Shown here: positions 1-41,839 of the stretch, piece after piece
Layout: every line of letters starts with the position of its first letter
Numbering within the stretch: the stretch's first letter is position 1
Origin: Flammeovirgaceae bacterium
GTDB taxonomy: Bacteria; Bacteroidota; Bacteroidia; Cytophagales; Cyclobacteriaceae
Direction: 5' to 3'
Length of the DNA: 41,839 nt
Assembly (NCBI GenBank): GCA_013204595.1
Contig: JABMNK010000113.1
Span: 1-41,839 of the forward strand
Program-made: the position numbers and the translations under genes
Notes under the pieces: generated by a model
What the model saw: the letters and a program-made list of their open reading frames with translations, nothing else
Databases searched by the model: none
Told to the model about the DNA's origin: nothing

Positions 1-1
1 C

Positions 2-3000
2 AATAATATGACTGTACAAAGTGCCTTTTCACCGAGCGATGCGGCGGTACCGATCATCACCAATATTCGATGGCAAGATGCCCAAGTGGATGAATTGATA
101 GATCGCGCAATATTGACCTTTAGTGAACCTGTAAACATCACGGATGGCAGTAGCGGTGATGGCTTTGGTTCGATATTAGTAAACGATGGCTCAGCGGTAA
201 CCCTAGACAATGCAGATTATGCTGCCAGCAGCGTGACCAACTTAAATATAAACTTTACTGGAGATCAAAGTACTTTAACCGCTGGCGCATCTGGGTTGAG
301 TGCAACTTATAGTCAGGCAGGAGCAGGTTCTATCATAGACCTATCTGGAAATGAAATCGCTGACGGAGGTACTGCTTTTACTTATACGGAACGTATGTTG
401 ACTTGTATTGATAATGAATACATTGCCCTGCAAAATCCTATTGTCATTCGTGAATCAAGTCCAACTGATTTTGCCGATGCAGGAACCCTTATTTTTACTT
501 TGAGTTCAGGTTTTTCTTTTGAGCCAGTAGGAGATGCAACGAGTATCATTACCGCTAGTTTGGTTTCTGGATCCACCGATATCGGGATTACAGCGGCAGT
601 GGTAGCTTCTGCTACCATTATCATTACCTACACCAATGATGGGGATGCGAGCGGCATTGATAAAATAACCATCGGCACAGGCCTTAAAATTAAGTATACG
701 GGATCAGAGGTCACGACCTTTGGTACATTGACCAGAACTGGTGGAACTGCTCAGCTTAATGGGGTCATTAGTTATGGCTTTAATATCTTAGACTTGGAGG
801 TTGAGCAGGTAGCTCCTTTTACTACGATAACGAGTGGATCCCCGATAGATGGTCAAGTACTATTGACAGATATAGATATCTGTCAGGATAATTTATTTGA
901 TGCCAGTTATTCTTCTTTAGCCAATAATGTTACAGATTTTAATATATCTGTTGATCCAGCTCCTTCCGTAGGAGATGCTGCTGCCAATGCGGTCAAATGG
1001 TATAGTGGTTCGGATCCAAATGCTTCTCCACAAGTGCACATCAATACTTTATTTGATGTTACCAGTGGAGATGCCACCGTTGATTTTGCAGATTTAACTC
1101 ATTTGAATCAATCGATTGCAGGCAATCAAAACATTTGGGTCACCCAAACCAATACAAGGGGATGTGAGAGTGCGCCGATACAGATTGTCGCTACCATTCA
1201 CGAGTCTCCAGATGCGGAAGCGATTGCCGGTCTTGATTTTGATGATAATCCTTATACAGCCTCTGCTTCTAGCGCTTATCCAAGTGTGTGTAGTGGGGAT
1301 CAAATTACCCTAGGAAATATTTATAATGGCGCTTTCAGTGGCTATACCTTTAGATGGACTAATAGTGATGCAAGTTATACTTCGATATCTGCCAACCCGA
1401 TTACGACGGCGCCTACAAACACGTCTTCAACTGGAGATTTGTCAACATACACTATTCAGGATTTTTATTATTATTTAGATGTTTCGGATGCTAATGGCTG
1501 TCAGGCACCGGTTAATGGTACTTTGCCAGGATCCCCCAGTGTCAATCGACAGTCGGCAGTCAAAGTAGTTGTCGACCGACCAGTATTTGCAGATATTTTT
1601 TCTAAAAATGGCTTGACCTTTTCTGAAGAGCAGTTTTTAGGTCAACCCATATATGGTGATTTTGGTTCTATTACAGAATCAGATCCCACAGCTACCGATG
1701 CTTCATTGTCTGTAGTTTATAATACTCAACCTTATTCAAATAGAGGAACAGTTTATGGTACGTATACAGGGAGCTTCACCGGCGAAGGTCTAGGAGTACA
1801 ATATTTGAGGACCATTGGCGCGGCCACTAATTCAGTCGTTGACTCGGTATCATTTACCCCATATGCCGTAGGATTGACTTCTGGTGCAGGTACGGTACTC
1901 ACTTACACTTTGACAGAAGACTTTACCGGTTGTACGGTTTCTGTTACCGAAACCATCAAAGTGGTTCAGGATGAAAGTCAGATTTTTAAAGAAACACCTG
2001 ATTTCCCGAAAACTAGTCTTTTGTACATTAATAAATGTATTGATGATGGTGATTTTAATATTGTCGAACCAGACGCTGGAATTCCCGCGGGGTTTACTTT
2101 GGTCTCCTATAGCGGGCCTGGTGTCACTAAAGTAAGTGGTACGGGTAATAATCAGGTATATAGTATCAATATGAATGCGGCTTTTAACACGCCAGCTTTG
2201 GCCAATTCACTGGTAGTAAATGCCAACGGCACTCGTACCGCCACTGTTTATCGAACGCTTGAAGATAATACGACAAACAATCAATTTGTCGACGGTAGTA
2301 CTGAAATTATTATCACCCCACTACCGGTGATTACCTTGTATACTACGGCAAATAGTCTCTTAGAATCCTATTATTGTGATGTTGATGCAGATAACAATAA
2401 TCAATCTATTGATTTTAACATGACCCTATTCAGTGCAGGTGCGCCCGCACCAACAAAAAATGACGTCAATCCATTGAACTATATATTGGAGGTCATTGGC
2501 CCTACTACTGATTTATCGAATTATGGAAATATTTCAACCATTACGGTTTCTGGCGATGGTAGTATTCAAGCCAATATAGATCTGGCTGCGATCATAGTAG
2601 ATGCGAGCATAGGATTAACTTCCGATGATGCTGCCAACAACCGAGATGAGATTGAATATCGGCTCACCGTCTCATCGGCTGATGCGGATGACCCTTTAAA
2701 TACCTCAGGACTTACCAATACCAATTTTGGATGTGACAACACGACCACCCATGACTTTACTGTGTTCAAGCGGCAGGGCAAACCTACGTTGGACTTATCT
2801 GACCAATCAGTAAAAAATATTTTGGTAAATGAGATTGCTGAGGATAATTATTTGGTTGAGTATTGTTATGGAGAAGCCATTCAAGAGGTAGAGGTTTCAT
2901 CAGTCAATACCTCATTGCCCACTGTAATTAAGTGGTACCAAGATGATAATTCCACGACCAGTGGCAAAGATATTGAATTGACAGTGCCTAATGGGCGAAA

Positions 3001-6000
3001 GGTACCTGCCTTTATTTTATTTGGCAACAATACGCCACAGCCAGGTACTTATGTATTTAATTTTACGCAAACGAGTAATGTTAGCTTGTCCTATGATGGC
3101 TGTGAGAGTGATTACGCGATATTAACTATGGTCATTCATGACGTTCCTGACGCGCCTCGATTAGACACGTTAACGTCCAATAGAGGAGATGAGCAAATTG
3201 TGGGAGGATCAGCAGCTGGGTACTATGCTTTTGAATATTGCGAAGGTGAGCCGGTCGAGGATTTAAACTTATTAATAGGAGCTATTTCGAATGATTTCTC
3301 AACCGATCCATCTCCTAGCTGGAATTTGGCTGCTCTTCCCGGTGCCGGAGGTAGTTATGGCGCTCAGCAAGTTACCATCAATGCGGGAGGTAGGATTCAG
3401 TCAGAATATTTACCACGAGTGAATCAGGTTTCCTTCAAAGCAAAATCGGCAGGAGGCACGACCAAATTGGAGGTAAGATATTACAAAACAGCCGCCACTA
3501 CTACTCCTGAGGTATTGGGTACCATTACGACTTCCAGTACCAATTTCACTACCTATACTTATACCATTGAAGAATTCAATGATCCTGCAGTGACTAGTGT
3601 CAATTCTTTTGTTCGCTTTGTAGAGACGTCTGGAATTGCAAATGCGATTATTGATGATTTTGCTGCAGTCGCAACAATCGATGATGTCTCCTTTTATGAA
3701 TGGTACAAAGCGGATGGTACCACATTAATTGATGGAATGGCCGCGCCAGGAACTGTTCAAGACAATCAAGGTGAAGGAGCTATTGCGGCAGCGGGTAATG
3801 TCATAGCTTCAGCGGCAGAGTTGTTTACTAGTATCGGTGCAGGAACAGATAATACGCCGGACCCTGGAACTTATACTTTTTATGTAGCCCGTCGAGAAGA
3901 CCGCAATATTGGCTCGGCGATAGATGACGACGGGAATTCAAAAACGGCCCAAATCTATGAAGGTTGTCAAAGCGCTTTGACAAGAATTGATATTTTTGTA
4001 TATGGGATTCCTGACACCCCTACAGGTATGCTCACAGACATCAATGCCAGTAGTGGAGAATTAATTTACAACACCAGAATATTGCCTACAGATGCCATTT
4101 CATCACCAGGCTTGACCAACGTACAATACCGTTGGTATCGTAATGCAAACGATCCAAAAGAGGATGTCGATGAAATGTTTGACCAAACCGATGAGAGTGC
4201 TACTACTAGTTTTGCTAATATCACTACTCTGGGGGAAGGATTTGCTGGGCTAGGCACAAATGGTTATTATCAAGTTTCAAGTACCTATAATACGACCATA
4301 TACTTAAGTCAAGTCACTCACTTGCTTAATCGGGTGACAAGTTCAATCACGACTACTTTTGGTGGCTGTGAGACCAAAATAATAGATCGGGCGGCAATAG
4401 ATATTACCTTTTATCCAATCGCTGATAAGCCGATAATCGGTACTGTTGATTATCAAGATAATAAAACTTTTTATGATGAAAATTCGGACAATATAGGTGA
4501 AGTAGTAGAGTTATCTTATCCATATATTGGACTCAATGGAGGGGAAGAATTTTATGCAAAAACTTTTTATACCGACCTTTTAAATGGTCAATATTTCACT
4601 TGGTATTCTTCAAATGCGAGCGGTATCCGAAATCCGCTTTCAGCCATAGCCGTGGCGGACCCCAAAGGGGAAGTTATTACCGCAGCAGAAATGTTGATAG
4701 CGGGTATAACCAATAATGAAATTAGATATTTTTTGGTAACTCAGACAACTGATGTGGAACCAACTAGCTTGTACGAGGGATCTGAAAGTGAAGGCACCTT
4801 ACTCAAAATAAATATTTATGACGTACCTGATGAGCCAGTAGAAATATCATCTTCCAATAGCGCGGATCCTGGCAAGGTTCATTTCTATTATTGTGAAGAT
4901 GAATTAATAGAACCCATTGATGTTAAATCTTATGATAATGATTATCCAGGTGATATTATATTTTATTGGTATAAATCAGAGTTCGATGCCTTGTCACAGG
5001 ACAGTACTAAACGACTAAGTACCGTAGACCCAACTGGGGCGCAGATTTTGCCAAACGAAATGCTTAATGATGATTTTGCCAATGATTTTTCAACTCCATT
5101 TGATTTGTCGGGTACCGTCAGTCCTGGTACTTATACTTTTTATGTTACCCAAGCCAGTAATAAGCGTTATTTACCTAGTACCGGATATGTGGGCGATCCT
5201 TTCTTTGGTAGCGAGGGCGATCCGCTTGAATTTATTATTTATGTGAGAGATATCCCTATAGTCCCATCCGTATTAGATCCAACATTATTTATATGTGAGA
5301 CTGATGGTGCACCGACCTTCACTATTTCTGCGTTTGATAGTAAGATCACTTATCAATGGTATGACAGTCTAGGTACCTTATTGGGCGTAGGTCAGACGCT
5401 CAGGCCTCAAAATTTCACAGAACCAGGTTTTTATGGTTACGACGTCACACAAAAGAAGGATATTAATTTAAATAATGAAGGTTTTGAGGGATGTGAATCA
5501 CCTGTCACAGAGTTGATGTTGAAGGTGAGCGCAATACCTGATGAACCGATTACTACAGGAGTGTTTGATGCGTCAAATAATTACTACGTATATGAAATAT
5601 GTGAGGGGGATACTATTGCTGATTTCTTTATAAAGAATCCTTTACTTGCAAATCAATCTAGCGGTACCTTAGAATATATCTGGTACGATAAAGAGAATAA
5701 GCGCCTCAATACTACCTCATCCGAAAACTTTAATGTAGAGAACTATGTCGATCTAACGACCCTTAAACCGGAGGTGCCAAATGATTTCAGGTTTAGGGTA
5801 TCGGTTACTACAGATATTAATGATAGTGAGAATTTTGATGGATGTATCAGTGGTTATACTGATATTATTTTAAGAATAAATGGCCTTCCAAATCTTTCTT
5901 TTTCGAGTATTGCAACGAATGATGCTTATTGTTTGGAGGAGGATCAAATTATATTCAGTGCGCAGTCATCGGGTATCGATGGTGTGGGAACTTTTTCATT

Positions 6001-9000
6001 TTATAATGACTTTTCAAAATTTGGAACAGGATTGACCTTGGGAGACGCCAATACGGCCTACGTGAATTTGGATATAACACATCTTAGTGATGATGATTTG
6101 GTTAATCCGATAGAAAAGAGTAAAAGACTGATGATTGGTGGTCGTCCGACTTCACGAAATGTGTATTTCAAGTTCACAGACATCAAGGGATGCGTTAATG
6201 TAGATTCTGTGACCAACATCATAATTAATCCCTATCCAGCGATTGATTTTAAGATTGATAATACCTTGATTGATACTTTTTATACCTGTCTCAATGAGGA
6301 GTATGATGTTTTTGAAGAACGAATTTTCGGGCTATTGGGTATCAATGCAGAGACAGGTGCAGGAATTGGTGGTGGTGGTATCTATTCTGATTTCAGAATT
6401 TATGACAGCAATTCTAAAGAACTTTCTTTTGGTTTGAGTGATGACTCTCAGGCAGAGGTACAGTTTACCCCAAAAGATGCCCGTAAAAGCCTATCATTGA
6501 CAGATGATAATATTCAAGATTATAATCCTACAAGTACCTACATTGTTTCATTTACGCATATGGACGATCAGGGATGCACAAGCACAGTTGATAATACCAT
6601 AACTGTATTTCCAAAACCTCAGTTTGGTACTACTGAAAATGGTTTTGTGATTACGAATAAGGCCTGCGTGGCAGATTTACTAAATATTGATGTGAATCTT
6701 GGAAATATGCCTAATAATGAGGCTACTTTTGAGTGGAAAATCCGTAATGACATTGTACCTGATCAGTATACGAATCAAGTGTCAATTATTTCTGACGACT
6801 ACAATCTAGGTTCTGGGGGCGTTTTCATTACGGTCAAGGCGACTAATGATGAAACGGGCTGTGCTTGGCAGCAGACCGAAGGTAAATCAATAGGGATTAT
6901 ACCAACACCTGAATTTCGTTGGGAAAACATAACAACAGGTGAAGACATGTTCTTTGAATTTAGAGAGCGAAAATTGGAGCTTTTTGATAGTGCATGGCAG
7001 GAAATTCTGAAATTTAGTTTTGAATTGGAGGGTGGTAGTACCAATTCGTTTAAGAAGACCTTCCAAAGAAATGGAATTAGTAATCAAATATTAGATACCT
7101 TAGGTGTTTCCTTATCTGATCCAGGCGTTTATAAAGCTACTTTTTATTTACAATCGACTGCTTTCTGTGATAGCACTTTAGTGAGAGAGTTTAACGTACT
7201 TAATAAGATTGTTGTTCCTTCAGAGGGCTTATTTCATACGTTTGATGGGAGTGCTGAATATTGGCATACCGACTCGATAAGTGTAGATGGTTATTATGAT
7301 GGGCTGGGATACGACTTGACCAAGGATAAAGTCGCTTTGTCTGAAGCAGATTTGCGTTACTCTACTTGGTCTTGGAATCAACCTAGAGGAGAAAAAATCA
7401 ATCATGATAATGCGCCAACTTATGTTATGGATTCGGCGTGGGTTACCAATCCAACTGGAGGTTATGCGGGAAAAGGGGCTGATAATTCCTCAGCTGAGCA
7501 TTCATGGGTTTATTCTCCTTCCTATGATTTATCATTGTTAGAAAAGCCAACGTTAAGTTTTGACTATTCATCTGACTTATTGGTAACGGATGGGGTAGTA
7601 CTGCAATATTCCATAAATAATGGCGCTACATGGCTTCAGTTAGGATCATTTGATTTTGTGGCGGATGGCGGTCAAGGGATTAGTTCTGGTATTAATTGGT
7701 ACACCTTTACTGGTATTCCCGGTAATCCGGGTAATTTCGATGTATTTGATCGTAGTGCCTACAATCCAGCAGGGTATGGCTGGAATATGGCCACAGATAA
7801 TCAATGGAGGCGAGCGATTCACAAAATTGATCTCAAGGATGATAATGGTCGTTTAATAATACCTAAAGAGGGTTGGTCTGATATTAGATTTAGATTTGCT
7901 TTAGGTTCTATGTCAGGACAAAAAAAGGACGAAACGGGTCTTGATTTAGAAGGATTTGCCTTTGATAACTTTAGTTTATATAACCGCGATAGGGTGGTGT
8001 TAGTCGAATCTTTTGGGTCACTTTTAGACGCTAATAGCAGGCAAGCGGATTCAATTACCTACAAACGAATAAATGAATCTGATGATGGGAGTATTTGGAT
8101 TAGTTATTTTAGTAATTTAAATGAAGACGGATCGAATTCATTTGCAGATCCATTTTATAAGAGAAATGAGATAGATCCAGATGCAAGAAGATCTTTTTAT
8201 GGTGTCAACATCTTACCGACATCTATTCTTAATGGTGAAGTAGCACCTGCCGCGAGTGACGAGGAAATATTGAGTTGGAAAAAAAGCCAATTGGATCAGA
8301 AAGAGTTGGTTCGACCAGATTTTACGATTGAACTCGTGGATCAATTAGTATCCGTAAATGACAGAATATCAGTGACGGGTAACTTTAGATCAAAAATTGA
8401 TATTAAGGATAATGAAACTGAGCTGTCATTTAGATTTTTTGTAGTTGAAAAATTCATAACAGGTCAGCGAATAGGTGCCTATCAGGAAACTGACACGATC
8501 AGGAATATTTTAAGAAAGATTTTACCATCAGCATCAGGGTATGTGGAGAAAGGTAGCGTAGCTGCGGGTGATCTGTTTACTTTTGAAGTTAACTGGGTCA
8601 TAGAAGGTTTGTATAACGTAGAACAATACTTACCTTATTTACCTCCCTTAAGAATTATCGCCATGGTTCAAAATGAAGTGACAACGGAGATTTATCAAGT
8701 AGCCTTTATTGACATTGATAGCAAGTCCAATACAATTACTGGAATTCAGGATAACTTGGCTGTGGGACAGGATTTTAGTATTTATCCAAATCCGGTTGAT
8801 AAAGAATTTAGAATAGCCTTTGAAAAGACGTTGCAAGAAGAAACAGAATGGATCTTATTTGACCAAATGGGTAGACAGAAATTGGTAGGTATTATTCCTA
8901 AAAACAGCACTGAACTATTGATTGAAGTTGAAGGACTAACCTCTGGTGTTTATTTTGTTCAGCTTTTTCACCCAAATTTTTTATGGGCTCCCAAAAGGAT

Positions 9001-9016
9001 TATTGTGATTCATTAA
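2..9016 (+). CDS. Giant T9SS-secreted modular adhesin-like protein (5' partial)
   Basis: The frame is open to the left edge of the window (two Asn codons precede the first Met at 8) and there is no signal peptide, so the true start lies outside; at least 3002 residues are present. Residues 15-125 (from the Met at 8) resemble an SbsA-type Ig-like domain (ILTFSEPVN). From about 290 to 2100 run Ig-like modules, each opening with a Cys-acid motif (e.g. YCEGEP, EICEGD), often with a WY pair, a PGTYTFYVTQ-like strand and a closing GCES-like Cys. Residues about 2495-2660 look like a jelly-roll binding domain, and about 2663-2743 resemble an Omp28/thioredoxin-like fold without CxxC. Residues about 2921-3002 (FSIYPNPVDKEF ... 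LTSGVYFVQL) are a type A T9SS sorting domain, so the protein is expected to cross the outer membrane and be surface-anchored or released. Ligand unknown. The sorting domain call is firm; the adhesin role is inferred. Confidence 0.9.
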   Translation, partial: NNMTVQSAFSPSDAAVPIITNIRWQDAQVDELIDRAILTFSEPVNITDGSSGDGFGSILVNDGSAVTLDNADYAASSVTNLNINFTGDQSTLTAGASGLSATYSQAGAGSIIDLSGNEIADGGTAFTYTERMLTCIDNEYIALQNPIVIRESSPTDFADAGTLIFTLSSGFSFEPVGDATSIITASLVSGSTDIGITAAVVASATIIITYTNDGDASGIDKITIGTGLKIKYTGSEVTTFGTLTRTGGTAQLNGVISYGFNILDLEVEQVAPFTTITSGSPIDGQVLLTDIDICQDNLFDASYSSLANNVTDFNISVDPAPSVGDAAANAVKWYSGSDPNASPQVHINTLFDVTSGDATVDFADLTHLNQSIAGNQNIWVTQTNTRGCESAPIQIVATIHESPDAEAIAGLDFDDNPYTASASSAYPSVCSGDQITLGNIYNGAFSGYTFRWTNSDASYTSISANPITTAPTNTSSTGDLSTYTIQDFYYYLDVSDANGCQAPVNGTLPGSPSVNRQSAVKVVVDRPVFADIFSKNGLTFSEEQFLGQPIYGDFGSITESDPTATDASLSVVYNTQPYSNRGTVYGTYTGSFTGEGLGVQYLRTIGAATNSVVDSVSFTPYAVGLTSGAGTVLTYTLTEDFTGCTVSVTETIKVVQDESQIFKETPDFPKTSLLYINKCIDDGDFNIVEPDAGIPAGFTLVSYSGPGVTKVSGTGNNQVYSINMNAAFNTPALANSLVVNANGTRTATVYRTLEDNTTNNQFVDGSTEIIITPLPVITLYTTANSLLESYYCDVDADNNNQSIDFNMTLFSAGAPAPTKNDVNPLNYILEVIGPTTDLSNYGNISTITVSGDGSIQANIDLAAIIVDASIGLTSDDAANNRDEIEYRLTVSSADADDPLNTSGLTNTNFGCDNTTTHDFTVFKRQGKPTLDLSDQSVKNILVNEIAEDNYLVEYCYGEAIQEVEVSSVNTSLPTVIKWYQDDNSTTSGKDIELTVPNGRKVPAFILFGNNTPQPGTYVFNFTQTSNVSLSYDGCESDYAILTMVIHDVPDAPRLDTLTSNRGDEQIVGGSAAGYYAFEYCEGEPVEDLNLLIGAISNDFSTDPSPSWNLAALPGAGGSYGAQQVTINAGGRIQSEYLPRVNQVSFKAKSAGGTTKLEVRYYKTAATTTPEVLGTITTSSTNFTTYTYTIEEFNDPAVTSVNSFVRFVETSGIANAIIDDFAAVATIDDVSFYEWYKADGTTLIDGMAAPGTVQDNQGEGAIAAAGNVIASAAELFTSIGAGTDNTPDPGTYTFYVARREDRNIGSAIDDDGNSKTAQIYEGCQSALTRIDIFVYGIPDTPTGMLTDINASSGELIYNTRILPTDAISSPGLTNVQYRWYRNANDPKEDVDEMFDQTDESATTSFANITTLGEGFAGLGTNGYYQVSSTYNTTIYLSQVTHLLNRVTSSITTTFGGCETKIIDRAAIDITFYPIADKPIIGTVDYQDNKTFYDENSDNIGEVVELSYPYIGLNGGEEFYAKTFYTDLLNGQYFTWYSSNASGIRNPLSAIAVADPKGEVITAAEMLIAGITNNEIRYFLVTQTTDVEPTSLYEGSESEGTLLKINIYDVPDEPVEISSSNSADPGKVHFYYCEDELIEPIDVKSYDNDYPGDIIFYWYKSEFDALSQDSTKRLSTVDPTGAQILPNEMLNDDFANDFSTPFDLSGTVSPGTYTFYVTQASNKRYLPSTGYVGDPFFGSEGDPLEFIIYVRDIPIVPSVLDPTLFICETDGAPTFTISAFDSKITYQWYDSLGTLLGVGQTLRPQNFTEPGFYGYDVTQKKDINLNNEGFEGCESPVTELMLKVSAIPDEPITTGVFDASNNYYVYEICEGDTIADFFIKNPLLANQSSGTLEYIWYDKENKRLNTTSSENFNVENYVDLTTLKPEVPNDFRFRVSVTTDINDSENFDGCISGYTDIILRINGLPNLSFSSIATNDAYCLEEDQIIFSAQSSGIDGVGTFSFYNDFSKFGTGLTLGDANTAYVNLDITHLSDDDLVNPIEKSKRLMIGGRPTSRNVYFKFTDIKGCVNVDSVTNIIINPYPAIDFKIDNTLIDTFYTCLNEEYDVFEERIFGLLGINAETGAGIGGGGIYSDFRIYDSNSKELSFGLSDDSQAEVQFTPKDARKSLSLTDDNIQDYNPTSTYIVSFTHMDDQGCTSTVDNTITVFPKPQFGTTENGFVITNKACVADLLNIDVNLGNMPNNEATFEWKIRNDIVPDQYTNQVSIISDDYNLGSGGVFITVKATNDETGCAWQQTEGKSIGIIPTPEFRWENITTGEDMFFEFRERKLELFDSAWQEILKFSFELEGGSTNSFKKTFQRNGISNQILDTLGVSLSDPGVYKATFYLQSTAFCDSTLVREFNVLNKIVVPSEGLFHTFDGSAEYWHTDSISVDGYYDGLGYDLTKDKVALSEADLRYSTWSWNQPRGEKINHDNAPTYVMDSAWVTNPTGGYAGKGADNSSAEHSWVYSPSYDLSLLEKPTLSFDYSSDLLVTDGVVLQYSINNGATWLQLGSFDFVADGGQGISSGINWYTFTGIPGNPGNFDVFDRSAYNPAGYGWNMATDNQWRRAIHKIDLKDDNGRLIIPKEGWSDIRFRFALGSMSGQKKDETGLDLEGFAFDNFSLYNRDRVVLVESFGSLLDANSRQADSITYKRINESDDGSIWISYFSNLNEDGSNSFADPFYKRNEIDPDARRSFYGVNILPTSILNGEVAPAASDEEILSWKKSQLDQKELVRPDFTIELVDQLVSVNDRISVTGNFRSKIDIKDNETELSFRFFVVEKFITGQRIGAYQETDTIRNILRKILPSASGYVEKGSVAAGDLFTFEVNWVIEGLYNVEQYLPYLPPLRIIAMVQNEVTTEIYQVAFIDIDSKSNTITGIQDNLAVGQDFSIYPNPVDKEFRIAFEKTLQEETEWILFDQMGRQKLVGIIPKNSTELLIEVEGLTSGVYFVQLFHPNFLWAPKRIIVIH

Positions 9017-9347
9017 TGGAAATCAGGTGTTTATTTAATGGCTATTGCATATAAATAGTCTTGGTAGTTAAGTGATTCTTGTTAATCTCTCGTTTATAAC
9101 AAACGGCCTTTTAGGTAGCTTAATTCAAATCAATCCTCATTAAATATCTAATAATAATAGCATTGATGGTTAGTATCGAGGAGTCATTTTTGAGGGATCT
9201 TTCATAGATAGCTAAATAGGGTAAGTAGGAAGTTTAGGGAACAACTCGATAGATAAGTTTTTGTGATAGATTAATAAAAACGGTCGTAATAGAAATATTC
9301 AGTCGATTGCTTTCAACGCTTTAGTCAAATGAAGAGCTAAGCACCAT
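9017..9347. other. Intergenic region between convergent genes
   Basis: 331 bases between the stop of the adhesin gene and the stop of recQ. It is AT-rich. I see only a weak 5-bp stem (CGTTT/AAACG, 9091-9105) and no convincing terminator or small gene. Confidence 0.6.
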
Positions 9348-11453
9348 TTATGCTCTTTTGATAAAAGCGATGGCCAATTTTATTTTATCATAGCTTACCC
9401 CTTCCTTTAGACCAAAATAAATACTCTTCGTCGAATCTGTTTTTTTTAAACGATACCATGTGGACATAACTTGTTGAATTTCGTCTTCTGAAATAAACTT
9501 TTTTAAATTCATTATTTCGCCCTTTTCATAAAGGTAGATTGCATGCCCGTATATGGTTGTTGAGCTAAGTGATCTTTCTTTTGCTATTTCATCGGGTGTT
9601 AAATTTTCTTTAATCAATTTAAGCGTTTCTAAGTGAGTTTCACCACTTACGGTCACCGTTTTTTCCTGAACAAATTTTTGTATTACGGCAAGAAATTCCT
9701 TGCCGTATTGCTGCATTTTGTAGGATCCAACACCTGAAACTTCAAGTAGGTCCTTTTCAAATAAGGGCTTTGCACTACACATTTCTTTGAGCGTGTTGTC
9801 ATTAAAAATTGCATAGGCAGGAATTTGCGCTGTTTGTGCTAAGGCCATTCGTAATTTTTTTAATTCTTCAAAGAGGTCCAGCTCGTAGATCTCTTTTTTA
9901 TTGTTTTTGATCTCTGATTTTACTTTTACTAAAAGAGCTGTGAGCGCAACATTGACGTCATTAAAAAGCACTTGATTTCCATTTTCTGTGATTTTTAATT
10001 TATTGAAATGGGTAAAATCTATTTCGATAAATCCCTGATTAATAAGTTGTCCTATATAGTGAAGCAGCTCCTCTCTTTTGGTTTCAATCAAACTACCGAA
10101 AGTTTTTATTTGATTATACTGATGGCTGATGATTTCCCTCGAGTTTGAACCTCTTAGAACATCTACAAGGGTGTTGATCGCCACGTCTTCTTTGAGCCGC
10201 TTTAACGCAGATAAGATTTTTTGAGCAAAGATGGTCCCATCAAAAACTTTAGGAGGATGAATGCAGTTGTCACAGTGCCCACATTTCTTCAAACGATGTT
10301 CACCGAAGTAGCTAAGGATGAAATTTGTTCTACAGCTGGTCGCCAATCCAAATTCGATCATTCGATTAAGTTTAGTTCTTTGAATCATTTTGAATGATTC
10401 GGAAGCGTTACCCTGCTCGATAAATTCTCTTAAAATTTTAGCATCACCTAATCCGAAGAATAGCAGAGCTGTAGCATGATCGCCATCTCTACCGGCTCTA
10501 CCGATTTCTTGATAATAACTTTCTATATTTTTTGGTAGGTTATGATGAATCACATAGCGGACATTTGACTTATCAATCCCCATACCAAAAGCAATGGTGG
10601 CACACATCACTTTAATATCATCCAGTTGAAACGCTGTCTGCACTTTTTTTCGCGCCTCATTTGACATTCCGGCATGGTAATGAGTAGCATTTATTCCGGA
10701 TTCTTGTAGTTTTTTTGAAAGTTGTTCGGTTGATTTTTTGCTTAAGCAGTAGATGATTCCTGCTTCTGTATTATGGGCGAGTACATAATCGGTAATTGTT
10801 TTTATTCGATTTTGTGCTGACAACACATTGATATTTAGATTTTTTCTTTCAAAACTAGAAAGGAAAATTTCAGCATTAAGTAATCCTAACTGATCTCGGA
10901 TATCGATCTGAGTGGCCTTGTCCGCGGTAGCGGTGAGCGCAATTTTTGGTGCATTAATTTGTTGAAGTATCGGTTTGAGTGCAGCGTATTCTGGTCTGAA
11001 GTCATTTCCCCAAATCGATACGCAATGGGCTTCGTCAATTGCGACTATTGATATTTTTTGTTTACTAATGATGCTTAAAAAGGAGAGACTCGTTGCCTTT
11101 TCAGGGGAAACATAAAGCAGCCTTAATTTGCCTAGTTTGAAATCACTAAGGAGTTCATCGGTTTCAATCGCTGAAAGGGCACTGTTTAGAGAAGCTGCGT
11201 TAATTCCTGAGGCTGTTAGTGCAGCTACTTGGTCTTGCATTAGGGATATTAAAGGAGAAATCACGAGTGCCGTGCCCTCTAGTAAAAGGGCAGGCAATTG
11301 GTAACAAATTGACTTACCACCACCAGTGGGCATGATAACTAAGGCATCTCTGCCCGCTAAGATATGATCAACGATTGCTTCTTGACGATCTCGAAAGGCA
11401 TCATATCCAAAATATTCTTTTAAAAATTTAGATGCGCGAGAAGCATGATTCAT
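9348..11453 (-). CDS. recQ: ATP-dependent DNA helicase RecQ
   Basis: A 701-residue superfamily 2 helicase that unwinds DNA 3' to 5' in recombinational repair and restart of stalled forks, acting in the cytoplasm. Visible parts in order: Walker A TGGGKS (43-48), DEAH box (140-143) followed by the aromatic-rich loop WGNDFRPEY (148 on), the helicase C domain with GIDKSNVRYVIHHNLPKN and the QEIGRAGRDG motif, the RecQ zinc motif CGHCDNC with an upstream Cys, a winged-helix region, an HRDC domain (about 515-595) and a C-terminal helix-turn-helix-like tail common in Bacteroidota RecQ. The loop has Asn where E. coli RecQ has His. The gene begins 6 bp after the stop of the S9 peptidase gene, so the two are probably cotranscribed although functionally unrelated. 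Length and domains are normal for the family. Confidence 0.95.
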   Translation of the reverse strand: MNHASRASKFLKEYFGYDAFRDRQEAIVDHILAGRDALVIMPTGGGKSICYQLPALLLEGTALVISPLISLMQDQVAALTASGINAASLNSALSAIETDELLSDFKLGKLRLLYVSPEKATSLSFLSIISKQKISIVAIDEAHCVSIWGNDFRPEYAALKPILQQINAPKIALTATADKATQIDIRDQLGLLNAEIFLSSFERKNLNINVLSAQNRIKTITDYVLAHNTEAGIIYCLSKKSTEQLSKKLQESGINATHYHAGMSNEARKKVQTAFQLDDIKVMCATIAFGMGIDKSNVRYVIHHNLPKNIESYYQEIGRAGRDGDHATALLFFGLGDAKILREFIEQGNASESFKMIQRTKLNRMIEFGLATSCRTNFILSYFGEHRLKKCGHCDNCIHPPKVFDGTIFAQKILSALKRLKEDVAINTLVDVLRGSNSREIISHQYNQIKTFGSLIETKREELLHYIGQLINQGFIEIDFTHFNKLKITENGNQVLFNDVNVALTALLVKVKSEIKNNKKEIYELDLFEELKKLRMALAQTAQIPAYAIFNDNTLKEMCSAKPLFEKDLLEVSGVGSYKMQQYGKEFLAVIQKFVQEKTVTVSGETHLETLKLIKENLTPDEIAKERSLSSTTIYGHAIYLYEKGEIMNLKKFISEDEIQQVMSTWYRLKKTDSTKSIYFGLKEGVSYDKIKLAIAFIKRA

Positions 11454-11459
11454 ATCTCT

Positions 11460-14246
11460 TTACTGACCAATTAACTCTAAGTTTTGATGAATTCCCAATT
11501 CTAGCGCCGAAACACCCGTTTGCATCCATTTTGGCATGGCGGCTTCTTTTAGATAATAGTCAAAATATTGAGACATTCTGATATTAAAGTCAATTTGATT
11601 TTGAAGTTTCAATGGCCAATGAGGCTCCCCTTGATAATTGAGCATCCAAGCAGGTTTATTCAATCGTCTCAACGCCACAAAAAATTCAATCCCTTGATAC
11701 CAAGGCACATGCCCATCAGCATCATTATGCATAATCAGCAAAGGAGTATTGATTTTGTCAACAAAAAAGATCGGGGAGTTTTCAATATAGCGTAAGGGAT
11801 ATTCCCATAGCGTACCTCCAATACGGCTTTGTGTTTGCTCATATTGAAACATTCTGCTTAAACCAGTCCACCACCTGATACCACCATAGGCGCTGATCAT
11901 ATTGGGCACGGGTGCGCCGGCTTCCGCGCATTTAAAAATATCTGTTTTTGTCACTAGGTAAGCAATTTGGTACCCACCCCAGCTATGTCCTTGCACCCCA
12001 ATATGATCCTTATCAATAAATCCTTTTTCAATAAGAGAAGTTACTCCTGGAATCACGCTGTTATAGGCGCTTTGCCCTGGGTAACCTTCTATATAATGAA
12101 TATTGGGAAGGAAAATAACATATCCTCTTGAAGCATAAAAGCTATAATTGATGGTTGAACGTCCTGGAGCTGGTATGCTGTGTCTGTTTAGGCCATCGCT
12201 ACTTTTCTCATAAAAATTGACCAACAGGGGGTATTTTTTCTGAGGATCAAAGTTTTCAGGTTTGATCAGTAACCCCTCAAGCGGTATGCCGTCGAGCGAA
12301 GTCCATGAAACAATTTCAGCCGTCCCCCAGTTGTAGTTTTTTTGTTGTGGATTGGCGTTTGAGATTACCGCTATTTTCTTAAATTTTTCCGTGCTTAGTA
12401 AATCCGGAAAAGTGGTAAAATTTTGCTTAGTGAAAATAATTTGATCTGAATCTTGAGCCAAACTGAAGTTGCGATATTGATAAGATCCGCTCATGAGTGT
12501 TGTGACATCGTATGTTTCATTATAATTCATATAATAAAGCGCTTCATGTTTATCTCTCTCATCCACTGCATGAAGTAATAATCGTTGATTTTGGGTGACA
12601 AATCTTTCTTCATCCTTTAATTTCAGGTATCTATAACTAAGTCGCTGAGCCCTACCGTTTGGTGTGATTTGTTTAGGGTTTAGGACGCCCAAAGGATCTA
12701 TTTCCCAGATATCATACCGATCATAAATTAATATTTTTTTATCGTCTTCAGTCCATGTCATAACACCGTAGGGATTCGGTAAATCAGGCGTATCATGGTC
12801 TTCTAGATAAAAAGGGACAAGTCGGTTGTCTGTTATTTTTGTAATTATATTTTTGTCGAAATGATAGGTATGCCATGCCGAATCTTTGGCTTCGTACCAG
12901 TAGGCATAGTTACCCATTGGAGATAATTTAGGAGTACCTAGCACATTTTGGGCTATCTTTTTTGAATAGCCCGAGCGAAGTTCAATTGCATACAAATCAA
13001 GAGGTGCCGGTGGACCTTCCCACGAAACAGACTTCTTGTAGGCGGCATCATTATAACCGATTAAATGAGTTCCGTCACCTCGATTACTGCTCAAGATATT
13101 TGGAATATGTTCAGAGCCTAATGATATGAATTTATTAGATTTTAGGTCAAAGGCACACAAAAATGATTTTTTTGAATCTTTTTCTTGCTCCACTTTTTGT
13201 TGTGGAAACAGGCGAGAATCTGTGTAAGTCCAAACTTCTACATTGACGATTTCATGCGCTAGTAGACTAGTGTCGGGAAGGATAGGGTAGGGCATTTTTC
13301 CGAAATACAACCAATCTCCATTGTTGGAAAAATTATTTTCAAAATGTTGACTAATTAAGTATTCTCCTTGTAAGAAGTCATCACTGACTGAAAGGATCGT
13401 CGAAGCTGAATCAATCTCCTCAGTCCATAAGTGGAGGGAAAAACGAGGCGTTAATACTTTGGTCGTATCAAGGTTTGAAACAAAGGAAAGTAGCGTTCCT
13501 ATTTCATTCCAACATAGTGATTGATAAATACCTTTAGATCTAAAAATAGGTTTAATTTCTTTTGAAAGGGTATTGAACTGGTAAACACCTGCTGCAAACA
13601 AACTATCATCCCCGTTGGAGACAAAAGCTACTTTACCCCCTTTTTCAGAAAGCAAATAGCTCGTCACAAACGGAAAGGTGAATTTCTCTAAACTATTCAA
13701 GTTTTTAATTACCAGGTCATATCCGTTTTCTTTGCTAGTGTCTTTATTTTTTTTCTTTGATTGCTGATTGGCGTCTAGAGGTTCTTGTAAATAACTTACC
13801 CAATTAGACCATTTTCCGGGAATTTTGTAGGAGATTATTTTAGGAATTTCTCTCAATTCCCCTGTTTTTAAATTAAATACACCCAATCCATCGGCCGGAA
13901 GTTCCTTCTTGGGAGTTTTGATTCTTTTCAGAGAATTCAGTGAGTCAATATCTGGTTTGATAGTGAAAAAGAGATGTTGAGAATTGAAACTAAATCGTGG
14001 TTTTGTTCCTTTTTCTGTCCGTAGTTTTTCGATGCCATCAAAAGTGGAAAGTACGATAATAGGATTCGCAATGCTGTTTTTAGTTAGCTCATAGGTAATC
14101 CATGCTCCATTGTTACTTATGGTTTCATTTTTAATTAGCGTCCATTCGTCATAGGCACTATGGTCAAGTATTTTTTTTTGTGCGCTAATGTCTCTGCCAA
14201 GCGCTATAGAGATGATTAAGAGTAAATACTTGAATGTTTGCCTCAT
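11460..14246 (-). CDS. Exported S9 family serine peptidase (prolyl oligopeptidase-like)
   Basis: The C-terminal third is an S9 alpha/beta hydrolase domain with nucleophile motif GHSWGGY (Ser about 755), an acid in the HNDADGHVPW segment and a His in GEPHW, all in the expected order. The N-terminal two thirds look like the beta-propeller of S9 enzymes. Such proteins cleave short peptides, often releasing dipeptides or acylated residues. The start chosen is the ATG at 14246, giving a good signal peptide (MRQTFKYLLLIISIALG ... SAQ) and 928 residues; an in-frame TTG at 14264 would add six residues and is less likely. The signal peptide points to the periplasm. It is divergent from the D-aminoacylase homologue at 14434 across a 187-bp gap and is followed 6 bp later by recQ. 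Substrate specificity cannot be read from the sequence. Confidence 0.9.
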   Translation of the reverse strand: MRQTFKYLLLIISIALGRDISAQKKILDHSAYDEWTLIKNETISNNGAWITYELTKNSIANPIIVLSTFDGIEKLRTEKGTKPRFSFNSQHLFFTIKPDIDSLNSLKRIKTPKKELPADGLGVFNLKTGELREIPKIISYKIPGKWSNWVSYLQEPLDANQQSKKKNKDTSKENGYDLVIKNLNSLEKFTFPFVTSYLLSEKGGKVAFVSNGDDSLFAAGVYQFNTLSKEIKPIFRSKGIYQSLCWNEIGTLLSFVSNLDTTKVLTPRFSLHLWTEEIDSASTILSVSDDFLQGEYLISQHFENNFSNNGDWLYFGKMPYPILPDTSLLAHEIVNVEVWTYTDSRLFPQQKVEQEKDSKKSFLCAFDLKSNKFISLGSEHIPNILSSNRGDGTHLIGYNDAAYKKSVSWEGPPAPLDLYAIELRSGYSKKIAQNVLGTPKLSPMGNYAYWYEAKDSAWHTYHFDKNIITKITDNRLVPFYLEDHDTPDLPNPYGVMTWTEDDKKILIYDRYDIWEIDPLGVLNPKQITPNGRAQRLSYRYLKLKDEERFVTQNQRLLLHAVDERDKHEALYYMNYNETYDVTTLMSGSYQYRNFSLAQDSDQIIFTKQNFTTFPDLLSTEKFKKIAVISNANPQQKNYNWGTAEIVSWTSLDGIPLEGLLIKPENFDPQKKYPLLVNFYEKSSDGLNRHSIPAPGRSTINYSFYASRGYVIFLPNIHYIEGYPGQSAYNSVIPGVTSLIEKGFIDKDHIGVQGHSWGGYQIAYLVTKTDIFKCAEAGAPVPNMISAYGGIRWWTGLSRMFQYEQTQSRIGGTLWEYPLRYIENSPIFFVDKINTPLLIMHNDADGHVPWYQGIEFFVALRRLNKPAWMLNYQGEPHWPLKLQNQIDFNIRMSQYFDYYLKEAAMPKWMQTGVSALELGIHQNLELIGQ

Positions 14247-14433
14247 GGTGTTATTTTTTTTCAATTTACCAATTTGACTTGATTAATGTCATGATTTTAA
14301 GCAAGTCTACATCAGTGGTGCTAATGAGTGATGAATTTATGCTGGAGCAAAGAAATTGGGAACTAAGCAATATTTTCACTACGTAATATTAACGACGGTT
14401 TTATTATATTACTAATCATTCAAATAAAACACT

Positions 14434-16086
14434 ATGAAAACGTTATATACAATTTTTGTAATTTTGTTTTTTTGCTGTGAGCAACAAAAATCAAGAGAAT
14501 TTGATTTAATCATTCGCAATGGAGTCATTTATGATGGTTCAGGGGAAGCGCCATATAAGGGTGATCTTGCTATTTCAGGGGATACGATTGTAACCATGGG
14601 CGATTTATCAACGGATATAGGTATCTCTGAATTTGATGCCAAAGGACTTTCGATTGCCCCAGGATTCATTAATATGTTGAGTTGGGCAAATGAAACGTTG
14701 ATCGCGGACGGTAGATCACAGAGTGATTTGAGACAAGGGGTGACGCTTGAGGTAATGGGTGAGGGGAGTAGTATGGGGCCTTGGAGTCCTTCGATGATTG
14801 AAGAGGAAATCACCAGTCAAGGGATTATTAAGTATCCGATAGCATGGTCTACGCTGAGTGGATACATGGCTTATTTGGAGCGGAAAGGCATTGCAACAAA
14901 TATTGCCTCTTTTGTCGGTAATGGTACGCTTAGAAGATATGTCATAGGGTATGATAATAGGCAGGCGACGAGTGATGAAATCGTCCAAATGCAATCGTTA
15001 TTAGCACAAGAAATGCAAGAAGGAGCCATGGGGATCTCTTCTTCTTTGTTATATGAACCAAGTCGCTATGCTGATACAGAAGAGTTGGTTGCCTTGTCGC
15101 AAGTTGCTGCTCGCTATAATGGTATGTACATTTCACATATTAGGGATGAAGGGCCTTATCTGATCGAGGCCATTGATGAATTGATTGAAATTTCACGAAG
15201 GGCCAAAATCTCGGCAGAGGTTTATCATCTTAAAGCTTCTGGATCCGAATATTGGAGCAAATTAGATACTGCTTTTGCCCATATAGAAGAAGCAAGGGCA
15301 CAGGGATTACCCATAACCGCTGATATCTATACGTATCCAGCATCTTCCACAGGGTTGCATGTCCAGCTTCCCGAATGGGTTCGAGAAGGGGGCGTAGCTC
15401 GTGCCATTGAAAGACTCAAAGATCCTTCCTTAAGAAGTCAAGTTTTAAATGATATTGAATTTGAGCATGGACCTGACAAAATATTATTTGTAGGATTTAA
15501 AAATCCTGACTTACGGATTTATTTGGGAAAGCGGCTAGATGAAGTAGCTCAAATTTTGAATAAATCTGCTGAAGAGGCCATGATTGATTTGATTGTCGAG
15601 GATGATAGCCGTATTCAAGTGGTCTATTTTTCTATGTCTGAGGAAAACATTGCCAAAAAAATGGCCAAACCCTGGATCAGTTTTTGTTCTGATGCAGGAT
15701 CCTTTACCAACCAAGGTTTATTTCTTACCCAGAGTACGCATCCACGGGCTTATGGATCTTTTATCAGGGTAATAGGCAAATATGTGAGAGATGAAAAAAC
15801 ACTTACTCTTGAAGAAGCTATTAGAAGACTTTCTTCTTTGCCAGCTGAAAATTTAAAAATTAAAAGAAGGGGAGCTCTTAAGCCTGGTTATTTTGCTGAT
15901 ATCGTCATTTTTAATCCTGAAAAGGTCAGCGATATGGCCACCTTTGAGAAACCGCATCAGTATGCCACAGGAGTGGCTCACGTTTGGGTGAACGGTGTGC
16001 AAGTTATTTTAAACGGAACTCACACAGGGGCAACCCCGGGTAGGTTTATCAAAGGTCCAGGCTGGGAAGTGCGAGATAAAGATTAG
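14434..16086 (+). CDS. N-acyl-D-amino-acid deacylase family lipoprotein with altered metal site
   Basis: A 550-residue amidohydrolase-superfamily protein. It has a lipoprotein-like N-terminus (hydrophobic run ending CC at 14-15), the opening strand DLIIRNGVIYDGSG, and the D-aminoacylase landmarks SHIRDEG (His235), VYHLKASG (His265) and SFCSDAGSF (Asp420). The first metal-binding motif, normally GFID-x-H-x-H, reads GFINMLSW, so both His are replaced (Leu82, Trp84), and the usual Cys of the VVGNCG segment is Gly in MGEGSSMGP. Known family members remove N-acyl groups from D-amino acids using Zn; this one may use a single metal or another mechanism, or may not be catalytic. Its last 4 bases overlap the convergent aminotransferase gene. 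A related protein with an intact HAH motif lies at 33320-34894. Confidence 0.85.
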   Translation: MKTLYTIFVILFFCCEQQKSREFDLIIRNGVIYDGSGEAPYKGDLAISGDTIVTMGDLSTDIGISEFDAKGLSIAPGFINMLSWANETLIADGRSQSDLRQGVTLEVMGEGSSMGPWSPSMIEEEITSQGIIKYPIAWSTLSGYMAYLERKGIATNIASFVGNGTLRRYVIGYDNRQATSDEIVQMQSLLAQEMQEGAMGISSSLLYEPSRYADTEELVALSQVAARYNGMYISHIRDEGPYLIEAIDELIEISRRAKISAEVYHLKASGSEYWSKLDTAFAHIEEARAQGLPITADIYTYPASSTGLHVQLPEWVREGGVARAIERLKDPSLRSQVLNDIEFEHGPDKILFVGFKNPDLRIYLGKRLDEVAQILNKSAEEAMIDLIVEDDSRIQVVYFSMSEENIAKKMAKPWISFCSDAGSFTNQGLFLTQSTHPRAYGSFIRVIGKYVRDEKTLTLEEAIRRLSSLPAENLKIKRRGALKPGYFADIVIFNPEKVSDMATFEKPHQYATGVAHVWVNGVQVILNGTHTGATPGRFIKGPGWEVRDKD

Positions 16087-17210
16087 CCTAGGACTTTCTT
16101 CAGTGTATCGTTAAATCGATCTATTTCTTCCAATCTGCCTGTGCTTATTCTACACCAGTCATTAAAAGGCGGGAACGGTCTACCCACCATAATGCCTTTA
16201 TCGAGCATCTGTTTTTCAAGAACCGAGATGTCGCGACCTGATTTAAAAAATACAAAGTTAGCATTTGAAGGTGCGTATTCTAGGTTTAGATCATCCAGAC
16301 CTTCCAAAATCATTTTTTTTGCTTGGATCGTTTTGCTCAGACTAAAGTCGTAAAATTCTTGGTCATCCAAGGCTTTTTTGGCAGCTTCAATGGCTAGTAT
16401 GTTGGTAAAGGCGACAATGTTTTGTCGCAATTTTGAGGCAATTTCCGGTTTGGCAATCAAATAGCCAATACGAAGACCAGCAAGTCCGTAAACCTTTGAG
16501 AATGTCCTGGAAACGATCACATTTTTACCCTTCTTCACAAAGGAAATCATGGATGGATAGTTCTTATCTTCAATAAAATCATAATAAGCCTCATCACTGA
16601 ATATCGTCACTTTATCGGAAACAGTATTGCAAAAATCAGAAACACGATCAGCAGGAAGTAGGGTAGACGTAGGGTTGTTTGGGTTGCATAGATAAATAAG
16701 TTTGGTTTTGCTGGAAATTCTCTTTTCCATTTCATCCAAATCATGCATCATGTTTTTGTCCACGGGCACCCAATTGACCGATCCACCCCAAAGAGTGGCA
16801 TAGGACATCATTGAAAGAAAGGTAGGTTGAGCAGCTATGATTTCACCGCCATTGATTCCATACATTAATCCAACTACCTTTAGTGCTTCCGTAGAGCCCC
16901 CTGCCAAAACAATATGATCTTTGGTTACGCCTTCCTTCGCTGCTATCTTTTCAACTAGTTCATTGCTGTAGCTAAAGGGATATCGGCAGGCGATATCAAA
17001 ATGGTCAATGATGCTTTGCCGCACTTTTTCTGACGGTCCGTAAGGATTTTCATTCGAATTGAGCCTTGCGATAGCATCAAGCGGTCGCGGATTAAACTTG
17101 CGTATTTCTTCCGCGCTTAGGGTATGAATGGGAGTTATACCGCCTATTACAGCTAAAGAACTCAATAGCCCTGCTCCTTTGAGCCAACTTCTTCTTGAAA
17201 GATCTGTCAT
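16083..17210 (-). CDS. Tat-signal class I/II PLP-dependent aminotransferase (HisC-like)
   Basis: A 375-residue fold-type I aminotransferase of the histidinol-phosphate aminotransferase-like group. Visible residues are NENPYGPS near 53, CNPNNPT (175-181), SDEAYYDF (Asp206, Tyr209 binding the cofactor), the Schiff-base Lys239 in SRTFSKVYGLAGLRIGY, and a C-terminal Arg in CRISTG. The N-terminus has a twin-arginine motif (LSRRSWLKGAG) followed by a hydrophobic stretch, so it is probably exported folded with PLP bound. An exported aminotransferase is unusual and the substrate is unknown; biosynthetic HisC is unlikely given the signal and the absence of his genes nearby. It lies 60 bp downstream of queD on the same strand and overlaps the D-aminoacylase homologue tail to tail by 4 bases. 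Confidence 0.88.
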   Translation of the reverse strand: MTDLSRRSWLKGAGLLSSLAVIGGITPIHTLSAEEIRKFNPRPLDAIARLNSNENPYGPSEKVRQSIIDHFDIACRYPFSYSNELVEKIAAKEGVTKDHIVLAGGSTEALKVVGLMYGINGGEIIAAQPTFLSMMSYATLWGGSVNWVPVDKNMMHDLDEMEKRISSKTKLIYLCNPNNPTSTLLPADRVSDFCNTVSDKVTIFSDEAYYDFIEDKNYPSMISFVKKGKNVIVSRTFSKVYGLAGLRIGYLIAKPEIASKLRQNIVAFTNILAIEAAKKALDDQEFYDFSLSKTIQAKKMILEGLDDLNLEYAPSNANFVFFKSGRDISVLEKQMLDKGIMVGRPFPPFNDWCRISTGRLEEIDRFNDTLKKVLG

Positions 17211-17270
17211 GACTTTTTATTTAACACCTTCTAATATAAAGAAAGATATTAAGGTAAAAAAAAACTTAGC

Positions 17271-17693
17271 TCAAGAAATCTCGTAAGTCGCCGAACATTT
17301 TCGGGTTTCTTCAATGGTGCATTTAATCAATTGACAGCCGGTACCCTTGAGTTGTTGGGGCCCCACTACTTCGCAAAGGTATTTAGCCATATTTTCGGCT
17401 GTAGGATTAAAGGGGCAAATAACAATGTCTTGGGGAGCAATTTGTTTTAGCGATTCCAAAAGTGTATCGGCTTCATAGAGCAAAAATCGATGATCCCAGT
17501 TATTTTCCAGCCAATCACAGAGTTGCTTTTTGATGACACCAAAATCTGTAATGCGTCCAATGGCGTCAAGTTGATCTGCGCTTACGGTGAAATGCACCCT
17601 AAAATTATGACCATGGAGGTGTGAGCATTTGTTTTCATGGCCGACAACTCTATGTCCGGCGCTAATGTCGTGGTACCTATTGATTGAAATCAT
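17271..17693 (-). CDS. queD: 6-carboxy-5,6,7,8-tetrahydropterin synthase QueD
   Basis: A 140-residue member of the 6-pyruvoyl-tetrahydropterin synthase family. The zinc-site and catalytic landmarks are His14 in SAGHR, Cys23 and the HGH at 27-29 in CSHLHGH, followed by TDFGVIKK, WDHRFLL and the terminal IEETRKCSATYE segment. The CxxxHGH spacing is that of QueD, which makes the 7-deazaguanine precursor CPH4 from dihydroneopterin triphosphate in queuosine biosynthesis, in the cytoplasm. No other queuosine genes are in the window. It is the first gene of a possible pair with the downstream aminotransferase (60-bp gap), but no functional link is apparent. Confidence 0.92.
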   Translation of the reverse strand: MISINRYHDISAGHRVVGHENKCSHLHGHNFRVHFTVSADQLDAIGRITDFGVIKKQLCDWLENNWDHRFLLYEADTLLESLKQIAPQDIVICPFNPTAENMAKYLCEVVGPQQLKGTGCQLIKCTIEETRKCSATYEIS

Positions 17694-17908
17694 TCATTTA
17701 AAAAGTTAAGCAAAATTAACATGTTATACGGATTGCGTCATTATTTTTTCAATCAAAGATGCTTCTCTATCTGTTGGATAATTGGGCGAGTCTTTGACGA
17801 AGGTAGGTTAGTGGACAATTTGGATCAGCTGTGGGCGTGAATTCCTCACGATTTTTAAGTATAATTAATTGCTAAAGCGTTTATCAAATTTATAATCAGA
17901 TGATCGGT

Positions 17909-18364
17909 TTAGAGGAAACCGTAGCCCTTTGCCATAAATGAAGCACTGATAAGCATGATAATGATTCCAATAAGTTCTATTTTTAGTAATAGGCTAATGG
18001 TGGTGTAATCCCTTAAGGATACTTGAGGGGGTTTGTTTTCTTTGAGTTCCTTGCCCCATTTCATAAATTTAATCGTCGGATATATAGACAATAATCCAAC
18101 TGCAATAAATGATCCTATTTTGACCCAGAACAACCAATTGCTGAAATAGTAAGCACTCCCTTTTTCAAAATAGTAAACCCTTAAAAATCCTATCGCCACC
18201 ACAAGCAATGCACTGATTCAGTAGATCATATCTGCCTGCTGGATTCTTTTGGCTATTGACATCGTTAAGGACTCAGTGAAGGTAAGTGCTTCAAATAAGA
18301 TCATTGAAACCACCAACAAGGCGGTTGTAAAATGTAAGAAAGCAACAAGTGCGCTTAAAAGCAT
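17909..18364 (-). pseudogene. DUF2214 membrane protein gene interrupted by in-frame TGA
   Basis: Reading from the ATG at 18364 the frame encodes a small membrane protein of the DUF2214 family (expected about 150 residues; this would be 151). Codon 49 (18220-18218) is TGA, between ADMIY and ISALLVVAIGFLRV, and the frame then continues without shift through YYFEKG, LLSIYPTIKFMKW and a last transmembrane segment. In relatives this position is typically Gly (YGISA), so one change, GGA to TGA, would explain it. The downstream part alone could only start from an internal codon and would lack the first helix. It is the third gene of a run with GDPD and the alpha/beta hydrolase, 26 bp after the latter. 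It could be a recent pseudogene, an assembly or sequencing error, or a readthrough case; function of the family is not known. Confidence 0.8.
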
Positions 18365-18390
18365 AGGCAATAGGGTGGTTTATGTTGCTG

Positions 18391-19305
18391 TTAATTTTTA
18401 AGAAAATCTACTACAAAATTCGAAAATTCAGGTGTTCGAAGGTAACCGAAAGATTTATGCGGATTAGCGAGATCATCGATCATATAATCATTGAAAACCA
18501 AAGAGTCATTGGGCTTCACGCCATGTTTATTGGCCTTAAAATCGTCCGCTAACCTATGTTTTAAGGCAATATTATCATGTAAATCCGAGAAGTTCTTCCA
18601 ATGGTGTGTTACCCCTGGCGGGGTGTGCAAAATATCACCTACTTCGCCGATGATTTTTTGTTCAGCTGCAATTTTACCGACGACAATGGGGAGTCCCAAG
18701 GGAGACCCTATCGTGACGAAACTATGTATTTTTAACTTTGGAACGAGAAAGGTGAGCACATCAAAAGCGATAATTGAACCCATAGAATGTCCGATCAACA
18801 TAATTTCATGGTCTTGAAATTTTTCTAGGGCGATGATCGTCCTACGCTGAATGAGGTCCTTAGCAAAACATTCTATTTTGTTTTGATCGTTACATACTTC
18901 GTGATAATAGGCACTTAGCTCCTTGAAATAATTCTCAAGGATGAAATCCGTCAGCACATTGTGATTCAGGGAAAGATCTCTTTTCAGGAATAATTGATTG
19001 ATTTGATGACCTAAAAACTCGATAATCTTTACCCGAGTGCTTTCATCAATTCGTTGTGGTTTGTTGTCAGACTTAGTGTAAGGTTCATGGTAATAAAAGG
19101 GGTCATCTGGCTTTTTTTTCCTACGAGTAAGAGGTTTTTCATGAAATATATCTGCCCAATAAATCATTTCAAACTCGGGCATTTTCAATGGGCTTTTAAT
19201 TTGATCAAGACCTTCTTGTATCGATTTGATCCAATAATTGGTCAAAGTTCTTTTTGAGGGTTTATTACCCAAACCATGTATTGCGAGGATGATTTTTTTA
19301 GGCAT
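18391..19305 (-). CDS. Alpha/beta hydrolase (lipase-like)
   Basis: A 304-residue protein with the alpha/beta hydrolase oxyanion-type strand ILAIHGLGNKP at 6-16, the nucleophile elbow IGHSMGS (Ser174), and a C-terminal His within GVTHHWKNFSDLHD, a layout seen in lipase or PGAP1-like hydrolases. There is no signal peptide, so it is probably cytoplasmic. Its ATG shares one base with the TAA of the upstream GDPD gene (TAATG), a sign of translational coupling, and both suggest a role in lipid or phospholipid headgroup turnover. The substrate is not determinable. The conserved motif and length are solid; lipase activity is inferred. Confidence 0.85.
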   Translation of the reverse strand: MPKKIILAIHGLGNKPSKRTLTNYWIKSIQEGLDQIKSPLKMPEFEMIYWADIFHEKPLTRRKKKPDDPFYYHEPYTKSDNKPQRIDESTRVKIIEFLGHQINQLFLKRDLSLNHNVLTDFILENYFKELSAYYHEVCNDQNKIECFAKDLIQRRTIIALEKFQDHEIMLIGHSMGSIIAFDVLTFLVPKLKIHSFVTIGSPLGLPIVVGKIAAEQKIIGEVGDILHTPPGVTHHWKNFSDLHDNIALKHRLADDFKANKHGVKPNDSLVFNDYMIDDLANPHKSFGYLRTPEFSNFVVDFLKN

Positions 19306-20075
19306 TATTTAAATTGAGCTTTCGTTTTTTGTGTAAGCCAATAAGCCCGATCCGTAGTGATTCCGTCTACACCTAGTTGAAAAAAGGCTAAGGCTTCTTT
19401 GGGCTTATTTATGGTCCAAATATAAACGATTAACCCTTGATTTTTAAACAATGGAACCCATAGATTTTTGGCCAAAGGACCGGCCCAAATATCTATTCCA
19501 TCCAAATTTGCATTTCGGACAGAGGTCAATGTTTCCTCAATATCAGGAATATGTTTGGCCGTCTGTGCGTTATAATCCAAATCGAGTAAGAGGAGTGACC
19601 TGAAGTGAGGAAAAGTGACTTTTATTTGAGTGATAAGCGTGAGGTCAAAGGAGATAAATTCAATCTGATGATGTTTGAATGTATATTGATTCAATAGTTC
19701 GGTCAAGTGATCAGGAGGAATGTATGTCTTTAATTCTATTATCAATTTACCATCTTTGGGTATTGTATCTAGGATTTCTTGGAGCGTGGGGATTTTTTCA
19801 CCCAACCATTTAGGGTCTTTCCAATGACCAACGTCCAATACTTTTAATTCTTTTAAAGTCTGTTCCCTTACTTTTTTGTTTTGATTACCGATTCTTTGGG
19901 TCGTGTTGTCATGAATAGCCACTATGTATGCGTCCTTAGAAAGGTGAATATCAATTTCTACCGCTTTAATCCCTTGGTCCCAGGCCATTTGAATGGCAGC
20001 TAGTGTATTCTCAGGTGCCTCGAAAGACGCACCTCTATGGGCGATGATGACGTGTTCAATCAAGGAAGAGATCAT
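19305..20075 (-). CDS. Glycerophosphodiester phosphodiesterase family protein
   Basis: A 256-residue GDPD TIM-barrel protein. The N-terminal signature is complete: HRGA (His13, Arg14), APENTLAAI, VEIDIHLSKD (Glu40, Asp42) and AIHD (His55), and the C-terminal WTINKPKEA and GVDGITTDRAYWL segments are typical. The family hydrolyses glycerophosphodiesters such as glycerophosphocholine to glycerol 3-phosphate and an alcohol with a divalent metal. No signal peptide is seen, so cytoplasmic action is likely. It heads a minus-strand run with the coupled alpha/beta hydrolase and the broken DUF2214 gene. Confidence 0.93.
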   Translation of the reverse strand: MISSLIEHVIIAHRGASFEAPENTLAAIQMAWDQGIKAVEIDIHLSKDAYIVAIHDNTTQRIGNQNKKVREQTLKELKVLDVGHWKDPKWLGEKIPTLQEILDTIPKDGKLIIELKTYIPPDHLTELLNQYTFKHHQIEFISFDLTLITQIKVTFPHFRSLLLLDLDYNAQTAKHIPDIEETLTSVRNANLDGIDIWAGPLAKNLWVPLFKNQGLIVYIWTINKPKEALAFFQLGVDGITTDRAYWLTQKTKAQFK

Positions 20076-20634
20076 TTAAATTTAATACACATCTAATGAT
20101 AGCGGCAATGTGATAATGGTAAATTTAGTTCATTTTTTATTTAGCTACTCTTTAACTGGTCATATTTTGAATAATCTTATTAGTTACCTATTAGCGTCCC
20201 TGCTTTCAAATATCAAGATAATGTTTATTCCTATTAATTAGGTAGCAATCCTCATTTTTTTGTCATGTAGCAAATGATCATTGGCGAATAGGCATTGATT
20301 TATTTTAACGTGGATATAAGTTATTTGGTCAACCTTTTAAACTTGAATTTTTGGCTAGAGGGTGCGTGAGAACATTGTTTTACTTTCTATACAAAAGAGA
20401 TATGTTCCAACGAGCGCTCATGGATTCTATATTTTCCTCAAAGACCCTACAAGAAAGAAACATATTTTCGGGATAGATCAATTTGGTAGGGTCACTTATT
20501 ACATTGATTGAAAGCGATTTTATTTTTCAATCTTGGCAAAGTACGATAAGGCCTCATGCAGATAGCCAAACAATCACTTAATGTTTCAAGTTATGCACAT
20601 GACATCATTTAATGATAGGTCTTTTGACTATACA
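20076..20634. other. Intergenic region, no gene seen
   Basis: 559 bases, AT-rich, between the start of the GDPD gene and the stop of the DUF2490 gene. I find only very short frames and no clear hairpin, repeat or promoter match. It should contain the GDPD promoter. Confidence 0.5.
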
Positions 20635-21357
20635 TCAATCAACTTTTTTGATAAAATCCATATTATAAATGGCATTGAGCATTAAGGTATGATTATTTTC
20701 AATATTTAAGCCATCTGTTTTAGGAAAATACTGATTCATATAGCCCAGTTTGAAGGCCAATGCCTTATCAACTTTATAGCCAAGACCCAAATAAGCCCAG
20801 TTTTGGTTGAAATAGTAATTATTTTGAACCTGGCCTAAATTGATAAAAATTTCGTTAAATCCCGAAATAAACCACGTTTTATCTATAAGATTATTATGAT
20901 TTAGAGGGATATTGAAACTTACATTGTATCTGAATCTACCTTCGAAATCTTTATTATCGCCGTTACCTATAAAACGTTGCTCAAGCTTATATAATTGCTC
21001 AATGACGACCCTTCCAACCGAGTTTTTTATCACAATTTGTTCAAATATGCGTTGCTCTGTGGTTTGCTCAGCGATGGATTGCTTACCGTATGAGAAATTT
21101 TCCACCCAGTCGTAACCTGCCGTAAGGATAAAATGATCATTCAATTGATAATTAAGACCTATTCTTAGCAAGGACTGTTGCCAATTTTTTAGAAATTCAT
21201 TTTTTCTCAAGGAATACAAAGTATGTATGCTGTATTGATTGCCGATTTTATGATTGCCAGAATAGGTAGTCCAGGAATTAAACTGATTGTCGACTTGTTT
21301 TTGAGCAAATAACTGCATACTCCAGCAAATAATCAGTAAACTCAATATTTTTTTCAT
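20635..21357 (-). CDS. DUF2490 domain-containing outer-membrane-type protein
   Basis: 240 residues from the ATG at 21357, which gives a clean signal peptide (MKKILSLLIICWSMQLFAQ); an in-frame TTG at 21375 is less likely. The alternating-polarity strands (LLRIGLNYQLNDHFILTAG, RVVIEQLYKLEQRF, RFRYNVSFNIPL, LALGYK-like) match DUF2490, a Bacteroidota family thought to form a beta-barrel-like outer membrane protein; the function is unknown. No neighbour on the same strand is closely linked. A 3' fragment of a second copy lies upstream at 21849-21959, so a tandem duplication probably once existed here. Confidence 0.85.
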   Translation of the reverse strand: MKKILSLLIICWSMQLFAQKQVDNQFNSWTTYSGNHKIGNQYSIHTLYSLRKNEFLKNWQQSLLRIGLNYQLNDHFILTAGYDWVENFSYGKQSIAEQTTEQRIFEQIVIKNSVGRVVIEQLYKLEQRFIGNGDNKDFEGRFRYNVSFNIPLNHNNLIDKTWFISGFNEIFINLGQVQNNYYFNQNWAYLGLGYKVDKALAFKLGYMNQYFPKTDGLNIENNHTLMLNAIYNMDFIKKVD

Positions 21358-21747
21358 ACATCTATTTTTGGTCAAAGAAATTCTTTTAATCTTAACTCCA
21401 TTTATCTGAAATAAATTCCCAAATCGAATTGGTTAGTAAATTAAATACCTGTAAAACGACTGTCCCCGATTGCTCTCAGGAAAGCGATTCCAAAACTATT
21501 GAGATTTTAGTTATAGATCATGGCTTTATGCTCAAAAGTAGGCAGATACCGATTAGATGATCTGGCCAGCTGAGCATACCACTTTGCTGATCGTTATTAA
21601 ATAGATCAGCGCTGGTTATTGGGATTGGGTTTTGTCATTCAAAGAGGAGTTTCATTATGATTGACAAACCATTGTTCGTTTGAAAAAGGATTTAGGTTTT
21701 GTCAAAAATTGGTTTGATTGTAATATGGTAGAATATTGGTTCTAGGC
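21358..21747. other. Intergenic region, no gene seen
   Basis: 390 bases between the DUF2490 start and the terminator of the decayed copy. No open frame of note, repeat or homology to the DUF2490 gene was recognised, so the sequence between the two copies has diverged or been replaced. Confidence 0.45.
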
Positions 21748-21778
21748 AAAAAAAAGCTATCTCCTTGAGAAGGTAGCT
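21748..21778 (-). terminator. Rho-independent terminator (minus strand)
   Basis: An 8-bp stem (AGCTATCT-type arm at 21755-21762 pairing with AGGTAGCT at 21771-21778, one G-T wobble) is followed on the minus strand by eight U residues (A-run 21748-21755). It lies about 70 bases after the stop of the DUF2490 fragment, so it probably served that lost gene. Confidence 0.7.
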
Positions 21779-21848
21779 CACTCATTAATCAATTATTTTT
21801 TTTTGTAAGTAAGCCATATCATTGAACAATTGCTCTAGTGCTTCTTCA

Positions 21849-21959
21849 TTAATTGGCTTTTTCGGTAAAATCCATATTATAAATTACATTTACCATTAAG
21901 GTGTGATTATTTTCAACTTTTAAACCATCTGATTTAGGTAAAGAGTTCCAAATATATTG
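21849..21959 (-). pseudogene. 3' stub of a second DUF2490 gene
   Basis: Thirty-six codons plus stop, with no start, preceded by an in-frame TGA. The translated end (PKSDGLKVENNHTLMVNVI then YNMDFTEKAN) matches the C-terminus of the intact protein at 20635-21357 (PKTDGLNIENNHTLMLNAI then YNMDFIKKVD) at most positions, and the DNA is also visibly similar. Everything upstream of about codon -38 from the stop is gone. Its terminator remains at 21748-21778. Best explained as a decayed tandem duplicate of the neighbouring gene. Confidence 0.8.
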
Positions 21960-22202
21960 TCACACCTGAAAAGTTATATAAGTTTAATTTTAAGATTATA
22001 TTCAAAAATATATTTGGATATATTTTTTATAAATGCACACTAAAGTTGAGCCATTATTTAGTTGATGGTAATTTATTTTTTATTCAAGATCAATGTACCC
22101 CTTACTTTGATGAGCTAACAGTTTTTGATTGAGGAACTAATAAAAACTATGTGCCAAAACAATTGGCTAATGGCTGAAAGCAAAACAACGGACATCTGAA
22201 AG

Positions 22203-23192
22203 ATGAAATGTTTAATTATTTCTAAATGGCTGAGAATAATGCCCTTGCTCTGTATAATAGCTTGTACAACTTCCTGTCAATCCCACGGTAACATTGATGA
22301 AGCAACGCTTAAATTAAATGATCAAAATTTGCTTTATGTGAACTTGAGTCTAGGGTTTATCATGCTGGGGGTAGCCCTTAAGCTTACCTTAAAAGATTTT
22401 ATACTCGTTTTTTCAACGCCCAAATCGGTGCTTGTAGGATTTATTTCGCAATTTATAGCGCTTCCTTTTTTTACCTTTCTGTTGGTGCTTATTTTCCGGC
22501 CAATGCCCAGTATTGCGTTAGGTATGATGCTAGTGGCGGCTTGTCCGGGGGGCAACGTATCGAATTTCATGACCTCACTTGCCAATGGAAATACGGCATT
22601 ATCTGTGTGCATGACTGCAGTGTCCAGTATCTGTGCAGTTTTCATGACCCCCTTAAACATTTCTTTTTGGGGTGGACTCTATCCGCCGACAGCTGAGATT
22701 TTGAATGAGGTGAGTTTAGATTTCTGGGCAATGCTCAGGCTTGTGGGTATGATTTTACTGATTCCAATGATTACAGGTATGCTCATTAGAGCTTTTATGT
22801 CCAGAATAGCAGACTTACTTCACCCATTTATGCATTATGGATCAATCCTCATCTTTGGGGCCATTGTGATACTGGCCTTTGGCGCCAATATGGACCTCTT
22901 CATGAAATATGTACATTTAATTGTATTTATTGTTTTTGCACACAATGCCGTTGGTATCCTAACGGGTTTTGGGTTGGCGAGGTTTTTAAAATTATCGAAA
23001 CGGGATCAGAAAACGATAGCTATTGAAACAGGCATTCAGAATTCAGGCTTGGGACTAGCGCTTATTTTTAGCTTTTTCAATGGACTTGGTGGTATGGCTA
23101 TCGTGGCTGGATGGTGGGGTATTTGGCATATTATTTCTGGAATAAGTATGGCTTATTTTTTCAAGAACGAAATAGATAATACTAGTTGCTAG
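22203..23192 (+). CDS. Bile acid:sodium symporter (BASS) family transporter
   Basis: A 329-residue polytopic membrane protein with about nine hydrophobic helices. The family motifs are present: GVALKLTLKDF near the first helix, the ACPGGNVSNFMTSLANGN crossover segment and the AIETGIQNSGLGLAL segment, both lining the Na+ and substrate sites in BASS proteins. Family members import bile acids, keto acids, pantothenate and other organic anions with Na+; the substrate here is unknown. The first 45 residues add a separate hydrophobic stretch ending in a lipobox-like TTSC before the conserved core, which could be a cleaved signal or an extra helix. The gene stands alone on this strand with 850 bp of largely non-coding DNA upstream. 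Confidence 0.9.
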   Translation: MKCLIISKWLRIMPLLCIIACTTSCQSHGNIDEATLKLNDQNLLYVNLSLGFIMLGVALKLTLKDFILVFSTPKSVLVGFISQFIALPFFTFLLVLIFRPMPSIALGMMLVAACPGGNVSNFMTSLANGNTALSVCMTAVSSICAVFMTPLNISFWGGLYPPTAEILNEVSLDFWAMLRLVGMILLIPMITGMLIRAFMSRIADLLHPFMHYGSILIFGAIVILAFGANMDLFMKYVHLIVFIVFAHNAVGILTGFGLARFLKLSKRDQKTIAIETGIQNSGLGLALIFSFFNGLGGMAIVAGWWGIWHIISGISMAYFFKNEIDNTSC

Positions 23193-23213
23193 TCGATCTG
23201 AAAGTCTATAACC

Positions 23214-23330
23214 CTAGCTGTTTACGTGCCAATTTAAGGCTGCCTGAGAAGCTGTTTCTAATAGATCGATATTAAAGAATGCGCTTAATTGTATCAATAC
23301 AAAACCGATGGCAACTATTTGCTTAATCAT
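23214..23330 (-). CDS. Possible small hydrophobic peptide (38 aa)
   Basis: An ATG-to-TAG frame begins MIKQIVAIGFVLIQLSAFF, one likely transmembrane helix, and ends LNWHVNS. It is the only plausible coding signal in the 690-bp gap after the BASS gene. No homologue is recognised and no promoter or Shine-Dalgarno sequence supports it, so it may be chance. Confidence 0.25.
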   Translation of the reverse strand: MIKQIVAIGFVLIQLSAFFNIDLLETASQAALNWHVNS

Positions 23331-23552
23331 TTTGACGAAGAGGCAATATACTGTTATTTATTGGTGATTATTCCCAATCTTCTTGAGGTCCATTTAGCGA
23401 TCAATTCAAATTACCTTTTATGAATTGTAGTGGGCGATGATTCGCGTATTCAAGTGTTTATTGGTGTTGTTGGTATCTAAAAATGTCGTTTTTTTGATGT
23501 CAAATAGATTATTTTTCTAGGTGTTTATGTATTTTGGACTGTTAAATAAAAA

Positions 23553-23581
23553 AAAACGGCCGTTGACGAGACGACCGTTTT
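23553..23581. terminator. Bidirectional terminator-like hairpin
   Basis: AAAACGG (23553-23559) pairs with CCGTTTT (23575-23581), with an inner CGT/ACG pair across one mismatch and a 7-base loop. A run of nine A residues (23548-23556) makes a strong U-tract for the minus strand and a weaker one exists on the plus strand. It lies 360 bp after the BASS stop, with no minus-strand gene known to its right. Confidence 0.55.
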
Positions 23582-23647
23582 ACAATTCAACCCTAAAGAG
23601 TGACAATATTCAATGTTCGCAGGAGGATTCTCAAATTTCGGATTATC

Positions 23648-23682
23648 GAAGTGTGTCCATTTTTTTTTTTTGGACATACTTC
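23648..23682. repeat. 12-bp inverted repeat with all-T loop
   Basis: GAAGTGTGTCCA (23648-23659) pairs with TGGACATACTTC (23671-23682), with a single G-T wobble, around a loop of eleven T residues. It has no U-tract after it on either strand, so it is not an ordinary terminator. Role unknown. Confidence 0.6.
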
Positions 23683-23817
23683 TATGTTAATTAAGTAGCA
23701 TAAAATACTTTTAATGGCTGCACCAAAGGAAGGCATCTAGTGTGTGTACTTAGTGATGGATGTCTTGTTCTAAAGGGAAAAAACCACTTTTTAACTGAAT
23801 TTTTATTATCTTCTTAT

Positions 23818-23825
23818 TAGTTTTG
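23818..23825 (+). promoter_or_regulatory. Candidate -7 promoter element
   Basis: TAGTTTTG matches the Bacteroidota -7 consensus TAnnTTTG exactly and lies 60 bp before the ATG at 23885. The -33 TTG is not clear (CTG about 20 bases upstream), so this is a weak prediction. Confidence 0.35.
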
Positions 23826-23884
23826 ATGTATTAATAGTATTAGCCAATTGATAGTTATTTATACAACCATAACCATAAATCGCC

Positions 23885-25015
23885 ATGAGTACATTAAACA
23901 ACTTGTTATTTTATTTATTATTTACTTCAATGCTGGTGATGATTTCATGTGGTGGAAATGAGGATGATCAAGACGTATTGGTCGATGAGGAGGTAGTAGA
24001 TGACCAAGAGGATATTACTGACGATAATTCAGATGATGATACTAATACAGCAATCACCGATCACGTTTTCGTTACCCATGAGAACAAACGGGTGTCTTCT
24101 ATGCAAATGACTGCATCGGAGTATCAAGCCTGGATTGATGAAGACCATTTTAGAGACAATGATGTTAGCTTGACGGTTTTCAATGATATTTACAAACAAT
24201 TCACAGACGAATATGATTTCATTTTTCTGGTATTAAATGAAGAAGGGATCCCTGAAAATTTAACCTACTATGGTATGCTGAAGAGCGTTTCTAATGATAT
24301 TTTGGGTACTGGACAAGATGTGTACGACTATAGTGCGGATTATGGGTCCGGTGGAAAATTAAAGGCAGTAATGCAATTGACAGGTCTTAGGTATCTAAAA
24401 AGTGGACCGGCACTTCATGAATTGATGCATAATTGGGGTAATTTCGGGATCCCAACTGAGTCTGTGGAGGCACCAGGAAGTGAGATTACCTCTACTCCTT
24501 TTTGGCCGCATTGGGGATTCACTGGAGGAAGTAGCCCTGGTCAGTTGGGAGGATTTGATCAAAGCAGCTTGGAGGATCTTGGTAATGACTTGTATTCAGT
24601 AGCTTCTTTCGGTCCTTTTGCCAATGGGGGTAATGGTATCCCATACAATGAGTTAGAATTGTATTTGATGGGGATGATTTCGATTGATGAAGTTCATGAC
24701 TTTGATGCATTTGGTAATATTACCTCCTTAGAAATATTAGAATCAACCTTTCAGTTTACAGCCAATAAAAGAACCACTTACAATGGGGCATCAATTAAGG
24801 AGTTGTTGGGTGAACGAGTGCCTAGTCATGTGGATGCTCAAAAAGATTTCAAATTGTTGGTAGTGGTACTTACGGATACACCATTAACTGATGATGAGTG
24901 GAACGAGGTGGATGATACTGCAGCGTGGTTTGAATTTAAGGGAGCTGATGATATAAGTACTTATAATTTCTGGGAAGCGACCAATGGTGCAGGATCTATT
25001 TCTATTGGCCAATAG
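23885..25015 (+). CDS. Putative HExxH zinc metalloprotease lipoprotein
   Basis: A 376-residue protein with an SPII signal (lipobox ISC, Cys22) and a long Asp/Glu-rich linker at 25-56. The centre has ALHELMHNWG with the zinc motif HExxH at 178-182; His209 in FWPHWGF, 27 residues later, is a possible third ligand. A conserved-looking NELELYLMG segment follows near 255. This suggests a surface or periplasmic metalloprotease, but I cannot place it in a named peptidase family and activity is inferred from the motif alone. The next gene, 128 bp downstream on the same strand, is another lipoprotein, so the two may be expressed together. Confidence 0.75.
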   Translation: MSTLNNLLFYLLFTSMLVMISCGGNEDDQDVLVDEEVVDDQEDITDDNSDDDTNTAITDHVFVTHENKRVSSMQMTASEYQAWIDEDHFRDNDVSLTVFNDIYKQFTDEYDFIFLVLNEEGIPENLTYYGMLKSVSNDILGTGQDVYDYSADYGSGGKLKAVMQLTGLRYLKSGPALHELMHNWGNFGIPTESVEAPGSEITSTPFWPHWGFTGGSSPGQLGGFDQSSLEDLGNDLYSVASFGPFANGGNGIPYNELELYLMGMISIDEVHDFDAFGNITSLEILESTFQFTANKRTTYNGASIKELLGERVPSHVDAQKDFKLLVVVLTDTPLTDDEWNEVDDTAAWFEFKGADDISTYNFWEATNGAGSISIGQ

Positions 25016-25143
25016 AGCGGAACAGTTAATGACAAAAAAAAAGTCCATTTATTGATGTCTGGAACTATTTTCTTTAAGGTTTGTATGATGATGAGTTTTT
25101 TCGTATTATTTTTTATGATACCTTCACTATTTTAAATTAAAAA

Positions 25144-26223
25144 ATGAAAAATTCCCTCTTTATCGTTTGTTTAGCCGCAATTTTCACCTTCCTTTCGTGT
25201 AAGGATGAACCAGGTTCCTACAGTTTAAAGGTGGAAATTTATCCTGATAGTGCTGGAACAGTTGTCTATGATCAAGGGCCGTTTGTAGAGGGGACGATAA
25301 TTACACTTACGGCGGTACCAAGGACAAATTATTTGTTTTTTAAATGGAATCACCTAATCGACTCCGCGGATATTAATCCTTTAGTGTTTCCGTTGATGTC
25401 GGACATGGAAATTACGGCAGTTTTCTTATTTGATGACAAGGATGAGGACGGAGTTGGAGATAGTGATGATTTATGCTTGGATACTCCAAAAGGAGCCGTA
25501 ATCAATTTGTCAGGTTGTGCCAGTTCACAATTAGATACGGATGAGGATGGGGTTAAAGATGATCTGGACAAATGTCCCAACTCTACATTAGGCGCAACTG
25601 TTGATGACGATGGCTGCGAAGATTCTGATGGTGATGGTGTTTCTGAATTGATTGATCTATGCCCTGATACACCATTTAGTGAAATAGGTAACGTAAATGC
25701 TATGGGATGTCATATTTACTTAGGGGCTTATCGTGAAGGTGGAGTGGTGTTTTATATGGATAGTACTGGGTTACATGGTCTCATCGCAGATATAAATAAT
25801 TTAGGAGCCGTAGGAGTGCAATGGGGTTGTTATGGTACGGAGATTTACCATGCAGATGACAAAGAAATCGGATCAGGCGCTGAAAACACCCTGGACATCT
25901 TAGCAGAATGTAATGAGACAGGTATTGCAGCAGCTCTTGCAGAAAATTCAACAGCTCAAGGTTATGACGATTGGTATTTGCCATCTCACGATGAATTAGA
26001 TGAAATGCATTGTATGGCTGAACTCATAGATGAAGTGGCCGTTGTAAATGGGGGTAAGCCTTTTTTATATGATGATAACGAAACTTATTGGAGTTCAACC
26101 GAAGTCTCAAAGAATTGGGCCTACTATCAGGACTTCACCTCGGGTGGCTATTGTACTGACGAGCCGCAAGAATACCCCAAAAGGAATCTTTATTCTTCGG
26201 TTAGAGCTGTTCGTTCCTACTGA
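25144..26223 (+). CDS. Lipoprotein with InlB-like repeat, TSP type-3 repeats and DUF1566 domain
   Basis: 359 residues. An SPII signal ends in FLSC (Cys19). Residues about 25-95 look like a divergent InlB B-repeat (GTVVYDQGPFVEGT, AVPRTNYLFFKWN). Residues about 97-180 are calcium-binding thrombospondin type-3 repeats (DKDEDGVGDSDDLC, DTDEDGVKDDLDKC, DSDGDGVSELIDLC). The C-terminal part (about 195-359) matches DUF1566/Lcl-type domains (GGVVFYMD, GYDDWYLPSHDEL, YWSSTE, SVRAVRSY), related to C-type-lectin-like folds. It is probably an outer-surface binding protein; ligand unknown. Same strand as the HExxH lipoprotein upstream. Confidence 0.85.
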   Translation: MKNSLFIVCLAAIFTFLSCKDEPGSYSLKVEIYPDSAGTVVYDQGPFVEGTIITLTAVPRTNYLFFKWNHLIDSADINPLVFPLMSDMEITAVFLFDDKDEDGVGDSDDLCLDTPKGAVINLSGCASSQLDTDEDGVKDDLDKCPNSTLGATVDDDGCEDSDGDGVSELIDLCPDTPFSEIGNVNAMGCHIYLGAYREGGVVFYMDSTGLHGLIADINNLGAVGVQWGCYGTEIYHADDKEIGSGAENTLDILAECNETGIAAALAENSTAQGYDDWYLPSHDELDEMHCMAELIDEVAVVNGGKPFLYDDNETYWSSTEVSKNWAYYQDFTSGGYCTDEPQEYPKRNLYSSVRAVRSY

Positions 26224-26482
26224 AACGAATTAATTTTCACAAAACTTTTCTGGCAACATTAATTCAGAAAACGCGACGACTTCAATTGAGGATCTTAGGT
26301 CTCGTCATTATGTGTATGTTTAATAATTTAGTCATTAAGAATAGCATTTCTACGTCGCTTTGTCAATCACTAGTTTTTAGGTCATATATTCTGCCAAACG
26401 TGATGTAAACGGGGAATGCCCATAAATTCTTTTAACTGCAAGTTGTTCAATGAGTTTTGTTTCTTTTGGTTTGAAACGGAGG

Positions 26483-27421
26483 TTAAAATGTCAATTTGAA
26501 CTTATTGAAATTTTGAATACTAATCTTGATGTCTTCAAGAGGATGCTCAGGGAAATCCTGTTCGATAAAAAAATATTCTAGTCCAGCTATGGAAGCATTC
26601 TCGAATATTGCCTTGAAATCTAGTTCCCCCTTTCCAAAGGGAAGAATATTACCCGCCGCATCCATGTCTTTTATATGCCATAAAGGAAAGCGATTGGGAT
26701 TATTTTTGAAAATCTCTACAGGATCTTTTCCCGCAGTTAATGCCCAGCCCAAATCCAACTCCATTTTTAATTCATCAGCACTTAATTCTGTCAATAGGTA
26801 ATCATAAGGCATGAGGTCGTCAATTTTCTTAAATTCTGAAGTATGATTATGGTACATAAGTTGTATCCCTGTTTTTTGGGTCTTTTCTGCGGTGATATGT
26901 AAAATATCAACAGCCTCCTTTAACTCATCGACACTGGATATTGGCATGTTTGCGCAGACCAAATATTTGATACCCCCTTCAGCGACTAAATCGACTATTT
27001 CAGTGCCATTTTCTTTTAAATTCTTCATTTTCGGAAACGTCATAGGCTTACCATCGGGTCCTAAGGGGATTTTGAAATTTGCTGATCGTTGAGATTCAGG
27101 AGGCATTTTAAAAGGGGCGCCACTGACGTGGTGTGCGCGCCATTGCAATCCCAAATCCCGACATAGGTTAAAGAATTCTTTTGGTGTCTGACCATAAAAA
27201 TCAAAAGCAGACTCTATGTTTTTATAGCCCGCCGCCACAATTTTTTTCAAGGTCCCTGTGGGATCAGTTTTCATTTCATTAAAGACTGTAAAAAGCTGTA
27301 TTCCAGGTTCAGGTAGTTTGTTTTTATTGAGAATAGTTGATCCGAATGCATTTTTGTTGATTAAAATTCCGCCCAGCGTTAATGCGGCGGTGTTTTGAAT
27401 AAATTCTCTTCGGGTAGACAT
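26483..27421 (-). CDS. Tat-signal sugar phosphate isomerase/epimerase family protein
   Basis: A 312-residue xylose-isomerase-like TIM-barrel protein. The N-terminus is a twin-arginine signal (STRREFIQNTAALTLGGIL). Core segments include GIQLFTVFNEM, GYKNIESAFDFYG, MYHNHTSEFKK, MELDLGWALTAGKDP and WHIKDMDAAGN, with acidic and His residues typical of the metal site at barrel strand ends, then EYFFIEQDFPEH. The family isomerises or epimerises sugars, often in polysaccharide catabolism; periplasmic location is predicted from the signal. No sugar genes adjoin it: it is convergent with the TSP3 lipoprotein and divergent from the YeeE/YedE pair. Confidence 0.88.
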   Translation of the reverse strand: MSTRREFIQNTAALTLGGILINKNAFGSTILNKNKLPEPGIQLFTVFNEMKTDPTGTLKKIVAAGYKNIESAFDFYGQTPKEFFNLCRDLGLQWRAHHVSGAPFKMPPESQRSANFKIPLGPDGKPMTFPKMKNLKENGTEIVDLVAEGGIKYLVCANMPISSVDELKEAVDILHITAEKTQKTGIQLMYHNHTSEFKKIDDLMPYDYLLTELSADELKMELDLGWALTAGKDPVEIFKNNPNRFPLWHIKDMDAAGNILPFGKGELDFKAIFENASIAGLEYFFIEQDFPEHPLEDIKISIQNFNKFKLTF

Positions 27422-27709
27422 GAAATTGGGAATAAGTACGATTTAAAATAAAACTAAAGTGGGCATAAGTTTCTCAAAACACAAATTTTATTTGGTTATT
27501 TGGTTAATTGAGAGAATTTTTGTGGCGGTTGAAAAGAAAGTCTTTGGTATTAATGTATACACATTTCTTGTTTTTTAGCTAATGAAACAAACGGCAAGTG
27601 GCGTGCAACCATATAGGGTAGACTTATTATGTTAAAGATATTTTGAGTTTGATTTTAATATGTGCTGTCATTTGAATGGAGTTTACTTTTCTATATTAAT
27701 AAATTGATT

Positions 27710-28270
27710 ATGCAATACTTTTTAAATCCTTGGCCTTGGTATGTTTCTGGACCATTAATTTCACTTGTGATGGCACTTTTACTTTATTTAGGAAAGAGTT
27801 TTGGTATGTCTTCCAATTTGGATACCCTGTGTTCTATGACGGGGGTGGGTAAGTATATTAATTTCTTTAATTTCAATTGGAAGGAAAGAATTTGGAACCT
27901 ACTAGTAGTCTTGGGGGCATTAATTGGGGGTGGTATTGCCCATAATTTCTTATCAAATGGTTCATTTATTCATCTTAATGCGACTACGATAGATGAGTTG
28001 CAGGCATTTGGATTTCAAAATATAGGCGCTTCCTTAGTTCCGGAGGAGTTATTTGGTTTAGAAGCTATTTTAACGGTGCGCGGATTTTTTATTTTGGTAG
28101 TAGGGGGGCTATTGATTGGCTTTGGCACACGTTACGCAGGAGGATGTACCTCTGGACATGCTATTACAGGATTAAGTAGCATGCAATTGCCCTCCCTCAT
28201 CGCTGTCTGCGGTTTTTTTATTGGGGGATTAATTATGACCCATTTTATTTTACCTTATATTCTTTCATAG
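27710..28270 (+). CDS. YeeE/YedE family sulfur transporter, subunit 1
   Basis: 186 residues from the ATG at 27710 (MQYFLNPWPWYVSGPLISLV); an upstream in-frame GTG at 27662 would add 16 residues not typical of the family. It has about four to five hydrophobic helices and the hallmark Cys segment GFGTRYAGGCTSGHAITGL. YeeE/YedE proteins move thiosulfate or related sulfur species across the inner membrane using conserved Cys residues. The next gene starts at the base after this stop, and together they correspond to the two halves of the single-chain transporter, a split arrangement common in Bacteroidota. Confidence 0.9.
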   Translation: MQYFLNPWPWYVSGPLISLVMALLLYLGKSFGMSSNLDTLCSMTGVGKYINFFNFNWKERIWNLLVVLGALIGGGIAHNFLSNGSFIHLNATTIDELQAFGFQNIGASLVPEELFGLEAILTVRGFFILVVGGLLIGFGTRYAGGCTSGHAITGLSSMQLPSLIAVCGFFIGGLIMTHFILPYILS

Positions 28271-28684
28271 ATGAGATATTTAAAATTTTTATTAATAGGA
28301 ATCTTTTTTGGAATAGTACTCGTGAAATCGGAAGCCGTATCTTGGTACAGAATATATGAAATGTTCCGATTCCAGTCTTTTCATATGTATGGTATTATTG
28401 GCACAGCCGTCATGACAGGAATTATTTTTTTACAAATCTCAAAGAAAGTGCAATTTAAGAGTCTCATGGGAGCTGATATTTCAGTACCATTGAAAGAAAA
28501 AGGTTATAAAAAATACCTACTTGGGGGTACGCTTTTTGGTTTAGGATGGGCATTGGTTGGGGTTTGTCCAGGCCCGATGTACATATTGCTAGGAACGGGC
28601 GTATTTAGTATGTTGGTCGTGATTATAGCTGCCTTTCTAGGAGCGATGCTTTATGGTGCATTGAGGAATAAATTACCACATTGA
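28271..28684 (+). CDS. YeeE/YedE (DUF6691) family sulfur transporter, subunit 2
   Basis: 137 residues with four hydrophobic helices and the second-half Cys motif LVGVCPGPMYILLGTG. The start ATG directly abuts the stop of the first subunit, so the pair is cotranscribed and likely assembles into one inner-membrane transporter for thiosulfate or a related sulfur compound. No rhodanese or persulfide dioxygenase gene, frequent partners elsewhere, is adjacent. It is convergent with the DUF2891 gene, only 38 bp away. Confidence 0.9.
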   Translation: MRYLKFLLIGIFFGIVLVKSEAVSWYRIYEMFRFQSFHMYGIIGTAVMTGIIFLQISKKVQFKSLMGADISVPLKEKGYKKYLLGGTLFGLGWALVGVCPGPMYILLGTGVFSMLVVIIAAFLGAMLYGALRNKLPH

Positions 28685-28722
28685 CGACAACCGATAGCAT
28701 AGCTATGTTTAAATTACTCGCT

Positions 28723-29841
28723 CTATTTTTCTTCAGCAGCTTCCGTTTTTCTTGATTCATTGAGTGCGTGCAGTGCAAACGTGCCTAGCCAATGCGTTCC
28801 CTCATAATTATCGTCGAGTAGATTGGGTAATGAATAAGCGACGTGCTGATCTGCGATTTTAGTCAAATGACCGTATGCGGAAACTGTTTGCGCGATTCCA
28901 TAGAGACATGAAGCACGACTAAAGTTAAGGCCATCCAGGTGCACTAATTTTCCATCGGTACGATCCTTTACAATCCCAGGGGACCATGTAAAATTGACTT
29001 CTGTTAATTGCGGTAAAAAATCTTTTAACCAACGATTGAAGTCATCTGGAGGGTATACTTTTCTGACCAAATTAGCCTCTTCTAGGCAAGGTGATAAAAA
29101 ATCAAATCCATTGGGCTCCCAGGAAATCGGACAACCTTTATCGGATGCATAAAAGCGCTGTACAGATTCCTTTATTAGCAGTATTAATGATTCATTCCCG
29201 ACAGTATTGGCATAATCAAAAGCAAATGACAGCCCATAAGCGGTATTGGTATGCTCCCCAACCCTTATGGGATATTGCAATTTAGGAAAGAAGTTGATGT
29301 AAGCATTGACCATGTAGTCGGTAAGGGGTTGTAAATTTTGTTCTAACCGCCTGGCAAGAGGCGTATCCCAAGTATGTAACTCTTGGGCTAATTTAAGTAC
29401 CCAGGCCCAGCCATAAGTACGCTCAAATGAAGCATTTCCTGCCTTCTCGAAATAAGCCAATTCTATGGCAATATTTTCTTGCGATAAATTCCGCGCCAAG
29501 AGTTCTTGAATTTGATCAGTCTGTTCCAATGTCGGAAATTTTTTGATTAAAAAGACCAAAGACCAATGCCCATGAACCGATGAATGCCAATCAAAGCATC
29601 CGTAAAAGGCAGGATGAAGCACGTGTGGCTCATCCAAGTCACCTTTATTTGACAGGGTTTCATTGGGTTTGTTGGGATATTCAATTTCCAGACAAGTTAG
29701 TGGGAGTTGTGCGAGTAAATTGGCTTGTGTTAAGGTTAAGGTTGGCGTATTTGAGCTAAGTTTATCGACTGGCGATTCCTTTTTCGTGGCGCAACTAAAC
29801 AATAAGAGCGGTACAAATAATGCGTACCATATTTTTTGCAT
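28723..29841 (-). CDS. DUF2891 family lipoprotein
   Basis: 372 residues with an SPII signal (lipobox LFSC, Cys17). The body shows the DUF2891 signature HPAFYGCFDWHSSVHGHW near 76-93, TNTAYGLSFAFDYA, CPISWEPNGFDFLSP and HLDGLNFSRA, and ends NYEGTHWLGTFALHAL. The pattern of helices with conserved aromatic, His and acid residues suggests an alpha/alpha-barrel hydrolase-like fold, but the family has no established activity that I know of. It is likely anchored in the periplasm or outer membrane. No same-strand partner is adjacent. Confidence 0.88.
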   Translation of the reverse strand: MQKIWYALFVPLLLFSCATKKESPVDKLSSNTPTLTLTQANLLAQLPLTCLEIEYPNKPNETLSNKGDLDEPHVLHPAFYGCFDWHSSVHGHWSLVFLIKKFPTLEQTDQIQELLARNLSQENIAIELAYFEKAGNASFERTYGWAWVLKLAQELHTWDTPLARRLEQNLQPLTDYMVNAYINFFPKLQYPIRVGEHTNTAYGLSFAFDYANTVGNESLILLIKESVQRFYASDKGCPISWEPNGFDFLSPCLEEANLVRKVYPPDDFNRWLKDFLPQLTEVNFTWSPGIVKDRTDGKLVHLDGLNFSRASCLYGIAQTVSAYGHLTKIADQHVAYSLPNLLDDNYEGTHWLGTFALHALNESRKTEAAEEK

Positions 29842-29951
29842 AATTCTACGTTTTGTAAATTCTTATATCAAGGTACTAAAAACTGTTGAGAATCGCGATT
29901 TTTAGGTCTATAAAACTATATGTCCTCGTAGGAAGCAGCTGTAAAATATAA

Positions 29952-29985
29952 TTTGCAAGACCGATGATTCGTCTAAATACGTTTG
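29952..29985 (+). promoter_or_regulatory. Candidate promoter of a small plus-strand transcript
   Basis: TTTG at 29952-29955 and TACGTTTG at 29978-29985, an exact match to the Bacteroidota -7 consensus, with a 22-base spacer (slightly long). Transcription would start near 29992, about 93 bases before a terminator-like hairpin. Confidence 0.4.
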
Positions 29986-29991
29986 GAAAAT

Positions 29992-30113
29992 GTTAAAAGA
30001 GGTTAAACTATTGATGGCTAGACAACATTTATTTTATCTGATCGTATTACATATGAACGTTAATAATTCTTCATAAATTGGTTTAGAGCGGCACGATTAG
30101 TGTCGCTCTTTGT
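29992..30113 (+). ncRNA. Possible small RNA or leaderless micro-gene
   Basis: A promoter-like pair (29952-29985) and a plus-oriented terminator (30085-30113) bracket about 120 bases lying between two minus-strand genes, so the terminator cannot belong to a known plus-strand gene nearby. The unit also holds a 28-codon frame (29990-30076, starting MLKEVKLLMARQ) whose ATG coincides with the predicted start of transcription, so it could be a leaderless peptide gene. I recognise no RNA family. Confidence 0.35.
30085..30113 (+). terminator. Rho-independent terminator (plus strand)
   Basis: AGAGCGGCAC (30085-30094) pairs with GTGTCGCTCT (30100-30109) with one G-T wobble and a 5-base loop, followed by a U-rich TTGTTTAT on the plus strand. 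The minus strand side has no U-tract. Confidence 0.6.
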
Positions 30114-30197
30114 TTATAGCTGCCCTTAACCTATATGTTTTTAATGAGAGTGATCGACTTTATTTGGGAAAAGAAATGTCGGCTCAATATCAAGTAA

Positions 30198-30470
30198 CTA
30201 GGAACGCATGCTAGGTTCCAGAACAAATTTAACTTCAATGATTTCATCGGCGGGAAAGCCACTTAACTCGGCGTGCTTATTGATGATATCTATACTTTCT
30301 GCCAGGTAAACGCAATAGCTGCCGTTTTCCACAACATAGCTTTCAATCCATTTAATTTTTGTCCCTAGTTTATCTAGTGCAATACAAGATTGCTCGGCCA
30401 TGTGAGGCCGTGCTTCTAATGGACTTTTTCCAATATTAGGTACATTTCTTCTGATGATGTATTTTTTCAT
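30198..30470 (-). CDS. DUF4242 domain-containing protein
   Basis: A 90-residue protein beginning MKKYIIRRNVPNIG and containing WIESYVVENGSYCVYLAES, the pattern of DUF4242, a small ferredoxin-like-fold family that includes a nickel-binding Streptomyces member. No signal peptide, so it is cytoplasmic. It follows the AlkB-like gene by 90 bp on the same strand and may share its transcript. A metal-related role is possible but is only family inference. Confidence 0.85.
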   Translation of the reverse strand: MKKYIIRRNVPNIGKSPLEARPHMAEQSCIALDKLGTKIKWIESYVVENGSYCVYLAESIDIINKHAELSGFPADEIIEVKFVLEPSMRS

Positions 30471-30560
30471 TATTTTTTAATAAATACTAGGTGATATTGT
30501 AAGTAATTAAATAGAATTCTATTTGCAGGCTACTGATGGGTTCGGAAGGCTATGTTTATG

Positions 30561-31607
30561 TTAAGTATCAGCCAACATTTGTGTAGGAATTCTTGGGTTC
30601 ATTAGTCGAAACCATAGCGGCGGTATTAAGGCAATAATCATAGAGGTAGGATAACCAAAAGGGAGCTGTGGACTTTCTTCTTTATGTTCCAATACTTGAT
30701 ATTTTTTTGATGCCTTGTGGTGATGATCACTATGTCGGGTCAGTTCATATAGGACCATACGACCCATGGTGTGATTGGAATTCCAGGAATGAATGGCACT
30801 TACCCTCTCATAGCTGCCGGACGCTAGTTTGGTGCGCTTCAATCCATAATGTTCAATGTAATTGATCGTTTCCAGATACAAAAAGGAATTAATTCCAACC
30901 ATGATCGCTACTAAGAACACAAAAGACCCAAATAAAAGATATACGAGTGTGAGATATGCGGCCTGAAAGATTAGATAAAATAACATATCGTTTTTAAAGG
31001 AAAAGAAAGTACGCCCCTCTTTTGCCAAAAATTTCATTTGTAAGTTCCATGCATTTTCGTATTGATTAAGTACTGAAGTCACCCAAAAGGAATAAAGCGA
31101 TTGATTATGTTTAGCTGATGCAGGATCCTTTTCGGTCGCCACATTTTTATGATGTCCAAAATTATGTTCGAGATAAAAATGCATGTACAAACAGGGTAAA
31201 TAAAGAATTTTTGATAGGGTACGTTCAAACAATGAAGAGCGGTGCCCGAGTTCATGAGCGACATTAATTGCATTGGTGGCCAATAAAACACCTAGCGAAG
31301 AAATAATCCCTATCAATTCATAGGTAAGTAATTCGTCTTGATAGATAGTAAGCAATCCATAAGCAAGTAAGCCAAATACGATGGGAACATTCAGGTAAAG
31401 TAAAAGGTCAAAAAACACATTTTTAAGTCTACTTTCTTTGTCGTCTTCGGGATACAATCGGTTAGATTCTGGAAGGATTAATTCCAATAAAGGAATGATA
31501 AAAAAGGCATATATAAGTGAACTAAAAGAAAATATTCCTTGAAAATAAATGGCAAAAAAGGCACTTAAAGGGATACTGTAGGCCAATAAATATTTTAAAT
31601 CACGCAT
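30561..31607 (-). CDS. Alkane 1-monooxygenase (AlkB-like)
   Basis: A 348-residue integral membrane di-iron enzyme with about six hydrophobic helices. All His boxes of the AlkB branch are visible: HELGHR (118-123), EHNFGHHKN (147 on), the diagnostic NYIEHYGL (249-256) and LTRHSDHHH (289-297). NYxEHYGL separates alkane and xylene hydroxylases from ordinary fatty acid desaturases. It would insert oxygen at a terminal carbon of an alkane or a related lipid chain, at the inner membrane, using rubredoxin or ferredoxin as electron donor. No rubredoxin gene is in the window. The physiological substrate could equally be an endogenous lipid. Confidence 0.9.
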   Translation of the reverse strand: MRDLKYLLAYSIPLSAFFAIYFQGIFSFSSLIYAFFIIPLLELILPESNRLYPEDDKESRLKNVFFDLLLYLNVPIVFGLLAYGLLTIYQDELLTYELIGIISSLGVLLATNAINVAHELGHRSSLFERTLSKILYLPCLYMHFYLEHNFGHHKNVATEKDPASAKHNQSLYSFWVTSVLNQYENAWNLQMKFLAKEGRTFFSFKNDMLFYLIFQAAYLTLVYLLFGSFVFLVAIMVGINSFLYLETINYIEHYGLKRTKLASGSYERVSAIHSWNSNHTMGRMVLYELTRHSDHHHKASKKYQVLEHKEESPQLPFGYPTSMIIALIPPLWFRLMNPRIPTQMLADT

Positions 31608-31781
31608 TTAGATACTTATTTATAATTGACAAAAAACAGTTTTTTTAGTGAAAATAACTTCTTTTTATCCAAATCTCTGCGCTATCGATGATTTAAGTTA
31701 GTAGCTACCCTTCAGGTTTGATTATTAAACAACCACAAATAAATGTCACATTCCCATAAGAGAGGGTGTGTCTTATATGAA

Positions 31782-31806
31782 AAAAACCTCATTTAGTGAG
31801 GTCTTT
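31782..31806 (-). terminator. Rho-independent terminator of the ester cyclase gene
   Basis: ACCTCA and TGAGGT (31786-31802) form a 6-bp stem, extendable through flanking A-U pairs, with a 5-base loop, followed on the minus strand by a U-tract (A-run 31780-31786). It lies 38 bases after the stop at 31840. Confidence 0.7.
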
Positions 31807-31839
31807 ATATAGGATTATCAATTAACTACTTATTTAATG

Positions 31840-32358
31840 TCATTCGGTAGGTAGAAGTCCAAGTTGCTGATAAAAATCCAACTTGTCCATGAAATCTTGT
31901 TCTTGGGCGATTTTTCCATCTTTCATTTTCACTAGGGTAGTGCCAGCAATATCTAAGCTTCTTCCGGAAGCTGGGATACCAAAAAAATCACCATTGTGCG
32001 TACCTTTAAAATGCCAATGCTTTACGATTTTATCCCCCTGACCAAAAGCGTCAATAATTGTAAATTCGGCTTCTGGAAATCCAGTTAAATAATTATTGTA
32101 ATACTCCTTAAACGCGTCTATTCCTACGATGTTTTCTGGAAGTGATATGGCGGTAATGTTTGAATCAAAATTAGTCTCATTGATTAGATCAATTTGTCGA
32201 TCATTAATTATCTTATCCCAGACGGTTTTGTATAGGGTGAGATTTGTATCTAATTGTTTTTCTGCGTCCGCTAATTCAAGATATTTGGCGTCTGGTTTAT
32301 TTTCACAGCTGAAGGCCACAAGTAAGGTAAGGGATAATAAAGTGATTAGGTTTTTCAT
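31840..32358 (-). CDS. SnoaL-like ester cyclase family lipoprotein
   Basis: 172 residues with an SPII signal (lipobox AFSC, Cys18) and then a single NTF2-like domain of the SnoaL/ester cyclase type: GIDAFKEYYNNYLTGFPEAEF, HWHFKGTHNGDFFGIPASGR and KMKDGKIAQEQDFMDKLDFYQQLGLL are characteristic. Many bacterial members have unknown substrates, and catalysis here is uncertain. Lipid anchoring suggests periplasmic action. It has a candidate promoter upstream and a good terminator downstream, so it is likely a single-gene transcript. Confidence 0.9.
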   Translation of the reverse strand: MKNLITLLSLTLLVAFSCENKPDAKYLELADAEKQLDTNLTLYKTVWDKIINDRQIDLINETNFDSNITAISLPENIVGIDAFKEYYNNYLTGFPEAEFTIIDAFGQGDKIVKHWHFKGTHNGDFFGIPASGRSLDIAGTTLVKMKDGKIAQEQDFMDKLDFYQQLGLLPTE

Positions 32359-32389
32359 CTTGCTTATTTAAAGGTTAGAATTTATAATT

Positions 32390-32420
32390 CTAAAATAACT
32401 ATTTATTCTTGAATATTCAA
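32390..32420 (-). promoter_or_regulatory. Candidate promoter of the ester cyclase gene
   Basis: On the minus strand TTG (32420-32418), a 20-base spacer and TATTTTAG (32397-32390), one mismatch from TAnnTTTG. The ATG at 32358 follows 31 bases later. Confidence 0.3.
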
Positions 32421-32590
32421 TTATTCTTATTCCACATGAAGATAGCAGGGGCTAATGTCAATCAATCGAAGGGAAACCTAAACAATCGAAAAATAAAGAA
32501 ATACTCAGCGAAGCAACGTGATTTGGGTCGGATGTAAATAACCAGAATTGAGTACGCGAATCATCGCTTACCTTGAATTAGGAATTTATC

Positions 32591-32980
32591 TTATGTACAC
32601 TGAATGGTTGTTTGCCCAGGATTATCGACTTCAATAGATCCAAGCCAAACACAGGTCGTTTTGCTCGTTTCTAGCATCGCTGGATTTCCACCTATTTTTG
32701 TTTTTTTTGCTACGGGACTCCATGGCATAATGGGAACGGGCATACATGATGAAGGAACAAATACAGGAACTGGACCCGCCATTTTCCAATTCATTGGATT
32801 AATGATAGAGGTACAATTCCCAAAGGCAGGAACATTTAGAAATGGAACGAAATCCATCTCGGTGGCAATGGGCTTCACAAACGCCGTTAGTGTTTTGCCT
32901 ATGGGTAGTACCATCATGTCTTTAGGGCCGGAACCAAAGGAACATTTTAATTTCGCACCCATACACACACATTTAGGCAT
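32591..32980 (-). CDS. DUF4280 PAAR-like protein
   Basis: A 129-residue Cys- and Pro-rich protein starting MPKCVCMGAKLKCSFGSGP, with NVPAFGNCTSIINPMNW, PSSCMPVPIMPWSP, KKTKIGGNPAMLETSKTTC and GSIEVDNPGQ, the pattern of DUF4280. This family is PAAR-like: it is expected to fold into a sharp cone capping the spike of contractile injection systems (T6SS or extracellular types), sometimes carrying or pairing with effectors. Here it has no fused toxin, no signal peptide and no sheath, tube, VgrG or effector gene within the window. The opposite strand is also open for about 130 codons over the same region, but it shows no family pattern and is judged a shadow. Confidence 0.82.
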   Translation of the reverse strand: MPKCVCMGAKLKCSFGSGPKDMMVLPIGKTLTAFVKPIATEMDFVPFLNVPAFGNCTSIINPMNWKMAGPVPVFVPSSCMPVPIMPWSPVAKKTKIGGNPAMLETSKTTCVWLGSIEVDNPGQTTIQCT

Positions 32981-33319
32981 ATTTATCCAAGTTTAAGATT
33001 GAGACGAAGATTAAGAAATAACGATTTTTGATACATTAACTATCTGAAAAGTTTTTCTATTTATTAAGCTTATTAGCTTTATTGTCCATCACAAAGTTAA
33101 AGGTTAAAAAATTATTATCAAATAATTCCAAATAAAACCAATAGGTTGAATAGTTTGATTTTGGCTTATGACATGAAAAATATTTCATCGTGTGACCGGG
33201 GACTTATTGAAGTTTTTTCAACTGTTGGACATCATAAGGTTACGGAAACACCACTTGTCCTATTTCGGATTGATTCTTTTATAAATTGTGTATCTTAGAT
33301 GGTTGTCAATACTCAGTTT
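32981..33319. other. Divergent intergenic region
   Basis: 339 bases between the start of the DUF4280 gene and the start of the D-aminoacylase gene. It holds the plus-strand promoter candidate at 33270-33298. I see no gene and no clear promoter for the DUF4280 side. Confidence 0.5.
33270..33298 (+). promoter_or_regulatory. Candidate promoter of the D-aminoacylase operon
   Basis: TTG at 33270-33272, an 18-base spacer and TATCTTAG at 33291-33298, one mismatch from TAnnTTTG. The predicted transcript start near 33304 lies past the ATG at 33299 and so favours the ATG at 33320 as the real start of translation. Confidence 0.4.
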
Positions 33320-34894
33320 ATGAATAAAAAAATTACTCATTGCATTTTAGCTGTCATCTTGATGGCTGCTTGTCGGTCAGAGGAATCTTACGACCTCATC
33401 ATTATCAATGGATTGATCTATGACGGCACTACCGACCAACCTCAATTTACAGATATTGGTATCATAGCTGATAAGATTATCAAAATAGGCTCTTTGAAGA
33501 ATGCAAAGGCTAGGCAAACAATCGACGCTGCAAATGAGGTTGTTTCTCCAGGATTTATTGATTTGCATGCCCATGTTGAAGCGATTATGGCTTCACCCGA
33601 GGCTGAGAGTGCACTTAGACAAGGTGTGACGTTGGTGTTGGGAGGGCCAGACGGAGGTGGCCCTTCGCCGATGCGCCCATATTTAGATTCTTTAAGTACC
33701 TACGCTCTTGGCTTTAATATGGCCTATCTGGTAGGACATAATGCTATTAGGAAAAGCATCATGCAAACGGACAATCGACCCCCTACTTTTAAAGAACTTG
33801 AAGAAATGAAAGCAATGGTAAGAGAAGCCATGGACGCGGGAGCATTTGGTATTTCAACAGGGCTAAAGTATGTTCCAGGTTCTTTTTCTAATATGGAGGA
33901 GGTGATTGAATTATCAAAGGTAGCCGCTGCTTCAGACGGGATCTATACTTCGCATTTAAGAGAGGAAGGGCTAGGATTATTGAATGCTGTTCAAGAAGCC
34001 ATCTTGATCGGAAGAGAAGCCGATATTCCTATTGTACTTACCCATCACAAGGCGATTGGGAGACCTATGTGGGGCGCTAGTACTCAAACCTTATCAATGG
34101 TTGATTCGGCTAGATCGATAGGCCTAGATGTCATGATGGACCAATATCCCTATACGGCAAGTTCTACTAGTATTTCTGTACTCATTCCGACGTGGGCACT
34201 TGCAGGAGGCCGAGAGGCATTTAAAAGTCGGTTGGAGGATCCTGCTATTCATGAGCAAATTATTAATGAAATCATGTTCAACATAGAATTTGACCGAGGT
34301 GGTGCCGAACTAGCGGTGGTTCAATTTGCGTTTGTAGCTTGGAAACCAGATCTAAATGGTAGCACATTAAAGGATTGGGCCGTTGAGCGGGGCATGGAGC
34401 CGACTTTCCGGAATGGAGCCGCGTTAGTAATTGAAGCCGAACTTAATGGGGGAGCATCCTGTATTTTCCACGCAATTAATGAAGATGACGTCAAAAGAAT
34501 CATGCAACATCCCATGACGATGATTGCTTCTGACGGACGTTTGGCACACATAGGGGAAGGACATCCGCACCCACGGGCTTATGGGACATTCCCAAGAGTA
34601 CTGGGTCATTATGTCAGAGAACTTGGCGTCATAGACCTCCAAACTGCATTGCTTAAAATGACCTCTATGCCAGCTGATAGATTAGGTCTTAAGGATCGTG
34701 GCTATCTAAAAGAGGGAATGAAAGCAGATTTTACCATTTTTAATCCCGAAACCATAATTGACGAAAGCACCTTTGTAGATCCGCACCATTATCCAACTGG
34801 AATTGATTATGTGATCGTCAATGGAAAAGTTACAATTGAAAAGGGGTCATTGACTCAAGAAAGAGCGGGAATTGTATTAAGAAAGGGCAAATAA
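33320..34894 (+). CDS. N-acyl-D-amino-acid deacylase family lipoprotein
   Basis: 524 residues from the ATG at 33320, giving an SPII signal (lipobox MAAC, Cys18); the ATG at 33299 would place seven extra residues before it. It is an amidohydrolase with the metal motif GFIDLHAH (His83, His85), SHLREEG, VLTHHKAIG and MIASDGRLAH, matching D-aminoacylase ligands; the usual Cys of VVGNCG is replaced within VLGGPDGGGPSP. It would remove acyl or peptide-like groups from D-amino acids at the periplasmic side. The next gene, a LACTB-like serine hydrolase, starts 9 bp after its stop, so they form an operon, pointing to breakdown of D-residue-containing peptides. A paralogue with a broken HxH lies at 14434-16086. 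Confidence 0.9.
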   Translation: MNKKITHCILAVILMAACRSEESYDLIIINGLIYDGTTDQPQFTDIGIIADKIIKIGSLKNAKARQTIDAANEVVSPGFIDLHAHVEAIMASPEAESALRQGVTLVLGGPDGGGPSPMRPYLDSLSTYALGFNMAYLVGHNAIRKSIMQTDNRPPTFKELEEMKAMVREAMDAGAFGISTGLKYVPGSFSNMEEVIELSKVAAASDGIYTSHLREEGLGLLNAVQEAILIGREADIPIVLTHHKAIGRPMWGASTQTLSMVDSARSIGLDVMMDQYPYTASSTSISVLIPTWALAGGREAFKSRLEDPAIHEQIINEIMFNIEFDRGGAELAVVQFAFVAWKPDLNGSTLKDWAVERGMEPTFRNGAALVIEAELNGGASCIFHAINEDDVKRIMQHPMTMIASDGRLAHIGEGHPHPRAYGTFPRVLGHYVRELGVIDLQTALLKMTSMPADRLGLKDRGYLKEGMKADFTIFNPETIIDESTFVDPHHYPTGIDYVIVNGKVTIEKGSLTQERAGIVLRKGK

Positions 34895-34903
34895 CATTAA
34901 AAT

Positions 34904-35965
34904 ATGAAAAAGATTCTGTTGATTTTTTTTCTTGGAGTTATAGGGTTATCAATCCAGGGGCAGCGCCTAGAATCACAAGCCAATGATAGATTACAAGTAT
35001 TCGTCGCCACAAATGAAATCCCTGGCTTGAGTATTTCTATTTCTCAGAAAGGCGAATTGATTTATTCGAGGGGTTTTGGATTTGAAGATTTAGAAAATCA
35101 GCTGCCAGTTGATCCAAGTAAAACAAAATTTCGTATTGGCAGTGTCTCCAAAACGTTGACCGCTGCTGGCTTGGCATTGTTATACCAACAAGGGAAAGTA
35201 GATTTAGACATTCCTATCGAGAAATACGTTCCTAGCTGGCCAAAGAAAGCAGCTACTATCACCCTCCGTCAACTTGGGGGACATATTGCCGGAATTCGTC
35301 ACTATCAGGCGAGTGAATTTTATAGTTCAGAAAATTACCCCTCGGTAACAGCGGGTCTGGATATATTCATAAATGATCCGCTAATCAACATACCTGGAAC
35401 TGCCTATGTGTATTCTAGCTACGGTTGGAATTTAATTGCGACAGCTATGGAATATGAGGTAGACGTATCTTTTCTTGAGTTTATGGAGCAAGAAGTTTTT
35501 GATAGGCTTAATATGGAACATACCGTTGCCGAGCGCATGACTTCGGAGATCTCGCATAAAGCAAAATTTTATGAAAAAGAAGGGAAGACAGTAGTTCCCG
35601 CTGCCTATGTGGATAATAGCTACAAATGGGCCGGTGGCGGATTTTTGAGTACTACTGAAGATTTGTGTAGGTTTGGTCAAGCCCATTTGAAAGCAGGTTT
35701 TTTGAAGCAAAGTACTTTGGATGAGTGGATGCAGTCTCAAAAAACCAGTGATGGAAAAGAAACCGATTATGGTATTGGCTGGCGTACGTATAAAAGAGTC
35801 AATGGGCGACTTTATTATGGACATAGTGGGGGTTCTGTTGGGGGTACTACTTACCTTTTAATTCACCAAGCGTCTGAGACCGTTTTGGCAATTACCAGCA
35901 ACTTAAGTCCATTAAGTTATGATGAGTTGCCATTTGATTTAATGGATTTATTTACTAGCCAATAG
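34904..35965 (+). CDS. Beta-lactamase-family serine hydrolase (LACTB-like)
   Basis: 353 residues with a signal peptide (MKKILLIFFLGVIGLSIQGQ) and a class C beta-lactamase/penicillin-binding fold. The nucleophile motif SVSK (Ser80, Lys83) is present in FRIGSVSKTLTAAG; the Tyr motif is YSSYGWN, with Ser instead of the usual Asn; and the third motif is HSGGSVGG. The GIRHYQ segment is shared with LACTB-type peptidases. Relatives cleave peptides, D-amino-acid amides or esters rather than antibiotics. It is the second gene of an operon with the D-aminoacylase (9-bp gap), so a peptidase or esterase acting on D-residue substrates in the periplasm is a reasonable guess. Confidence 0.9.
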   Translation: MKKILLIFFLGVIGLSIQGQRLESQANDRLQVFVATNEIPGLSISISQKGELIYSRGFGFEDLENQLPVDPSKTKFRIGSVSKTLTAAGLALLYQQGKVDLDIPIEKYVPSWPKKAATITLRQLGGHIAGIRHYQASEFYSSENYPSVTAGLDIFINDPLINIPGTAYVYSSYGWNLIATAMEYEVDVSFLEFMEQEVFDRLNMEHTVAERMTSEISHKAKFYEKEGKTVVPAAYVDNSYKWAGGGFLSTTEDLCRFGQAHLKAGFLKQSTLDEWMQSQKTSDGKETDYGIGWRTYKRVNGRLYYGHSGGSVGGTTYLLIHQASETVLAITSNLSPLSYDELPFDLMDLFTSQ

Positions 35966-36447
35966 CACGGTGCTAAAAATTAATTGATACAAGAATAAAA
36001 TAATTTTTGTATGTGATTTTTGAGCTGCACATAATGCCTTCTTTCCATGATCCAAAAGCAGGACCCCTCCCACGGGAAGGCCTATTGCTAGTAAATACAA
36101 GCTACCCTCAATTCAAAGTTGATCTTGTAAGCGACAATTCATCAAATAGTCTCCTCTGTAAATTGAGTTGTCTGTATCTCTACTAAGCAATAGGAGACTA
36201 TTGAAGTGGATCATTTCGTAAACGTAGGATCTTAAAATAATAACTGGATTTGGTCTCAATGAGCGAATTACTTCGTGAATGAGTTGCGAGTAAATCCAAA
36301 TACTGGTCGTGTGATCTCACAGGGACTTGGATGAAAGAGAAGCGTGGCTTAAGACGCTCTTGTATTCAAATTAGTCTATAATTGCGATCATGATATAAAA
36401 CGGTATCGTGACCTAAGTTAAATAGAGTAGCTATATTTTTTTTATTC
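35966..36447. other. Intergenic region with overlapping inverted repeats
   Basis: 482 bases without a convincing gene. A 50-codon plus frame (36034-36186, starting MPSFHDPKAGPLPR) has no recognisable features. The stretch 36133-36202 carries two inverted repeats that share bases, listed separately. The promoter of the FG-GAP gene should lie in the right part. Confidence 0.5.
36133..36202 (+). repeat. Two mutually exclusive inverted repeats
   Basis: GACAATTCA (36133-36141) can pair with TGAGTTGTC (36164-36172), 9 bp with one wobble. AATAGTCTCCT (36145-36155) pairs perfectly with AGGAGACTATT (36192-36202). The second helix's left arm lies in the loop of the first and its span crosses the first's right arm, so the folds interlock as a pseudoknot or compete. 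No U-tract follows. Confidence 0.5.
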
Positions 36448-37980
36448 ATGTCGAAATTAACTATCCGATCACTTCGGTTTAAATCTTTTTTGGTTTATAT
36501 CTTTTTTCTTTTGAAAAGTGGGATCTTCCTGTTATCTGGTTGTGGTCAAACTGAGGAAGCCACCTATAATCATTATTGTGGATCATGCCACTTAATCCCT
36601 GCGGTCAACTCGTTACCAAGAGATGTATGGATGAATAGTGTATTACCCAATATGGGGACTCGGATGGGGGTCAAGATCGAAGGTGATGATCGGATTAGCA
36701 ATAGGAGGAGTGACCTTCAATACGCTGTGGAGTCTCGTTTTTATCCAGAGGAGCAATTGATCCCAATGGGGCATTGGGAGAAGATTTTGGCTTATGTATC
36801 TGAAAATGCCCCAAAAGAGTTATTATATCCCGTCTATGGTGATCTTGAAACAATCGAATTTTTCAACCCAATACCGATTATTTTGGATACGACAAATGCC
36901 GCTTTTACTACTAGTGTTTTTATAAAAGACGATCAACTAAATATCGGAACAATAAATGGCGCGTACTACGAATACGTTATTCGTTCAAATAGTGCTGCTA
37001 AACACAAGGGCTCGAACAATGCCATTTCGCAAGTATTTCAAATAGTTGGTGAAACATTCATTTTAGATATGGGTAACATTCATCCAAATGATCAGGCCAT
37101 TGGAAGTTTATCAAAAGCAGATGAGTCTGGCGTATTTATTCCTATTTTGAGAGGTTTGCAACGTCCTGTTTTTATGCTGTATGAAGACCTTGATAATGAT
37201 GGTCAACAAGAAATTGTTGTATGCGAGTATGGAAATTATACCGGTCAGCTTTCAATTTTTAAATATACTGACCAAAAATAGGTTAAAGAGGTTTTATTGA
37301 ACCTACCCGGTACTCTAAAAGTGATGGTACAGGATATGAATTTTGATGGTCAAAAAGACTTGGTAGTATTGACGGCACAAGCCAGAGAGGGCTTGTGGAT
37401 CTTAACACAAACATCCCCACTCAATTTCAGTTCAGAGCAGGTGATCACCTTACCAGCTGCTTTTGGATCAAGTGGGTTTGATATGATAGATCTTAATCAA
37501 GATGGGTTGCAGGACGTGGCAATTGTCAATGGCGACAATGCAGATTTGTCAATGGTGACCAAGCCGTACCATGGTTTAACCTTGTTTCAAAATATGGGCA
37601 AAAATCAATTTAAAGAAATAAGTTTTACGGCCATTCCCGGTGCAACCAACGTGGTTTCTAGTGATTTTGATCAAGATGGAACTACTGATTTTGTTGTTTC
37701 ATCTTTTTTTGATGATCAGGAAATGGCGCCTGGCCATTCTTTGGTTTACTTAACTGCCGAACAAGGAAATTATGATCATTTAAATATTTATAAACTCCCG
37801 TTAAGTGATAAGGGTAAATGGTTGGTCTTGTCTAAGGGTGATTATGACCGAGATGGTGATGATGATTTTGCGGTTGGGTCTTTTCTGTTTTCAGCTGGCA
37901 GGTCACCGGTCAATCTTTTGGAGATTTTCGGGTATGATAGTCCTGATGTAATGCTCTATGAAAACACTTCAGTAAATTGA
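36448..37980 (+). pseudogene. CxxCH-motif FG-GAP/VCBS repeat lipoprotein gene with in-frame TAG
   Basis: A continuous frame of 511 codons broken only by TAG at 37279-37281 (codon 278). The first part has an SPII signal (lipobox LSGC, Cys32), a c-type haem-like motif YCGSCH (44-48) followed by PRDVWMNSVLPNMG, and the start of a beta-propeller (DLDNDGQQEIVV). After the stop the same frame continues with VKEVLLNLPG, DMNFDGQKDLVV, DLNQDGLQDVAIVNGDNAD, DFDQDGTTDFVV and DYDRDGDDDFAV, all FG-GAP/VCBS strands. In relatives an aromatic or other residue would occupy the stop position. The interruption falls inside the propeller, so neither half should fold normally. Either a recent nonsense mutation, a sequence error or readthrough. 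The intact protein would be an exported haem-binding propeller of unknown role. Confidence 0.8.
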
Positions 37981-38249
37981 TAAATGGGTTGTAAAACCAG
38001 TAACTTTCGTTATTTCTTTGGCTGATGGTAAGCTTCTTTGTTATAAAAAATGATTTGGAAGAAAACGATTCTGACCCGTGGCACATCTGTAGTTCATACA
38101 GCTACATAAGAGGGTAAAGAATATCAACAAATGGTCTCCATAAACAGTCCATTGCGCATGAATTAAGCAAGTATCAACTTCAAGATCTCTCTATATTCAG
38201 TGATTGTAGGCGGTTTTTGATATAGCTTAATAAGGTATCTAAGCAGTCA

Positions 38250-41200
38250 TTACTTAATTTTTTTCCATCTAGCCTCTAAAGCCTCAGCAGTCTCAAGCAA
38301 ATCCTTCATTCCTTTTTGGACTTGCGAGGTTGGCATGGCATCTGCCGATTGTAGGACATTGATCATGTAAATAAATTTGTCTTGTAGGTTGACCAAGGTT
38401 TCATTGGCTATCGCTGTGGCGCGAATACTGCCATACAATACGTCTTGATCGCTCGATGATCCCTTGCCGCGTAATGCCAGAGCTAAAGGAGAAGGATTTT
38501 TTTGTTCATCGATAGCCTCGATGATCCCCTGGAGATTATGATACGTCAGATAGCCGTCCATACTTAATTTAAATTGAGTGTTCAATGCGTTTTCGGTGAT
38601 AGAAACTCTCGGATCCATTCTTATGGTCAATGGTTGCTCACTAATTGTGCCATCTACGGTCAATCGCACGCGATAGGTACCTGGATTTACCAACGGTCCG
38701 AAGGGACCACTTGGAGTGTTTTTATAGACGGCAGCAATTGAAAACTCCCTACTAGCGCCCTTCGGAGGTGCGTATTTCAAATCCCATATAAATCGATGAT
38801 GACCTTGGGTAGTACCCAAGGTTTGTTCTGGTCGCATCCAGTAAGTTGGATGACGTTGGGTAGTGGTGTCTACTTTTTCGGAGACATCAGCGTTTGTGTA
38901 GGTTCTTATGATTGATCTATCAGCATTGAGTATTTCTAGGGTTACTGATTGGGCTGGGGCAGTGAGGTGGTAATCCAAAATAGCGCCATCGGGTGGATTT
39001 TGTCCTGTAGGTTCTTCTGGAGGAAGCGGTGTGTCATGAAACATGTTGTTTCTTACCCTAGTGGTCATTGTTGGTGCAAACAAGTAAGTCCTCATCTGTA
39101 TCGCTTTGGCCATTTCACGCAAAGGGGCAATATTGTCCAAAATCCAAATAGAGCGTCCATGCGTGCCTACGACTAGGTCGTCTTCATGGATGACCAAATC
39201 TCTGATGGACGTAGCCGGCATGTTGTTGCGAAGCGATTGCCAATTGGCACCATCGTCTACAGAAAAATACACATTTCTTTCCGTACCAGCATAGAGGAGG
39301 CCTGGTTGTTTGGGATCTTCACGAATGACATTGACCGGGCCATTGGGGTTCATTCCGTTGGTGATCAAATGCCAAGTATTGCCACCATTAGTGGTTTTGT
39401 AGAGATAGGGAGTCATATCGTCTTTTTTCATTGCATTAATGGCAATATAAGCAGTGTGTACGTCGTAGTGGCTGGCATCAATCTGGGCCACTTTATCCCA
39501 TGAGGAGAGCGTATTAGGGGTGATATCTTTCCAATTATCCCCACTGTCCGTGGTGATGTGCACGCGGCCATCATCAGTACCGGCCCATATGGTTTGAACA
39601 TTTAATGGGCTAGGGGCTACTGCGTAAATCACTGCCCGTTGGGCCATTTTTTCCATTTCCTTGGTTTTGTATATGCCCACGCTAGTAGGCACTTCGGGAT
39701 GCTCATAAGTCAAATCAGGACTGATGACTTCCCAACTTTGTCCTTCATTCATCGTTTTCCACAAAACATTGGTTGCAAACAAAAGCATTTGGTCGTCAGC
39801 TGGATGAAACAACAAGGGCAAGGTCCTTAGAAAGCGATAATCTCCTGAACGAACGGCCTCAGGGGTAATGATTTGCGACTGTCCCGTCTGCTTATTAAAT
39901 CTGCTCACACGCCCTCCATAAATAATATTGGGGTCTTTTGGATCAGGCGCCACATATGCATATTCATCTGCACCTACGCCTATAAATTCTCGGAAACTAA
40001 TTTGTCCCCCATCACCTCGGCTGGCCACACCAATAGCACCGCTTTCTTGCTGACCACCATACACCATATAGGGAAAGTCATTGTCAGTACTCACATGGTA
40101 GAGTTGAGCAGTCGGTTGGTTATACCAAGAGCTCCAAGTTCTTCCCGCATTTACTGATACAATAGCTCCTTGATCAGCTACAAATAGCATGATTTCTGGA
40201 TGGATTGGATTGATCCAAATACGATGATAATCATCTCCACCGGGAGCTCCTTTAAGGGAGCTCCAACTGATGCCTCCGTCTGCGGATGTGTACGAGGCGA
40301 CATTGGCAATATATAGTCGATTAGGGTTCGTTGGATGTACTTTTATTTCGGCAAAATCCCCTCCTCGGCCCCAAAGTCTTGTGTTTCCATGTAGGAAACC
40401 CCAACTTTCGCCGCCATCAGTACTCTTGTAGAGCCCCCCGTCTTGACGTGCATCTACCAATGCAAACATCAGCTTTGAATCGCTTGGAGCAATGGTAAAC
40501 CCAATCCTTCCCAATCCCTGTGCTGCTCCGGGAAGTCCGCTTGTGATTTTTCGCCAGGTCTCTCCGCCATCTATCGATTTATATAATCCACTATTTGGAC
40601 CTGACCAACTGGCATTTTCCCAAGGCCCTTCTTGATGGTGCCACATATCGGCAAAAACAATATTGGGATTATTTGGGTCCAACTCAACCTGAATGGCACC
40701 CGTATATTTGTCAATGTACAAGATTTTGCGCCAGGAGTTGCCGCCATCTGTAGTTTTGAATATGCCCCTTTCTTCATTGGCGCCATAGGGATGACCCAAT
40801 CCAGCCACCCACACGATATCTGGATTGGTAGGGTGAATAACCAATCGACCTACTTGCTGTACATCAGGTAGACCGATATGCTTCCAGGTTTTTCCGCCAT
40901 CGATACTTTTAAAAATCCCATCCCCCACACTTAGATCGGGACGATGCAGGCCTTCTCCACTACCTACATATAGAATCTCTGGGTTACTTTGTGAAACTGC
41001 GATGTCGCCTATAGAACCGGTTGGGGCATCATCAAAAATAGGATCCCAAGTCCGTCCGTAATCATCGGTTTTCCAAACACCACCATTGTTCACGCCTACA
41101 TAAAACACGTTGGGTTGAGAGGGAACCCCCATTCCCCCAACTGTTCGACTGGCTCGAAAAGGTCCAATCATCCGATAATCCATGTGCTGGTATGAGGAAG

Positions 41201-41285
41201 GGTCAATAGGTTGCGCATCTAGGCCAAAACATGTCACACCGAAAGTGATCAGTGAAAAAAACCGTAAAAATGAAAAATGCTTCAT
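38250..41285 (-). CDS. Exported Asp-box (BNR/VPS10-like) beta-propeller protein
   Basis: 1011 residues with a signal peptide (MKHFSFLRFFSLITFGV ... LDAQ). About eleven Asp-box turns are visible (e.g. KSIDGGKTW, KTTDGGNSW, KSIDGGETW, KSTDGGESW, KTTNGGNTW, FSVDDGANW), placing residues about 30-720 in the sortilin/xyloglucanase-like propeller group. After LVVGTHGRSIWILDNI comes a C-terminal region with FlgD-like Ig strands (GHHRFIWDLKYAPPKG, PGTYRVRLTVDG) and a helical tail. Proteins like this are often annotated as glycosyl hydrolases, but catalytic residues cannot be assigned and a binding role is as likely. There is no T9SS sorting domain, so it may be periplasmic. Stands alone on its strand. 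Confidence 0.9.
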   Translation of the reverse strand: MKHFSFLRFFSLITFGVTCFGLDAQPIDPSSYQHMDYRMIGPFRASRTVGGMGVPSQPNVFYVGVNNGGVWKTDDYGRTWDPIFDDAPTGSIGDIAVSQSNPEILYVGSGEGLHRPDLSVGDGIFKSIDGGKTWKHIGLPDVQQVGRLVIHPTNPDIVWVAGLGHPYGANEERGIFKTTDGGNSWRKILYIDKYTGAIQVELDPNNPNIVFADMWHHQEGPWENASWSGPNSGLYKSIDGGETWRKITSGLPGAAQGLGRIGFTIAPSDSKLMFALVDARQDGGLYKSTDGGESWGFLHGNTRLWGRGGDFAEIKVHPTNPNRLYIANVASYTSADGGISWSSLKGAPGGDDYHRIWINPIHPEIMLFVADQGAIVSVNAGRTWSSWYNQPTAQLYHVSTDNDFPYMVYGGQQESGAIGVASRGDGGQISFREFIGVGADEYAYVAPDPKDPNIIYGGRVSRFNKQTGQSQIITPEAVRSGDYRFLRTLPLLFHPADDQMLLFATNVLWKTMNEGQSWEVISPDLTYEHPEVPTSVGIYKTKEMEKMAQRAVIYAVAPSPLNVQTIWAGTDDGRVHITTDSGDNWKDITPNTLSSWDKVAQIDASHYDVHTAYIAINAMKKDDMTPYLYKTTNGGNTWHLITNGMNPNGPVNVIREDPKQPGLLYAGTERNVYFSVDDGANWQSLRNNMPATSIRDLVIHEDDLVVGTHGRSIWILDNIAPLREMAKAIQMRTYLFAPTMTTRVRNNMFHDTPLPPEEPTGQNPPDGAILDYHLTAPAQSVTLEILNADRSIIRTYTNADVSEKVDTTTQRHPTYWMRPEQTLGTTQGHHRFIWDLKYAPPKGASREFSIAAVYKNTPSGPFGPLVNPGTYRVRLTVDGTISEQPLTIRMDPRVSITENALNTQFKLSMDGYLTYHNLQGIIEAIDEQKNPSPLALALRGKGSSSDQDVLYGSIRATAIANETLVNLQDKFIYMINVLQSADAMPTSQVQKGMKDLLETAEALEARWKKIK

Positions 41286-41495
41286 AAGTGGAGTGAATTA
41301 TTTTATATAATTAGCTAGGTCAATGACCAGTATTTTGCACTTGTCGGGCGTGCCAAGTTGCTTTCTGACCATTTTAAAAGAGAATTTAACTAGAAAATTA
41401 CAATAAATAGTGACTGATCATAAAGTAAATGGTGCGGATAGAGATCGCTATTCTAGATCCGCTATTGATAAATAGTCATGTGATAATGTTGTTTA

Positions 41496-41774
41496 TCATT
41501 GGCCGTTGGAGATGAGAGGGATTTGAGAGCCTATATGAATGCCTTTGCTTATTAATCGTTCACTTTCTGAAGTTGTTGGCGTTTTATCTATTAGGTTTTT
41601 TGACGACGTCAGTTCTGCCAAGGCGTCATAAAAGATTTTTAAGTCTTTTGGTTTAAAAGACTCTGTTTTCAGTCGATATTTTAATGTCGGCAACCCAACG
41701 CCCATTGTGGCTGCAATCTCTTTTAAAAATAAATCTGAGGATTCCCAAGAACTTACAGATGAATTCAATAGCAA
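41496..41774 (-). CDS. Small protein of unknown function, possible helix-turn-helix
   Basis: Ninety-two residues if begun at the TTG at 41774. The stretch LFLKEIAATMGVGLPTLKYR resembles a helix-turn-helix, with a following helix (KPKDLKIFYDALAEL), and the last 30 residues are polar. No ATG exists before 41705, and the same frame stays open upstream to a TGA near 41814 with plausible protein sequence (YQNIISDYLL), so the start is uncertain and the gene may use a rare start codon or be damaged at its 5' end. No family is recognised; a DNA-binding regulator is one possibility. Confidence 0.5.
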   Translation of the reverse strand: MLLNSSVSSWESSDLFLKEIAATMGVGLPTLKYRLKTESFKPKDLKIFYDALAELTSSKNLIDKTPTTSESERLISKGIHIGSQIPLISNGQ

Positions 41775-41839
41775 TAAGTAGTCACTAATGATGTTTTGAT
41801 ATGTAAGTCTTCAAACTAATGTTTACCAGAGATAATTAA

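Follow-up and report, generated by a model that had tools for sequence, protein, structure and literature searches.

The question raised by this locus is what becomes of a D-aminoacylase relative that has lost the metal-binding HxH motif of its family. Within the stretch of DNA analyzed here (41,839 nucleotides, referred to as the window), one gene reads GFINMLSW past the first barrel strand, and the original prediction attributed this to selection for a changed site rather than to decay. Sequence comparisons place the gene in a widespread, uncharacterized branch of probably exported D-aminoacylase relatives. What they add to the original prediction is a coupling between the loss of the first histidine of the motif and the presence of a glutamate, Glu110.

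The gene product and its predicted fold

The open reading frame, its coordinates and its GFINMLSW motif were all borne out:

14434..16086, + strand: D-aminoacylase-like amidohydrolase without HxH, 550 aa, predicted to be exported, possibly a lipoprotein

In a Pfam search, the 550-aa product matched Amidohydro_3 (E 6.4e-19), and among solved structures it is closest in sequence to D-aminoacylases (1rjp, E 1.9e-61); no NCBIfam model scored above its cut-off for this protein, the best being PRK09061 with 205.8 of 340 bits. An AlphaFold2 model built from a 22-sequence alignment (mean pLDDT 89.2, pTM 0.89) was compared with solved structures, yielding a VIA Z of 55.8 against 1v4y, with 466 residues aligned at an rmsd of 1.9. 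D-aminoacylase-type and OngB entries make up the nine top structural matches (VIA Z 54.1-55.8), and the next fold after the D-aminoacylase type is that of dihydroorotase, at 33.8. The protein is accordingly modeled with the D-aminoacylase (beta/alpha)8 fold and a small beta domain; its residues around 319-360 are extra, being without a counterpart in the 1m7j row.

Lost and retained active-site residues

The positions relevant to the active site are the following, all on the + strand:

14662..14685, +: GFINMLSW, past the first barrel strand (sequence alignments)
14677-14679, +: Leu82, in place of the first HxH His (alignment to D-aminoacylase)
14683-14685, +: Trp84, in place of the second HxH His (alignment to D-aminoacylase)
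14761..14763, +: Glu110, candidate metal ligand where barrel strand 2 ends, invariant in the clade and substituting for an Asn-Cys (or x-Asp) pair (alignments and model)
15136..15138, +: His235 (D-aminoacylase His220), metal ligand kept (alignment)
15226..15228, +: His265 (D-aminoacylase His250), metal ligand kept (alignment)
15232..15234, +: Lys267 (Lys252), substrate-carboxylate residue kept (alignment; role from PpOngB Lys254, available part of PMC12017989)
15691..15693, +: Asp420 (Asp366), catalytic Asp kept (alignment)
15745..15747, +: Arg438 (Arg377), substrate-carboxylate residue kept (alignment; role from PpOngB Arg379, same part of PMC12017989)

The alignment to D-aminoacylase agrees with the original prediction in placing Leu82 and Trp84 at the two HxH histidines and in finding His235, His265 and Asp420 still present. 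By fitting the published numbering with an offset of one, we take Leu82 and Trp84 to correspond to His67 and His69 of D-aminoacylase, and the lost cysteine position to be that of Cys96. The alpha-site motif HxH is absent, with LxW instead both in the window copy and in all 52 MLSW-clade rows, and the Cys/His/His beta site (subtype V) is not intact: its His pair is kept, the Cys is absent and a Glu is present. His235, His265, Lys267, Asp420 and Arg438 show zero exceptions among the lettered rows of a 92-row alignment. Tyr299 occurs in 51 of the 52 MLSW-clade rows, and Ser305 in at least 90% of the 22-row alignment A1 and in less than 94% of the MLSW clade. A second clade-typical acid, Asp92, is found in 58 of 58 rows with the Glu versus 5 of 34 others.

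The loop that reads G-N-C-G-x-S in D-aminoacylases is replaced by G-E-G-x-S, shorter by one residue. In the AlphaFold2 model Glu110 sits just past the strand 103-108, and His235 ends the strand 231-235. The original prediction assigned a Gly to the Cys position; the loss of the Cys is real, but the column in which it falls varies by alignment (Glu110 in two, a gap in one, Gly111 in one), so that Gly stands there under only one of three gap placements, and the invariant Glu110 that accompanies the loss had been missed. This Glu is invariant in the clade under every gap placement and is absent from the HxH homologues examined.

When the rows from all searches were pooled (124, one of which, the truncated frame L177, could not be placed), the Glu was present in 78 of 78 rows without the first His and in 0 of 45 rows with it; after removal of the rows found by the motif pattern only, the coupling still stood at 68 of 68 versus 0 of 45. 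The complete coupling describes one clade and may reflect a single evolutionary event rather than 78 independent ones. Among the 78, LxW is found in 61 (MLSW, including the two variants VLSW and PGLINMLSW), the remaining 17 carry MLGQ, MMDQ, IQSH, MLSH, NI/VLSHAY or MLSG, and the second His is retained in 7. At the Glu/Cys position, the 45 first-His rows have Cys in 28 cases, Asp in 16 and another residue in 1. The Asp rows, with x-D-G at the metal-Cys position of D-aminoacylase (e.g. L002, L051 and L123), represent a beta-site variant among HxH-type proteins.

Extent of the clade and signs of export

Protein searches independent of the motif retrieved relatives at 40-73% identity. Over the whole alignment, LxW/MLSW rows are 45.7-73% identical to the window protein and the closest homologue that has the first His reaches 38.9%, while HxH proteins reach up to 42% in partial local matches (L046, residues 139-545). 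Close homologues with an intact HxH, which the original prediction had named as the case against it, were not found in this comparison. With the motif columns masked, the MLSW rows (52 of 92) are joined in a single clade (SH-aLRT 100), and the 58 Glu rows likewise form one clade (SH-aLRT 99). The tree was obtained by a quick method and contains long branches, none of which lies within the Glu clade among the listed warnings. Before its construction, six fragments, wrong-frame or over-long ORFs were removed (two of L036, L120:5822-8440, L023, the masked piece of L016, and L020), followed by rows at least 85% alike, which reduced 102 rows to 92; in the whole-alignment identity comparison, five of these six were left out, L020 was kept, and added rows shorter than 420 aa and duplicates were excluded.

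Of 395 genomes sampled from the phylum, 46 contain the exact GFINMLSW pattern (27 of 171 genera), and the reversed pattern used as a control gave 0 matches; the occurrence of the motif exceeds chance. Relatives were also found in four further phyla, namely in Fidelibacterota (L154), in Acidobacteriota (L155 and L156), on an alphaproteobacterial plasmid of Croceicoccus (L174, 49.6% identity) and in Actinomycetota (L175, L176 and L178), the phylum names for L154-L156 being taken from the named records L016, L020 and L021 of the same genomes. An annotation was seen for one MLSW copy, that of Croceicoccus, which is labeled "amidohydrolase family protein", and an actinobacterial relative is labeled "D-aminoacylase". 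In the open-licence literature, no publication apparently treating the HxH-less Glu clade was found.

By a crude regular-expression count, 54 of the 63 rows that match PG[FL]IN[MV]LS[WHG] carry [AGS]C in a segment ahead of the first strand, which suggests that most copies are exported. The proposal that the protein is a lipoprotein is plausible but weak for the window copy, which has FFCC and is one of two rows with CC in place of [AGS]C.

A putative one-metal deacylase

With moderate confidence, the protein can be read as a working exported deacylase with one metal, bound at the beta site by Glu110, His235 and His265, with Asp420 as the base and an N-acyl (D-)amino acid as the substrate; we infer the metal binding, the role of Glu as a ligand, the deacylase activity, the substrate and the location. 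The alpha metal site would have been abandoned with the change of HxH to LxW, and a single metal would be kept at the beta site, where Glu110 would stand in for the Cys. As general base/acid, Asp420 would work on the metal-bound water, and Lys267, Tyr299 and Arg438 would grip the carboxylate of the N-acyl amino acid. It is the retention of these carboxylate residues that indicates an N-acyl amino acid as the substrate, probably a D-amino acid derivative or a D-amino-acid-ended fragment, which would be scavenged outside the inner membrane.

The likeness to D-aminoacylase (1m7j, 1v4y) and to N-acyl-D-glutamate deacylase (3gip) comprises the whole fold, the beta-site His pair, the catalytic Asp and the Lys/Tyr/Arg carboxylate set, whereas the clade lacks HxH, has Glu for Cys in a loop one residue shorter and carries a putative N-terminal export signal. 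The GlcNAc1A deacetylase PpOngB (PDB 9kb1) has the same fold (Z 54.5-55.1 against the predicted model). According to the available part of PMC12017989, PpOngB holds one beta-site zinc through Cys97, His222 and His252, with Asp368 as the base, and its Lys254, Tyr285, Asp368, Arg379 and Ser291 touch a sulfate believed to indicate the position of the substrate carboxylate. The same part of that paper shows the single beta-site metal for PpOngB, while for the MLSW clade it is only proposed; unlike the clade, PpOngB keeps and needs His68, His70 and Cys97, and the H68A and H70A substitutions abolish activity despite the single metal. In AfDam, a second, alpha-site metal reduces activity (PMC12017989, same part).

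In E. coli NagA (CE9), the alpha-site HxH is likewise replaced, by QxN, and one metal is present at the beta site (available parts of PMC3880350 and PMC6016474); the beta site of CE9 belongs to the Glu/His/His class (PMC12017989, in part), as proposed for the clade. A second-shell His has been suggested as compensating in one-metal NagA enzymes (PMC3880350, in part). In mycobacterial NagA, a QxN mutant has some activity left, with kcat/Km falling from 12.3 to 0.3, and an AxA mutant is dead (PMC6016474, in part). Since PpOngB H68A and H70A and NagA AxA are dead and QxN is weakened, loss of HxH would be costly unless compensated, and besides Glu110 no compensating residue was identified with confidence. 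E. coli NagA differs from the clade in belonging to a distant family and in acting on another substrate. The NagA Glu is located on a different strand.

The loss of the alpha ligands together with the gain of a new invariant acid, and the clade-typical Asp92, would also fit an active enzyme of other chemistry, either metal-free or using a Glu/Asp/His acid-base pair, that catalyzes isomerization or another reaction on a similar substrate. A further point in its favor comes from Croceicoccus, where the gene order is a DgcN homologue (446 bits versus a curated cut-off of 480), a 371-aa protein that matches no family and is of membrane-bound look by eye, a serine hydrolase and then the MLSW gene. 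DgcN is part of a racemization pathway for acidic D-amino acids (PMC12363236, available part), and its homologue in this cluster points to a pathway that includes racemization. However, the hydrolases have precisely this beta-site His pair and catalytic Asp, and positive evidence for another reaction is absent; we regard this explanation as unlikely.

The hints that the Croceicoccus cluster serves D-amino-acid use are thin. Ignoring kinship, DUF1611/DgcN genes occur in 21 of 34 Glu-clade genomes, classed by us among matches at E<=1e-100, versus 30 of 213 other sampled genomes. Among the Bacteroidota loci examined, G223 and G262 alone combined a DUF1611/DgcN gene with the Glu-clade gene, separated by about 6 kb. 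In another genome (G046), an ORF with serine-hydrolase and amidohydrolase matches (L186:4705-9584) lies beside DgcN-like and epimerase-like genes.

Genomic neighborhood and paralogues

Three further genes of the window require description:

16083..17210, - strand: HisC-like class I/II aminotransferase with a twin-Arg-like leader, convergent neighbor, common only to loci of the genus
33299..34894, + strand: D-aminoacylase paralogue bearing HxH (LHAH, PDGG), 37% identical, used as a comparison copy
34904..35965, + strand: serine hydrolase of the beta-lactamase fold (PF00144), immediately downstream of the HxH paralogue

The aminotransferase adjoins the MLSW gene as originally described, with a tail-to-tail overlap of 4 bases; it starts with MTDLSRRSWLKG, which by eye resembles a twin-Arg leader. 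An S9-type peptidase ORF (11460-14264, with TTG as the first start) also lies beside the MLSW gene, an arrangement seen in genus loci only. Assignment of a function from these two neighbors was rejected, as both are confined to genus loci (6 of 36 loci compared), and the aminotransferase, being so restricted, says little about function. Elsewhere the neighbors are mixed, and ten near ones taken from six loci comprise a TonB receptor, a short-chain dehydrogenase, GlcNAc-epimerase-like and gluconolactonase-like proteins, a PD40 propeller, a response regulator, an exonuclease, an S9 peptidase, a carboxyl transferase and a transglycosylase. At 8-9016 the window also contains a 3002-aa ORF whose only Pfam match at E<=1e-5 is a C-terminal Por secretion sorting domain.

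A second alternative is a catalytically dead partner that binds substrate and forms a heteromer with, or regulates, an HxH paralogue. The alpha ligands are gone but the carboxylate pocket has been retained, and a co-directional HxH paralogue of the Asp type adjoins the MLSW gene in G142, G192 and G297 and also in G020, a genome from another family; in G294 the MLSW and HxH-bearing domains even share one 1058-aa ORF (L107:1456-4629). Against this, a separate same-strand HxH paralogue adjoins only 4 of the 62 genes that are flanked on either side by 900 bases or more, and in G003, G006, G013 and G024 (91-100% complete) a search at E<=1e-3 matched nothing but the MLSW gene, so the paralogue is not needed everywhere. 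The invariant His/His/Asp set would, moreover, be unexpected in a dead partner, and we consider this alternative rather unlikely. Improbable to a still greater degree is a site rebuilt around Glu110 and Asp420 that dispenses with the classical, zinc-based hydrolysis of amides, with some members of the clade working together with the HxH paralogue, even fused to it, in a two-step processing of D-amino-acid conjugates.

In the window, the HxH paralogue, which has PDGG in place of NCG, is followed by the serine hydrolase (33299-35965), and both kinds of domain are fused in an 851-aa ORF of the same genome (L003:100-2652, contig C95). A serine hydrolase like that of Croceicoccus is a same-strand neighbor of 4 of the 62 flanked genes, or of 3 of 61 without Croceicoccus, the source of the idea; a fifth case (G438, L057) has a short flank and lies outside the 62. 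We estimate the chance rate at 0.5-1%, given that ten genomes had 6-21 PF00144 matches each, and as a functional clue this adjacency is weak evidence.

Selection versus decay

In six pairs among four relatives within the genus, dN/dS is 0.07-0.19, which shows purifying selection there; between the window gene and its relatives, synonymous sites are saturated, with pS about 0.8 and pN about 0.18-0.24. Selection for a changed site, as first proposed, is upheld by the single clade, the lack of a close HxH homologue in the comparison above and these dN/dS values, and the protein looks like a rebuilt active site rather than a decaying copy. That the gene is a degenerate outlier copy of a D-aminoacylase gene, as the loss of three known ligands might suggest, is hardly credible and is contradicted by the clade in the masked tree, which spans many genera with open reading frames and an almost unchanged motif, and by dN/dS well under 1.

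Implications

Metal motifs read alone might label the members of this clade as dead. The clade constitutes a natural test of which amidohydrolase ligands can be lost and what replaces them. If the protein is active, many environmental bacteria would possess a naturally occurring deacylase that lacks an alpha site, and it may bear on the recycling of D-amino acids.
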